Shown piece by piece: positions 1-64,000 of a stretch of 64,000 bases of DNA. A program made the translations under genes and the position numbers. Positions within the stretch are counted from its first letter, which is position 1, and each line of letters opens with the position of its first letter. The stretch lies in assembly GCA_902523125.1 (NCBI GenBank), contig CABYYA010000001.1, positions 32,948-96,947 of the forward strand, read 5' to 3'. The notes beneath the pieces are model-generated. The model was not told the origin of the DNA, ran no database searches, and saw only the letters and a list, made by a program, of their open reading frames with translations. This stretch comes from an uncultured Pelagibacteraceae bacterium. GTDB taxonomy: Bacteria > Pseudomonadota > Alphaproteobacteria > Pelagibacterales > Pelagibacteraceae.

Positions 1-642
1 TTTTATAGAAAAAAATTTGATGCACCTGCTACTGTCGAGAGAATAGAATATGATCCAAATCGATCTTGTTACATAATGTTAGTAAAATTTGAGGATAATT
101 CTCATGCTTATTATTTGGCTCCACAAAAAATTAAAATTGGTGACAAAGTTGAAAATGGTTCCAAAAAAGAGATAAAAGTTGGCAACTGCATGCCCTTACA
201 AGATATCCCAGTTGGCATAGACATTCACAATGTAGAAATACAGCCAGGTGGAGGTGGTAAAATAGCAAGATCAGCTGGAACATCTGTTACTATTAGCGGG
301 TTAGATGGTAATTATAGTCTAATAAAATTAGCATCTGGTGAGGTAAGAAAAATTGACTCAAGATCTTTAGCCACAATTGGTGTCTTAAGCAATCCAGATC
401 AAAAAAATATAAAGATAGGAAAAGCTGGAAGATCAAGATGGTTAGGAAGAAGACCACACACAAGAGGTGTAGTTAAAAATCCTGTTGATCACCCACATGG
501 AGGTGGAGAAGGAAAAAGTGCAGGTGGAAGACATCCAGTTTCTCCAAAAGGTCAATCAGCCAAAGGATTAAAAACAAGAGATAATAAACGAACAGATAAA
601 TTTATTGTGAAGAGAAGAAACAAAAGAAAGGATACCAAATAA
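1..642 (+). CDS. rplB: 50S ribosomal protein L2 (5' truncated by window edge)
   Basis: Frame open from base 1 ([22 protein letters not shown]...), C-terminal HPHGGGEG...; followed by rpsS. Confidence 0.97.
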
Positions 643-941
643 TGGCTAGAGCGGTTTGGAAAGGTCCTTTTGTAGAGGAAAGTTTAATGAAAAAGGTCGA
701 TAAATATAAAATTGACCCTAAAAAAATTCCAATTAAAACTTGGTCAAGAAAATCTACAATACTCCCAGATTTTGTTGGAGTGAGTTTTTTAATATATAAC
801 GGTAAAAAATTTATCCCAATAACCGTGTCAGAGGATATGGTTGGTCATAAATTAGGTGAGTTTGCACCTACAAGAACTTTCTTTGGACACACACCAGCAG
901 ACAAGAAAGCAAAACCTGCTGAAGCTGAGGTTAAAAAGTAA
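642..941 (+). CDS. rpsS: 30S ribosomal protein S19
   Basis: [13 protein letters not shown]...[15 protein letters not shown]; operon position. Confidence 0.98.
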
Positions 942-944
942 TCT

Positions 945-1343
945 ATGAGTAAAAAAAAGAAAACACAAAATAATAAAGATAAGCTTGTGAAATCAATCAA
1001 CAATAATATTAGATCAAGCATAAGGAAGCTTAATCCAATTCTTAAAGGAATTGTGGGCAAAAAAGTAGATGTTGCTATAAGAGATTTAGAATTTTCAGAA
1101 AAAAGAATAACAAGAGATATTAGAAAAACAATTAGTTCAGCTGTTGCAAACGCTGAAAACAATTTTCAATATGATATTGATAAACTAGTTGTGAAAGAAG
1201 CCTATTGTGGAAAGAAAATTACAATGAAAAGATTTAGACCAAGAGCGAAAGGAAGAGCTGCACCAATATTAAAACCTTATTCAAGTGTAACAATAATATT
1301 ATCTGAGATAAAAAAAACGGAGGGTCATGGGGCAAAAAGTTAA
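945..1343 (+). CDS. rplV: 50S ribosomal protein L22
   Basis: [25 protein letters not shown]-terminus; operon position. Confidence 0.96.
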
Positions 1344-2004
1344 TCCAGTTGGTTTTAGATTAGGTGTGAACAGAGGTTGGGACTCTGTTTGGTATGCTAA
1401 AAAAAAAGATTTTGGAAATTATCTTATCGAAGATTTTAGAATTAGAGAATACGTAAAAAAAAATGTAATTAACTCTGGTGTATCTAAAGTTATGATCGAA
1501 AGAACCTCAAATAAATGTTACGTAACTATTTATACTTCAAGACCTGGATTTGTAATTGGAAAAAAAGGAAGCGATATTGATAAAATTAAAAATAATCTTT
1601 CAAAGTTTACAAAGAATGAAGTTGCCTTAAATATTAAAGAGGTTAAAAAACCAGAGACAAATTCCTATTTAGTTGCTGAAAATATTGCACAACAACTAGT
1701 TAAAAGAATTTCTTATAGACGAGCTATGAAAAGAGCTATGCAATCATGTTTAAGACTAGGGGCAAAAGGAATTAAAGTCTCAATCAGTGGAAGATTAGGT
1801 GGTAATGAAATTGCAAGAACTGAATGGCTAAGAGATGGAAGTATACCATCTCACACTTTAAGAGCAGACATAGATTATGCGGAGGCAGAAGCACTTACAA
1901 CATACGGTATCATTGGTATAAAAGTTTGGATTTATAAAGGCGAGGTTTTTGCAAAAGAATTTAGCCAAGAAACTAATAAAGTAATTTCTAAAGAGGGTAA
2001 ATAA
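1327..2004 (+). CDS. rpsC: 30S ribosomal protein S3
   Basis: [15 protein letters not shown]-domain [11 protein letters not shown]. Confidence 0.98.
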
Positions 2005-2008
2005 CATT

Positions 2009-2419
2009 ATGTTGCAACCAGTAAGAACTAAATGGAGAAAAGCTCACAAAGGAAGAATACATGGCAAAGCTTCAAGGGCTAATTTCATAAATTATGGAGC
2101 TTACGCGTTAAAAGCATTAACCCCTGAGAGAGTGACAGGCAAACAAATTGAAGCTGCAAGAGTAGCATTAACAAGACATATGAAAAGACAAGGAAGAGTT
2201 TGGACACGAGTGTTTCCTAATATTCCAGTGTCAAAAAAACCAATAGAAGTTCGTATGGGTAAAGGGAAAGGTTCTCCCGAATTTTATGCTTGTAGAGTAA
2301 AACCAGGTAGAATTTTATTTGAAGTTGATGGTGTTTCTGAACAAGTTGCTAAAGAAGCTTTATATAAAGCCTCGGCCAAGCTACCGATTAAAACAAAAAC
2401 AATTAAAAGATTTTTATAA
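2009..2419 (+). CDS. rplP: 50S ribosomal protein L16
   Basis: [16 protein letters not shown]... [12 protein letters not shown]. Confidence 0.98.
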
Positions 2420-2420
2420 A

Positions 2421-2612
2421 ATGAAAAAACAAGAGATAAAAAAATTATCTAAAGACGAAATTTTAAAGAACATTGACAAGCTTAAAAAAGACTTATTTAA
2501 CTTTAGATTCCAAAAAGTTAACTCTCAAGTAACCAATCCATCTAAGATAGGTGAAACAAAAAAAACGATTGCAAGACTTAAAACTTCATTGAAAGGAAAA
2601 ATTAATGCCTAA
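2421..2612 (+). CDS. rpmC: 50S ribosomal protein L29
   Basis: Listed ORF 2319-2612; in-frame ATG at 2421 right after rplP stop gives an L29-like protein. Confidence 0.93.
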
Positions 2613-2841
2613 AAAAATTTTAACAGGTGTAGTAGTTAGTGATAAGCCAAATAAAACTGTGACTGTATTGATTGAAAGGAAGTATTCTCATCCAGTATTC
2701 AAAAAAGTTATTAAAGTTAGAAAAAAATATAATGCTCATGACGAAAAAAATGCGTTTAAAGTAGGAGATAAAGTTTCAATTATAGAAAGCAAACCTTTTT
2801 CAAAAAATAAGAAATTTCAAGTTATGGAGAATTCAAAATAA
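2605..2841 (+). CDS. rpsQ: 30S ribosomal protein S17
   Basis: [25 protein letters not shown]; operon position. Confidence 0.97.
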
Positions 2842-3209
2842 TGATACAAGTTCAAACTGAATTGCAAGTTGCAGATAACACTGGAGCGAAAAAGATAGAG
2901 TGTATCAAAGTTTTAGGTGGATCTAAAAGAAGATATGCCAGTATTGGTGATACAATTGTTATTGCTGTTAAAGAAGCAATTCCAAAAGGTAAAGTTAAGA
3001 AAGGTTCAGTCCATAAAGCAGTTGTTGTAAGAGTAAAAAAAGGGATACACAGAGATGATGGATCAAAGGTAAAGTTCGATAATAATGCTGCAGTCTTAGT
3101 TGATGACAAAGGTGAGCCAGTTGGAACAAGAATTTTTGGTCCCGTTACCAGAGAATTAAGAACTAGAGGTCAAATGAAAATTATATCTCTAGCACCTGAG
3201 GTACTATAA
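2841..3209 (+). CDS. rplN: 50S ribosomal protein L14
   Basis: [33 protein letters not shown]. Confidence 0.98.
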
Positions 3210-3457
3210 TGATTAAAAAAGGCTTAAAAGTGAAAATTTTAGCAGGTAAAGATAAAGCTAAAGAAGGTGAAGTTATTGAAATTGATAGATCAAATAATAG
3301 AGCAAAAGTTAAAGACTTAAATATGATTAAAAAACACGTGAAAACAACAAAAGAAAAAAAAGGTGGTATATTTTCAAAAGAGAATTTTATCCACATCTCT
3401 AATCTCAAATTAGTGAATGAGCAAAAAAAAACAAAGAAAACAGAGGCTAAAAAATAA
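3209..3457 (+). CDS. rplX: 50S ribosomal protein L24
   Basis: [23 protein letters not shown] motif; operon position. Confidence 0.95.
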
Positions 3458-4011
3458 TGACACCAAGACTAAAGGAACTTTATTTAAAAGAAATTCAATC
3501 TGCTTTAAAAACAGAATTTGGATTTAAAAACCTTAATATGGGTCCTAAAATTGAAAAAATTATTTTAAATATGGGCTTAGGTTTAGATGGCAATGACTCT
3601 AAGGTTTTAAAATCATGTGAAGATGATCTTGCCAAAATTGCAGGTCAAAAACCAGTCAAAACAAAATTCAAAAAATCTGTAGCAAATTTTAAAACTAGGA
3701 AAGGCTCTAACGCTGGGTTGAAAGTAACTTTAAGAAAAAATAAAATGTATGAATTTCTTGATAGATTGGTGAATATAGCATTGCCAAGAATAAAAGATTT
3801 TAGAGGTCTATCCCCAAATGGGTTTGATAAATTTGGAAACTATACTTTTGGTGTTAAAGAGCACATTATATTTCCTGAAGTTAGCTTTGATAGATCCGAT
3901 AAAGTAAGAGGATTGGATATTGTAATAGTGATATCATCTTTAAGTAAAGAGCATAGTTTTGCACTTTTACAAAAGATGAACTTTCCATTTATAAAAAAAG
4001 GAGATAATTAG
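3457..4011 (+). CDS. rplE: 50S ribosomal protein L5
   Basis: PRLKELYLKEI...LRKNKMYEFLDRLVNIALPRIKDFRG. Confidence 0.98.
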   Translation: MTPRLKELYLKEIQSALKTEFGFKNLNMGPKIEKIILNMGLGLDGNDSKVLKSCEDDLAKIAGQKPVKTKFKKSVANFKTRKGSNAGLKVTLRKNKMYEFLDRLVNIALPRIKDFRGLSPNGFDKFGNYTFGVKEHIIFPEVSFDRSDKVRGLDIVIVISSLSKEHSFALLQKMNFPFIKKGDN

Positions 4012-4012
4012 T

Positions 4013-4318
4013 ATGGCTAAATTAAGTTCAATAAATAAGAATAATAGAAGAATAAAACTTTCAGACAAATTTTTTAATAGAAGAGCTAAGTTAAAGAAAA
4101 TTATTATGGATAAAAAATTACCTTTAGAAGAAAGATTCAAAGCACAACAAAAACTTTCTAAACTACCAAGAAACTCTGCAAAAATCAGAGTAATGAATAG
4201 ATGTCAAATAACAGGTAGACCACACGGTGTTTACAGAAAATTAAAAATTTCTAGAATTGCGCTAAGACAACTTGGTTTGCAAGGAAAGATACCAGGAATG
4301 GTAAAATCAAGTTGGTAA
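4013..4318 (+). CDS. rpsN: 30S ribosomal protein S14 (form without zinc-binding cysteines)
   Basis: RNSAKIRVMNRCQITGRPHGVYRKLKISRIALRQLGLQGKIPGMVKSSW. Confidence 0.97.
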   Translation: MAKLSSINKNNRRIKLSDKFFNRRAKLKKIIMDKKLPLEERFKAQQKLSKLPRNSAKIRVMNRCQITGRPHGVYRKLKISRIALRQLGLQGKIPGMVKSSW

Positions 4319-4330
4319 AAAGGAGTAATT

Positions 4331-4726
4331 ATGAGTTTAAGTGACCCAATTGGAGATATGATTGCTAGAGTAAAGAATGCTCAAGCTAGAAAACATAAAA
4401 AAGTGGAATTACCATCTTCTAAATTTAAAAGCAAAATAGCTGATATTCTTAAAAATGAGGGTTTTATCAAAGACTTTAAAATTTCTACCGAAGAGAAAAA
4501 AAATATTCTATCATTAGAGTTAAAATATCACTCAGGCAATCCAGTAATAAGCAATTTTGAAAGAGTCTCAAAACCAGGTAGAAGAATTTTTTCAAGTGCA
4601 GATAGTTTGCCAAAAATAAATAATGGATTAGGAATTGCAATTTTGTCTACACCAAAAGGCGTGATGACAGATATAGATGCTAGAAAGCAAAAAGTTGGCG
4701 GTGAAATAGTTTGTAAGGTTTTTTAA
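4331..4726 (+). CDS. rpsH: 30S ribosomal protein S8
   Basis: MSLSDPIGDMIARVKNAQ...; ribosome-binding site aaaggag upstream. Confidence 0.97.
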   Translation: MSLSDPIGDMIARVKNAQARKHKKVELPSSKFKSKIADILKNEGFIKDFKISTEEKKNILSLELKYHSGNPVISNFERVSKPGRRIFSSADSLPKINNGLGIAILSTPKGVMTDIDARKQKVGGEIVCKVF

Positions 4727-4727
4727 T

Positions 4728-5267
4728 ATGTCAAAAATAGGAAAAATAAACATTGCGATACCAGAAAAAGTAAAAGTAGCTGTTGCTGGTAATATTCTTA
4801 ACATAGAAGGCCCTCTTGGTAAAAGATCTTTAAACATAGATCTAGATATATTTAATCTTGATATTAAAGACGGCAAAGAGATATCCATAAAGCCTAAAAA
4901 GATTGATCAAAATACCAAAAGATTATGGGGCATGAACAGAAGCTTGATTAATAACGCTGTTATCGGATCAGTAAAAGGATATGAGAAAATTTTAGAACTA
5001 GTGGGAGTAGGTTATAGAGCTTCAATTAAAGGTAATCAATTGAATCTACAATTAGGTTACAGCCATGATATAAATTTTGACATACCAGAGGGTATTAAGA
5101 TTGCAGTTGAAAAACAAACAACATTAAAAATTTCAGGCTTCGATAAACAATTAGTTGGTTCAATCGCTTCAAAAATTAAGACACTTAGAAAAATTGAACC
5201 ATATAAAGGAAAAGGTATTAGAGAAAAAGGTCAATATGTTTTTAAAAAAGAGGGTAAGAAAAAATAA
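4728..5267 (+). CDS. rplF: 50S ribosomal protein L6
   Basis: [15 protein letters not shown]... [23 protein letters not shown]. Confidence 0.97.
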
Positions 5268-5623
5268 TGAAATTGAGCACTAGTACTAGAAAAAAATTTA
5301 GAATTACAAATAAACTTAAAAAAGTTTCTAACCCAGGAAGGTTTAGACTAAGTATTTTTAGATCCTCTAAAAATATCTCAGCTCAAATTATTGATGACTC
5401 GAAGAATATAACTTTATTATCAGCTTCATCAAGTGAGAAAGATATAAAAGAAACTAAAACAAAAAATAAGTCAGAACTATCAAAAATTGTTGCAGAAAAA
5501 TTAGCAAAAAAAGCTCAAGAGAAAAAAATTATCAAGATATATTTTGATAGAGGTATTTATAAATACCATGGAAGGATAAAAATTTTTGCCGAAACTTTAA
5601 GAAAAAATGGAATGGAATTTTAA
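5267..5623 (+). CDS. rplR: 50S ribosomal protein L18
   Basis: [18 protein letters not shown]...[21 protein letters not shown]. Confidence 0.96.
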
Positions 5624-5624
5624 A

Positions 5625-6140
5625 ATGGAAAATTTTAAAGAAAAAAAAACAGACGATATTTTAGAAAAATTAGTTCATATAAATAGAATTACTAAAGTTG
5701 TCAAAGGTGGTAGACGTTTTGGTTTTTCTGCATTGGTTGTTGTTGGAAATCAAGCTGGGAAAATTGGTATAGCTCATGCTAAAGCAAAACAGGTTCCAGA
5801 TGCAATTAAAAAAGCCAATGAAATTGCTAGAAGAAAACTTATTCATATCCCTTTAAGAGAAGGAAGAACTATTCATCATGATGTTAAGGCAAAAGATGGA
5901 TCTGGTAAAATTGTTTTAAGATCTGCATCAAAAGGCACAGGAATAATTGCTGGTGGTCCTGTTCGAGCTGTGTGTGAAGTTTTAGGAGTTAAAGATATAG
6001 TAGCAAAATCTATGGGGACATCAAATGCACACAATGTAATAAGAGCAACAATTAAAGCATTAAAAAAACAAAACTCGCCTAAACAAATATCTTCAATAAG
6101 AAATAAAAAGATATCAGAAATAATTGAAAAAAGAGGATAA
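5625..6140 (+). CDS. rpsE: 30S ribosomal protein S5
   Basis: VKGGRRFGFSALVVVGNQAGKIGIAHAKAKQVPDAI; in-frame ATG at 5625 preferred over 5607. Confidence 0.96.
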   Translation: MENFKEKKTDDILEKLVHINRITKVVKGGRRFGFSALVVVGNQAGKIGIAHAKAKQVPDAIKKANEIARRKLIHIPLREGRTIHHDVKAKDGSGKIVLRSASKGTGIIAGGPVRAVCEVLGVKDIVAKSMGTSNAHNVIRATIKALKKQNSPKQISSIRNKKISEIIEKRG

Positions 6141-6592
6141 TGATAAAATTAAATAACAGACCAAAACTTAATAAACCTAAAATTAGAGTTGGTAGGGGGA
6201 TAGGTTCTGGAAAAGGTAAAACTTCAGGAAGAGGTGTGAAGGGTCAAAAGTCTAGATCGGGTGTTGCAATAAAAAGTTTTGAAGGTGGACAAATGCCTCT
6301 ATATAGACGTTTACCTAAACGAGGATTTAATCCTATTCAAAAAGAAAATATAGCTATTTTAAACTTGGATAAAATACAATCTTTCATAAATAAGAAGGCA
6401 ATTAATACTAACGATATATTAAATTCATCATCATTGAAAAAATTAAAACTTATAAATAAAAAAACAAAAAAACTGAAAATTTTAGGCTCTGGTGAAATTA
6501 AAGATAAAATTAATATCGAAGCTGATTTAGCATCTAAATCTGCACTGGAAAAGCTTGAAAAAATTGGTGGATCTATACAACTTAAAAAATAA
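6140..6592 (+). CDS. rplO: 50S ribosomal protein L15
   Basis: RVGRGIGSGKGKTSGRGVKGQKSRSG. Confidence 0.97.
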   Translation: MIKLNNRPKLNKPKIRVGRGIGSGKGKTSGRGVKGQKSRSGVAIKSFEGGQMPLYRRLPKRGFNPIQKENIAILNLDKIQSFINKKAINTNDILNSSSLKKLKLINKKTKKLKILGSGEIKDKINIEADLASKSALEKLEKIGGSIQLKK

Positions 6593-6604
6593 TATCTTAA
6601 GATA

Positions 6605-7885
6605 ATGAGCTCTTCATCTTCAAGTATTGATTTAAGAAACAGAATAATCTTTACAATTGCTATATTAGCAGTTTACAGATTTGGTACGTTTGTTCCTTTA
6701 CCTGGTATTGATCCAGAACAATTAAAAGTTTTGATGGAAGGTAATCAAAAAGGTTTACTTGGGATGTTTAACGTATTTGCTGGAGGCGCTGTAAGTAGAA
6801 TGGCTATCTTCGCGTTAGGAATAATGCCATATATTTCATCTTCAATCATTGTACAATTACTAACTGGTGTATCTGATTATTTTAAAAACCTTAAAGCACA
6901 GGGGGAAACAGGAAGAGCGAAGATCACACAAATTACAAGATATGGCACAGTTTTATTGGCCACTGTTCAAGGTTACGGTCTCTCTGTTGGTTTGGAGTCT
7001 TCAGCTAATTTAGTTATTAATCCAGGAATGTTTTTTAAAATATCTACAGTTACGACCATTGTAGCTGGTACGATTTTCTTAATGTGGTTAGGTGAACAGA
7101 TTACACAACGGGGAATAGGAAATGGTATATCATTAATTATTTTTGCTGGAATTGTTGCAGAAATTCCAAGAGCTTTAGTGACAACATTTGAATTAGGGAG
7201 AACTGGAGCAATTTCAACTTTGATGATAATTGCGATTTTTATTTTGTTGATTTTAACTATTTTATTTATTGTTTTTATGGAAAGAGCTTTAAGAAAAATT
7301 TTAATAAATTATCCTAAAAGACAAATGGGTAACAAAATGTATGGAGGAGAGTCATCTCATTTACCATTAAAAATTAATCAAGCTGGAGTTATACCAGCTA
7401 TTTTTGCATCAGCCTTACTATTATTGCCAGTAACTTTTTCAAATTTTGATGTTTCTGATAGTGAAACTTTTTTAAATTTGAGTTCGTATTTTACGCAAGG
7501 GCAACCTCTTTATATGTTACTTTATGCATCAGGAATAATCTTTTTCACCTTTTTTTATACTTCAATTACTTTTAATCCAACAGAGACAGCTGATAATTTA
7601 AGAAAATATGGTGGTTTTGTTCCAGGTATAAGACCAGGTGAAAGTACAGCTCTTTATATTGAAAATATTTTAACAAAATTAACTACTATTGGTGCTTTAT
7701 ACCTTACTTTAGTTTGTTTAATGCCAGAGTTTTTGATTGCTAATTATCCAATACCATTTTATTTAGGTGGAACGTCAATATTAATTGTTGTAGTTGTTGC
7801 TATTGATACAGTAACGCAAATCCAAACTCGACTTATGAGCTCTCAATATGAGCAGTTAATAAAAAAAACCAAATTTGGCAGGTAA
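6605..7885 (+). CDS. secY: Preprotein translocase subunit SecY
   Basis: Multi-TM; PLPGIDPEQL, GIGNGISLIIFAGI, FNPTETADNLRKYGGFVPGIRPG. Confidence 0.98.
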   Translation: MSSSSSSIDLRNRIIFTIAILAVYRFGTFVPLPGIDPEQLKVLMEGNQKGLLGMFNVFAGGAVSRMAIFALGIMPYISSSIIVQLLTGVSDYFKNLKAQGETGRAKITQITRYGTVLLATVQGYGLSVGLESSANLVINPGMFFKISTVTTIVAGTIFLMWLGEQITQRGIGNGISLIIFAGIVAEIPRALVTTFELGRTGAISTLMIIAIFILLILTILFIVFMERALRKILINYPKRQMGNKMYGGESSHLPLKINQAGVIPAIFASALLLLPVTFSNFDVSDSETFLNLSSYFTQGQPLYMLLYASGIIFFTFFYTSITFNPTETADNLRKYGGFVPGIRPGESTALYIENILTKLTTIGALYLTLVCLMPEFLIANYPIPFYLGGTSILIVVVVAIDTVTQIQTRLMSSQYEQLIKKTKFGR

Positions 7886-7894
7886 ATAAAAAAA

Positions 7895-8458
7895 GTGAAT
7901 GTAATTTTGTTTGGACCACCAGGTGCTGGCAAAGGCACACAAGCTAAATACTTAGTTAAAAAATTAAACAGTTTTCAAATTTCCACAGGTGATATGTTAA
8001 GAGATGAAATTCAAAAAAACTCTGAAATAGGAAAAAAGATAGTTGAAGATATGAGCGATGGTAGATTTGTTAGTGATGAAATAGTTAATTCTTTAATTGA
8101 AAAATTAATTTTTGATCCTGGTAAAAAAAATAAATTAATTTTTGATGGATACCCAAGATCACTAACTCAAGCAATAAATCTAGAAAAATTATTAGGGAAA
8201 ACAAATCAAAAAATTGATTTTGTATTCTTTCTAAATGTAAATAAGGAAACAATAATCAAAAGAATTGAACAAAGAAAAACTATAGAAAATAGATCTGATG
8301 ATGATCTTAATACCATTGTGAAAAGATATGATAAATATATGAAAACTACCAAACCTGTTTTGGACTTCTATTCTAAAAATTCCAATTTTTATGAATTAGA
8401 TGGAAATTCTAAAATTAAGGAAATAACAGCTAAAATCAATAGTTTTCTCAATCTTTAA
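7895..8458 (+). CDS. adk: Adenylate kinase (GTG start)
   Basis: ILFGPPGAGKGTQAKYL; DGYPRSLTQA. Confidence 0.97.
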   Translation: MNVILFGPPGAGKGTQAKYLVKKLNSFQISTGDMLRDEIQKNSEIGKKIVEDMSDGRFVSDEIVNSLIEKLIFDPGKKNKLIFDGYPRSLTQAINLEKLLGKTNQKIDFVFFLNVNKETIIKRIEQRKTIENRSDDDLNTIVKRYDKYMKTTKPVLDFYSKNSNFYELDGNSKIKEITAKINSFLNL

Positions 8459-8462
8459 CCCG

Positions 8463-8490
8463 TTGACTTTAAAAGATCATCTTATATAAA
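8463..8490 (+). promoter_or_regulatory. Candidate sigma-70-type promoter for rpsM-rpsK-rpoA-rplQ
   Basis: TTGACT (8463-8468), 16-nt spacer, TATAAA (8485-8490), 24 nt before rpsM ATG. Confidence 0.6.
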
Positions 8491-8514
8491 AGGCTGAAAA
8501 TTATCACTAAATAT

Positions 8515-8898
8515 ATGGCTCGTATTGCAGGTATAAATATTCCACAGAACAAACTTGTTCACGTAGGGCTTACCTATATTTACGGTATTGGAGATAAATT
8601 TTCTTCACAAATTTGTTCATCATTGAAAATTCCAAAAGAAAAAAGAGTGAATCAATTGACCGATGATGAGATCCTGAAAATAAGAGAATACATTGATCAA
8701 AATTTTAAAGTTGAGGGAGATTTGAGAAGAGATTATTCATTAAGTATTAAAAGATTAATAGATTTAGCTTGCTACAGAGGATCTAGACACAGAAAAAAAT
8801 TACCAGTTAGAGGTCAAAGAACTAGATGTAATGCAAGAACAAGAAAAGGTAAGGCAATCGCAATTGCTGGTAAAAAATTAACACCATTAAAAAAATAA
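8515..8898 (+). CDS. rpsM: 30S ribosomal protein S13
   Basis: [26 protein letters not shown]. Confidence 0.98.
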
Positions 8899-8900
8899 AC

Positions 8901-9350
8901 ATGGCTAAAGTTGAAAAGGTTGATAAAAAAGACCAAAAAAGTGAAAAGACTGTAAGTAAAGTAAAAAAAAGTTCTTACTCAAAAAAGAAAAAAGTTAAAA
9001 AAAATATTTTGAATGGTATTGCTTATGTTCAGTCAACTTTCAATAATACTATTATCTCCATCGCAGATACAAATGGAAATATTATTTCATGGGCTTCAGC
9101 GGGCCAAAAAGGTTTTAAGGGTTCTAGAAAATCTACACCATATGCTGCACAGATAGCAGCTGATGCAGCTGCATCGAAAGCATTAGAATTTGGTATGAAA
9201 ACATTATCTGTTGAAGTTAAGGGACCAGGTTCAGGAAGAGAAACAGCTTTAAGAGCTTTACAAGCAAGAGGATTTAAAATTTTATCAATTAAAGATACAA
9301 CACCGATGCCACACAATGGTACTAGGCCACCAAAAAAAAGGAGAGTTTAA
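8901..9350 (+). CDS. rpsK: 30S ribosomal protein S11 with Lys-rich N-terminal extension
   Basis: [46 protein letters not shown]. Confidence 0.98.
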
Positions 9351-10378
9351 TGGAAACTGAAAATGTAAATATAAAAAATTGGAAATCACTAATTAAACCA
9401 TCAAAAATTGATGTGCAAATGAGCGATGATTTATCTAAAGCAAAGATAGTAGCTGAGCCTCTAGAAAAAGGTTATGGTTTAACTTTGGGTAATTCATTAA
9501 GAAGAATTTTATTATCTTCGATAAGAGGCGCAGCAGTTACATCCATACAAATAGATGGTGTGTTACACGAGTTTACTTCTATCAAAGGTGTTAGAGAAGA
9601 TGTAACCGATATAGTTTTAAATGTAAAATCTTTGGCACTAAAGTCATCTTCTGAGGGAACTAAAAAACTTATTTTAGATGCAAAAGGTCCTGGTGAAATT
9701 AAAGCTTCAGATATTACTCCTGTAGCTGATGTTGAAATTTTAAATCCTGAATTAGTAATTTGTAATCTAGATGAAAATACAAGCTTTCATATGGAAATGA
9801 ATGTTAATACTGGAAAGGGTTATGTTCCAGCAGAACTAAATAAACCTGAGGAACCACCCTTAGGATTGATTGCTATAGACTCTTTATATAGTCCTGTTAA
9901 AAAAGTTTCTTATTCTGTAAGCACTGCAAGAGAAGGTAAAGCTCTAGATTATGATAAACTTACAATGGAAGTTGAAACAGATGGTTCAATCTCAGCAGAG
10001 GATGCGGTTGCTTATTCTGCAAGAATTTTTCAAGATCAACTTAAAATGTTTATTAATTTTGATGAGCCAGTAGAGGCACCAGTTAAAGAAGTTTCAACAG
10101 AACCAGAATTTAATAAAAATCTGTTAAGAAAGGTTGATGAATTGGAATTATCTGTGCGTTCAATGAATTGTTTGAAAAATGATAATATAATTTATATTGG
10201 TGATCTTGTGCAAAAGTCTGAAGGGGAAATGCTTAGAACACCAAATTTTGGAAGAAAATCACTCAATGAAATTAAAGAAGTTTTAACAGGAATGTCATTA
10301 TATTTGGGTATGGAGATACCAAATTGGCCACCAGACAACATTGCTGAAATGTCTAAAAAGCTTGAGGAAGCAATCTAA
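9350..10378 (+). CDS. rpoA: DNA-directed RNA polymerase subunit alpha
   Basis: [30 protein letters not shown]-terminal [17 protein letters not shown]. Confidence 0.98.
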
Positions 10379-10828
10379 ATGAGACATGGATTTGCTAATA
10401 AGAAACTTAATAGAACATCTGAGCACAGAAAAGCATTGTTAAAAAACATGCTTAATTCTCTAATTAAATATGAGCAAATTAAAACAACATTACCAAAGGC
10501 AAAGTTTTTAAAGCCTCAGGCTGATAAGATTATTACATTAGGTAAGAGAGATACTCTTCACAACACAAAAGCTTTAGTTTCACAGTTACAAGATATTAAA
10601 TCTGCAAACAAAGTTAGAAAAACATTATCAAAAAGATACGAGAAAAGATCAGGTGGTTATACAAGAATAATTAAAGCAGGCTATAGATATGGTGATAATG
10701 CACCGATGGCAATTATTGAATTTGTTGACAGAGATGTTGAAGCAAAAAAAGTTGATAAAAAGAACAAGTCCGTTTCAAAAGAGCCTGAAAAAAAAGAAGA
10801 TAAGAAACCAGTTACTGCATCAAAATAA
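10379..10828 (+). CDS. rplQ: 50S ribosomal protein L17
   Basis: [25 protein letters not shown]. Confidence 0.98.
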
Positions 10829-10837
10829 TATTTTTTT

Positions 10838-11755
10838 ATGTTAAAAAGTTACATCGTTGACTCAACGTGTAATAATATGCGCGTAGATAGATGGATACGG
10901 AATACAATAGGGAGAATTCCTCAAGGACTAATTGAAAAATCTCTAAGATCAGGCAAAATCAAGGTTAATAAAAAAAAAATAAAAAGTTCTCATAAGATAA
11001 AATCTAATGACAAAATTGATTTTTATGATTTTAAATTTGAAGAAAGAATTCTACAAAAAAAAATAAGTTTTAATCCCTCTGATCAAATAATCAAAGCAAA
11101 TGAGGATTTAATAATAGATAACAATGAAAATTTTATCGTTTTAAACAAAAGTGCTGGTATTTCTGTTCAGGGAGGAACAAAATCAAAAAAAAACTTAATT
11201 GATATATTTAAAAAAAGTGAAATTTTTTCAAACTCAAAACCTTTTTCTGTCCATAGATTAGACAAAGATACATCAGGTGTATTTTTAATGGCTAAAAACA
11301 GAGAAACAGCACAATTATTAACATCATTATTTAGATTAAGAAAAGTTCATAAAACTTATCTAGCTATATGTCATGGTGAGCTTGAAAAAAATTCAGGAGA
11401 ATGGAATGATGATTTAGCACGTTATGATAACGGAAAAAAAATTATTGAAAAAGCAAAAACAATTTACAAAGTTATTGATAAAAATTCGAATTCTAGTCTT
11501 GTTGAGATGAAACCTATTACTGGTAGGAAACATCAATTAAGAAAACAACTTTTTAATATTGGTCACTCAATTTATGGGGATAATAAATATAAATCTTTCA
11601 CCAGAACAATTGGTATTAACAAAGAATTAATGCTTCATGCTTACGAAATAAGATTCATGATCAAAAACAAAAAATATACTTATAAAGCTTTACTACCTGA
11701 TTATTTTAAAAAATTATTAAAAATTAAAAGACTTACTTATTCAAATTTGAAATAA
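10838..11755 (+). CDS. RluA-family 23S rRNA pseudouridine synthase (RluC/RluD-like)
   Basis: S4-like N-terminus; [19 protein letters not shown] active-site motif; [10 protein letters not shown]. Confidence 0.92.
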
Positions 11756-12353
11756 ATATTTCAACTAGTTTTTTGTTTAATTCTTTATAATCTTGATCTT
11801 TGATTTGTTTTAGATTTGTGACTCCTTTATCTTTAATACCACAAGGAATTATTGCTCTATATTTATCTAAATTGTTATTAATGTTAATTGAAAATCCATG
11901 ATAAGCTATCCATTTACTAATTCTTACTCCAATCGCAGCTACCTTTTTTGTTTGTTCGTTATCTTTGTACCATATTCCAATATTTTTTTTATCTGAAAAA
12001 GTTTTAATATTAAAAAATTGTAACGTATCTATTATTGTTTTTTCTATAATCGTAATAAAGTTTCTTATATCTTTTTTTCTTTTTTTTAGGTCAATTACAA
12101 AATAACAAATTAGTTGACCAGGTCCATGATAAGTAATTTTACCCCCTCTATTCGTCTTTAAAATTTTAATTGATTTATCTAAAATGTCGCTTTCATTATA
12201 GCCTGTCCCAGCTGTATAAATGTCTGGATGTTCTAAAGTCCAAATTAATTCATTTGATTTATTTTGATCCACATTTAACAATCTTTCTTCCATCATTTTT
12301 TTAGCGTCCTCATAAATGACTGGTTTTTCAGACTTTTTAATTTCTATGCTCAT
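11733..12353 (-). CDS. lipB: Octanoyl-(acyl carrier protein)-protein octanoyltransferase
   Basis: [38 protein letters not shown]. Confidence 0.95.
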
Positions 12354-12413
12354 TTAAAAATTGTAATCTTTTGATTATGTATTAAAAGATCGACCTAAAT
12401 AATAGAAAAATTT

Positions 12414-13787
12414 ATGACTTTAATTAAAAAAATCAAAGATAAAAAAGTCAATTTTGAATTCAATAAAGAGTACATAAAAGTAGTTACCGATAAAATTTCA
12501 AATAATGATGCAACTTTTATCACAAATTCTTTTAAAGAAATGCACCCTGCTGATGCAGCTGATATCATAGAACACTTAGGGCAAAATGATAGAGAAAATT
12601 TAATTAAACTTAACAATTTCAAAATAGATCCTGAAGTTTTTGTTGAGTTAAATGAGTCAGTTCAAACAGAAATTATAAAATATCTTTCCTCAGATGCGAT
12701 AGTTAGAATATTGAAAAATTTGGAGTCTGACGATGCTATAGCTATACTTGAAAATGTAGATGAAAAAAATAAAAATTCTATTTTAAGTTTACTACCACCT
12801 AAAGATCGCTTTGCTTTATTGGAAGGTCTTAGTTATCCTGAGGATAGTGCAGCTAGAATAATGCAGAGAGAATTTACTGCAATACCTAGTAACTGGTCTG
12901 TAGGTCAAACCATTGATTATTTAAGAGAAAATAAAGATTTGCCGGAACAATTTTTAGAAATTTATATTGTTGATGAAAATTTTAAACCTATTGGTGCCGT
13001 ACCATCATCCAAAGTTCTAAGAACACCAAGAGAAACAAAAATGTCATCAATTATGGATGACTCTATTTTTTTAGTTCCTGTTGATATGGATAGAGAAGAA
13101 GTTGGTAATTCATTTGAAAATTATAATTTAAATTCAGCATGTGTTATTGATAAGAATAATAAATTAGTTGGAATGATCACATCAGATGATGTTTTAACAG
13201 TTTTAAAAGAAGAGGCAGAAGAAGATGCATTAAGGTTAGCCGGTGTAGGTGATGAGGAAATTACAGATGGAGTAATAACGAAAACGAAAAGAAGATTTAA
13301 TTGGTTGTTATTAAATCTTTTTACTGCATTTTTAGCCACATATTGTATTAGTTTATTTGGAGCAACTATTGAACAAATGGTTGTTCTAGCTTTTTTGATG
13401 CCAATAGTTGCATCGATGGGTGGCAATGCTGGAATGCAAACATTAGCTGTAACAGTTAGAACTCTTGCCACTAACGATTTAACAAAAAACAATTTTAATC
13501 AGAATATTTTTAAAGAATTTAATATTGGGATTTTAAATGGAATTATTTTTGCTATTATAAGTTCTTTTATTGTTCAGTTATGGTTTCAGGACATTATACT
13601 CTCTTTAATAATTTCAATTTCAATGATTTTGACAATGATCGTTGCGGGTTTGTTTGGGATATTGGTACCAGTCACATTAAAAAAAATGAATATAGATCCA
13701 GCTATAGCATCAAGTGTTTTTGTAACAACTATAACTGATGTTATCGGGTTTGTATCATTTTTAGGTGTTGGAGCTTACTTTTTGTAA
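12414..13787 (+). CDS. mgtE: Magnesium transporter MgtE
   Basis: MgtE N domain, CBS region, TM domain with MPIVASMGGNAGMQTLAVTVRTLA. Confidence 0.95.
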   Translation: MTLIKKIKDKKVNFEFNKEYIKVVTDKISNNDATFITNSFKEMHPADAADIIEHLGQNDRENLIKLNNFKIDPEVFVELNESVQTEIIKYLSSDAIVRILKNLESDDAIAILENVDEKNKNSILSLLPPKDRFALLEGLSYPEDSAARIMQREFTAIPSNWSVGQTIDYLRENKDLPEQFLEIYIVDENFKPIGAVPSSKVLRTPRETKMSSIMDDSIFLVPVDMDREEVGNSFENYNLNSACVIDKNNKLVGMITSDDVLTVLKEEAEEDALRLAGVGDEEITDGVITKTKRRFNWLLLNLFTAFLATYCISLFGATIEQMVVLAFLMPIVASMGGNAGMQTLAVTVRTLATNDLTKNNFNQNIFKEFNIGILNGIIFAIISSFIVQLWFQDIILSLIISISMILTMIVAGLFGILVPVTLKKMNIDPAIASSVFVTTITDVIGFVSFLGVGAYFL

Positions 13788-13790
13788 ACA

Positions 13791-14633
13791 TTATAAGTTA
13801 TCAATAAGTCTTACCTTATTAATATAATATGCAATAAAAATTTTGGCATTTTTAATTTTATTAGTCAATTTAAGATTTTTTGTATTTCTTAATTCAAGAT
13901 AATCTATTTTAATATTATACTTTTTTTTAAGTTCATTCTTTTTTTTAAAAATTAGATCTTTTAAATTTTTCTTTTTAGATAATTCTTTTTTAAAGATAAT
14001 AAGACTTTTTGCTATTTTTCCTGCATTGTTTAAATTATCTTTATTTAAAAGAATATTTCTAGAAGATAGTGCCAATTTATTTTTATCTCTAATAGTTTTG
14101 CAATAAATAATTTTGGATTTGAAATTTTTTTCAACAAATCTCTTTACTAATAATAACTGCTGAAGATCTTTTTCACCCATAAATATTTTTGATGGACTCA
14201 CTATTTTTGTTAAACGAGTCATTACCTCAATCACCCCTTCAAAATGACCCTTTCTATACCTAGCACATAGTATTTTATCTTGTTTTTTTAATTTAATTTT
14301 TATTTTGTTTTTAGCTTTATAGATATCTTTGATTTTAGGTAAATAAACAAAATCCACTTCTAACTTTTTTAAAATTTTTAAATCTTTTTTTATATTCCTG
14401 GGATATTTCTTGTAGTCTTCTTTGTTATTAAATTGTTTAGGATTTATGAATATACTTACTATGGTTTTATTGGATAGTTTTAGAGATTTTTTAATTAATG
14501 AGATATGACCATCATGAAGGCTACCCATAGTCGGCACAAATCCAATATTTGAATTGCCAAATAATGCCTCATTTAAATCAATATTGTTTAATAAAGTTTT
14601 CATTTGTATAAAATATTTTAATAAGTAAAACAT
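13791..14633 (-). CDS. panC: Pantothenate synthetase
   Basis: GFVPTMGSLHDGHISLIKKS; FMGEKDLQQLLLVKRFV. Confidence 0.95.
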   Translation of the reverse strand: MFYLLKYFIQMKTLLNNIDLNEALFGNSNIGFVPTMGSLHDGHISLIKKSLKLSNKTIVSIFINPKQFNNKEDYKKYPRNIKKDLKILKKLEVDFVYLPKIKDIYKAKNKIKIKLKKQDKILCARYRKGHFEGVIEVMTRLTKIVSPSKIFMGEKDLQQLLLVKRFVEKNFKSKIIYCKTIRDKNKLALSSRNILLNKDNLNNAGKIAKSLIIFKKELSKKKNLKDLIFKKKNELKKKYNIKIDYLELRNTKNLKLTNKIKNAKIFIAYYINKVRLIDNL

Positions 14634-14637
14634 TTAA

Positions 14638-15453
14638 ATGATTAAACAAGCAATTATTCCATTGGCTGGTCTAGGTACAAGGTTATTACCTTTAACCAGT
14701 ATATTTGCTAAAGAACTGCTTCCTATTAATGGTAAACCAGGAATTGAGTATATTTTAGATGAATGTGCAGATGCTGGTATTAAAAAGATAATTTTTATAA
14801 TTTCAAAAAAAAAACAAATGATAAAAGATTATTTTTATAAGGATAGCTTTTATAAAAAGATAATAAAAAAGAAAAAAGATCCTCGAGTTATTAAAGAGTA
14901 CAAAAAAATTTTAAAATATAAAAAAATGATTAAATTTGTTTACCAAAATAAACCTTTGGGAACAGGTGATGCAGTATTAAAAACAAGAAAATTTATTACA
15001 GATGATTTTTTTCTGATGTTATTACCTGATGATTTGATAATTAGGAAAAATTGCTCGAAGTCGTTGATTAATATACATAATCGCTACAAATCATCTGTAA
15101 TGGCAAGTATTAATGTTCCAAAAAAAACTGTCTCAAGATGGGGAATTTATAAATTAGGAAAAAAAATAAATAAAAATAATTACGTTATAAAAGATGTCAT
15201 TGAAAAACCTTCAATCTCAGAAGCACCGTCAAATAAAGCTGTAATAGGGCGATATATTCTTCCAAAAATAATATTTTCTAAATTGTTAAATCAAAAACCG
15301 GGTAAAGGTGGCGAAATTCATATCACAGACGCAATACAATCATTGATACAAAACAATGAAAAATTCATCTCTCATAATTTTGCTGGGAAATATTTGGATT
15401 GCGGAAGTATGGATGGCTATATCAAATCAACATTAGAAATAGCAAAATCATGA
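14638..15453 (+). CDS. galU: UTP-glucose-1-phosphate uridylyltransferase
   Basis: AIIPLAGLGTRLLPLTSIFAKELLPI. Confidence 0.94.
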   Translation: MIKQAIIPLAGLGTRLLPLTSIFAKELLPINGKPGIEYILDECADAGIKKIIFIISKKKQMIKDYFYKDSFYKKIIKKKKDPRVIKEYKKILKYKKMIKFVYQNKPLGTGDAVLKTRKFITDDFFLMLLPDDLIIRKNCSKSLINIHNRYKSSVMASINVPKKTVSRWGIYKLGKKINKNNYVIKDVIEKPSISEAPSNKAVIGRYILPKIIFSKLLNQKPGKGGEIHITDAIQSLIQNNEKFISHNFAGKYLDCGSMDGYIKSTLEIAKS

Positions 15454-16751
15454 AACTTTGTATGATAGGAACTGGTTATGTAGGTTTGGTTAGTGGAGTA
15501 TGCTTCGCTGATTTGGGCAATAATGTCATTTGCGTTGATAAAGATTTAAAAAAAATAGATATACTTTCTAGAGGAAAAATTCCTATTTATGAACCTGGAC
15601 TTACTGAATTAGTGAATAAAAATTATAAAAATAAAAGATTAAAATTTTCATCAGATTTAGGAAAATCAATAAAAGACTCTGATATAATTTTTATTTGTGT
15701 TGGAACACCAACCAAAAAGGGAGGTAATAGTGCAGATCTAAGCCAAATTTTTCGAGTAGCAAAACAGATAAGTTTATCAATCAATAAGTTTAAGATAATA
15801 GTTACTAAGTCAACAGTGCCTGTAACAACAGGTGATGAAATTGAAAAAATTATACTAAAAAAAAAGAGTAATAAGAATAAATTTTCTGTTGTGTCAAATC
15901 CAGAATTTTTAAGAGAAGGAGAAGCTATACGAGATTTTATTTTTCCTGATAGAATAGTTGTTGGGTCTAATGATAAAAAGTCTAACCGTTTAATGAATAA
16001 TTTATATGCACCCCTTATTTCCAAAGGAGCTCAGTATATTCATACATCAAGAAGAGCTGCAGAATTAATCAAATATTCATCTAATGCTTTTTTGGCTACT
16101 AAAATTACATTCATTAATGAAATCGCAAATTTATGTGAAAAAACAGGAATAGATGTCGAGGATATCTCAATTGGGATGGGTTTAGATAAAAGGATAGGGA
16201 GTCGTTTTTTAAGGGCAGGGCCTGGTTATGGCGGATCATGTTTTCCAAAAGATACTAAAGCTATAATTTCTACTGCAGATAAGTTTAAAATAAATCTTTC
16301 TGTAATAAAATCAGTAATTAAATCTAATGAAAATAGATCTAATTTTTTACTTAATAAAGTCTACAAAATTTTGAATAATAAAATTAAAAATAAAAAAATA
16401 ACTTTCTTAGGTGTCACATTTAAGGCTAACACAGACGACATGAGAGACTCTTCTAGTTTAGAAATGATACCTGCACTCTCAAAAAAGGGTGCTAAAGTGA
16501 AGTATTTTGATCCGACGGGTCTTAAAAAAGAGTTTTCAGACTTAAAAAATGTTTTTTATATTAATAATATTAAAGAGTCTGTACAGGGCTCAGATCTTGT
16601 AATTATTCATACAGAATGGAATGATTTTAAATCGATCAATTTTAAGAATTTGGTAAGAGATAAAAAATTTATTATTTATGATATGAGAAATATATACTCT
16701 CCAATGAAAATCAAAAATCAAGGTTTTAAATATTATAGTATTGGGAGATAA
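15450..16751 (+). CDS. ugd: UDP-glucose 6-dehydrogenase
   Basis: KLCMIGTGYVGLVSGVCFADLGN; GPGYGGSCFPKDTKA; in-frame ATG at 15450 overlaps galU stop. Confidence 0.95.
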   Translation: MKLCMIGTGYVGLVSGVCFADLGNNVICVDKDLKKIDILSRGKIPIYEPGLTELVNKNYKNKRLKFSSDLGKSIKDSDIIFICVGTPTKKGGNSADLSQIFRVAKQISLSINKFKIIVTKSTVPVTTGDEIEKIILKKKSNKNKFSVVSNPEFLREGEAIRDFIFPDRIVVGSNDKKSNRLMNNLYAPLISKGAQYIHTSRRAAELIKYSSNAFLATKITFINEIANLCEKTGIDVEDISIGMGLDKRIGSRFLRAGPGYGGSCFPKDTKAIISTADKFKINLSVIKSVIKSNENRSNFLLNKVYKILNNKIKNKKITFLGVTFKANTDDMRDSSSLEMIPALSKKGAKVKYFDPTGLKKEFSDLKNVFYINNIKESVQGSDLVIIHTEWNDFKSINFKNLVRDKKFIIYDMRNIYSPMKIKNQGFKYYSIGR

Positions 16752-16754
16752 ATT

Positions 16755-17216
16755 TTAATTTAACTCAAATATAGCATCAACTTCAACAGCAACACCCAAG
16801 GGAAGACTATTAACACTTACAGCTGCTCTTGTGTGCATTCCTGCATCTCCAAAAACAGATGCGATTAAATCAGATGCACCATTTAATACTTTAGGTTGAT
16901 CCTGAAAATTATCAGTAGAATTAACAAAACCTGTTAGTTTAATACAAGATTTAATCTTTGTAAGATCATTGTCACATGTCTTCATTATTTGAGAAATAAT
17001 ACTTAAAGCACACCTTTTTGCTGCATTATATCCAGAGACGATATCTAAATCTTTTCCAACTTTTCCTTTTATTAGCTCACCTTTTTCATTAATTGAAATT
17101 TGTCCTGATACAAATAACATCTTTCCTGTTATTTTAGTTGCAACATAATTTCCAACTGGTGCTTTAGCATCAGGAAGTTTTAACCCAAGTTTTTCTAAAT
17201 TTTTTTGATAATTCAT
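16755..17216 (-). CDS. RidA/YjgF-family protein
   Basis: MLFVSGQISINEKGELIKGKVG; MHTRAAVSVNSLPLGVAVEVDAIFEL. Confidence 0.9.
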   Translation of the reverse strand: MNYQKNLEKLGLKLPDAKAPVGNYVATKITGKMLFVSGQISINEKGELIKGKVGKDLDIVSGYNAAKRCALSIISQIMKTCDNDLTKIKSCIKLTGFVNSTDNFQDQPKVLNGASDLIASVFGDAGMHTRAAVSVNSLPLGVAVEVDAIFELN

Positions 17217-19792
17217 TTTTTCTTTTTTTTGTTTTTTGTTTTATCGTATTCTTTTCTTTTCTCAATTAATATTAATGCTTCTTCCATTGTGAGTTCTGTT
17301 GGATCCTTTTCCTCAGGTATTGTCGCATTTAGAGATTTATATTTGATATATGGTCCGTATTGTCCCTTCATAATTCTAACTGGTTTTTTATCCTCAGGGT
17401 GTTCACCTAAATCTTTAATCATTGAAGAAGACATTCTTCCTGGTTTAGCTTCAGCAATTAATGTTATGGCTCTATTCAAACCAATAGAGAAAATTTCCTC
17501 AATATTTTCTATTCGAGCCGATTTATTTTCACACTTTAAGTAAGGACCAAATCTTCCAGTGTTTAAAGTAATTTCTTTTTGATTATCAGGATTTATTCCT
17601 AAAGATTTTGGTAATGAGCATAAAAATTGTGCTTTTTCTAGATCAATATTTTCTAACACCAAACCTTTTGGGATAGATACATTTTTTAAAAGTTCATTTA
17701 CATCTGATTTAAGTTTTTTTATTTTCTTTTTTTTCTTTGGTGTTTTTTCAATTTCTATAACCTCAGGAATTTTTTCATATTGAAGATAAGGACCGAATCT
17801 TCCGTTTTTAAGATAAATATCATTACCATTTTCGTGTTTTCCAATAAATTTTGGTTCAGCTAACTGAGCTTGGGCTGCTGCTTTAGCTTTAGATAAAGGT
17901 CTTGTAAATTTACATTCAGGATAATTTGAACAACCAATAAATGCACCGCCTCTAAAGCTATTTTTTAAGCTAAGTGTCCCTGAATTACATAATTGACACT
18001 TTCTTACAATATTTCCTTTATCATCTTTATCGAAAACCAAATCTCCCAAACTATCATTTAAAAGATCTAAGACCTCTCTTGTTCTTTTTTCCTTTACTTC
18101 AGCCACATTGTTATTGAAGTCTTTCCAGAACAGTTCCAAAACTTTTATCCAACTTTCTTTACCAGTTGTAATCTCGTCTAACTGATCCTCTAAACCAGCA
18201 GTAAAGTTATAATCCACATATTTTGAGAACAGTTTTTCCAGAAAAGCTGAAATAAGTTTTCCTCTATCTGTAGGAAAAAATCTTTTATTTAATATCTCTG
18301 CGTAACCTCTATTTGCTATTGTAGAAATTATACTTGCGTAAGTAGAGGGTCTTCCTATTCCTAATTCCTCTAGTTTTTTTACTAAGCTAGCCTCAGAATA
18401 TCTTGGAGGGGGTTGTGTAAAATGCTGTTCATCTATTAAGGACATAATATTTACAAGTTCTTTAGACACAGATGGTAGAATGTTTTCATCATCATCCTTA
18501 CCTTGATTATTATATATCTTTAAAAATCCATCAAATTTGAGAACTGATCCACTTGCTTTGCATACTGTATCATTATTATTTGATGTAATCGTTATAGTAT
18601 TTCTATCAAATTTAGCAGATTGCATTTGAGAAGATAAAGCTCTACTCCATATTAAATCATAAAGTTTATTTTGATCTGTGCTTAGATACTTTTTTACACT
18701 TTGGGGAGTTCTGATTACATCTGTGGGTCTTATTGCTTCATGTGCCTCTTGTGCATTTTTTGCCTTTTTACCAGAATAATTTAAGGCACTTTCAGGTAAA
18801 TATTCATTACCGATTTCTTTTTTGATATAATCTCTAAAAGCTAAAACAGCATCTTTTGACAAATTTGTGCCATCTGTTCTCATATATGTTATCAAACCTA
18901 TTGTTTCTCCTTCAATTTCGACTCCTTGATAAAGCTTTTGAGCAATTTGCATAGTTCTCGATGCACCAAACCCTAATCGACTTGAAGCTGTTTGTTGAAG
19001 AGTTGATGTAGTAAATGGTCCTGATGGATTACGATTTACCACTTTACTTGATATATCAGTAATACTAAATTTTTTTTGATTGATACTTGATATAGCTTTA
19101 TTTATCTCATCTTTATTTCTAAAAGAGAATTTTTCAATTTTGTTGTTATCTAGTTGAGTAATACTTGCAAGGATATTTTGATTTTTTTCATCTTTAAATT
19201 TGACACTTAAAGTCCAAAATTCTTCTGGTTTAAAGGACTCAATTTCATGTTCTCTTTCAGTTATCAATTTTAAAGCTACTGATTGAACTCTTCCTGCCGA
19301 TTTCGAGCCAGGAAGTTTTGTCCATAATATTGGTGAAATATTAAAGCCAACCAAGTAATCTAAGGCTCTTCGAGCCATGTAAGCATCAACTAAAAGCGGT
19401 TCAATTTGTCTTGGATTTTCAATTCCATGAATTACTGCTTTTTTTGTAATTTCGTTAAAAACAACTCTTTCTATTTCTTTATCTTTAAGAAGTTTTTTTT
19501 CGTTTAGATACTCTTTTACATGCCAAGCTATTGCTTCTCCTTCACGATCAGGATCAGTAGCTAATATAATTTTTGAGGAGTCTTTGGCTGCGTCAGTAAT
19601 TTCTTTAAGATATTTTTTTGAAAAGCTATCGATCTCCCATTCCATCTTAAAATCTTGATCTGGATCAACAGAACCATTCTTAGAAGGTAAATCTCTAATA
19701 TGCCCATAACTAGCTAATACTTTATAATTATCACCTAAATATTTATTGATAGTTTTGGCTTTAGCTGGACTTTCTACAATGACCAAGTTCAT
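17213..19792 (-). CDS. topA: DNA topoisomerase I
   Basis: MNLVIVESPAKAKTINKYLG; ITYMRTDG active site; C4 zinc finger CQLCNSGTL...CSNYPECKFTRPL. Confidence 0.97.
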   Translation of the reverse strand: MNLVIVESPAKAKTINKYLGDNYKVLASYGHIRDLPSKNGSVDPDQDFKMEWEIDSFSKKYLKEITDAAKDSSKIILATDPDREGEAIAWHVKEYLNEKKLLKDKEIERVVFNEITKKAVIHGIENPRQIEPLLVDAYMARRALDYLVGFNISPILWTKLPGSKSAGRVQSVALKLITEREHEIESFKPEEFWTLSVKFKDEKNQNILASITQLDNNKIEKFSFRNKDEINKAISSINQKKFSITDISSKVVNRNPSGPFTTSTLQQTASSRLGFGASRTMQIAQKLYQGVEIEGETIGLITYMRTDGTNLSKDAVLAFRDYIKKEIGNEYLPESALNYSGKKAKNAQEAHEAIRPTDVIRTPQSVKKYLSTDQNKLYDLIWSRALSSQMQSAKFDRNTITITSNNNDTVCKASGSVLKFDGFLKIYNNQGKDDDENILPSVSKELVNIMSLIDEQHFTQPPPRYSEASLVKKLEELGIGRPSTYASIISTIANRGYAEILNKRFFPTDRGKLISAFLEKLFSKYVDYNFTAGLEDQLDEITTGKESWIKVLELFWKDFNNNVAEVKEKRTREVLDLLNDSLGDLVFDKDDKGNIVRKCQLCNSGTLSLKNSFRGGAFIGCSNYPECKFTRPLSKAKAAAQAQLAEPKFIGKHENGNDIYLKNGRFGPYLQYEKIPEVIEIEKTPKKKKKIKKLKSDVNELLKNVSIPKGLVLENIDLEKAQFLCSLPKSLGINPDNQKEITLNTGRFGPYLKCENKSARIENIEEIFSIGLNRAITLIAEAKPGRMSSSMIKDLGEHPEDKKPVRIMKGQYGPYIKYKSLNATIPEEKDPTELTMEEALILIEKRKEYDKTKNKKKKK

Positions 19793-19828
19793 AAATGATA
19801 AACTACCTAAAAGAGTTAGATAGTCAAA

Positions 19829-20407
19829 TTAATAAATTTTTGTCTTAGTTTCTTCTTTATTTTTCAATCTTTTAATATTTTCTCGATGGGTAAAAAATAT
19901 TAACACAAACATGATTATAAAAAAAAATATATCTTTAAATTGACCAGTGACCAGTAAATAAACAGGAATTGATACAGAAGCAATTAATGAAGATAAAGAT
20001 GAAAATTTTGATATAGCAAAAATTACAAACCAAGATAAAGCAAAAATAATTCCGAAATAAATATTTATAACAAATAGAATACCAACGTATGTTGCAACAC
20101 CTTTCCCTCCTCTAAATTTTAACCATATAGGAAACACATGGCCAAGAAATGCACTTAATGAAGCTAAGTATAGAAAATCTGTGTAATAAATTTTAACAAA
20201 TATAACTGGGATAACAGCTTTTAAAATATCAAGAGCTAGAGTTGTGTATCCAACAATTTTATTTCCAGACCTAAGTACATTCGTAGCCCCAATATTTCCA
20301 GACCCAATTTCTCTTATATCTTTTTTCAAAAAAAATTTTGTTAATATTAATCCAAATGGAATTGAACCCATTAAATAGGAAATTATACCTATGATTAAAA
20401 TGTCCAT
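19829..20407 (-). CDS. plsY: Acyl-phosphate glycerol-3-phosphate acyltransferase
   Basis: SYLMGSIPFGLILTK; IGSGNIGATNVLR; FRGGKGVATYVG. Confidence 0.96.
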   Translation of the reverse strand: MDILIIGIISYLMGSIPFGLILTKFFLKKDIREIGSGNIGATNVLRSGNKIVGYTTLALDILKAVIPVIFVKIYYTDFLYLASLSAFLGHVFPIWLKFRGGKGVATYVGILFVINIYFGIIFALSWFVIFAISKFSSLSSLIASVSIPVYLLVTGQFKDIFFFIIMFVLIFFTHRENIKRLKNKEETKTKIY

Positions 20408-20408
20408 A

Positions 20409-21695
20409 TTATAGCTTAAATAATTCTTTACCGTTTACAAATGTATTTGTGACTTTACCTTGGAGTTTTTTATCCTCTATAGATGTATTTTTTGATTTTG
20501 AAATAAGTTTATCTTTCTTTACAATCCAAGGTTTGTCTACATCTACTATACAAAAATCAGCATCGTTACCAACAGATAAATTCCCTTTATTTATCCTTAA
20601 TATTTTAGCTGGGTTTGATGTTAATGCTTTGATTATAGTCTCCAGTTTGAGAGATCCATTATGATATAATTCTAAACTTAGAGACAACAGAGTTTCTATG
20701 CCTGACGCGCCAGTTGCTGCTTGAGCAAACGTTAATCTTTTCGATTCTTCATCTTCAGGTTTGTGATCTGAAACTATTACATCAATTAGATCGTCTTTTA
20801 ATCCTTGTACTAAAGCTAATCTATCTTCTTCTCTTCTTAATGGTGGAGATAATTTCAAAAATGTTTTGAAATCTCCTATGTCGTTTTCATTTAAAGATAA
20901 GTTATTAACTGAAACACCACATGTGAATTTTACTATTTCCTTTCTTGATTTAATTACTTCGACAGACTTTTGTGATGATAATTGAGAGATATGATATCTA
21001 CATTTAACCTTTTCCAATAATGTTAAATCTCTCTCGATTAAAATACGTTCAGCAATCTCAGGTATACCAGATAAACCCAATTTAGAGGCAATAATCCCAG
21101 AATTAATCATACCATTTTTTGCAAGCTCATGATCTTCAGCGTGCTGCATAATTAAACTTCTCAAATCTTTGGCAGAATTCATTATTCTAGACATTAATCT
21201 TGGATTTTGAATTGTTTTAACACCATCAGTAAATGCAATTATTCCTTTACTTTGTAAGAGACCAAATTCAGTCATGTTTTTACCCTCAGTATTCCTCGTT
21301 AAGGAAGCACATGGAAAAATATTTATTTTTGATTTATCTCTTCCTCTTCTTTTTAAAAAATCGACTATAGATACGTTGTCAATTACTGGATCTGTATTAG
21401 GCATTGTTACTACTGAGGTGACACCCCCAGAGAGTGCTGCATTACTTAATGTTCTAAAATTTTCTTTATACTCATACCCCGGTTCACCAACAAAAACTCG
21501 CATATCAACTAATCCAGGAAAAATATACTTTCCTTTTAGATCAGTTGGTTTTTCTCTACTTGGTAAATTATTAATATTTACTTTTTTTCCAACAGCCTCA
21601 ATTTTTCCATCTTCACTTATAATCAAACCTCCATTTTCATTTATGAAGTTATGAGGATCAATTATATTAGCATTTATAAAATATTGTTTTTTCAT
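20409..21695 (-). CDS. Dihydroorotase-like protein (PyrC' type, probably non-catalytic)
   Basis: Cyclic amidohydrolase fold, GVTSVVTMPNTDP, but metal-binding HxH replaced by DMRVFVGEPG; next to pyrB. Confidence 0.9.
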   Translation of the reverse strand: MKKQYFINANIIDPHNFINENGGLIISEDGKIEAVGKKVNINNLPSREKPTDLKGKYIFPGLVDMRVFVGEPGYEYKENFRTLSNAALSGGVTSVVTMPNTDPVIDNVSIVDFLKRRGRDKSKINIFPCASLTRNTEGKNMTEFGLLQSKGIIAFTDGVKTIQNPRLMSRIMNSAKDLRSLIMQHAEDHELAKNGMINSGIIASKLGLSGIPEIAERILIERDLTLLEKVKCRYHISQLSSQKSVEVIKSRKEIVKFTCGVSVNNLSLNENDIGDFKTFLKLSPPLRREEDRLALVQGLKDDLIDVIVSDHKPEDEESKRLTFAQAATGASGIETLLSLSLELYHNGSLKLETIIKALTSNPAKILRINKGNLSVGNDADFCIVDVDKPWIVKKDKLISKSKNTSIEDKKLQGKVTNTFVNGKELFKL

Positions 21696-22636
21696 TATGT
21701 ACAAAATATTTTTAGACAAGCCATTCTTACTGCAACACCTAATTCAACTTGTTCTTTAATTACACTTTTGTTGATATCATCGGCTAGCATTGTATCTATT
21801 TCTATACCTCTATTCATTGGGCCAGGATGCATAATTAAAGCATCAGATTTAGCGTGTTCTAATTTATCAGGTGTTAATCCGTAATATTCATAATACTCTC
21901 TATTGGACGAAAGGTATGAACTTGTCATTCGTTCACTTTGTAATCTTAACATCATAACAATATCGCAATCTTTCAACCCTTTTTTCATATCTGTAAAAGT
22001 TGAAACACCGAATTTTTCAATTTCTCTCGGCATAAGATTTGTTGGAGCAATTATGTTTACTTCTGCACCTAACATACTAAGTAAATAAATATTTGATCTT
22101 GCTACCCTTGAATGAAGTATATCTCCACAGATTGCGATTTTTAATCCTTGAATTTTATTTTTTCGAGTAATAATTGTTAATGCGTCCAATAAAGCTTGGG
22201 TAGGGTGCTCTCTTCTTCCGTCACCAGCATTTAGAACTGCACAATTTACTTTTTGTGAAAGTAGATTACATGCTCCAGAGTCTTGATGTCTAATTACAAT
22301 AATATCAGGATGCATTGCATTAAGTGTCATTGCCGTATCTATCAATGTTTCACCTTTTTTAATTGCTGAGTTGCTAATATTCATAGACATAACGTCAGCT
22401 CCAAGTCTTTTACCAGCTAATTCAAAAGAGCTTTGAGTTCTAGTGGATGGCTCAAAAAATAAATTAATTTGAGTTTTACCACTTAAAATATCAACTTTTT
22501 TATTTTTACTTTGATTTACTTTTATAAATGAATTTGCTTCATCAAGTATTAAATTGACATCATTAATCGATAGATCTTGGATTCCTAACAAATGTTTTTG
22601 TGAAATTTTAATAGCTTTGTTTGTTTTAATAGCCAT
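21695..22636 (-). CDS. pyrB: Aspartate carbamoyltransferase catalytic subunit
   Basis: [51 protein letters not shown] extends to 22675, internal Met preferred. Confidence 0.96.
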
Positions 22637-22678
22637 TAAAACCAACTCTATAACTATAAACCTCTGTAATAGCAAGTA

Positions 22679-23134
22679 TTAATTGTTTAGAAAATCCAAA
22701 GCCCCTTGCAATATAAAAGCAGCAGCGTTTTCATCTATCTTTTTTTCCCTTTTACTAACATTAATATCTAATTGACTAGATAGGTTAAAAGCACCAACAG
22801 TTGAAAGTCTCTCATCCCACAGGCAAATCGGAATGTCTAAGTTTTTTTCAATATTTTCTGTGGTATCTTTCACTGATTGAGCTGACCTACCTGAAGATCC
22901 ATCCATATTTAAAGGATTTCCAACAATGATCCCTTTTATATTATTTTCATTAATAATTAATCTGAGTTCATCAATAAGATCCTTAAGCGAATTTCTATTT
23001 ATTGTTTTATGCGGAGTGGCTATTAGTTGTTTTTCATCACAGATTGACACACCAATTCTTTTAGAGCCCAGGTCTAAACCTATCAATCTACACTTATCTG
23101 AGTGTTTCTTTTTGAATTCCTCTAAAGTGATCAT
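22679..23134 (-). CDS. ruvX: Putative pre-16S rRNA nuclease YqgF/RuvX
   Basis: LIGLDLGSKRIGVSICDE; IIVGNPLNMDGSSG; WDERLST. Confidence 0.93.
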   Translation of the reverse strand: MITLEEFKKKHSDKCRLIGLDLGSKRIGVSICDEKQLIATPHKTINRNSLKDLIDELRLIINENNIKGIIVGNPLNMDGSSGRSAQSVKDTTENIEKNLDIPICLWDERLSTVGAFNLSSQLDINVSKREKKIDENAAAFILQGALDFLNN

Positions 23135-23184
23135 ATTGTATATTTTAAACTTAAGTGATACTTTGCGTCATATTTAAATAGCAT

Positions 23185-23472
23185 ATGAGCATAGATCTTA
23201 AAACAATAAAGCATATATCTAAATTAGCAAGAATTTCAGTTGATGAGCAAAGAGCTGAAAAATTGGCTGGAGATTTAAATTCTATTTTTGATTTCATTGA
23301 AAAACTTAATGAATTAAAAACGGATAATGTAGAACCATTAACTTCTATTGCTGAAACAACCTTAAAATTAAGATCTGATGAAGTAAAAAGTAAAAATATA
23401 AGAGAACAAATTATTAAAAATTCTCCTCAGGATAATGAGGATTATTTTGTAGTGCCTAAGGTGATTGAATAA
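23185..23472 (+). CDS. gatC: Asp/Glu-tRNA amidotransferase subunit C
   Basis: IKHISKLARISVDEQ...; start of gatCAB operon. Confidence 0.95.
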   Translation: MSIDLKTIKHISKLARISVDEQRAEKLAGDLNSIFDFIEKLNELKTDNVEPLTSIAETTLKLRSDEVKSKNIREQIIKNSPQDNEDYFVVPKVIE

Positions 23473-24929
23473 TGTCAGATATAACAAAACAATCTCTTAC
23501 TGAATTAGTTGAAAATATAAAAAATAAGAAACTTTCTTCAACAGATGTAACCAAAGCATTTATTGATAGATCTGAAAAATCTGAGGAATTGAATGCTTAT
23601 ATTACAAATGATTTTACTTCAGCCATAGATAAGGCAAAAAAATTTGATCAAAAACCTAATTTAGATTTAAAACTGCCTGGTATTCCAATGGCGGTTAAGG
23701 ATTTATTTTGTACCAAAAATATTAAAACAACTGCTGGTAGTAAAATTTTGAATAACTTTGTACCAACTTATGAATCAACCGTAACCGAAAATATCTGGAA
23801 TGAAGGTGCAATACTTCTAGGTAAGTTAAACTGTGATGAGTTTGCAATGGGTTCATCAAATGAAACAAGTTTCTTTGGTAATGTACAAAATCCTATTGAT
23901 AAAAATTTAGTCCCAGGTGGATCATCTGGTGGTTCAGCTTCAGCTGTAGCTGGACAACTAACACCTATTACAATTGGTACCGATACTGGTGGATCAATTA
24001 GACAACCAGCCTCTTTCACTGGAATTGTAGGATTAAAACCTACATATGGAAGTTGCTCAAGATATGGGATAGTTGCTTTTGCTTCATCATTGGATCAAGC
24101 CGGACCTATGGCACAAAATGTTAAAGATTGTGCTTTATTACATGAAGTGATTAGTTCCTACGATCCTAAAGACTCTACTTCGATAAATTTTAAAAGAAAT
24201 CATTTCAGCAAGGAACTTACAAATAACATAAAAGGAAAAAAAATTGGAATACCAAAAGAGTATAGAGTTGATGGTATGCCAAAAGAAATTGAAGATCTTT
24301 GGCAAAAGGGCATTCAGTATATTAAAGATTGTGGTGCTGAAACCATTGATATTTCTCTACCATATACAAGTTATGCCTTACCAACATATTATATAGTTGC
24401 TCCAGCAGAGGCATCATCAAACTTAGCAAGATATGATGGAGTTAAGTATGGATTTAGAGCCAAAGGAGAAAATTTAATTGATATGTATGAGAAAACAAGA
24501 TCAGAAGGTTTTGGAGCTGAAGTTCAAAGAAGAATTATGATTGGAACTTATGTTTTGTCTTCAGGATATTATGATGCATATTATCTTAAAGCTCAAAAAG
24601 TAAGGAAACTCATTAAAAATGATTTTGATGAAGCATATAAAAAAGTTGATGCAATTTTAACTCCATCAACACCTAGCTCAGCATTTAAAATAGGTGAAAA
24701 AACAAATGATCCAGTTTCAATGTATCTAAATGACATATTTACTGTTCCTGTTAACTTAGCTGGACTCCCAGGCGTCTCAATACCTGCCGGACATGACTCA
24801 AAAGGTTACCCTTTAGGTTTACAAATTATTGGCAAAGCTTTTGATGAACAGAATATATTGAATATAGCTTATGCTATGGAAGAAAAGATCAATTTTAAAA
24901 ACAAAATTACTGATTGGTGGATAAAATGA
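23472..24929 (+). CDS. gatA: Asp/Glu-tRNA amidotransferase subunit A
   Basis: Amidase signature [15 protein letters not shown]...[16 protein letters not shown]. Confidence 0.98.
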
Positions 24930-26401
24930 GTAAAAAATATTCAGAATACTTTATTAATCGAAAAGATAATCAGTATGAGGTTGTAATTGGTTTAGAAGTT
25001 CACGCTCAAGTCTTATCTGAGTCAAAATTATTTTCTAATTCAGCAACCAAATTTGGAGCAGAACCTAATACGCAAGTTAGTTTAGTTGATGCTGCATTTC
25101 CAGGAATGTTACCAGTAATAAATGAATTTTGTGTCAAACAAGCAATTAAAACTGGTATTGGCCTTAACGCAAAAATTAATAAACGTTCAGTATTTGATAG
25201 AAAAAATTATTTTTATGCTGATTTGCCCCAAGGATATCAAATTTCACAATTTAAAGATCCAATAGTAGGTGAGGGCAAAGTTATTTTGGATATGCCTAAT
25301 GGTCAAAAAGAAGTTGGAATAGAGAGATTACATTTAGAACAAGACGCTGGAAAAAGTATTCATGATCTCGACCCACAAAATACCTTTGTAGATTTAAATA
25401 GATCAGGGGTAGCTTTAATGGAAATAGTGAGCAAACCTGATCTAAGATCACCAGATGAGGTTAATGCTTACATCAAAAAACTAAGATCTATAATGAGGTA
25501 TCTAGGAACTTGTGATGGTAATATGCAAGAAGGTTCTTTAAGAGCTGATGTAAATGTCTCTGTCAGACCAAAAGGCTCAAAAGAATTTGGGACTCGATGT
25601 GAAATTAAAAATGTTAATTCAATAAAGTTTATGCAGATGGCAATAGAATATGAGGCTAATAGGCAAGTTGATTTAATAGAAGAAGGTAAAACTATTGATC
25701 AAGAAACTAGACTTTTTGATACAAAAAAAAATGAGACAAGATCAATGAGATCAAAAGAAGATGCTCATGATTACAGATATTTTCCTGACCCTGATTTGCT
25801 ACCTTTAGAGGTTTCAGAAAAATTTATTGAAGAACTTAGAAATGATATTCCAGAACTTCCAGATGATAAAAAGAAAAGATTTATTGAAGAGTTTAAATTG
25901 TCTCCTTATGAAGCAAATATTTTAGTATCTGATATTGATACTGCGAAATACTTTGAAGAGGTTGTAACTAAAATGGGTAAAAACAAAAATATTAAGTTAG
26001 CAGTCAATTGGATTACAGGAGAACTATTTGCTGTTTTAAATAGCAAAGGTTTAGAAATTTCTCAAAGTCCAGTGAGTGCTAAGAATTTCGCTATTTTGAT
26101 AAATCTAATTAAGAATGGAACTATCTCGGGAAAGATAGCAAAAACTGTTTTTGAATTGATGATTGATGGTGATAAAGATCCTCAAAAGATTGTAGAAGAA
26201 AAAGGATTAAAACAACAAAGTGATCCAAAAGCTTTAGAGGCATTAATTGATAAAATAATTAATGATAACAGAGAAAAAGCTATTGAATATAAACAAGGTA
26301 AAGAAAAATTATTCGGTTTTTTTGTTGGTCAAGCGATGAAGGCATCAGGTGGAAAAGCTAACCCTCAGTTAATCAATGAGATCCTAAAGAAAAAATTATA
26401 A
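24926..26401 (+). CDS. gatB: Asp/Glu-tRNA amidotransferase subunit B
   Basis: [20 protein letters not shown]; in-frame ATG at 24926. Confidence 0.98.
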
Positions 26402-26405
26402 GGTT

Positions 26406-27056
26406 ATGGGTTCAGACCTTAACATCACTAAACATTTACAAGACTATATCCTTAAGAATGGTTTGAAATTGCATCCAATTCAAAAAGAAATAATAGATTA
26501 CAACTTATCACTTGGTGATACAAAAAGAATGCAAATCTCTATTTCTCAATGTCAATTTCTACATCTGATTATTAAGGTTTCCAAAATCAAAAAAGTCCTA
26601 GAGATTGGAACTTTTACAGGTTTAAGTACGTTATCTATGGCTTTAGCATTACCAAATGAAGGAAGCATAATAGCATTAGATAAAAATGAGGAGACAAACA
26701 AAGTTGCTCAAAAATTTTTTAAAAAAGCTAAACAAGATTATAAAATTAAAACTATAATTAAACCAGCATTAGAAACCTTGATGAGTATTAGAAATGAAAA
26801 ATTTGATTTAGTCTTTATTGATGCAGATAAAATTAATTACAAAAAATATTATGAGATTTCGTTAGATTTATTGAATAAAGAGGGTTTAGTGATAATTGAC
26901 AATGTATTATGGCATGGAGAAGTTATTAATAAAGATATTAATGATAAATTTACTAAAAGTATAAGAGATTTGAATGATTTTATCTCTAAAGATAAGAGAA
27001 TTGAAAAAGTCATGGTACCATTTGGTGATGGAATGACTGTTTGTAGGAAGGTTTAA
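26406..27056 (+). CDS. Class I SAM-dependent O-methyltransferase (CCoAOMT-like)
   Basis: KVLEIGTFTGLSTLSMALALP; FDLVFIDADKINYKKYYE; GLVIIDNVLWHGEV. Confidence 0.88.
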   Translation: MGSDLNITKHLQDYILKNGLKLHPIQKEIIDYNLSLGDTKRMQISISQCQFLHLIIKVSKIKKVLEIGTFTGLSTLSMALALPNEGSIIALDKNEETNKVAQKFFKKAKQDYKIKTIIKPALETLMSIRNEKFDLVFIDADKINYKKYYEISLDLLNKEGLVIIDNVLWHGEVINKDINDKFTKSIRDLNDFISKDKRIEKVMVPFGDGMTVCRKV

Positions 27057-27964
27057 TGTTCACTATATTCGGTTTTTATAAATTTCAAAAAATAAATAAT
27101 TTAAAAAAAAACCAAATAAAATTAAATAATCTCTTGTTAGATAAAAACATAAATGGATCAATTATTATATCCAAAGAAGGTTTAAATGGATCTATTTCTG
27201 GAATAAATAAGGATATTAAAACTGTAATTATTCAAATCAAAAAATGTTTGAATATAAAAGAATTTGATAGTTTTAATAATTCTAAAAGTAGATTTCAACC
27301 TTTTCATAAACCAAAAGTTAAAATCAAAAAAGAAGTTGTACCGATGGACCTAAAAATAACGAATAGATTAAAAAAAAAGAATAGTCATATAGAGCCAACA
27401 GAATGGAATAAATTAATAAAAAATAAAAAAACTCTTTTATTAGATGCAAGAAAACCTTTTGAACATAAAGTTGGTTCTTTTAAAAAATCAGTAAACCCTA
27501 AAATAGGTAACTTTAGAGATTTTCCAAAATACTTAAAAAAGTTAAAAAAAGATGAGCCAATAGCAATGTTTTGTACTGGAGGAATAAGATGTGAAAAAGC
27601 GTCTGTATATTTAGAGAAAAAGGGTTTTAGGAATATTTATCAATTAAAAGGTGGAATTCTGAATTATTTAAAGAAAGTAAAACAAAAAAATAGTCTATGG
27701 AAAGGTGAATGTTTTGTATTTGATAACAGAGTAAGTTTAAAGCACGGTCTAGAACAGGGAACATATTCAATTTGTGGTGGATGCAGGCAACCAATTTCAG
27801 TGAAGGATAAAAAATCTGATAAATATGAAGAGGGTGTAACTTGCCCTAATTGTTTTAATAAACTCTCAAAAGTTCAAAAATCTCGTTTTAGAATGAGACA
27901 AAGTCAGATATATAAAGCAAAGCTATCAGGAAAAAAATATAATTTCCAAAAAGAATTTAATTAA
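27056..27964 (+). CDS. trhO: Rhodanese-domain tRNA uridine(34) hydroxylase (TrhO/YceA family)
   Basis: Rhodanese loop FCTGGIRCEKASVYLEKKGF; C-terminal CGGCRQPIS...CPNC. Confidence 0.88.
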   Translation: MFTIFGFYKFQKINNLKKNQIKLNNLLLDKNINGSIIISKEGLNGSISGINKDIKTVIIQIKKCLNIKEFDSFNNSKSRFQPFHKPKVKIKKEVVPMDLKITNRLKKKNSHIEPTEWNKLIKNKKTLLLDARKPFEHKVGSFKKSVNPKIGNFRDFPKYLKKLKKDEPIAMFCTGGIRCEKASVYLEKKGFRNIYQLKGGILNYLKKVKQKNSLWKGECFVFDNRVSLKHGLEQGTYSICGGCRQPISVKDKKSDKYEEGVTCPNCFNKLSKVQKSRFRMRQSQIYKAKLSGKKYNFQKEFN

Positions 27965-27972
27965 GGATTTAT

Positions 27973-29343
27973 TTGTCACAATCTTTCAAATTAACTAAAG
28001 ATCCAATATGGTTTTTGCTTAGAAAAGTTACTATCCCAGCAAGTGTTGGTTCATTATTTCAAACTTTTTACAATTTAGTAGATACTTGGTTCGCAGGAAG
28101 AATATCTGCTGAAGCAATAGCAGCAATTGAAAAATCTTTTCCAATTTACTTTACCATTATTGCGATAGGAGTTGGATTAACGGCAGGGACTAATACTTTA
28201 ATTGGAAATAATATAGGTGCTAAGGATAAGAGGAAGGCGTCATTATTTGTTGCACAGTCAATTATATTTGCAATCTTTTTGTCGATTCTAGTAACTTTTT
28301 TTGGTTTGAATGTTTCAGATTTTTTACTTTCCTTAATGGGATCAGACCAAGAGGGAATTATTTTAACTAGAAAATATCTTGATGTAATTTTTTATGGAAC
28401 AATAATAGTTTTGATCCAGATTTCATTAAATGGAACTTTAAATGCACAAGGGGATACAAAAAGCTATAGAAACGTTTTAATTTTTAGTTTCTTTTTAAAC
28501 ATTATTCTAAATCCATTATTTATTTTTGGTTATAGTTTTGTACCAGCTTTTGGTATAGCTGGACTTGCTATTGCAACTGTAGTAGCACAATTTATTGGTC
28601 TTCTATATTTAGCCTACAAAGTTTATTGTTGTGAGTTAAAACAATATCTTAAGCCTGAGTGTTTTATACCAAAATTCAACCTTCTAGGAGAACTCCTATA
28701 TCAGACAATTCCTGTAATGTTCAGTATGTTATTAATTGGTGTAGGTATATTTAATATTCTTTACTTCATTGGTAAATTTGGAGATTTAGCTACTGCTGGT
28801 TACGGTGCTGCTTTGCGAATTGAGCAAGTTTTTTTACTTCCGGTAATTGGTTTAAATACTGCAGTATTATCTATTGGGGGACAAAATTTTGGTGCAAAAA
28901 ATTTTGATAGATTAAGAGAATTATATAAAAAGGCTCTTTTTTTTGGATCATCTTTTATGATTTGTGCGGGAATAATAATTTTTTTGGGTGCAGAATTTTT
29001 AGTTTCATTATTTACTGATAATTCAGAGGCTATAAAACATGGCACAATATATTTAAAAGTTGCTGCATTGATTGGTCCAATTTATCCTGTTTTTTTTATA
29101 ACAACTGCAGTATTCCAAGCAGTTAAAAAACCACTATATAGTCTTTACTTGAGTGTTTTAAGACTAACAGCGCTTCCATTTTTAAGTTTGTGGTATGTAA
29201 TTAATATTAAAGGGGGAGATTATCAGGATATTTTTTACACAATATTAGTAACAAATTGGTTTATGGGAATTGCAGTTCTTATGTTTATTGGGTATTTTTT
29301 GAACAATGTTTTCAAACAAAATAAAAGTCTTTTTACTTATTAG
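27973..29343 (+). CDS. MATE-family efflux transporter (TTG start)
   Basis: About 12 hydrophobic segments; IPASVGSLFQTFYNLVDTWFAG. Confidence 0.9.
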   Translation: MSQSFKLTKDPIWFLLRKVTIPASVGSLFQTFYNLVDTWFAGRISAEAIAAIEKSFPIYFTIIAIGVGLTAGTNTLIGNNIGAKDKRKASLFVAQSIIFAIFLSILVTFFGLNVSDFLLSLMGSDQEGIILTRKYLDVIFYGTIIVLIQISLNGTLNAQGDTKSYRNVLIFSFFLNIILNPLFIFGYSFVPAFGIAGLAIATVVAQFIGLLYLAYKVYCCELKQYLKPECFIPKFNLLGELLYQTIPVMFSMLLIGVGIFNILYFIGKFGDLATAGYGAALRIEQVFLLPVIGLNTAVLSIGGQNFGAKNFDRLRELYKKALFFGSSFMICAGIIIFLGAEFLVSLFTDNSEAIKHGTIYLKVAALIGPIYPVFFITTAVFQAVKKPLYSLYLSVLRLTALPFLSLWYVINIKGGDYQDIFYTILVTNWFMGIAVLMFIGYFLNNVFKQNKSLFTY

Positions 29344-29785
29344 CATTTGTCTAATATTTTTTTTAATCACTTCTTTTGATGTCAAATCTAACAAAGCAAA
29401 GGTTGTTGATGGAGATACTATTCATTTAAATGGGGAAAAAATTCGCTTTAGTGGCATTGATGCTCCTGAAATTAAACAAGTATGTATCAAGAATAATGAG
29501 GTAATTAAATGTGGGATACGGGCAAAAGAACTACTTATTAATAAGATAGGTAAAAATAAAGTAAAATGTGTAAATGAGGGTGTAGATCGATATAAGAGAA
29601 TTTTAGCTGAATGTTTTGTAAATAATCAAAGTCTATCCAAGTATCTTGTAAGGGAGGGATTTGCTTTTGCTTACAGGAAATATTCAACAAAATTTATTGA
29701 AGATGAAAATTATGCAAAAAAAAATAAAAAAGGTATGTGGTCAATGACTTTTGAGTATCCTTGGGATTATAGAAGAAAAAATTAG
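29306..29785 (+). CDS. Secreted thermonuclease-family (SNase-like) protein
   Basis: N-terminal signal/anchor then VVDGDTIHLNGEKIRFSGIDAPEIKQ; CVNEGVDRYKRILAECFVN. Confidence 0.88.
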   Translation: MFSNKIKVFLLISICLIFFLITSFDVKSNKAKVVDGDTIHLNGEKIRFSGIDAPEIKQVCIKNNEVIKCGIRAKELLINKIGKNKVKCVNEGVDRYKRILAECFVNNQSLSKYLVREGFAFAYRKYSTKFIEDENYAKKNKKGMWSMTFEYPWDYRRKN

Positions 29786-30513
29786 TCTTTTTGTAATTTT
29801 TTTTCTAACTTCCTTACTAAATAAGATACAATCAATATTAGTACCAAATATTCAAGAATCAGAAATGTATATATTTCTAATGGCCTATAAGTTGTTACAA
29901 CTAATTCATTAGCTTTTCTTGTTAGATCTCCAATACCAATTATTGATACTAGCGATGACATTTTAAGTACATATACAAATTGGTTACCTATAGCTGGTAA
30001 AATATTTTTCACAGCTTGAGGCAAGATAACTAATCTTAATTTTCTAAAAAAACCTAAACCTAAAGAACTTCCAGCCTCCCACTGCGCTTTTTTAATTGAG
30101 TTTATTCCGGCTCTAAAAATCTCAGCTTGGAATGCACTTTCGCTTATAGATAATGCTATAATACCTGAAACAAATGGACTAAAACTAATTCCTGTCATTA
30201 TCGGTAGTCCATAATAAATCCATAAAATTAAAACTAGTAAAGGAATTGCTCTAACAATTTCTACATAACCAATATTAATATAAGTTAAGAATTTATTTCT
30301 TGAAAGAGATGGTATGGCAATTAAAAGACCAATCAATATTGATATAACAATCGAAATTATCGAAATATATATAGTGGTAGTTAAACCACTTAAAAGAAAT
30401 TTAAGATTTGTTAAACCCTCAACGTTTTGAGGAGATAATATCAACCAGTTTAATTCACTTTTACCACATGAGGTTAAAGGAAGGATTAAAAGTAAAAAAG
30501 CTAAATTTCTCAC
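29782..30513 (-). CDS. Polar amino-acid ABC transporter permease (HisM/GlnP-like)
   Basis: SESAFQAEIFRAGINSIKKAQWEAGSSLGLGFFRKLRLVILPQAVKNILPAIGNQF. Confidence 0.92.
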   Translation of the reverse strand: MRNLAFLLLILPLTSCGKSELNWLILSPQNVEGLTNLKFLLSGLTTTIYISIISIVISILIGLLIAIPSLSRNKFLTYINIGYVEIVRAIPLLVLILWIYYGLPIMTGISFSPFVSGIIALSISESAFQAEIFRAGINSIKKAQWEAGSSLGLGFFRKLRLVILPQAVKNILPAIGNQFVYVLKMSSLVSIIGIGDLTRKANELVVTTYRPLEIYTFLILEYLVLILIVSYLVRKLEKKLQKD

Positions 30514-30553
30514 TCTTTATGTTATAAAGAATAAAAAATTAAATACTAATTTA

Positions 30554-31321
30554 TTATAAACTTTTTAGATTGTATTTAGATAATAATTTAGTAAAGAAGC
30601 CAGATGATTTTTTCTTCTCGATCCAGCTATTCACATACTCGTTCCATTTATTATCACCTTTAGGAACCATCATTGCTAAAAATGCTGGATTTTTTCCACC
30701 ATCTGGAACGATTGCTAACTGAGGATATTTAATAACTAATTTATTTGCCTCTGTAGAACTTGTTATATTTCCATCCGCTCTTCCTGCTAATACTTCTTGA
30801 AAGTCTCTTGCAGGTGCTTCGATTGAATTTAATTTTGATTTTGGAAAAAATTCTTTCGCTTTTTCTTCTTGAGAAGTACCAAGAGTAGTTGCAATAGTTA
30901 CTTTTGAATTATTTAATGAATCCCAAGTTGGAAATTTTTTTAAATTCTTTTTTAGAACAAGTGGTACAGTAGCATATTTGTAATACGTATTTGTGAAACC
31001 AGCCACTTCCGCTCTTTTTGGTGTTTTTGTAACACTAGTTGAAATGTCATATCTTGCGGATGTTATTCCAGATACAATAGTTTTCCACTCTGCAGGTACA
31101 AACTCAACCTTAACACCCATGTCTTTGGCAAGTTCATTCATCACATCTATATCAAAGCCTTTATATTTATTTGTTGCAGGATCTTTCACTGTCATTGGAT
31201 CCCAGTCACCAGTAGTTCCAACTTTTAACACTCCAGATGATAAAATTTTATCTAAATTTGAGTCTGCGTTTGATGAGAAGGGTAAAAAAGCAAATAATGT
31301 TAACAATAATAATTTTTTCAT
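30554..31321 (-). CDS. Family 3 solute-binding protein of amino-acid ABC transporter
   Basis: Signal peptide; [12 protein letters not shown]...[26 protein letters not shown]. Confidence 0.88.
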
Positions 31322-31355
31322 AATTTTATTTAACTTATTTGAGATCTAAATGAGA

Positions 31356-31919
31356 CTATAATCTTGACGCACTATCATTCATCCAAGAGAATAAATGTTC
31401 AGAAAAAGAGCGTCTTACAAACAAATTAACCACATTTTGATTTTGATTGTGAATAATAACATCCACTTTTGCAATAATTGTTTGAGTTACAGATCCGACT
31501 TTTTGCTTAAATTCATTAAAATTAAAAGGTGATCCAGTCTGAAATAAATCGTAGATTTTATCTCCCTTTAAAGTAATTCTTACATATTGATCAGTAACAT
31601 CTGTTACAGCTCCTAAATTTAAATTGCATATATTTTTATTGAGAAGAGTTTCTGTATCGTATGTATTTGTATTTTCTTTAAGAGCATTGTTTGAAAAAAT
31701 CATCCATTCATCAGGACTCAACCATAAGGCAGTCAACTTTTCACTTTGAGTAGAAGTATTTGCTTTTATAGGTAAGACCATATTTAAAGATTTACCAACA
31801 GCTGATAAAAACTCTCTTTTTTTCCCTCTTATTATTAATTTCATAACAGGATTTATTTCACTCATTTGTAAACCTTGATAAGATTTTTGATCTTTTATTG
31901 TTTGATTATAATTTAGCAT
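31356..31919 (-). CDS. soxG: Sarcosine oxidase gamma subunit
   Basis: WLSPDEWMIFSNN, FSEHLFSWMNDSASRL; follows soxA. Confidence 0.88.
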   Translation of the reverse strand: MLNYNQTIKDQKSYQGLQMSEINPVMKLIIRGKKREFLSAVGKSLNMVLPIKANTSTQSEKLTALWLSPDEWMIFSNNALKENTNTYDTETLLNKNICNLNLGAVTDVTDQYVRITLKGDKIYDLFQTGSPFNFNEFKQKVGSVTQTIIAKVDVIIHNQNQNVVNLFVRRSFSEHLFSWMNDSASRL

Positions 31920-34917
31920 TTAATCTTTCACCTTCCTCATCTAAAAAAACAGGATGAGCTACTGTCACATTTATATTTTTATTTTCCATTGGAATAATTA
32001 ACTTTTGTCCAAGCATTTTTTTCCCACCCTTGACCACTCCTAGTGCAATAGATTTATTTAAATTTGGACTATAGTAACTTGATGTAACATGTCCCAACAT
32101 TTCAATAGGTGATTTTGTAATATCAGCCACTATCTGTGCACCTTCCTCTAAAACTTCTTTTGGATTTTCAGTAAGTAAGCCAACCAATTGTTTTCTATCA
32201 TCTTTAATTGTGTCTGATCTATATAACGATCTTTTTCCAATAAAATCATATTTTTTCTTACTCACTATCCAGTCCATTTGTAAATCAATTGGCGTCATGG
32301 TTGCATCTGTATCTTGCCCAACTATTATAAAACCTTTTTCAGCTCTCAATAAATGCATTGTTTCTGTTCCATAAGGAGTAATATTAAAATCTTTGCCTTC
32401 CTCCATACATTTTTCCCAAACAGATTTTCCATAATTTGATTGAATATTAATTTCATAACTTTGCTCCCCAGTGAAACTAATTCTCATAACTCTACACTTT
32501 ATCTGACCAATTTTTGTATTTTTAAACGACATATGTGGAAATTTTTCATCAGAAAAATCTAAATCAGGGATAACTTTAGATACAATTTTTTTACTGTGTG
32601 GACCGCAAACACTAATAGTTGCATAATGATCAGTTACAGATGATAAATAAACATCTAGCTCAGGCCACTCTGTTTGAAGATAATCTTCAAGTTTTCCTAA
32701 AACGTTTGCAGCCCCACCAGTAGTAGTAGTCATTATATAATGATTTTCATCTAACCTGGTTGTTACTCCATCATCATATACCATCCCATCTTCGTTGAGC
32801 ATTAAACCATAACGACATTTACCAATAGCAAGTTTTGACCAAGCATTGGTGTAAACACGATTTAGAAATTCTGAAGCATCTGTTCCTTGAATATCAATTT
32901 TTCCTAAAGTGGATGCATCTAGTATACCTGCGTAGTCTCTAGCTGCTTTACTCTCTCTTTGAACAGCTTGGTGCATATTTTCATTTTCTTTAGGATAGTA
33001 CCAAGCTCTTTTCCACTGACCCACATTTTCAAATTTAGCATTGTTTGCAACATGCCAATCATGAATAGGCGTACGCCTAATTATATCAAAAAACTCACCC
33101 ACATTTCTTCCAACTATAGTTCCAAAGGTAAGTGGTGTATAAGGTGGTCTAAAAGTTGTTGTCCCGTGCTCACCTATTTTAGTACCTGCAGTTTCTGAAA
33201 TAATCCCTAAAGCATGCATATTACCTAGTTTACCTTGATCAGTGCCCATGCCAGTTGTGGTATATCTTTTTACATGCTCTATTGATCTAAATCCTTCTCT
33301 TAAAGCTAATTTTATATCTTTAGCAGTCGCATCATTTTGGTAGTCAACAAAAGATTTAGTTTTCCCCAAAATTTTATCTGATGGCAACAACCAGATATTT
33401 CTTTTTGATTTATTTATTCCTGTGATAATTTCAAAAGTTTTATAATCGGTTTTATTGATGTTAAGAAACTTTTTGACAGATAATACTGTGTTTGTCGTAA
33501 TATCCTCTAAACTTAAATCTCCATTGCAGGATCCAATACTTAATTGATCTGAAGGATATTTGTTTGGAATAAAAACTTGATCATCTTCTCTAAATTTTAA
33601 TTTCCCTCCTGATTGTGTAAATAAATGAACAGCTGGAGTCCATCCGCCTGACACACCCAAAGAATCACAACTTAATTTTATTTTTTTACCAATTACTTTT
33701 TGGCCATCTTTGGAGAGCTGCATAATTGATAATCCATTAATTCTTTTATAACCATATGTATCAACAACTGTGTAACCTTTAAAAATTCTAATATTATTTT
33801 TCTCTAACTCATAAGACAGTTTAGATTCTATTTCTTCTCTATTATCAATAATTGCATTGATTTTAATCCCTCGTTGAACCAGACTCATAGCAGTTTCATA
33901 CGCAGTATCGTTATTGGTAAAAAGAATATTATTTTCACCACAAGCTATACCATATAAATCAATATATTTTTTTATTGCAGAAGATAATAAGATTCCTGGG
34001 CGATCATTATTATCAAATATTAGAGGCCTTTCTATTGCGCCAGTAGCACTAATTACTTTTTTTGCTCTAATTTTTAATAATCTATGTCTAATTTTATTTT
34101 CTCTTTGATTGATGGGTAAATGATCAGTGAGATTTTCACGAGCTAACAAAAAATTGTATCCATGAAAAGCTGCTACACTAGTTCTTGTTTTAATTTCTAA
34201 ATTTTCTAATTTAGATATTTCATTAATTTCTTTTTCTAACCAAGAACTTGTTATTTGGTTATTAATTTTTGAAAATTCTGAGTTATCATAAATTGTTGAT
34301 CCACCTAAAAATGATTTTTCATCCACTAAGAGAGTTTTTAAACCATTCTTAGCTGACATTTTAGCTGCCATTATTCCCGATAAGCCAGCCCCGATTATTA
34401 AAACATCGCAGTGAATATACTTGTGCTCATAAATATCAGGATCAGCTTCTTTTGGCGACTTTCCTAAACCTGCAGATTTTCTTATAAAATACTCATATTT
34501 TTCCCAAAAACTTTTAGGCCACATGAAAGTTTTATAATAAAAACCTGCTGGTAGAATAGGGGACAGAATATTGTTAATTCCGCCAATATCAAAATTTACA
34601 CTTGGCCAACAATTTTGACTTGATGCAACTAAACCTTCATAAATTTCAATTTCTGTAGCCCTTACATTTGGTTCGGTTCTCGAAGTATTATCATGTAACT
34701 GAATAATTGCGTTAGGTTCCTCTGAACCAGCCGTCATAATTCCACGAGGTCTATGATATTTAAAACTTCGTCCTACAAGATGAACATCGTTAGCTAATAG
34801 AGCGGATGCTAAAGTATCACCTTTGTAACCGTAATACGTTTTATCATTAAATTTGAATGAAACTCGATAAGTTTCATCTACTAGTTTACTTGATTTAAAT
34901 CTTAAATTTTTAGACAT
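31906..34917 (-). CDS. soxA: Sarcosine oxidase alpha subunit
   Basis: N-terminal KFNDKTYYGYKGDTLASALLAN, FAD-binding LIIGAGLSGIMAAKMSAKNG, C-terminal GcvT-like domain. Confidence 0.96.
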   Translation of the reverse strand: MSKNLRFKSSKLVDETYRVSFKFNDKTYYGYKGDTLASALLANDVHLVGRSFKYHRPRGIMTAGSEEPNAIIQLHDNTSRTEPNVRATEIEIYEGLVASSQNCWPSVNFDIGGINNILSPILPAGFYYKTFMWPKSFWEKYEYFIRKSAGLGKSPKEADPDIYEHKYIHCDVLIIGAGLSGIMAAKMSAKNGLKTLLVDEKSFLGGSTIYDNSEFSKINNQITSSWLEKEINEISKLENLEIKTRTSVAAFHGYNFLLARENLTDHLPINQRENKIRHRLLKIRAKKVISATGAIERPLIFDNNDRPGILLSSAIKKYIDLYGIACGENNILFTNNDTAYETAMSLVQRGIKINAIIDNREEIESKLSYELEKNNIRIFKGYTVVDTYGYKRINGLSIMQLSKDGQKVIGKKIKLSCDSLGVSGGWTPAVHLFTQSGGKLKFREDDQVFIPNKYPSDQLSIGSCNGDLSLEDITTNTVLSVKKFLNINKTDYKTFEIITGINKSKRNIWLLPSDKILGKTKSFVDYQNDATAKDIKLALREGFRSIEHVKRYTTTGMGTDQGKLGNMHALGIISETAGTKIGEHGTTTFRPPYTPLTFGTIVGRNVGEFFDIIRRTPIHDWHVANNAKFENVGQWKRAWYYPKENENMHQAVQRESKAARDYAGILDASTLGKIDIQGTDASEFLNRVYTNAWSKLAIGKCRYGLMLNEDGMVYDDGVTTRLDENHYIMTTTTGGAANVLGKLEDYLQTEWPELDVYLSSVTDHYATISVCGPHSKKIVSKVIPDLDFSDEKFPHMSFKNTKIGQIKCRVMRISFTGEQSYEINIQSNYGKSVWEKCMEEGKDFNITPYGTETMHLLRAEKGFIIVGQDTDATMTPIDLQMDWIVSKKKYDFIGKRSLYRSDTIKDDRKQLVGLLTENPKEVLEEGAQIVADITKSPIEMLGHVTSSYYSPNLNKSIALGVVKGGKKMLGQKLIIPMENKNINVTVAHPVFLDEEGERLNAKL

Positions 34918-34920
34918 TGA

Positions 34921-35196
34921 CTATTCTACAGGTGGCTTTTCACCCATTTTATAAACTGTTTTGATTTGATCATTTGAAGTATCTCGAGCAATATTGAACC
35001 ATTTTCTACAACCGTGAGCATGATTCCATCTTTCGAATTGAACACCTTTTATATTTTTTCTCATAAATAAAAACTCAGCCCACTCATCATCACTTAATTC
35101 TGTCGGTTGTTTTGGTCTTTCTATGTGGGCTTCACCACCAGCTTTAAATTCACTTTGTTCTCTTTCACCACAAAAAGGACAATTAATTAAAAACAT
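34921..35196 (-). CDS. soxD: Sarcosine oxidase delta subunit
   Basis: INCPFCGEREQSEFKAGGEAHIERP...HGCRKWFNIARDT. Confidence 0.95.
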   Translation of the reverse strand: MFLINCPFCGEREQSEFKAGGEAHIERPKQPTELSDDEWAEFLFMRKNIKGVQFERWNHAHGCRKWFNIARDTSNDQIKTVYKMGEKPPVE

Positions 35197-36449
35197 TAGT
35201 GTGCAACTGCAGCAGCTCCATGCTCATCAACCAAATCACCACTTACAAATCTATTTAAGTTAAATGCAGCATTAAGTTTATGAGGTTCGTCATTAGCAAT
35301 TGTGTGAGCAAATAAATCTCCTGAACCTGGTGTAGCTTTAAAACCCCCAGTTCCCCAACCGCAATTGAAATACAAACCTTTTATTGATGTTTTGCTTATT
35401 ATTGGACTTGCATCAGGACATATGTCAACAATTCCACCCCACTGACGCAGCATTCTCATTCTACTAAAAATTGGGTACAATTCTAATATTGCATTTAAAG
35501 TTCCTTCCACAATATCATGACTTCCTTTTTGGGAATAAGATATATAATCATCTGTTCCAGCTCCAATTACGAGTTCTCCTTTATCAGATTGACTTACGTA
35601 AGCATGAACTGCATTTGACATTACAACAGTATCAATAATTGGTTTGACTGGTTCAGATACTAACGCTTGAAGAGGTTTGCTTTCCAAAGGTAATTTTAAT
35701 CCTGCCATATTTGCTATAACACTAGAGTGACCAGCAGCTACAACACCAATTTTTTTGGCTTTGATAAATCCTTTAGTTGTTTCTATGCCTTCAACTGTAT
35801 CACCATTTCTTTTTACTCCTTTTACTTCACAATTTTGAATAATATCTACACCCATTTCATCAGCACCTCTTGCGTACCCCCAAGCAACCGCATCATGTCT
35901 TGCTGTACCAGCTCTTCGTTGGAGGGTACCACCTAAAACTGGATAACGAATATCTTGTGACGTATTTATAATTGGACAAAATTTTTTGACTTCCTTAGTA
36001 TTCAAATAAACTGCATCAATCCCATTTAATCTATTTGCATGAGTTCTTCTTTTTAAATCTCTTACATCTTGTAAATTATGAGCGAGATTCATAACTCCTC
36101 TTTGACTAAACATAACATTATAATTTAACTCTTGAGATAAACCTTCCCAAATTTTAAGAGCATGATCATAAAGACCAGCACTTGCATCCCATAAATAATT
36201 TGATCTTATTATTGTAGTATTCCGACCAGTATTTCCACCTCCTATCCAACCTTTTTCAACAACAGCAATGTTCTTCATGTTATGTTTTTTTGCTAGATAA
36301 TAAGCAGTTGCAAGACCATGTCCTCCACCTCCGACTATTACAGCATCATATTCTTTTTTAGGCTCAGGATCTTTCCAAGCTTTCTCCCAATTTTCATGAT
36401 AAGAAAAAGCGTTTTTAATAAGTGAAAATATTGAATACTTATTTTTCAT
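35196..36449 (-). CDS. soxB: Sarcosine oxidase beta subunit
   Basis: [38 protein letters not shown]. Confidence 0.96.
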
Positions 36450-36452
36450 ATT

Positions 36453-36490
36453 TATTGAATAATTACTTTATAAATATTGATTATTCAATA
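36453..36490. repeat. Perfect 11-bp inverted repeat TATTGAATAAT-N16-ATTATTCAATA between soxB and tRNA-Ser
   Basis: Arms 36453-36463 and 36480-36490 read directly. Confidence 0.85.
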
Positions 36491-36513
36491 CAATCAAAAG
36501 TGACAAATTTATT

Positions 36514-36605
36514 GGAAGAGTGGGTGAGAGGCTGAAACCAGTCGTTTGCTAAATGACCGTGCGAGGAAACTTGTACCGAGGGTTCGAATCCCTCCTCTTC
36601 CGCCA
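36514..36605 (+). tRNA. tRNA-Ser (anticodon GCU), CCA encoded
   Basis: Acceptor GGAAGAG/CTCTTCC, anticodon stem GTCGT/ATGAC with loop TTGCTAA, long variable arm, GGTTCGAATCC T-loop, terminal GCCA. Confidence 0.95.
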
Positions 36606-36608
36606 TTT

Positions 36609-38828
36609 TTAGTACAAAGGATCATCCTTAAAGAAGTTTATCATCGTAACTGGCTTTTGAGCTAAAATATAACGATAGACGTTGTAGTTTTCCAGTACTC
36701 TTTGTACATAATTTCTTGTTTCTTTAAATTTGATTAATTCAATCCAATTTACGTAATCAATTTGGTTTTTTTGTGGATTTTTATTTATTTTTTTCCAATA
36801 TCTAACTCTTTTGGGTCCAGCATTATACGCTGCTACTGCAAACGGATAAGCACCGTCATAATCTAAAATTAGGCCAGCTATGTAGTGAGAACCTAAATTA
36901 ATATTATATTCTGCATCTCTTGTTAATCTAGATTTTGAATAAGGAAGTTTTGCTTGTTTAGCAACCACCTTAGCAGTATAAGGCATGAGCTGCATTAGTC
37001 CTTTTGCTCCTGCGTGACTGTTAGCACTTAAATCAAATTCACTTTCCTGTCTTATTATTGATAGAATAAATGCAGTATCAGGAATTTTTCTTCCATTTAT
37101 ATAATTGGGTGTACTTATAATTGGATAATTATATTTGTTATGAAATCTTTTTTCGTAGGAGGCAATTTTGGCTATTTGAATAGCAAAATCAAATCTATCA
37201 ATATTTGTTGCTAACTCTGCTGCTAAAATTTCACTACCGTTATTTGTATCATCATTTGCCAAATGTCTTAATATATGTTTTGAATATTTATCTTCATTTA
37301 GCTCATCAAGAAGAAAAATCGTTTTGACTAATTCTTTTTTAAAGAAATAGTCTCTATATTCTTTTGAAACTACAATCTCTTTAGATAATTCAAAAGGTTG
37401 ATTGGGATTTAACTCCATAAATGCTAACTGACCATAATATGTAGTAAGAAAATTAGATGCTTTACCAAACCATTCATTAGCTAATTCATTTCTACCAAGT
37501 TTTTGATAAGTTTTAGCTAACCAATAGGCTCCTCGAGAAGTGCTTATTGGATAACCAACGTTATTATAAAAATTTTCAAAATGATCCTTAGCTAATAAAG
37601 GATCATCTAAGAAACTTAATGCTATCCATCCGCTCATCCATTCAGCTGCTGCATACTCAGGTCCATCAGTCAAAGCATGATTACTTGAAATTTTATAAGC
37701 TAATGCATATCTCTTTTTATAAATTAATGATCTTGAAATGATTTCTCTTTCAATCCACCACTTATCTGGTCTGACTAAATAATCTTTAGTATTTTTAATT
37801 TTTACTAAAATTTCAACAGAACTATCTACTCTTCCCCTTTTTCTTCTCCATTTTAATCTGTCGTAATTCAAACCTGCATCATTTTTAAATTTTGCTGGTA
37901 CTTTTGAAATAGCATTATCTACACCATAAGATTTACTCATTAATAATTGTCTAGCCGTATAAAGTGATTGATAATCTTTAGGTAAATATCTTAATAATCT
38001 TTTTAAATCCCAGTATTTATTATTCCAAGCCAAGTAATCTGCTCTTTTAATATAATCATCCGCATTGAGATACTTTTTGAATTTTTTTCTATAGAATCTT
38101 AATTCAGATTTGCTTAATTCGGCACTAATCCATCCTTCTTTAATATATGAAATACCTTTTTGTTTATTACCATTGAGAATTATACTTTCTCCAAGTATCA
38201 TTTTTCCGAAACCGCTTAAAGGTTCATCAACACCAAACCAATCAATTATTTTTTTAGGTGAAATAGTGTCTGTGGAAAGTTTATGCTCTGCTAAATATTT
38301 TATTCTTCCTAATCGAGGATAATCCTCGTTTTTGTCTATAAAAGTTTTATAATCATAATATGTCGCTTTGTTTCCTTTAGTCAGCAAATGTCTCCATTGT
38401 ATGAAATTATAGATTGATTTATCTTTGGCTCTTTTTGCTGTTTTCAATGCAGTAGGCCATTTTGCTAGTTTCATTTCTGAAATAGCCTTTTTCGCAATTT
38501 CAAAATCTTTCTTATTATAATATTTAGATTTTTTTGCTGTATTGGTTTTTTTGGCTCCCGCAACTAAAGGTTTCTTTTTTGGTAGAATAATACCCAAGTC
38601 TTTCTCAGCTTTTAACTTTATTTCATCCTCAGGCTTTTTTTCAATTTTCTCTACTATTTTTTTAGGAATTGGTTTTGGCAGAGGCTTCATTACATCAATT
38701 AATAATTTTTGATCTTTTTCTGCTTTCGTTTGGATTGGTTTCTTTAAAGGTATTATTTCTGCAGAAAATAAAATAGTAATTGTAGAGAAAAAAAATAAAT
38801 TGATAAAAAATATGAATTTTTTTAGCAT
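36609..38828 (-). CDS. slt: Soluble lytic murein transglycosylase
   Basis: C-terminal IIRQESEFDLSANSHAGAKGLMQLMPYTAK...AAYNAGPKRV. Confidence 0.93.
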   Translation of the reverse strand: MLKKFIFFINLFFFSTITILFSAEIIPLKKPIQTKAEKDQKLLIDVMKPLPKPIPKKIVEKIEKKPEDEIKLKAEKDLGIILPKKKPLVAGAKKTNTAKKSKYYNKKDFEIAKKAISEMKLAKWPTALKTAKRAKDKSIYNFIQWRHLLTKGNKATYYDYKTFIDKNEDYPRLGRIKYLAEHKLSTDTISPKKIIDWFGVDEPLSGFGKMILGESIILNGNKQKGISYIKEGWISAELSKSELRFYRKKFKKYLNADDYIKRADYLAWNNKYWDLKRLLRYLPKDYQSLYTARQLLMSKSYGVDNAISKVPAKFKNDAGLNYDRLKWRRKRGRVDSSVEILVKIKNTKDYLVRPDKWWIEREIISRSLIYKKRYALAYKISSNHALTDGPEYAAAEWMSGWIALSFLDDPLLAKDHFENFYNNVGYPISTSRGAYWLAKTYQKLGRNELANEWFGKASNFLTTYYGQLAFMELNPNQPFELSKEIVVSKEYRDYFFKKELVKTIFLLDELNEDKYSKHILRHLANDDTNNGSEILAAELATNIDRFDFAIQIAKIASYEKRFHNKYNYPIISTPNYINGRKIPDTAFILSIIRQESEFDLSANSHAGAKGLMQLMPYTAKVVAKQAKLPYSKSRLTRDAEYNINLGSHYIAGLILDYDGAYPFAVAAYNAGPKRVRYWKKINKNPQKNQIDYVNWIELIKFKETRNYVQRVLENYNVYRYILAQKPVTMINFFKDDPLY

Positions 38829-38871
38829 AATCTTTTAGTATATGAATCCACAAACTATGTTATAAGTATTT

Positions 38872-39753
38872 ATGTTCAAAGGATCAAATGTTGCTTTAGT
38901 CACTCCGTTTAAAAACGATAAACTTGATGATGAAACTTACATTAAGTTAATACATTTTCATATTGAAAATGGGACAAATGGTTTGGTTCCTGCTGGAACA
39001 ACTGGTGAGTCTCCAACATTAAGCCATAATGAGCATGAAAGGGTAATTGATTTATGTGTCAAAGAAAGTAATGGAAAATTACCTGTGTTTGCTGGTACTG
39101 GGTCAAACTCTACTGAGGAGGCTATTTCATTGACTACTCATGCTGAAAAAATGGGAGCAGATGGAGCTTTAATTGTTACTCCGTATTACAATAAACCTAC
39201 CCAAGAGGGACTTTATCAACATTATAAAGCTATCAACGATAAATGTGGAATTCCAATTCTAATTTATAACATTCCTGGAAGATCAGTGATTGATATGTCA
39301 GTTGAAACAATGGCAAGATTATTTGAATTAAAAAATATTATTGGTGTTAAAGATGCAACAGGTGATTTAACAAGAGTAGATAAAACATTAGAAAAATTAG
39401 GTAAAGATTTTATACAATTAACAGGAAATGACGATAACGCTTTAGAGTTTAATATAAGAGGTGGAGTAGGTGCTATAAGTGTAACAGCTAACATTGCCCC
39501 AAAATTTTGTTCTGATTTCCAAAGATTTTCAAAGTCTAACAATGATAATGAAATTAAAGAGGCTGAGAGATTAAATGAGATATTGCAGCCTGTTCATCAC
39601 GCTATGTTTGTTGAAAGCAATCCTAGCCCAGTTAAGTATGCTGCAAAATTATTGGATTTATGTGATGACGATGTAAGATTACCATTAGTAAAAGTAACAG
39701 ATACTACCAAAGAAATTGTTAAAAAGGCTCTTCATACAGCTAAATTAATTTAA
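38872..39753 (+). CDS. dapA: 4-hydroxy-tetrahydrodipicolinate synthase
   Basis: [39 protein letters not shown]. Confidence 0.97.
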
Positions 39754-40223
39754 TGAACAAAAAAACCAATACTGGTTTAAAAATAATATGTTTAAATAGA
39801 AAGGCAAGTTTTAATTATTTTTTTGAAGATTTATTAGAAGCTGGGATTGTCCTTAAGGGCTCTGAGATTAAATCAATAAGAGAAGGAAAAGTGAATATTG
39901 CAGATTCATATGCTATTGAAAAGGATGGCGAGTTGATCTTAATTAATTCTCATATAGCATCTTATAAACAAGCCAGTTATTCTAACCACAATCCAACAGA
40001 TGAGCGAAAGTTACTTTTAAATAAACGGGAAATAAATAAATTAATAGGAAAAATACAAAGAGACGGTCTTACCATTGTTCCCACTAAAATGTATTTTAAA
40101 AAAGGAAAAGCAAAAATTGAACTTGCTGTAGCAAAAGGAAAAAAACTACATGACAAAAGAGCAAGTAAAAAAGATAGGGATTGGAATCGTGACAAATCAA
40201 GATATTTTAGAAAATCAAGCTAA
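39753..40223 (+). CDS. smpB: SsrA-binding protein
   Basis: [47 protein letters not shown]. Confidence 0.97.
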
Positions 40224-40701
40224 TCGTATCTACTTAGGTATAGGCTCAAATTTAGGAAACAGAAGATATAAAATCGAACAAGCCAAGTATGAATTATCTT
40301 TAAGAAATATCAGAATTATCAAAACCTCAAATTTTTATGAGAGTTTATCATGGCCAGATGAAAGTAAACCTAAATACTTAAATATAGTATTGGAAGTTAT
40401 TTCTGATTTAAAACCTTTGGAATTACTCAAAGTATCCAAAGACATTGAAATCAGTCTTGGTCGTAAAAAAAGGTCTAAAAATGCCCCACGAGAATGTGAT
40501 ATAGACATAATTGATTATAAAAGTAAAAAAATCAGTCAAAAAATCAATTTGCCTCATCCAAGAATGCACAATAGAAATTTTGTCCTTTTTCCATTATTTG
40601 AATTAAATAAAAATTGGAAACATCCAATTTCCAAAGATCACATTAAAAAACTCATAATATCATTACCAAATAGAGACATAAGATCTATTAAACAAATCTG
40701 A
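40189..40701 (+). CDS. folK: 2-amino-4-hydroxy-6-hydroxymethyldihydropteridine pyrophosphokinase (start uncertain, GTG 40189 or ATG 40150)
   Basis: [38 protein letters not shown]. Confidence 0.93.
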
Positions 40702-40722
40702 ATTAATGATATAATAAAGTAT

Positions 40723-42468
40723 ATGCTTAATTCAGATGATTTAATAAATAAAGTAAAAGGATATAATAAGTTTTTAAATCCAGATAGGTTGAATAAGGCT
40801 TATGACTTTGCGGTAAAGGCCCATAGCAATCAAAAAAGAGCCTCAGGTGATCCGTACTCAGTCCATCCAATTGAAGTAGCAAATATATTAACTGATTTAA
40901 AATTAGATAGTGCAACCATAACTACGGGTTTATTACATGACACAATAGAGGATACATACGCAACTTATGAAACTATTAAAGGTGAGTTTGGAGATGAAGT
41001 TGCAGATTTAGTTGATGGTGTTACAAAAATATCTGCACTTGAAAATAATGCATCATCCAATTCCAAAGCAGAAAATTTTAGGAAATTAATTTTAGCTACT
41101 TCGAAAGATATTAGAGTTTTATTAGTAAAAATTGCTGATCGACTGCATAACATGAGAACTATAAAAGCAATATCAAAAGAGGAAAAAAGAATAAGGATTT
41201 CTCAAGAAACTATGGAAATTTATGCCCCACTAGCAGACAGAATGGGAATGCATAGAATTAGAGATGAGTTAGAAGATCTATCTTTTGAAATTTTAAATAA
41301 TGAAGCTAGGTTGTTAATTCAAAAAAGACTTGATGAAATAAAATTAGATAAAAAAGATATTTTTGAAACCTTATCAACTGAAATAATAAAATTATTAGAT
41401 CAAAATAAAATTTCTTCAAAAATTTATGGAAGAGAAAAAACACCTTTTTCAATCTGGAGAAAAGTTCAGAAAAAAAGAGTTTCTTTGGAACAAATTACCG
41501 ATATCATTGGATTTAGAATTATTTTGGATAATGTTGATGACTGTTATAAAACCTTAGGAATAATCCACAAAGAATATAATTGTATACCTGGGAAATTTAA
41601 AGATTATATATCTTCAGCAAAAATTAATGGCTATAAATCAATTCATACTGCAGTTATTGGATCTAATAGAAAACCCATAGAAATTCAAATAAGAACTAAA
41701 GAGATGCACGATTTTGCTGAGAGAGGAATAGCTTCTCATTGGCAATATAAGTCCTCAGAAAAATTTAATTCTCTCACCTGGAAAGAATATGATTGGTTGA
41801 AAGATTTAGTTGAAATTATAGAAAAAAATGAAAATCCTGAACACTCTTACGAATATACTAAACTTCAAATGTTCCAGGAAAATGTTTTTTGTTTTACTCC
41901 CAAAGGTTCAGTAATCAAATTACCCAAAGATGCAACAGCAATAGATTTTGCTTATGCCGTTCATACAAAGATTGGTGATACTGCAGTTGGATGTGAAATA
42001 AACGGAAACAAGAGTGAACTTCAATCAATTTTAAGAAATGGTGATAGAATAAAAATAATTACTTCAAAAAATCAATCACCATCACTTCATTGGATTCCAA
42101 CAACAAAAACCGGAAAAGCTAGAGCTGCTATAAGAAGATATTGGCATGATAGGGGTGAAGAGAAACAGGAAAGAATAAAAAAATACAATACCACTTTGTG
42201 GATTTCATTACCTGATAAACCAGGGCAATTAGGAAATGTAAGTTCATTAATAGGTGAACATAAATTAAATATTTCAAATTTAGTAATGGCTGGAAAAAAA
42301 CCTGACTATATCAATTTTAAATTTCAGCTGATAATAAGAGATTTGAAAAATTTTACTAATTTTATTGCAGAGCTTAAACAAAAAGGTATAAAATTTAAGA
42401 TAATTAGACACGAAGATAAAAGAAATGCTTTCACACAAAAAATCCTTAGATATTTTAAGAAAGACTAA
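40723..42468 (+). CDS. RelA/SpoT-homologue bifunctional (p)ppGpp synthetase/hydrolase
   Basis: HD domain GLLHDTIEDT, synthetase KRVSLEQITDIIGFRII, TGS CFTPKGSVIKLPKDATAIDFAYAVHT, ACT domain. Confidence 0.96.
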   Translation: MLNSDDLINKVKGYNKFLNPDRLNKAYDFAVKAHSNQKRASGDPYSVHPIEVANILTDLKLDSATITTGLLHDTIEDTYATYETIKGEFGDEVADLVDGVTKISALENNASSNSKAENFRKLILATSKDIRVLLVKIADRLHNMRTIKAISKEEKRIRISQETMEIYAPLADRMGMHRIRDELEDLSFEILNNEARLLIQKRLDEIKLDKKDIFETLSTEIIKLLDQNKISSKIYGREKTPFSIWRKVQKKRVSLEQITDIIGFRIILDNVDDCYKTLGIIHKEYNCIPGKFKDYISSAKINGYKSIHTAVIGSNRKPIEIQIRTKEMHDFAERGIASHWQYKSSEKFNSLTWKEYDWLKDLVEIIEKNENPEHSYEYTKLQMFQENVFCFTPKGSVIKLPKDATAIDFAYAVHTKIGDTAVGCEINGNKSELQSILRNGDRIKIITSKNQSPSLHWIPTTKTGKARAAIRRYWHDRGEEKQERIKKYNTTLWISLPDKPGQLGNVSSLIGEHKLNISNLVMAGKKPDYINFKFQLIIRDLKNFTNFIAELKQKGIKFKIIRHEDKRNAFTQKILRYFKKD

Positions 42469-43012
42469 TGCTTTATTAGAAGGACACTTCATTTTATCTT
42501 CTGGATTACATTCTTCAAAGTATATCCAGTGTGCTAAACTTTTAAGTTATCCATCAAAAGCAGAAAAAATATGTAAATCATTGGCTTTTAAAATTAAAAA
42601 AAATTTTAGAAAATTTGATTTAATTTTGGCACCGGCCATTGGTGGTATTGTGATAGGTTACGAAATTGGAAGGATTTTAAAAAAAGAGACGATTTTTTGT
42701 GAGAGAGTTAATGGTAAATTCACCTTGAGAAGAGGGTTTAAAATTAAAAAAGGTTCTAAAGTTATTATTATTGAAGATGTAATAACAACAGGAAAATCTA
42801 GTATGGAATGTGTAAAACTAATAAAAAAATCTAATGCAATATTAGTGGGCTTCGCCACAATTATAGACAGATCATCAAAGAAAACATTAAAAATAAGAAA
42901 TAAAATAATTTCACATCTTAAGATTGAAGTACCAACTTATAAATCAAACAAAATACCAAAAAAATTAGACTCAATTCCAATTTCAACACCAGGAAGCAGA
43001 TTTATTAAGTGA
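42425..43012 (+). CDS. pyrE: Orotate phosphoribosyltransferase
   Basis: LLEGHFILSSGLHSSKYIQCAKLLSYP; VIIIEDVITTGKSSMECV. Confidence 0.95.
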   Translation: MLSHKKSLDILRKTNALLEGHFILSSGLHSSKYIQCAKLLSYPSKAEKICKSLAFKIKKNFRKFDLILAPAIGGIVIGYEIGRILKKETIFCERVNGKFTLRRGFKIKKGSKVIIIEDVITTGKSSMECVKLIKKSNAILVGFATIIDRSSKKTLKIRNKIISHLKIEVPTYKSNKIPKKLDSIPISTPGSRFIK

Positions 43013-43728
43013 AACGATTAGGTGTAAATATTGATCATGTTGCGACAGTTCGAAATGCTAGAGGTGAAATTCATCCTGACCCACATAAAGCTGCATTATT
43101 TGTTAAAAAAAAAGGTGCCGACTCTATCACCATACACCTTCGAGAAGACAGAAGACACATAAGAGATTTAGACGCAAAAAAAATTTGTTCAAATAAAAAA
43201 TTATTAGTAAATTTAGAAATTTCAACAAATAGTAATATCGTTAAGAATGCTTTGAGAATAAAACCAAAATTTATTTGTATTGTACCTGAAAATAGAAATG
43301 AAATAACAACTGAAGGTGGTTTAGATTTAAAGAAGAATAAAAATAGAATTAAAAAGATAATATCACAATTTAAGAAAAAAAAGATTAGAACAAGTTTATT
43401 TGTAAACCCAAATATAAAAGATATTTATTTGTCTAAAGAAATAGGTGCTGATTGTATTGAAATACATACAGGACATTTTTCCAATCTGATAAAATCAAAA
43501 AAATCTTTCATTAAGGAATTCTCAAAAATTAAGAAATGTGCAATATTAGCATCAAAAATAGGTGTGGAGGTACATGCTGGGCACGGCCTGGATTTTAAAT
43601 CTACCAAGATACTAACTAAGATAAATGAAATAGTAGAATTTAATATTGGGCATTTCATTATTGGTGAGTCTATTTTTTATGGTTTACCATTTGTCATAAA
43701 AAAGTTTAAAAGAATAATCAAAAATTAG
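43009..43728 (+). CDS. pdxJ: Pyridoxine 5'-phosphate synthase (GTG start)
   Basis: RLGVNIDHVATVRNARGEIHPDPHKAA; HLREDRRHI; EVHAGHGLDF. Confidence 0.97.
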   Translation: MKRLGVNIDHVATVRNARGEIHPDPHKAALFVKKKGADSITIHLREDRRHIRDLDAKKICSNKKLLVNLEISTNSNIVKNALRIKPKFICIVPENRNEITTEGGLDLKKNKNRIKKIISQFKKKKIRTSLFVNPNIKDIYLSKEIGADCIEIHTGHFSNLIKSKKSFIKEFSKIKKCAILASKIGVEVHAGHGLDFKSTKILTKINEIVEFNIGHFIIGESIFYGLPFVIKKFKRIIKN

Positions 43729-43729
43729 A

Positions 43730-44122
43730 ATGAAAATTTTAGGTATCGGTGTAGATATTGTTGAAAATAAAAGACTAAAAAAATCTATTAAGAATAAAAG
43801 TTTTATCTCAAAATTATTCACTTTGCTTGAAATTAAAAACTCTAAGTTGGTAATGGATAAATCTATCTATTTTTCAAAAAAATTTGCAGCAAAAGAATCA
43901 TTTTCTAAGGCGCTTGGCACTGGATTCAGAAAAGGTTTAAATTTTAAAGATGTTGAAATCTTAAATGATAATTTAGGTAAACCATATTTTAGACTAAATA
44001 ACAAAACCAAAAAAATTATATTGAAAACATTAAAAGTGAAAAATTTTGATATATTTCTTTCAATATCTGATGAAAAAGAATATTCAATTGCATTTACCAT
44101 AATTCAGGCAAAAAATGTTTAA
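43730..44122 (+). CDS. acpS: Holo-(acyl carrier protein) synthase
   Basis: ILGIGVDIVENKRLKKSI; FAAKESFSKALGTGFRKGL. Confidence 0.95.
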   Translation: MKILGIGVDIVENKRLKKSIKNKSFISKLFTLLEIKNSKLVMDKSIYFSKKFAAKESFSKALGTGFRKGLNFKDVEILNDNLGKPYFRLNNKTKKIILKTLKVKNFDIFLSISDEKEYSIAFTIIQAKNV

Positions 44123-44849
44123 TAAAAAATTTTTTATAGAAAACTTTAAGACACTTTTTTATGCTCTTATAATAGCTATAATTATTAGATCCTTAATTAT
44201 TCAACCATTTTATATTCCATCTTCATCAATGGAACCTGGCTTATTAGTTGGAGACAGACTTTTTGTAACAAAATATTCATATGGGTACAGCAAGCACTCA
44301 TTTCCATTTAGTCCACCTATTTTTAAGAGTAGAATTTTTTCTAGCAAGCCACAAAGAGGCGATGTAATAGTTTTTAAAACCCCTGCAGATAATAGAACGG
44401 ATTATATTAAAAGACTTATTGGTTTACCAGGAGATAGAATTCAGTTTATAGACACAAACTTATATCTAAATAATAGTGAAATTTTAAAATCTAAAATCTC
44501 AGAAAAAGATCCAATTTATTGTGGGGACAAGACTATTAATGTTTTTACATTTGAGGAAAAACTACCGAACGGAAAAATATATAAAACTGTTTATCTTAAA
44601 AATTTTACTTTTAAAAATTCAGACGTTTTTAATGTTCCTAATAATCACTATTTCTTTTTAGGTGATAATAGAGATTGTTCAAAAGATAGCAGGTATTTAA
44701 CTAGCGTGGGTTATGTTCATAAAGATAATCTAGTTGGTAAAGCAAGATTTATTTTTTTTTCATCTGATAAATCAATTGGTAGTATTTTTGCTTTTTGGAA
44801 ATGGAATAAATCTATTCGATTTGAGAGATTTTTTAAGAAAATTATTTAA
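44115..44849 (+). CDS. lepB: Signal peptidase I
   Basis: IPSSSMEPGLLVGDRLFVTKY; YIKRLIGLPGD; FFLGDNRDCSKDSR. Confidence 0.96.
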   Translation: MFNKKFFIENFKTLFYALIIAIIIRSLIIQPFYIPSSSMEPGLLVGDRLFVTKYSYGYSKHSFPFSPPIFKSRIFSSKPQRGDVIVFKTPADNRTDYIKRLIGLPGDRIQFIDTNLYLNNSEILKSKISEKDPIYCGDKTINVFTFEEKLPNGKIYKTVYLKNFTFKNSDVFNVPNNHYFFLGDNRDCSKDSRYLTSVGYVHKDNLVGKARFIFFSSDKSIGSIFAFWKWNKSIRFERFFKKII

Positions 44850-45514
44850 TGAAAATTGATTATTCTAAACTTGAAAAAAAAATAAATTATAAATTTAAAA
44901 ATAAAAATTTACTTGCTCAAAGTCTTACTCATAAAAGTTTTAATAAAATAAATAATTATGAAAAAATAGAATTTTTAGGAGACAGAGTTTTGGGTTTAGT
45001 TATCGCAAAAAAACTTTTAGAAATATATCCAGAGGAAAACGAAGGAATTTTGGATAAAAAATATGCTTCATTAGTAAATAAAAAGACATGTTTGGAAATT
45101 GCTAAAAGTATTAACTTACAAAATTATATTTTAATTTTTAATCCAAAAAATAGATCAATTAGAATTGAGGATAAGGTGATTTCGGATAGTTGTGAGGCTT
45201 TAATTGGAGCTATTTATCTCGATAGAGGATTTAATATAACAGATAAAATTATATTAGATTTATGGAAAGATAAAATAAAAGAAAGTGTGATTACTCAAAT
45301 AGATGCAAAAACAAAACTTCAAGAATTTTCATTGAAAAAGTTCAAAAGTCTACCTATTTACAAAATAATCTCTAATACTGGTCCAAGACACAAACCTGTT
45401 TTCAGAGTTGCTGTAAAATTACAAAATACGAAATTTTATAATGGCGAGGGAAAGTCTAAAAAAGAAGCAGAGCAGAATGCAGCTTTACTTTGTTTAAATG
45501 ATAATTTAATTTGA
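44849..45514 (+). CDS. rnc: Ribonuclease III
   Basis: KIEFLGDRVLGLVIA; C-terminal dsRNA-binding domain. Confidence 0.96.
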   Translation: MKIDYSKLEKKINYKFKNKNLLAQSLTHKSFNKINNYEKIEFLGDRVLGLVIAKKLLEIYPEENEGILDKKYASLVNKKTCLEIAKSINLQNYILIFNPKNRSIRIEDKVISDSCEALIGAIYLDRGFNITDKIILDLWKDKIKESVITQIDAKTKLQEFSLKKFKSLPIYKIISNTGPRHKPVFRVAVKLQNTKFYNGEGKSKKEAEQNAALLCLNDNLI

Positions 45515-46194
45515 TGAATTGGGACGATACAGGTTTTTTACTTTCAAAAAATAGATATAACGAAAACTCTCTTATTTCGGAATTTTATACTAAAAATCAT
45601 GGAAAAATATCGGGTATCGTTTTTGGTGGTACTTCAAAAAAAATCAAAAATTATCTTCAAATCGGCAATCAACTATATCTAAATTATAACTCTAAGTCTG
45701 AGAATAAATTAGGATATTTTAAATTAGAAATCCAAAAAGTTTATTCACCTATATACTTTGAAAATTCCCAAAAACTTTCGTGCATTAATTCCGCGATGAG
45801 TTTAATTCGTTTATTAACAGCTGAATCTCAATCTAATATTAAAATATTTAACCTTATCAAAAAATTTTATTTAATAATCTCAAATGATGAGTGGTTAAAA
45901 GATTATATTTTTTGGGAATTAGAATTACTTAAGACCATAGGTTTTGATTTAGAATTAAGTAATTTTGCAACTAAAGAGTTATTAGATGATAAAATAATAT
46001 ATGTAGTTAAATCAAAAAATGAAAAAAAGATAATACCAAATTTTCTAATTGATAAGAAAATTGTAGTTAATGATTTGAATATACTTTTAAATGGATTAAA
46101 ATTAGTAAGTGATTTTTTAGAAAAAACCATATTAAAACCAAATAACTTAAACTATCCAATAAGCAGAACTCAGTTTATAAATTCACTGAGATAA
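45514..46194 (+). CDS. recO: DNA repair protein RecO
   Basis: DDTGFLLSKNRYNENSLISEFYTKNHGKISGIVFGG; position after rnc. Confidence 0.88.
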   Translation: MNWDDTGFLLSKNRYNENSLISEFYTKNHGKISGIVFGGTSKKIKNYLQIGNQLYLNYNSKSENKLGYFKLEIQKVYSPIYFENSQKLSCINSAMSLIRLLTAESQSNIKIFNLIKKFYLIISNDEWLKDYIFWELELLKTIGFDLELSNFATKELLDDKIIYVVKSKNEKKIIPNFLIDKKIVVNDLNILLNGLKLVSDFLEKTILKPNNLNYPISRTQFINSLR

Positions 46195-47184
46195 TTAAGG
46201 TAAAATTTCATTTAATCTGTCTGCGTAATAACTTACTATTGCGTTTGCTCCAGCTCTTTTAAAACTTATTAAATTTTCAAATATCGCATCTTTATTTATA
46301 ATCTTTTTATCTACAGCATTGGATAACATGCTATATTCACCAGAAACTTGATAGGCAAAAACCGGAATTTTAAATTTATTTTTTATTGATCTGATAATAT
46401 CAAGATAAGGTAAACCAGGTTTTACCATGACCATATCTGCACCCTCTTTTATATCTAAAGCCACCTCTCTTATTGCTTCATCATAATTCCTGAAATCCAT
46501 TTGATAAGTTTTTTTATCTCCTTTTAAAGCAACCTTAGATCCTACGGCATCTCTAAAAGGCCCATAAAAGTTAGAAGCATATTTAACCGCGTATGAAAGA
46601 ATTTGAGTATTTTTTAAATTTTCTTTATCTAAAGCTTTTCTAATTCTACCAATTCGACCATCCATCATATCTGATGGCGCTAAAACATCACATCCCATTT
46701 GAGCTTGTAATAAAGATTGTTGAATTAAAATTTCTATAGTTTCATCATTCATTATATTGTTTGATTTAAGAATTCCGTCATGACCATGCACTGTGTAAGG
46801 ATCTAGAGCTACATCGCACATTATTCCAATTTTGTTTTTGTAACTTTTTTTGATGTATTTTATAGCTTTACATACTAAATTATCTTCATTAAGAGCCTCA
46901 CTCCCTAAATCATCTTTCAATTTAGATGATGTATAAGGAAATAAAGCAACCATAGGTATCTGATTTTTTATAGCACGATCTAAGATTATTCCCAATTTAT
47001 TGATAGAATATCTATATACACCTGGCATAGATTTTATTGTTTGAGTCTTGTTTTTACCCTCAATCAAAAAAATAGGAAGTATAAAGTCATTAGGTGATAA
47101 ATTATTTTCTGAGACAAGTCTTCTTGACCAGCTGTTTTTTCGATTTCTTCTTAGTCTCAAACTAGGATATTTTCCTATAATCAT
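46195..47184 (-). CDS. hemB: Delta-aminolevulinic acid dehydratase
   Basis: PSDMMDGRIGRIRKAL; MVKPGLPYLDIIRSIK; YQVSGEYSM. Confidence 0.97.
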   Translation of the reverse strand: MIIGKYPSLRLRRNRKNSWSRRLVSENNLSPNDFILPIFLIEGKNKTQTIKSMPGVYRYSINKLGIILDRAIKNQIPMVALFPYTSSKLKDDLGSEALNEDNLVCKAIKYIKKSYKNKIGIMCDVALDPYTVHGHDGILKSNNIMNDETIEILIQQSLLQAQMGCDVLAPSDMMDGRIGRIRKALDKENLKNTQILSYAVKYASNFYGPFRDAVGSKVALKGDKKTYQMDFRNYDEAIREVALDIKEGADMVMVKPGLPYLDIIRSIKNKFKIPVFAYQVSGEYSMLSNAVDKKIINKDAIFENLISFKRAGANAIVSYYADRLNEILP

Positions 47185-47258
47185 AATTAATTTTTATTTT
47201 AAAAATGCGACAAATGTAATATACACATATATATTAAAAAAGGTACAAAGCAAACGCG

Positions 47259-47897
47259 ATGACAGTTGAAAATACTAACATAATAAATTTAAATGTAAAA
47301 AAAGAGGCAAGAGTTTTAGATTTTAGTGACTTCCAAAAACAAGAAATAAAATTTGATATCTCAAAACTTCAAGAAGCGTATAATCAAATTATTCAGATTA
47401 AAAAGTTTGAAGACGCAGGTGTTACTCATTTTGGAGCCATATCATTAACTCAAATTCCTGGCGATCCAGACTCTATCAAAGGAAATAAAGCAAGAGGTGT
47501 ATATTGGACTAAACCTGACAAATCTGGTAAAGAAGTAGTGAGAGATGAGATGATAAAAGAGTCTGCATATTCTGAGTTTGTAAAAGATTATGAAAATACT
47601 TACTTTAAACATGTGTATGATATTTTGTCTTCAAAATATAAATTAGGTAGAATGAGAATTTTACTCAAAGAACCAAGATCAACCTTAAGTTGGCATAGAG
47701 ATCCAGAGCCTAGATTACATATACCTATTATCACTAACCCTGGTTGTATTATGGTTATAGATAGCGTAGCTAAACACATGCCAGCAGATGGATCTGTTTG
47801 GATTACAAATAATACAAAATATCATAACGCTTTTAACGGTGGTGAAGAAAATAGAATACATCTTGTTGCATGTGTTTTAGATTACAAGTTCAACTAA
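47259..47897 (+). CDS. Putative 2-oxoglutarate/Fe(II) oxygenase of aspartyl/asparaginyl beta-hydroxylase type
   Basis: WHRDPEPRLHIPIITN followed by YHNAFNGGEENRIHLVACVLDYKF (HxD...H facial-triad pattern). Confidence 0.7.
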   Translation: MTVENTNIINLNVKKEARVLDFSDFQKQEIKFDISKLQEAYNQIIQIKKFEDAGVTHFGAISLTQIPGDPDSIKGNKARGVYWTKPDKSGKEVVRDEMIKESAYSEFVKDYENTYFKHVYDILSSKYKLGRMRILLKEPRSTLSWHRDPEPRLHIPIITNPGCIMVIDSVAKHMPADGSVWITNNTKYHNAFNGGEENRIHLVACVLDYKFN

Positions 47898-47898
47898 T

Positions 47899-48324
47899 TT
47901 GAAAAAAATTTTTATTTCCTCAGATCACGCCGGATTTAAATTAAAAGAAGACATTAAGAAACACCTTAGAAGTATAAAATTTAATTTTAAAGATCTTGGA
48001 CCTGTAAATGTTAATAGTGTTGACTATCCTGATTACGCACATAAATTAGCAAAAAAAGTTAAAGTTAGTAAAAATAATGTTGGTATTTTAATATGTGGTT
48101 CAGGAACTGGAATGAATATTGCGGCAAATAAGCATAAAAATATACGTGCTGCACAGTGTTTTAACGCAAAATCAACCAAATTATCCAGATTGCATAATGA
48201 TGCAAACATCATTACATTAGGGTCTAGATTAATTAGTAAAAAAAATGCTTTCAAATTTATAAAAATTTTTTTAAATACTAAATTTGATGGTGGCAGACAC
48301 TTGAGAAGGATTAAAAAGATTTAA
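47899..48324 (+). CDS. rpiB: Ribose 5-phosphate isomerase B (TTG start)
   Basis: [39 protein letters not shown]. Confidence 0.94.
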
Positions 48325-48326
48325 TT

Positions 48327-49634
48327 ATGTCTAGTGAAAAGAGTTATTTGAATGATAGCTATAAAAGTTTTTTTGAGGATGGTTTATCCGTAAAAGATCC
48401 AGAATTATATAAGGCTATTAAAGATGAATTAATAAGACAGCAACAACATATTGAGTTAATTGCTTCAGAAAATATAGTTTCACAAGCTGTCTTGGAAGCC
48501 CAAGGCTCTGTATTGACAAATAAATATGCAGAGGGTTATCCAGGTAAACGATATTACAACGGATGTGAACATGTTGACGTTGCAGAAAATCTTGCAAATG
48601 AAAGATTAAAAAAATTGTTTAATTGTAAATTTGCAAATGCTCAACCTCACTCAGGTGCACAAGCTAATGGTGCTGTATTTTTAGCTTTATTAAGTCCTGG
48701 CGATACATTTTTGGGAATGAGTTTAAATTCTGGTGGACATATAACCCACGGTCTAAAAATTTCAATGTCAGGTAAATGGTTTAATGCAATTAGTTATGAT
48801 GTTGATAAAAAATCAGAACTCATAGACTATGATAATGTTGAAAAACTTGCTTTAGAACATAAACCGAAATTAATTATTGCTGGTGGAAGTGCTTACTCAA
48901 GAGTTATAGACTTTAAAAGATTTAGAGAGATTGCTGATAAAGTTGGTGCTTATCTTATGGTTGATATGGCACATTTTTCTGGTCTGGTCGCTGGTAAAGG
49001 ATATCCTAACCCATGTGATCATGCTCATGTTGTTACATCAACAACACATAAAGTTTTTAGAAGTGCAAGAGGTGGAATAATTTTAACTAATCATGAGGAT
49101 CTTGCGAAAAAATTTAACACTGCTGTTTTTCCTGGATACCAAGGTGGTCCATTAATGCATGTTATTGCAGCTAAAGCCGCAGGTTTTCTAGAAGCTTTAC
49201 AACCAGAATTTAAAGATTACATAAAATCAGTCTTAGCGAATGCAAAAATGCTAGCTGAAACTCTAAAAAATAATGGTTTTAAAATTTACTCTGATGGAAC
49301 TGATACTCATTTAATGTTGGTAGATTTAAGACCTTATAATGTTAAAGGAAATCTTGCTGCTGAGAGTCTTTCAAGAGCAAATATTACTTGTAATAAAAAT
49401 GGAATTCCTTTTGATACTGAAAAGCCAATGATTACGTCAGGTATAAGATTGGGAACTCAAGCAGCTACAACCCGAGGCTTTGGTTTAAATGAATTTAAAA
49501 CTGTTGGTGAATTAATTACAAAAACTTTAAAAGGATTATCCGAAAATCCAAACGATAACAGCAAAGTAGAAAACGAAGTTAAAAATGAGGTTATTTCTTT
49601 AACTTCATCATTTCCGATATATAAGAACTTATAA
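48327..49634 (+). CDS. glyA: Serine hydroxymethyltransferase
   Basis: [55 protein letters not shown]. Confidence 0.98.
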
Positions 49635-49637
49635 TTA

Positions 49638-50096
49638 ATGATTTGTTCAATATGTAAAAAAGGGGAGACCTCTGTTGTCGACTCACGTCCTACAGAAGAT
49701 GGCACAGCAATAAGAAGAAGAAGACTTTGTGTTTGTGGCGCACGTTTTACAACATTTGAGAGGGTTCAATTTAGAGAAATTATGGTAATTAAAAAGAATG
49801 GTAGAAAATCTGCGTTTGATAGAGATAAATTATCAAAATCAATTTATATAGCTTTAAAAAAACGCCCGATCGATACAGAAACTGCTGAAAAATTCATAAG
49901 CAAAATCTCAAGAACTCTTGAAGAGCTTGGTCAAAGTGAAATATCAACAAATACTATTGGTACTATGGTAATGGAAGGTTTAAAGGAATTAGATCCTGTT
50001 GCATATGTTCGTTTTGCATCTGTTTATAGAAATTTTAGAGAAGAAAAAGATTTTGTACAATTCGTGGACAAGCTTGATGTCTACAAAAAAAGATAA
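49638..50096 (+). CDS. nrdR: Transcriptional repressor NrdR
   Basis: [47 protein letters not shown]-cone domain. Confidence 0.96.
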
Positions 50097-51183
50097 ATTT
50101 TCAAGTAAAGATAAATTATATATGGAGATAGCCTTAAAACTGGCTATATCTCGATACGGTCATACAGGATCAAATCCCTCTGTTGGTTGTGTGATTGTCA
50201 AAAACGACAAGATTATTTCTATTGGCCAAACATCACCAAATGGAAGACCTCACGCAGAGTCTAACGCAATAAAAAACTCTATTGAAAATTTGAATGAGTC
50301 AAAAATGTATGTGACCTTAGAACCATGTTGTCATCATGGAGTTACACCTCCGTGTACAAATTTAATTACAAAATCTAAAATTTCAGAAGTAATTTATTCA
50401 GTTCCGGATGTAGATATAAGAGTTAAGAATAAAAGTTTTAAAATTTTAAGATCGAAAAAAATTAAAGTTAAAAAAGGACTTCTAAAGGAAAAAGTTAAAA
50501 ATTTTTATTCAACTTATTTTTTCAATAGAAAGAAAAAATTGCCATATGTTACTGGTAAGATAGCTGTTTCAAAAAATAATCTGATTTATAGTAAATTAGA
50601 TAAAAAAATTACAAACACTAAGGCTGATAAATTTACACATCTATTGAGATATAAAAATGACTCATTAATGATTTCATATAAAACATTGAATAATGATAAT
50701 CCAAAATTAAATTGTAGATTAAATGGGTCAAAGAAATATTCTCCAAAAAGAGTTATCTTAGATAGCAAACTTAATACTGATATTAATAGTTTTATAATAA
50801 AAACAGCAAACAAGTCTAATACTATTATTTTTTACAATAAAGCTCGTAATTCAAAAATTTTAAGTTTTAAAAAAAAAGGAATAAATTTGATCAGATCTAA
50901 AATTGATAACAAAGGAAGATTCGATATAAAAACTATATTAAGAAAATTATATAAATTGAAATGTAGAAATTTATTAGTAGAGGGAGGTGATGAGTTAACC
51001 AATTATCTTTTAAGGAACAAAATTTTCAATAGATTTTATTTATATAAAAGTGATAAAAAACTCTCAAAAAAAACCGAGTATTTGAATTTTAATAGTTTAA
51101 ATTTGTTGAAACAAAAATATAAAAAGAAAATAGACTTAAAACTAGATTTAGGAAAAAATAAAATAACATTATATAAAATTTAA
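50077..51183 (+). CDS. ribD: Bifunctional riboflavin deaminase/reductase
   Basis: [37 protein letters not shown]; in-frame ATG at 50077. Confidence 0.95.
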
Positions 51184-51184
51184 T

Positions 51185-51778
51185 ATGTTTAATGGAATAA
51201 TATATAATCAGGGTATAATAAAAAAAATTGTCAAAAGACCTAAAGGCATCAATATTTTTGTAAAAAGCAATCTTAAAGTATCTAAAAAAGATATTGGATT
51301 ATCGGTAGCCTGTGATGGTGTATGTTTAACATTAATTTCTTATAAATCACAATTGATGGAGTTTTATCTTTCAAAAGAAACGATAATCCGATCTAAATTT
51401 AAATATATAAAGAATAAACATATAATTAATTTAGAGTTACCACTAAAGTATGGAACTAAAATTTCAGGACATATTTGCCAAGGTCATGTTGACACAGTTG
51501 CGAAAGTTTTAAGTAAAAAAAAAATTGATAAATCATTTATTTTTGACTTTGAGATACCTAAGAAAGAGAGAAAACATCTCATTGAAAAGGCTTCAATTTG
51601 TGTAAATGGAATATCACTTACAATTTCAAAAGTAACCAAAAAAGGTTTTCAAATTTGGATAATTCCACATACCTATAAAGAAACTAATTTATCAAAACTC
51701 AATAAATATGATTTAGTAAATATTGAGATAGATATCTTGTCCAAATACGTTAGAAATTATTTTTATGAAAAAAAATAA
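51185..51778 (+). CDS. ribE: Riboflavin synthase alpha subunit
   Basis: MFNGIIYNQGIIKKI; SVACDGVCLTLI; GHICQGHVDTVAKV. Confidence 0.95.
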   Translation: MFNGIIYNQGIIKKIVKRPKGINIFVKSNLKVSKKDIGLSVACDGVCLTLISYKSQLMEFYLSKETIIRSKFKYIKNKHIINLELPLKYGTKISGHICQGHVDTVAKVLSKKKIDKSFIFDFEIPKKERKHLIEKASICVNGISLTISKVTKKGFQIWIIPHTYKETNLSKLNKYDLVNIEIDILSKYVRNYFYEKK

Positions 51779-52865
51779 TTTTGCACCTATAGAAACAATA
51801 ATAAATGTCGCTAAAAAGGGAGGTATGTTCATATTAGTTGATGATGAAAAAAGAGAAAACGAGGGTGATTTAGTGATTTCATCATCAGACTCAACAGCAA
51901 AAAATATTAATTTCATGGCAAAACATGGTCGTGGTTTAATTTGTTTAGCACTGGACAGTTTACAAGCTAAGAGATTGAATTTGTCCTTAATGTCCCCGGT
52001 AAATCAATCGAGAAATAAAACAGCTTTTACAATTTCTATAGAGGCAAAAAAGGGCATTACAACAGGTATATCAGCTAAAGATAGAGCTAAAACAATTAAG
52101 ATCGCATCAAAAAAAAATGTTAATAAAAAAGATATAGTATCCCCTGGTCACATTTTTCCGATTATTGCTAAAGATGGAGGTGTTCTAGTAAGAGCAGGTC
52201 ATACCGAAGCCTCTGTTGATATATCAAAATTAGCAAAAAAAAACAATTCAGCAGTCATTTGTGAAATTATGAACGAAAATGGTACAATGGCCAAAGGCCA
52301 AGATCTATTTGATTTCGCAGAAAAACATAAACTTAAAATTGGAAAAATAGAAGATTTAATAGCTTATAGATTAAAAAAAGAAAAACTAATCAGGTTAAAA
52401 AAGCAAAGTCAAATCAGAGTCAACAAACAAAAATATAGAATTAGAATTTATGAGAATTTATTAGATGGTGCAGAACATTTTGCTCTTGTAAAGGGTAAAA
52501 TTAAAAGTGGTATCACTCCAAGAGTTAGAGTAATTTCATCCAATATTGTGCAAAATTATTTAATAAATCAAAAACTGCCAAATTCATTTAATAAAACTTT
52601 AAATTATTTCAAAAAATATCAAAATTGTGTTTTAGTGTTTATAAAAGATTCAAATTTAAGGTCGGTAACGCAAACATTAAAAAAATATAAGAACAAAGAA
52701 TTTATTAAAAAGGGAAATGATAAATCAATTAAAAATTATGGAATTGGAGCTCAAATAATTAAAGATCTAAAAATTAAAGATATGATATTAATCACCAGAT
52801 CTTTAAAAAAAGTTATTGGACTCGATGGTTATGGAATTAAGATTAAGAAACAGGAATTGATATAA
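51765..52865 (+). CDS. ribB: 3,4-dihydroxy-2-butanone 4-phosphate synthase with degenerate GTP cyclohydrolase II-like C-terminal domain
   Basis: FILVDDEKRENEGDLVISSS; VRAGHTEASVDISKLA; C-terminal part ends VIGLDGYGIKI but has no RibA cysteines. Confidence 0.93.
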   Translation: MKKNNFAPIETIINVAKKGGMFILVDDEKRENEGDLVISSSDSTAKNINFMAKHGRGLICLALDSLQAKRLNLSLMSPVNQSRNKTAFTISIEAKKGITTGISAKDRAKTIKIASKKNVNKKDIVSPGHIFPIIAKDGGVLVRAGHTEASVDISKLAKKNNSAVICEIMNENGTMAKGQDLFDFAEKHKLKIGKIEDLIAYRLKKEKLIRLKKQSQIRVNKQKYRIRIYENLLDGAEHFALVKGKIKSGITPRVRVISSNIVQNYLINQKLPNSFNKTLNYFKKYQNCVLVFIKDSNLRSVTQTLKKYKNKEFIKKGNDKSIKNYGIGAQIIKDLKIKDMILITRSLKKVIGLDGYGIKIKKQELI

Positions 52866-53254
52866 TGAATAAAAAAATTTTAATTGTTTTAGCTAATTAT
52901 TATAAAAATATAAGTGACGGGTTACTAAAAAGTGCATTGAAAAATATACCCAAGTCAAACCATGTAAAAATTATTAAAGTTCCAGGTGTCTTTGAAATCC
53001 CAGTCACAATATCAAAAAATTTGAAAAAATTTGATGCTTTTTTAGCCTTAGGTTGTGTTATCAAGGGTCAAACACCTCATTTTGACTTTATATCACTAGC
53101 ATCTACTAAAGCTATTATTGATATATCTGTAAGTAAAAAAAAACCTGTTGGTAATGGTATTATTACTTGTTTAAATATGAGACAAGCAAAAGCAAGAAGA
53201 AACAAAGGTGCTGAAGCTGCAAAAGCAGTAGTTTCAATATTATCACAAAAATGA
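52865..53254 (+). CDS. ribH: 6,7-dimethyl-8-ribityllumazine synthase
   Basis: VPGVFEIPVTISK; ALGCVIKGQTPHFDFI. Confidence 0.95.
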   Translation: MNKKILIVLANYYKNISDGLLKSALKNIPKSNHVKIIKVPGVFEIPVTISKNLKKFDAFLALGCVIKGQTPHFDFISLASTKAIIDISVSKKKPVGNGIITCLNMRQAKARRNKGAEAAKAVVSILSQK

Positions 53255-53655
53255 GGACTTACTTTAAGCCAAAAAATAATCCCAGAGTAATCATTATTCA
53301 AAAACTTTATGGAAAATTTTACAATAAAGATAATGATTTAGATTTTCCAAAACATAGGTTTAAAAAATTTATTAAAGATATAGTTTTGGGTACTATTGAA
53401 AGAAATGATCTTATTTTAGATGAGTTAAACAATAAACTTGGGGACAAGTTTATTTTTAAGAAATTAGATAAAATTTTTCAAATTATTCTTAAAGCTGCAA
53501 CTTATGAATTTATGTATAAACCAAACTTATCAATAAATATTATAATTAAAGAATATTTAAATTCTTCTAATTTTTTTCTTGAAGTCTCTCAAACAAAATA
53601 TCTAAATGCTTTATTGGATGACTTAGGAAAAAAATTGAGATCTAAAAATGCATGA
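53251..53655 (+). CDS. nusB: Transcription antitermination factor NusB
   Basis: NusB-like helical protein between ribH and thiL. Confidence 0.85.
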   Translation: MRTYFKPKNNPRVIIIQKLYGKFYNKDNDLDFPKHRFKKFIKDIVLGTIERNDLILDELNNKLGDKFIFKKLDKIFQIILKAATYEFMYKPNLSINIIIKEYLNSSNFFLEVSQTKYLNALLDDLGKKLRSKNA

Positions 53656-54607
53656 ATTTGAATTAGTAAATAATTTTTTTTCCAAGTTATCTAAGCATAA
53701 TGCATCTGCTCTTGGATTAAATGATGACGTTTTTTTTGATAAAAAAAAAAATATAGTAATATCTGTTGATACTTATAACATAAATACTCATTTTGTAGAT
53801 TTTAAATCTCCCGATCTTGTAATTAAAAAAGTTCTGAGATCATCAATATCAGATTTGATTTGCAAAGGAGTGAAACCAAAATTCTATTTTATTTCAGGAT
53901 CTGGTAATAAGAAACACTTTTCAAAAAAAAATTTATCAAAAATATCAAAATCACTCAAAAAAGAACAAAAAAAATATGGTATTACTTTATGTGGAGGAGA
54001 TACAACCTTTTCAAATAAGTTAAATTTTACAATTATATCATTAGGATATTCAAAAAGTATAGTTTACAGAAATAAATCTCGATTAAATGATGATATTTAT
54101 GTAACTGGAAATTTAGGTGACAGCTTTATTGGTCTTCAAATACTTAAAGGTAAAATTAAAGTAAATAAAAAGATATCTAAATATTTTATTAAGAAATATT
54201 ATGAACCTGATCTTCAATTAAAATTCATAAATAATCTTTTAAAATTAGCTAACACCTCAATTGATATTTCAGATGGATTAATTGATGACTTAAAAAAATT
54301 GATTAACAGACAAAGTGTTTCTTTTCATATTTTTGAAAAAAGAATACCTATATCTGACACTTTAAGTCAATTGATCGAGAATAAAAAATTTAAAAAAATT
54401 AATATTACATCTAGGGGTGATGACTACCAGATACTTTTTACAGCCAATCCTATTAAATCAAGAATCATCAAAAAAATATCAAAAATTACTCGTATAAAAA
54501 TTACTAAAATTGGTAAGATTATTTCTGGTAAAAATAAATCTAAGATTATCAATATAAAAAATAAGCAAATTATGGCTAAAAATAAAGGTTATATTCATCA
54601 TTTCTGA
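53648..54607 (+). CDS. thiL: Thiamine-monophosphate kinase
   Basis: LGLNDDVFFDKKKNIVISVDTYNINTHF; LCGGDTTFSNKLNFTI; TSIDISDGLIDDL. Confidence 0.95.
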   Translation: MHEFELVNNFFSKLSKHNASALGLNDDVFFDKKKNIVISVDTYNINTHFVDFKSPDLVIKKVLRSSISDLICKGVKPKFYFISGSGNKKHFSKKNLSKISKSLKKEQKKYGITLCGGDTTFSNKLNFTIISLGYSKSIVYRNKSRLNDDIYVTGNLGDSFIGLQILKGKIKVNKKISKYFIKKYYEPDLQLKFINNLLKLANTSIDISDGLIDDLKKLINRQSVSFHIFEKRIPISDTLSQLIENKKFKKINITSRGDDYQILFTANPIKSRIIKKISKITRIKITKIGKIISGKNKSKIINIKNKQIMAKNKGYIHHF

Positions 54608-54617
54608 AAGTTAATCG

Positions 54618-54645
54618 TTGTCTTTTTCATTCTTTTTTGTATTGT
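54618..54645 (+). promoter_or_regulatory. Candidate promoter for hppA
   Basis: TTGTCT (54618-54623), 16-nt spacer, TATTGT (54640-54645). Confidence 0.35.
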
Positions 54646-54683
54646 CCGGCTTAAAAATTTAACAACATCAACTTAAGGTTTAT

Positions 54684-56789
54684 ATGAACACAACAGCAGA
54701 AACTATTTTACTATATACAATTGTAGCAGGTTTATCATCTATTGTTTATGGATATTTAACTGGAAAGAACATTCTTAATTCAAGTACAGGAAATTCAAAA
54801 ATGCAAGACATTGCTTCAGCTATTCAGATTGGAGCAAAAGCATATCTAGCAAGACAATATAAAACTATAGCTATTGTTGGTGTTGTTGTTTTGGTAATTG
54901 TTAGTATTGCCTTTAGTCCGCTTGTTGGTCTTGGTTATTTAATTGGTGCTGCCTTATCTGGAATCGCTGGCTATGTTGGTATGCTAGTTTCTGTAGAGGC
55001 GAATGTCAGAACTGCAGAAGCATCTAGAAAAGGTTTGGCTGAGGGTCTTTCTGTTGCATTCAAATCTGGTGCTGTCACAGGAATGTTAGTTGCAGGTTTA
55101 GCTTTATTAGCAATAGCAGTTTACTATTTTTTATTAATAAAATTTGAAGTTGATGAGAGAGAAATTGTAAATGCACTTGTTGCATTAGGATTTGGTGCAT
55201 CTTTAATTTCAATTTTTGCAAGATTAGGTGGTGGTATTTTTACCAAAGGTGCTGATGTTGGTGCTGATCTAGTAGGTAAAGTAGAGGCAGGAATACCAGA
55301 GGATGATCCAAGAAATCCTGCTGTAATTGCAGATAATGTTGGAGATAATGTTGGAGATTGTGCTGGAATGGCAGCAGATTTATTTGAAACTTATGCTGTT
55401 ACTATCGTTGCAACAATGGTTCTTTCATCCATTTTTTTCATGGGAGATACAAATATGATGGTTTACCCTCTGTCAATTGGTGCTGCATGTTTGATTACCT
55501 CAATAATTGGAACCTTCTTTGTAAAACTTGGAAAAAATAACAACGTAATGAATGCGTTATACAAAGGCTTCATAGTATCTGCTGTAGCTTCATTATTAAT
55601 CCTTTGGCCAGTTACTGATCATGTTATTGGTTTTTCAAACGAATACACAGTAAATGACAAAACTTTTAATGGTAAGGATTTATATTATTGTGGCGTAATT
55701 GGTCTTGTAATTACAGGTTTATTAATATGGATAACAGAATATTATACTGGAACAGGATATAGACCTGTCAAGTCAGTGGCTTTATCATCCACAACGGGAC
55801 ATGGAACTAACGTAATTCAAGGATTAGCTGTATCTATGGAGGCAACTGCAATACCTGCTTTAATTATAGTTGCAGGTATTTTAATTACCAATTCAATTGC
55901 TGGACTTTTTGGAATTGCTATTGCTGTTACAACAATGTTGGCATTAGCTGGAATGGTTGTGGCTTTAGATGCTTATGGACCAGTAACAGATAATGCAGGT
56001 GGTATAGCTGAAATGTCCAATCTTGACAAAAAGGTTAGGAAAACTACTGACGCGTTAGATGCTGTTGGAAATACCACAAAAGCTGTAACCAAAGGTTATG
56101 CTATTGGTTCTGCAGGTTTGGGTGCTCTCGTCTTATTTGCAGCCTACACAGAGGATATAAAACATTTTTCCAAAGAGGCAGGATCTGCATTGGAAGGTAT
56201 AGTGGTAACTTTTGATTTATCAAACCCTTATGTTGTTGTCGGATTATTAATCGGTGGGATGTTACCATACTTATTTGGATCAATGGGGATGCAGGCTGTA
56301 GGTAGAGCTGGTAGTGCTGTTGTTGTTGAAGTTAGAAGACAATTTAAAAAATACCCAGGTATAATGAAAAGAAAACAAAAACCTGACTATGCCAAATTAG
56401 TCGATTTATTGACAGTTGCTGCAATAAAAGAAATGATTATACCCTCGTTGTTGCCTGTTCTTTCACCAGTGGTATTGTATTTTGTAATACTTTCTATTGG
56501 GGGGCAAGTAGCTGCTCTAGCAGCAGTTGGTGCAATGTTACTTGGTGTTATTATAACCGGACTTTTTGTTGCGGTTTCTATGACCGCAGGTGGTGGCGCA
56601 TGGGATAATGCGAAAAAATATATTGAGGATGGCAACCATGGAGGTAAAGGATCAGAAGCTCATAAAGCTGCAGTAACTGGTGATACAGTTGGAGATCCAT
56701 ATAAAGATACTGCTGGACCAGCCGTAAATCCAATGATTAAAATAACAAATATTGTTGCATTATTATTGTTAGCTGTAATTGCTGGTTAG
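54684..56789 (+). CDS. hppA: Membrane-bound H+-translocating pyrophosphatase
   Basis: [54 protein letters not shown]. Confidence 0.98.
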
Positions 56790-56790
56790 T

Positions 56791-57276
56791 TTACCGACCT
56801 AATGTTCCTCTTTTTTTACCAAGAGGATCATCAATTTTAGTAATTACTCCAGATAATGCTCTAGATACAAATGACTCTTGATCAGCAATTGTTTTCGTTG
56901 TTTTATTTGTAAAAGTAAGTTTATTAAGATCATCTTGATTTAAAAATTCCTTATTAATTAGCATTCCTCTATTATCCACTTCTAATAATAAAACATTATT
57001 TGCAATTAATTTTTTTTTTCCGAGTTTTAATAATTTTGAGTTAGATGTTTTTCTTTCTAGATATATCAAAATATCCTCATCAAAATAGCTTGTTGATGAT
57101 GGTGGACCTAATAAACTTTTTATTTGATTTATATTAGTTTGGTTTATTAATAATTCTTTACTTTTAGCTTTTAAATTATGAATACCGTGATGATTGACAA
57201 CTTTATTTAATTTACAACTAGTTAATAAAATTGCTAAAATAATCAAAATAATTTTCATGATATGAATTATATACAT
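56791..57276 (-). CDS. bamE: Outer membrane assembly lipoprotein BamE (SmpA/OmlA)
   Basis: Lipobox LLTSC; TNINQIKSLLGPPSSTSYF. Confidence 0.85.
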   Translation of the reverse strand: MYIIHIMKIILIILAILLTSCKLNKVVNHHGIHNLKAKSKELLINQTNINQIKSLLGPPSSTSYFDEDILIYLERKTSNSKLLKLGKKKLIANNVLLLEVDNRGMLINKEFLNQDDLNKLTFTNKTTKTIADQESFVSRALSGVITKIDDPLGKKRGTLGR

Positions 57277-57723
57277 TTTTATAATAAATTGATTAAATTA
57301 ACTACAAATAAAACACTTTATAAAAGCCTTAATAAACAAGATAGTTTTAATGATAGGTTGCTAGTTTTTTTATTCCATTTTGCTTTTTTTTTAAAAGTGT
57401 TCAAATCTGAAGAAAATGAAAAAAAATTGCAAGAAATATATGATTTTAATTTCAGACAGCTAGAATTAAGTATAAGAGAAATTGGATATGGTGATCAATC
57501 TATTAATAAAAAAATGAAAGATTATATTAATGTTTTTCATGCTATTGTTTCTGACATCCATTTTTGGGATAATTTAGAAGATATCAAAAAGAGAGAAATT
57601 ATATCTAAATTTTTGGAAAATTTTAAAAATATTGAGGAATTAGTTGATTATTTTGATAATTATTATTTGAATTTATCAAAAAATACTTTGAATTCTTATT
57701 TAAAAAGTGTAATTAACCCGTAA
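57262..57723 (+). CDS. Ubiquinol-cytochrome c chaperone (CBP3-like) domain protein
   Basis: [18 protein letters not shown]...[27 protein letters not shown]; neighbourhood bamE/plsX. Confidence 0.75.
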
Positions 57724-57725
57724 TT

Positions 57726-57908
57726 ATGGCAGTTCCAAAACGTAAACAAACTCCTTCAAGGACAGGAATGAGAAGAGCCAAAAATATGAAATTTTTGGCT
57801 AAAAATGTTGTTGAGGATAAAAAATCAGGTGAATATAGATTATCTCACCATTTAGATTTAAAAACTGGCATGTATAAAGGCCGTCAAGTTATAGACCCCA
57901 AAGATTAA
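57726..57908 (+). CDS. rpmF: 50S ribosomal protein L32
   Basis: [18 protein letters not shown]. Confidence 0.97.
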
Positions 57909-57926
57909 ATAATTTAATATTAAGTA

Positions 57927-58928
57927 ATGGCTGATTTGATAAAAATTGCAGTTGATGCAATGGGTGGAGATAATTCTCCTAAAAAAATTATAGATGGTAT
58001 TATTCACAATAACAAAAATAATAGAGGAAATTTTTTCAAAATTTTTGGTGACAGAAATAAGATTAATTTATTAATTAAAGAAAAAATTGACAGTCAGTAT
58101 TATGAGATAATTCATACAGAAAATTTTGTTTTGAGCACAGATAGTCCTTTAGAGGCAGCCAAAAAAGGGAAAGATACCAGCATGTGGTTAGCAATAGAAA
58201 GTGTTAAAAAAAAAGAGGCAGATATAGTTATTTCTGCAGGTAACACTGGAGCCTTATTAGTAATTGCAAAATTAAATCTTAAGATGATCCAAGACATTGA
58301 TAAGCCTGCATTATCAGCTTTATGGCCCAATAAGAATGGAATGAGTGTTGTTTTGGATTTAGGTGCTAATATTGAATGCAGCTCTAAAAATCTATTTGAT
58401 TTTTCAATTATGGGTGCATCTCTTTACACATCTTTATACCCAGATGAGAAACCAAATATTGGTTTATTAAATATAGGTTCAGAAGAACTTAAAGGAAATG
58501 AAGCTATCAAAGAAACATTTAAAATATTGAATGACAGAAAATCAGAAAATTATGATTTTGCCGGATATATTGAAGGTAATCAAATTATGGATGGTAAAAT
58601 AAATGTAATAATTTCTGACGGATTTACTGGAAATATAGCTTTAAAAACAGCAGAGGGAACTGCAAATTTTATTGTTAAAGAATTAAAAAAAGCAATGACT
58701 GGTTCTTTTATAGGAAAAATTTCTTCTTTATTAAATTATTATAATTTGAAAAAATTCAAAAAAAGACTAGATCCTAGACTATATAATGGTGCCATTTTTT
58801 TAGGTTTAGACTCACCAGTTGTGAAAAGTCATGGTGGTACAGATTTTATTGGATTTTCAAATTCTTTAGAGGTTTGCAATAAGATTGTTAAAGGAAATTT
58901 GATAGAAAAAATAAAGTTTAATATTTAA
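57927..58928 (+). CDS. plsX: Phosphate acyltransferase PlsX
   Basis: IAVDAMGGDNSPKKIIDGI; SAGNTGALLVIAKL; VISDGFTGNIALKTAEG. Confidence 0.97.
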   Translation: MADLIKIAVDAMGGDNSPKKIIDGIIHNNKNNRGNFFKIFGDRNKINLLIKEKIDSQYYEIIHTENFVLSTDSPLEAAKKGKDTSMWLAIESVKKKEADIVISAGNTGALLVIAKLNLKMIQDIDKPALSALWPNKNGMSVVLDLGANIECSSKNLFDFSIMGASLYTSLYPDEKPNIGLLNIGSEELKGNEAIKETFKILNDRKSENYDFAGYIEGNQIMDGKINVIISDGFTGNIALKTAEGTANFIVKELKKAMTGSFIGKISSLLNYYNLKKFKKRLDPRLYNGAIFLGLDSPVVKSHGGTDFIGFSNSLEVCNKIVKGNLIEKIKFNI

Positions 58929-58930
58929 AA

Positions 58931-59227
58931 ATGAGAATAAATTTAACTAAAAAAGACTTAATAAACCAAATTTATATGCAATTAGGTTTTTCAAAACTAG
59001 TATCTGAAAATCTTATTAATGATTTTCTTTCAACAGTTATACTTAACCTTAAGGTGGAAAAAAAAATCAAATTATCTGGCTTTGGAACTTTTTCTATAAG
59101 AAGAAAAAAATCAAGAATTGGCAGAAATCCTAAAACTAAAGAACCGAAAGTTATTTCGAGTAGAGATGTTGTTTTATTTAAACCTTCAAAAGAATTTAAG
59201 GAATTTATTAATAATAAAAATGACTGA
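58931..59227 (+). CDS. ihfA: Integration host factor alpha-type HU-family DNA-binding protein
   Basis: IKLSGFGTFSIRRKKSRIGRNPKTKEPKVISSRDVVLFKPSKEFKEFIN. Confidence 0.92.
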   Translation: MRINLTKKDLINQIYMQLGFSKLVSENLINDFLSTVILNLKVEKKIKLSGFGTFSIRRKKSRIGRNPKTKEPKVISSRDVVLFKPSKEFKEFINNKND

Positions 59228-59603
59228 TAAATCTGAGAAAGCTTATAAAACAATAGGGGAAGTAGCTGAAATTTTAAAATTAAAGTCAAAAAATAAGGGA
59301 GTTTTTTCAACTCACACTATTAGATTTTGGGAAACACAGTTCAAGCAAGTTAAACCAAAATTACTAAATTCCAATAGAAGATATTACGATCAAAAAACTA
59401 TCAATATACTAAAAAAAATAAAATTCCTTCTTAAGGACCAAGGTATAACAATTAATGGAGTTAAAAAAATCTTGGATAACCCAAGTAATAACGATACTTT
59501 AAATCTTGACGAAATTTCAAATAATTCTATAAGGGCAGATGTTTTTAAAAATAAAGTTTTAAAAATTTCTAAAATTGTTAAAAATTTAAAAAATTATAAG
59601 TAA
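59221..59603 (+). CDS. MerR-family transcriptional regulator (short)
   Basis: AYKTIGEVAEILKL...THTIRFWETQFKQVKPKLLNSNRRYYDQKTINILKKIKFLL; internal start likely at ATG 59221. Confidence 0.88.
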
Positions 59604-59794
59604 TGGCAAAAAAAACACACGTAAAAATTAGATTGGTTCCTGAAAGTAAACCAGATAGTTCATTTTTTTATTATGTTAAAAAACCAGCAAGTGGTGAAAA
59701 AGCAAAAGTAAAACTTTCAGCACGTAAATACAATCCGAGTACCCGAAAACATGAAGTTTTTGTTGAAAAAAAACTTCCACCTCACAGTAAATAA
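59603..59794 (+). CDS. rpmG: 50S ribosomal protein L33 (cysteine-free form)
   Basis: MAKKTHVKIRLVPESKPDSSFFYYVKK...RKYNPSTRKHEVFVEKKL. Confidence 0.93.
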   Translation: MAKKTHVKIRLVPESKPDSSFFYYVKKPASGEKAKVKLSARKYNPSTRKHEVFVEKKLPPHSK

Positions 59795-60085
59795 TTATTT
59801 TTTTTTAAAATTTCTTTTTTCGTAATCAATATATGACCAAATCATATTTTTCCATATACGGTTAGTAATCTTAGGATCTATTTTATTTGCAATAGATTTT
59901 TTTTTTATATTTCTTAAAATCATTTTAATCCTTTTATTATCCACAATTTCTTTTTTTTTATCCTTTAGTTTTAAAACGTGATTTACAAGGTTTGTTCTTT
60001 CTTTTATTAATTTGATTAATGAATTATCTAATTTATCTAGCTTCGATCTTATTTTATTAAGTTTTTTTCTTTTTAAAGGCGACAT
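59795..60085 (-). CDS. Chorismate mutase (AroQ type), standalone
   Basis: IRSKLDKLDNSLIKLIKERTNLVNHVLKLK...RIWKNMIWSYIDYE. Confidence 0.8.
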   Translation of the reverse strand: MSPLKRKKLNKIRSKLDKLDNSLIKLIKERTNLVNHVLKLKDKKKEIVDNKRIKMILRNIKKKSIANKIDPKITNRIWKNMIWSYIDYEKRNFKKK

Positions 60086-60128
60086 TTATATATTTGGATA
60101 ATATAAAAATTATTATATTTATCCCCAG

Positions 60129-61145
60129 ATGTATACAATTAATACAAAAATAAATAATCAGTTATCAATTTGGTTAATTATGATGTTTTGGATTATATCT
60201 TTTATGATAATAGTTGGTGGCTTAACAAGACTTACCGACTCAGGTCTTTCAATAACAGAGTGGGAATTATTTTCCGGATTTTTTCCACCTCTTAATCAAA
60301 ATGATTGGATTGTTTATTTTAATCTTTATAAACAAATTCCTGAATTTAAGTTACAAAACTACAATATGACTTTAAGTGAGTTTAAGGTTATTTTTTGGTG
60401 GGAATGGGCTCACAGGTTTCTTGGAAGATTGATAGGTCTTGGATTCTTAATACCACTTATCTATTTTTCATTTAAGATTAAGTTTGTTAAATTATTAAAT
60501 CTATATTTCATTTTTTTTCTCATATGTCTTCAAGGTTTCATTGGCTGGTATATGGTTAGTAGTGGATTAGTTGATGGAGTAGATGTAAGTCACTTTAGGT
60601 TATCTGTACATTTGCTTATTGCTTTTTTTATTTTGTCTTTAATTTTTTGGAATTATCTAAAAATTAATGTATCAAGAAATACAACAATCAAACTGAATAC
60701 ATTTATTCCTTTATTATTCTTAATCCTAATTTTTTTACAAATTTCAATTGGTGCTTTCGTTTCTGGTATGGACGCAGGAAAAATCTATAATTCATGGCCT
60801 TTGATGGGTAATTCATATTTTCCTGATGATAATAATTTTAATAATCTATTTGAAGTTGCAGCTTTAAGTGATCCCTCATTAGTACAATTTATTCATCGTA
60901 ATTTAGCTTACTTGATAGGAATTTTTTATATTTTAATTTTCTATAAGATTTATAGAAATAAGATGTATGATTTATATAAATCTATTAATTATTTGGGAAT
61001 ATTTATAATTCTTCAGATTATATTGGGTATTTTAACAGTCTTATATGGTGCACAGATTTATGTTGCATCTCTGCACCAAATAAGTTCAATTTTTTTAGTT
61101 AGCTCAAGTATTTATTTTTTTTATATAAATACAAAATTCAACTAA
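60129..61145 (+). CDS. ctaA: Heme A synthase
   Basis: IVGGLTRLTDSGLSITEWELFSGFFPPLN; WWEWAHRFLGRLIG; FIHRNLAYLIG. Confidence 0.95.
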   Translation: MYTINTKINNQLSIWLIMMFWIISFMIIVGGLTRLTDSGLSITEWELFSGFFPPLNQNDWIVYFNLYKQIPEFKLQNYNMTLSEFKVIFWWEWAHRFLGRLIGLGFLIPLIYFSFKIKFVKLLNLYFIFFLICLQGFIGWYMVSSGLVDGVDVSHFRLSVHLLIAFFILSLIFWNYLKINVSRNTTIKLNTFIPLLFLILIFLQISIGAFVSGMDAGKIYNSWPLMGNSYFPDDNNFNNLFEVAALSDPSLVQFIHRNLAYLIGIFYILIFYKIYRNKMYDLYKSINYLGIFIILQIILGILTVLYGAQIYVASLHQISSIFLVSSSIYFFYINTKFN

Positions 61146-62466
61146 CAGCTTTTAAACTTCCTTTCGATGACTTGTTTAAGGCTTGATCTAAATCATCAAT
61201 AATATCATCAATGTGCTCAATACCTATACAAAGTCTTACATAACTCTGAGTCACACCTGATGCTGCTAACTCTTTTTCGTTTAATTGACTATGAGTAGTA
61301 CTAGCAGGGTGTATAGCTAAACTTCTTGCATCACCAATGTTTGCTACATGATAGAACATTTTTAGAGACTCAATAAATTTTTTCCCAGCTTCAATGCCAC
61401 CTTTAAGTTCAATACCAATCATTGGTCCATTTCCACCTTTAAGATATTGTTTAGCTCTATCAGCAATTTTCTTTTCATGTTCTGTTGAATATATAACTTT
61501 AGTAACCTCTTTATGTTTTTTTAAGAAATTAACTACTTTTTCAGCATTTTCGCAATGTTGTTTCATCCTTAGAGCTACTGTTTCAAGACCTTGGATTATT
61601 GCAAAAGCATTATCTGGTGCTAAAGCTGAACCTAGATCTCTAAGCAAACAAACTCTTGCTCTTACTGCAAAAGGTACATTAGCCCCAGTTAATTCTGGTA
61701 CAGCTTTTCCCCAAACTACACCTCCATAACTTGCATCAGGCTCATTAAATAAAGGTTGTCTTTTAGGATCTGCAGTCCAGTCAAAGTTACCACTATCAAC
61801 TATGCTCCCAGCAACAGCAGTTCCATGTCCTCCAATATATTTTGTTAATGAATGGATAACTACAGCCGCTCCATGTTCTATTGGTTTACATATTACTGGT
61901 GCAGCAGTATTATCCATTATTAGTGGAATATTGTATTTTTTTCCAATATCAGAAACTTCTTTGATAGGGAACACTCTCAAATATGGATTAGGTAATGTTT
62001 CACCATAAAAAGCTCTGGTCTTACTATCTATTGCCTTTTCAAAGTTTTTAGGATCACTTGGATCGGCATATCTAATTTCTATTCCTAGTTTACTCAATGT
62101 GTGTGTAAATAATGAAACTGTTCCACCGTAAAGATCCGTAGAACTAACAATATTATCACCTGATTGAGCAACATTTAGAACTGCAAAACTTGAAGCGGTT
62201 TGTCCAGATGAAACTGTTACACAAGATAATCCACCTTCCAATGCTGCAATTCTTTTTTCCAAAACATCATTAGTAGGATTCATTATTCTGGTGTAGATAT
62301 TTCCAAATTCTTTTAATGCGAACAAATTTGCTGCATGTTCAGTATTTTGAAATTGATATGATGTTGTTCTATATATTGGCACAGCAACAGCATTAGTTGC
62401 TGGGTCACTTCTGTAATCACCACCATGTATGGCAATGGTTTCAGGATTATTTCTTTTTTTACTCAT
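61138..62466 (-). CDS. metY: O-acetylhomoserine sulfhydrylase
   Basis: ETIAIHGGDYRSDPATNAVAVPIYRTTSYQF; IHSLTKYIGGHGTAVAG PLP lysine. Confidence 0.95.
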   Translation of the reverse strand: MSKKRNNPETIAIHGGDYRSDPATNAVAVPIYRTTSYQFQNTEHAANLFALKEFGNIYTRIMNPTNDVLEKRIAALEGGLSCVTVSSGQTASSFAVLNVAQSGDNIVSSTDLYGGTVSLFTHTLSKLGIEIRYADPSDPKNFEKAIDSKTRAFYGETLPNPYLRVFPIKEVSDIGKKYNIPLIMDNTAAPVICKPIEHGAAVVIHSLTKYIGGHGTAVAGSIVDSGNFDWTADPKRQPLFNEPDASYGGVVWGKAVPELTGANVPFAVRARVCLLRDLGSALAPDNAFAIIQGLETVALRMKQHCENAEKVVNFLKKHKEVTKVIYSTEHEKKIADRAKQYLKGGNGPMIGIELKGGIEAGKKFIESLKMFYHVANIGDARSLAIHPASTTHSQLNEKELAASGVTQSYVRLCIGIEHIDDIIDDLDQALNKSSKGSLKAVS

Positions 62467-62470
62467 TTTA

Positions 62471-62527
62471 CTCCTTTTTTAGTGCTTTAGCTTTATGCAA
62501 GGCGCACAATACAGTTCAAATGCCTAC
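62471..62527 (-). ncRNA. Candidate SAM-II/SAM-V-like riboswitch aptamer overlapping metY Shine-Dalgarno
   Basis: Minus-strand AGGC-ATTTGAACTGTATTGTGC-GCCT-TGCATAAAGCTAAAGCACTAAAAAAGGAG: P1 AGGC/GCCT, loop-tail pseudoknot GTGC/GCAC, SD AAGGAG at 3' end. Confidence 0.7.
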
Positions 62528-62540
62528 CGAGTTTGTTTGA

Positions 62541-62588
62541 TAGTTTCCTTTTTAGCTGTTAGCCCGCAATAGGAACAAATCAGCAGTA
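62541..62588 (-). ncRNA. Possible second SAM-II-like element upstream in the metY leader
   Basis: Minus-strand CTGCTGATTTGTTCCTATTGCGGGCTAACAGCTAAAAAGGAAACTA shares GCTGATTT, TATTGC and AGCTAAAAAGG words with the SAM-II core; TTCC/GGAA can pair; P1 not clearly resolved. Confidence 0.4.
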
Positions 62589-62631
62589 TGAATATAACAA
62601 AAAAAAGGCTTAAAACAATATAAATATCAAT

Positions 62632-62659
62632 TTGACTTTGATCTTATTAATAGTATTAA
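62632..62659 (+). promoter_or_regulatory. Candidate promoter for rplM-rpsI
   Basis: TTGACT (62632-62637), 16-nt spacer, TATTAA (62654-62659) just upstream of rplM. Confidence 0.5.
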
Positions 62660-62669
62660 TCCTCGCACA

Positions 62670-63128
62670 ATGACAAAATTCCTTAAAAAAGATCAATTAT
62701 CGTCTAATTGGTATGAAATAGATGCTAAAAATGCAGTGGTAGGCAGACTAGCAACTGTAATATCAAAGATCATTAGAGGTAAAAATAAAACAACTTTTAC
62801 ACCACATATGGACGACGGAGATTTTGTAGTTGTTAAAAATATCGAACAAATCAAATTTACCGGAAATAAATTTCAAAATAAAAAATATTATCGACACACA
62901 GGTCATCCCGGTGGAATAAAAGAGACTACACCTGAAAATCTTGCTAAAAAAAAACCAGGTGAAACTTTAAAACTTGCAGTAAAAAGAATGCTTCCAGGTG
63001 GTGTGTTAGGAAAAAAACAACTTACTAAATTAAAAATATATGTCGGAAATGATCACCCACATTCAGCCCAAAATCCTCAAGTTATACAATTGAATAAGCT
63101 AAACTCTAAAAATATAGCACGAAATTGA
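62670..63128 (+). CDS. rplM: 50S ribosomal protein L13
   Basis: WYEIDAKNAVVGRLATVISKIIRGKNKTTFTPHMDDGDFVVV. Confidence 0.97.
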   Translation: MTKFLKKDQLSSNWYEIDAKNAVVGRLATVISKIIRGKNKTTFTPHMDDGDFVVVKNIEQIKFTGNKFQNKKYYRHTGHPGGIKETTPENLAKKKPGETLKLAVKRMLPGGVLGKKQLTKLKIYVGNDHPHSAQNPQVIQLNKLNSKNIARN

Positions 63129-63129
63129 G

Positions 63130-63567
63130 ATGGAAAATACTCAAACATCATCAAAAGCCCCAAAAATAAAGCTGGACTTCAAAGATAGTAAGTATGCTAC
63201 TGGAAGAAGAAAAACCTCCATAGCTAAAGTTTGGTTAAAAAAAGGTTCAGGCAAAATTTACGTAAATGGTAAACTTTTTAGCGATTATTTTTCGAGTGAT
63301 AATCATAAAATGCAAATAGTAAGACCTTTTGAACTTATAAATCAAGCAACAGAATATGACGTAAAGTGTAGAGTAAAAGGTGGGGGTCCGACAGGACAAG
63401 CAGGAGCAATGGTGCACGGTATTTCCAAAGCTTTAGTTTTATTTGATGAAAAATTGAAATCTACACTTAAAACCGAAAAAATGACCACCCGAGACTCCAG
63501 GTCTGTTGAAAGAAAAAAACCTGGACGTAAAAAAGCTAGAAGAAGCTTTCAATTTTCTAAAAGATAA
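63130..63567 (+). CDS. rpsI: 30S ribosomal protein S9
   Basis: KYATGRRKTSIAKVWLKKGSGKIYVNG; C-terminal SRSVERKKPGRKKARRSFQFSKR. Confidence 0.98.
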   Translation: MENTQTSSKAPKIKLDFKDSKYATGRRKTSIAKVWLKKGSGKIYVNGKLFSDYFSSDNHKMQIVRPFELINQATEYDVKCRVKGGGPTGQAGAMVHGISKALVLFDEKLKSTLKTEKMTTRDSRSVERKKPGRKKARRSFQFSKR

Positions 63568-63600
63568 TTTTTTTTTAACTTTTAACTGTTATAATATTAA

Positions 63601-64000
63601 ATGCCTAAGCTTAATGTACTAATTGCTGGATCAACTGGATATATTGGTGTTCAATTAATTAAGTTATTAATTAAACACAAGAATATTAATATAAAGTATC
63701 TATGTGGTAATTCTTCTGTTGGGAAAAAAATCTCATCTTATGATACTTCGTTAAAATCAAAAACGTTACCAAGAATTACTAAATATAATAAAAAATATTT
63801 AAGTTATGTTGATATTATATTTACTGCTTTACCAAATGGGGAAGCTCAATTAATTTCAAAAGATTTATTAAAAAAAAATACTTTAATTGATCTAGCTGCA
63901 GATTTTAGACTAAAAAAAGGTTCAGATTATCTAAAATGGTATAAACAAAAACATAAAGCGTTAAGTAATATAAAAAAAAGTATTTATGCTTTACCTGAAA
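63601..64000 (+). CDS. argC: N-acetyl-gamma-glutamyl-phosphate reductase (3' truncated by window edge; not in ORF track)
   Basis: Own translation: MPKLNVLIAGSTGYIGVQLIKLL...DIIFTALPNGEAQ...LIDLAADFRLKK; open to window end. Confidence 0.92.
   Translation, partial: MPKLNVLIAGSTGYIGVQLIKLLIKHKNINIKYLCGNSSVGKKISSYDTSLKSKTLPRITKYNKKYLSYVDIIFTALPNGEAQLISKDLLKKNTLIDLAADFRLKKGSDYLKWYKQKHKALSNIKKSIYALPE

Follow-up and report, generated by a model that had tools for sequence, protein, structure and literature searches.

The leader of metY in this uncultured Pelagibacteraceae bacterium is reasonably likely to be a tandem of two SAM-sensing pseudoknots that has no terminator and in which the linker would make an alternative fold; one metabolite is thus probably sensed at two points of the same message. 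The downstream half, a SAM-V riboswitch, is already known. The new part is an upstream compact aptamer and the terminator-less tandem that it forms, which have apparently been overlooked. Neither a compact SAM-II-type aptamer nor a terminator-less metY/mmuM tandem was found in the literature searched, which left out Poiata et al. 2009 (PMC2764483). The features of the leader are given below by position in the window, this being the whole 64 kb stretch of DNA that was analysed.

61138..62466, minus strand: metY, O-acetylhomoserine sulfhydrylase, 442 aa, with the ATG starting at 62466
62468..62534, minus strand: SAM-V riboswitch aptamer (RF01826), from the Rfam match and covariation
62525-62522 / 62503-62500, minus strand: SAM-V P1, AGGC with GCCU, from the sequence
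62507-62504 / 62485-62482, minus strand: SAM-V pseudoknot, GUGC with GCAC, from the sequence
62471..62475, minus strand: metY Shine-Dalgarno AGGAG, directly 3′ of the SAM-V third strand, from the sequence, with its role published (PMC6061858)
62524..62544, minus strand: linker without a terminator, from the lack of a terminator-like site, complementarity against shuffles and pair counts
62543..62586, minus strand: putative compact SAM-II-type aptamer, from two independent models (R2 and R3), alignments and P1 covariation
62584-62582 / 62564-62562, minus strand: P1 of the upstream element, three pairs
from 62581, minus strand: L1 of the upstream element, GAUUU, from the alignment
62571-62566, minus strand: core of the upstream element, UAUUGC, from the alignment
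62556-62551, minus strand: third strand of the upstream element, GCUAAA, from the alignment
62575-62572 / 62548-62545, minus strand: pseudoknot helix of the upstream element, UUCC with GGAA, from the alignment
62591..62618, minus strand: predicted promoter, with −35 TTGTTT at 62618-62613, a 16-nt spacer and extended −10 TGT-TATATT
62596-62591, minus strand: −10 hexamer TATATT, from column conservation

The SAM-V aptamer in front of metY

Positions 62468-62534 of the minus strand form a full SAM-V riboswitch, in the locus from which this class was first described. The Rfam model SAM_V (RF01826) matches over its full length (1-66 of 66) at 86.4 bits (gathering cut-off 41; E 6.3e-13 in the 64 kb window), and this and a tRNA are the only two Rfam matches in the window. 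The aptamer takes in the Shine-Dalgarno and lies no more than about ten nucleotides from the start codon of a methionine-cycle gene. The product of that gene matches TIGR01326 at 574.7 bits (cut-off 495.1) and is an O-acetylhomoserine sulfhydrylase of the MetY type. The divergent neighbour encodes ribosomal protein L13, and the riboswitch lies in the rplM/metY gap.

When the leader of the window was aligned with those of relatives (49 in all), 99.5 % of cells in SAM-V P1 and the pseudoknot were paired. Three pairs have changed on both sides, and none of 500 shuffles reached the covariation score. The nine ligand-site bases, with positions taken from the crystal structure paper (PMC6061858; U8, U9, U10, A18, U20, G21, U47, A48, and A50 in 6FZ0 numbering), are all present in the window and are 96-100 % conserved across the leaders.

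The original prediction had placed a SAM-II/SAM-V-like pseudoknot at 62471-62527 and proposed that SAM binding hides the Shine-Dalgarno of metY. Its reading of the minus-strand sequence, P1, pseudoknot, and Shine-Dalgarno is correct throughout, and both the covariance-model match and the compensatory changes in homologous metY leaders that it named as checks were found. SAM-V is the right class, although the label was too loose, as this is a full SAM-V; likewise, the feature is present where it was placed, but those coordinates take in only half of a leader in which the conserved region reaches about 62586.

The interpretation offered for this half is supported, and it is also established knowledge. 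In ‘Ca. P. ubique’ HTCC1062, a SAM-V was reported between rplM(−) and metY(+) (Meyer et al. 2009, PMC2704228); one of the genomes used here (G011) is taken to be that of HTCC1062 because its SAM-V coordinates equal the metY, mmuM, and bhmT entries of that study. A crystal structure of the metY SAM-V with SAM is available (6FZ0; Huang and Lilley, PMC6061858), and by isothermal titration calorimetry the P. ubique metY aptamer bound SAM at 4.4 µM, with no binding of SAH detected (PMC6061858). For this same metY SAM-V, the third strand together with P2a, a helix of 2 bp, has been proposed to hide the Shine-Dalgarno (PMC6061858). The window shares with it the class, gene, rplM/metY position, pseudoknot, ligand-site bases, and a Shine-Dalgarno directly 3′; nothing material differs in the SAM-V itself, whereas the published unit is without the upstream aptamer.

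Some leaders depart from this arrangement. In three metY leaders from sister genus g5 (L049, L050, and L098), a short ORF follows SAM-V directly and a second Shine-Dalgarno precedes the apparent metY start further downstream; the switch of these species may therefore work through a standby site or leader peptide. Nine leaders from the same genus as the window (L102, L105, L110-L113, and L115-L117) have a low-scoring SAM-V and no upstream aptamer.

Structure, relatives and distribution of the upstream element

The upstream block was found by extracting the leaders of relatives, where it lies directly 5′ of SAM-V and is conserved to an equal degree. Of its 41 columns, 22 do not vary at all across 49 leaders; in the linker, none of the 13 columns is invariant. 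By eye it looks like a shortened SAM-II, with L1 GAUUU, the UAUUGC core, a third strand GCUAAAAAGG, a three-pair P1, and a short UCC/GGA pseudoknot helix; the consensus reads GCCGAUUUGAUCC-UAUUGC-N-GGC-(loop)-GCUAAAAAGGAA. These motifs, with P1 and the pseudoknot, are those of SAM-II (RF00521, SAM_alpha; RF01726), which likewise sits at metX, metY, and related genes. The upstream element differs from SAM-II in that P1 has three pairs with one unpaired base, the loop is shortened, there is no terminator, and in the window neither Rfam model picks it up at E 10. The sole Rfam match on the element at that threshold, to rpsB, is spurious (12 bits against a cut-off of 40).

P1 of the element is supported by covariation. 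In a structure-blind alignment of 46 diverse members, 100 % of P1 cells are paired, with compensatory changes at all three pairs (GC to AU, CG to UA, and CG to UA); none of 500 shuffles reached this covariation, and versions slid along the alignment pair in 19-56 % of cells. The metY/mmuM leaders taken by themselves vary so little that they show scant covariation. The pairs of the pseudoknot helix are kept almost throughout with little variation, and a two-sided change is seen in two sequences; what looks like a change in L007 comes from a shift in register and was left out of the covariation. Nested single-strand folding, which ignores pseudoknots, was uninformative, and by it the leader is no more stable than shuffles (z 0.24). 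A leader peptide in this region was rejected, since on inspection there is no conserved start codon and the spacing between blocks varies by non-multiples of three.

On the evidence of covariance models, the upstream element is homologous to accepted SAM-II leaders. The most telling independent test is R2, a model built from only ten metX/metW leaders of sister genera, which finds the element in the window at 39.1 bits, with the next window match at 9.8 bits; its E-value (6e-8), like those of the other two models, is rough owing to short calibration, and bit-score gaps were relied on instead. R2 also finds the metX SAM-II of the same genome at 43.3 bits. That locus (L002:1501-1575, contig C10) reaches only 29.2 bits against RF00521, whose cut-off is 36. 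A second independent model, R3, built from mmuM leaders only, gives the window element 53.5 bits. The Rfam SAM-II models reported nothing at ten stand-alone mmuM, metX, metW or g4 metY loci tested.

A model of the upstream element itself, R1, has matches in 142 of 398 Pelagibacterales genomes at E 0.05. When it was applied to the whole class, strong matches were confined to Pelagibacterales, and the weaker ones elsewhere are apparent ordinary SAM-II, chance or ambiguous. One similar element, at 29 bits with R1, is in another alphaproteobacterial family (L183:1501-1554), upstream of an ORF for a predicted membrane protein, which is not obviously a methionine gene.

At classified Pelagibacterales loci, the element stands ahead of methionine/SAM genes only. 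It precedes SAM-V at metY and usually at mmuM, and both of these leaders carry it in HTCC1062 (L032 and L034). The element or close relatives also occur without SAM-V at metX (g2, g4, and g8), metW (g3), and metY (g4). In three mmuM leaders (L138, L144, and L148) the compact element is alone, with start codons 27-44 nt downstream. In eleven metX/metW leaders of sister genera (L154, L156-L160, L163, L165-L167, and L169), a short hairpin separates the start codon from the SAM-II-type aptamer and may belong to the expression platform. The g4 metY leaders (L175-L177) hold a variant with P1 GUC/GAC and the core GCUUGC in place of UAUUGC; this core change falls on the base equivalent to ligand contact A18, and binding may be altered in the variant.

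In all 49 metY/mmuM leaders, the upstream element keeps without exception the bases that correspond to the ligand contacts of SAM-V. This bears on whether the element could be a working aptamer for a related ligand or of altered selectivity, in which case the leader would integrate two signals. Single-base variants have switched ligand in other riboswitch classes, for example the spermidine variants of a SAM aptamer, and the shortened P1 and loop would fit such a change; however, with every contact-equivalent base kept at both metY and mmuM, and with the genes the same as those of SAM sensors, a different ligand is quite improbable and SAM is the preferred candidate.

Across 76 metY upstream regions, the first strand of P1 is preceded at a fixed distance, six bases away, by an extended −10 (TGnTAnAAA) together with a TTG at −35. 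From this pattern, transcription is predicted to start near 62584. A generic promoter/terminator scan reported nothing, and the promoter was read instead from column conservation. Operators are common at such positions, and the block could in principle be a DNA operator for a transcription factor with no RNA structure. This is very improbable, as covariation at all three P1 pairs fits an RNA fold, the block is homologous to SAM-II-type leaders at metX/metW, and the loop varies in length between invariant blocks, which fits RNA and not a fixed operator.

The linker and the proposed mechanism

There is no terminator-like site between the two aptamers in the window and no U-run in the aligned linkers. 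In the window, UCGGUAG (62530-62524) of the linker complements CUGCUGA (62586-62580), the 5′ strand of the aptamer, and an alternative helix between them is proposed. When 71 distinct metY linkers were matched to the 5′ strand of the aptamer, the best complementarity scored 15.9, compared with 10.0 in shuffled linkers, and two control targets showed no excess complementarity with metY linkers. The typical metY pairs are GCCGAUUU/AAAUCGGU. The linkers of mmuM use other stretches (ACCGAUU/AAUUGGU and AUUUGAU/AUCAAAU; L097, for example, has its own AUCAAAU against AUUUGAU), and their complementarity is significant in 5 of 16 and not in the other 11. The alternative helix has one-sided changes only, within A1. 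A helix between linker and aptamer is thus suggestive, not proven, and related leaders are not independent.

We infer that the upstream aptamer binds SAM, that it switches between two folds, and that this switch has an output. The aptamer lies at the predicted 5′ end of the mRNA and would be the first part to fold as the RNA is made. In the presence of SAM it would be held as a pseudoknot and the linker left free; without SAM, the linker strand AAAUCGGUA would pair back on the P1/L1 strand (GCCGAUUU) as a 5′-terminal hairpin. The two folds would be mutually exclusive because both use GCCGAUUU. The hairpin would touch the edge of SAM-V P1, which the metY linker strand overlaps by one or two bases. 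On the SAM-V side, as published for the class and the gene, SAM would dock the A-rich third strand, hide the adjoining Shine-Dalgarno, and turn metY translation off. The output of the upstream switch could be coupling to SAM-V folding, an effect on mRNA level, for example via 5′-end stability, or both.

Under sulfur limitation, mRNA in HTCC1062 rises 7.1-fold for metY and 6.1-fold for mmuM (PMC5069961), while SAM-V itself is translational. A SAM-II riboswitch in Sinorhizobium acts on mRNA stability as well as on translation (PMC9373788). A double sensor could help explain the rise in the metY and mmuM messages; the rise is support and not proof, because reduced translation alone can lower mRNA level.

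Comparison with reported tandems and significance

In the original 120 tandems of SAM-II and SAM-V, an intrinsic terminator always follows SAM-II (PMC9481103). The metY leader is like these in having a SAM-II-type aptamer and then SAM-V. It differs in lacking the terminator, in having a linker of about 20 nt complementary to the first aptamer, and in the genes, which here are metY and mmuM. For ‘Ca. P. ubique’, SAM-II is listed only at bhmT and metX (PMC5069961).

In a rival reading, only SAM-V senses, the upstream pseudoknot being a relic of a SAM-II/terminator/SAM-V tandem that has lost its terminator and at most a structural spacer. Sister genera do have the order SAM-II, terminator, SAM-V at metY (L044, L045, and L048), and a tandem may contain an inactive SAM-II, as at bhmT, where the SAM-II half did not respond to SAM in the full RNA (PMC11508383). 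A relic would not be expected, however, to keep its ligand-site equivalents invariant in 49 of 49 leaders, to show covariation in P1 or to stand alone at mmuM (L138, L144, and L148). It is therefore unlikely that the element is a relic, and two sensors remain the preferred reading.

If the upstream aptamer senses SAM, then SAM-V, which has been solved and probed as a single-aptamer switch, would be half of a native double sensor, and the upstream aptamer would be a candidate cause of the rise in metY and mmuM mRNA under sulfur limitation. The Rfam SAM-II models miss this form, which is widespread in SAR11. As the tandem is without a terminator, coupling of two aptamers for one ligand is directly testable.

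A fuller proposal is made tentatively, and is somewhat doubtful as a whole: that metY and mmuM messages in SAR11 may start with an unrecognised compact riboswitch of the SAM-II class which, having no terminator or Shine-Dalgarno of its own, would flip between a pseudoknot and a 5′ hairpin, control mRNA level, and prime SAM-V. If this is true, these very abundant ocean bacteria would have a steeper, double response to one metabolite.
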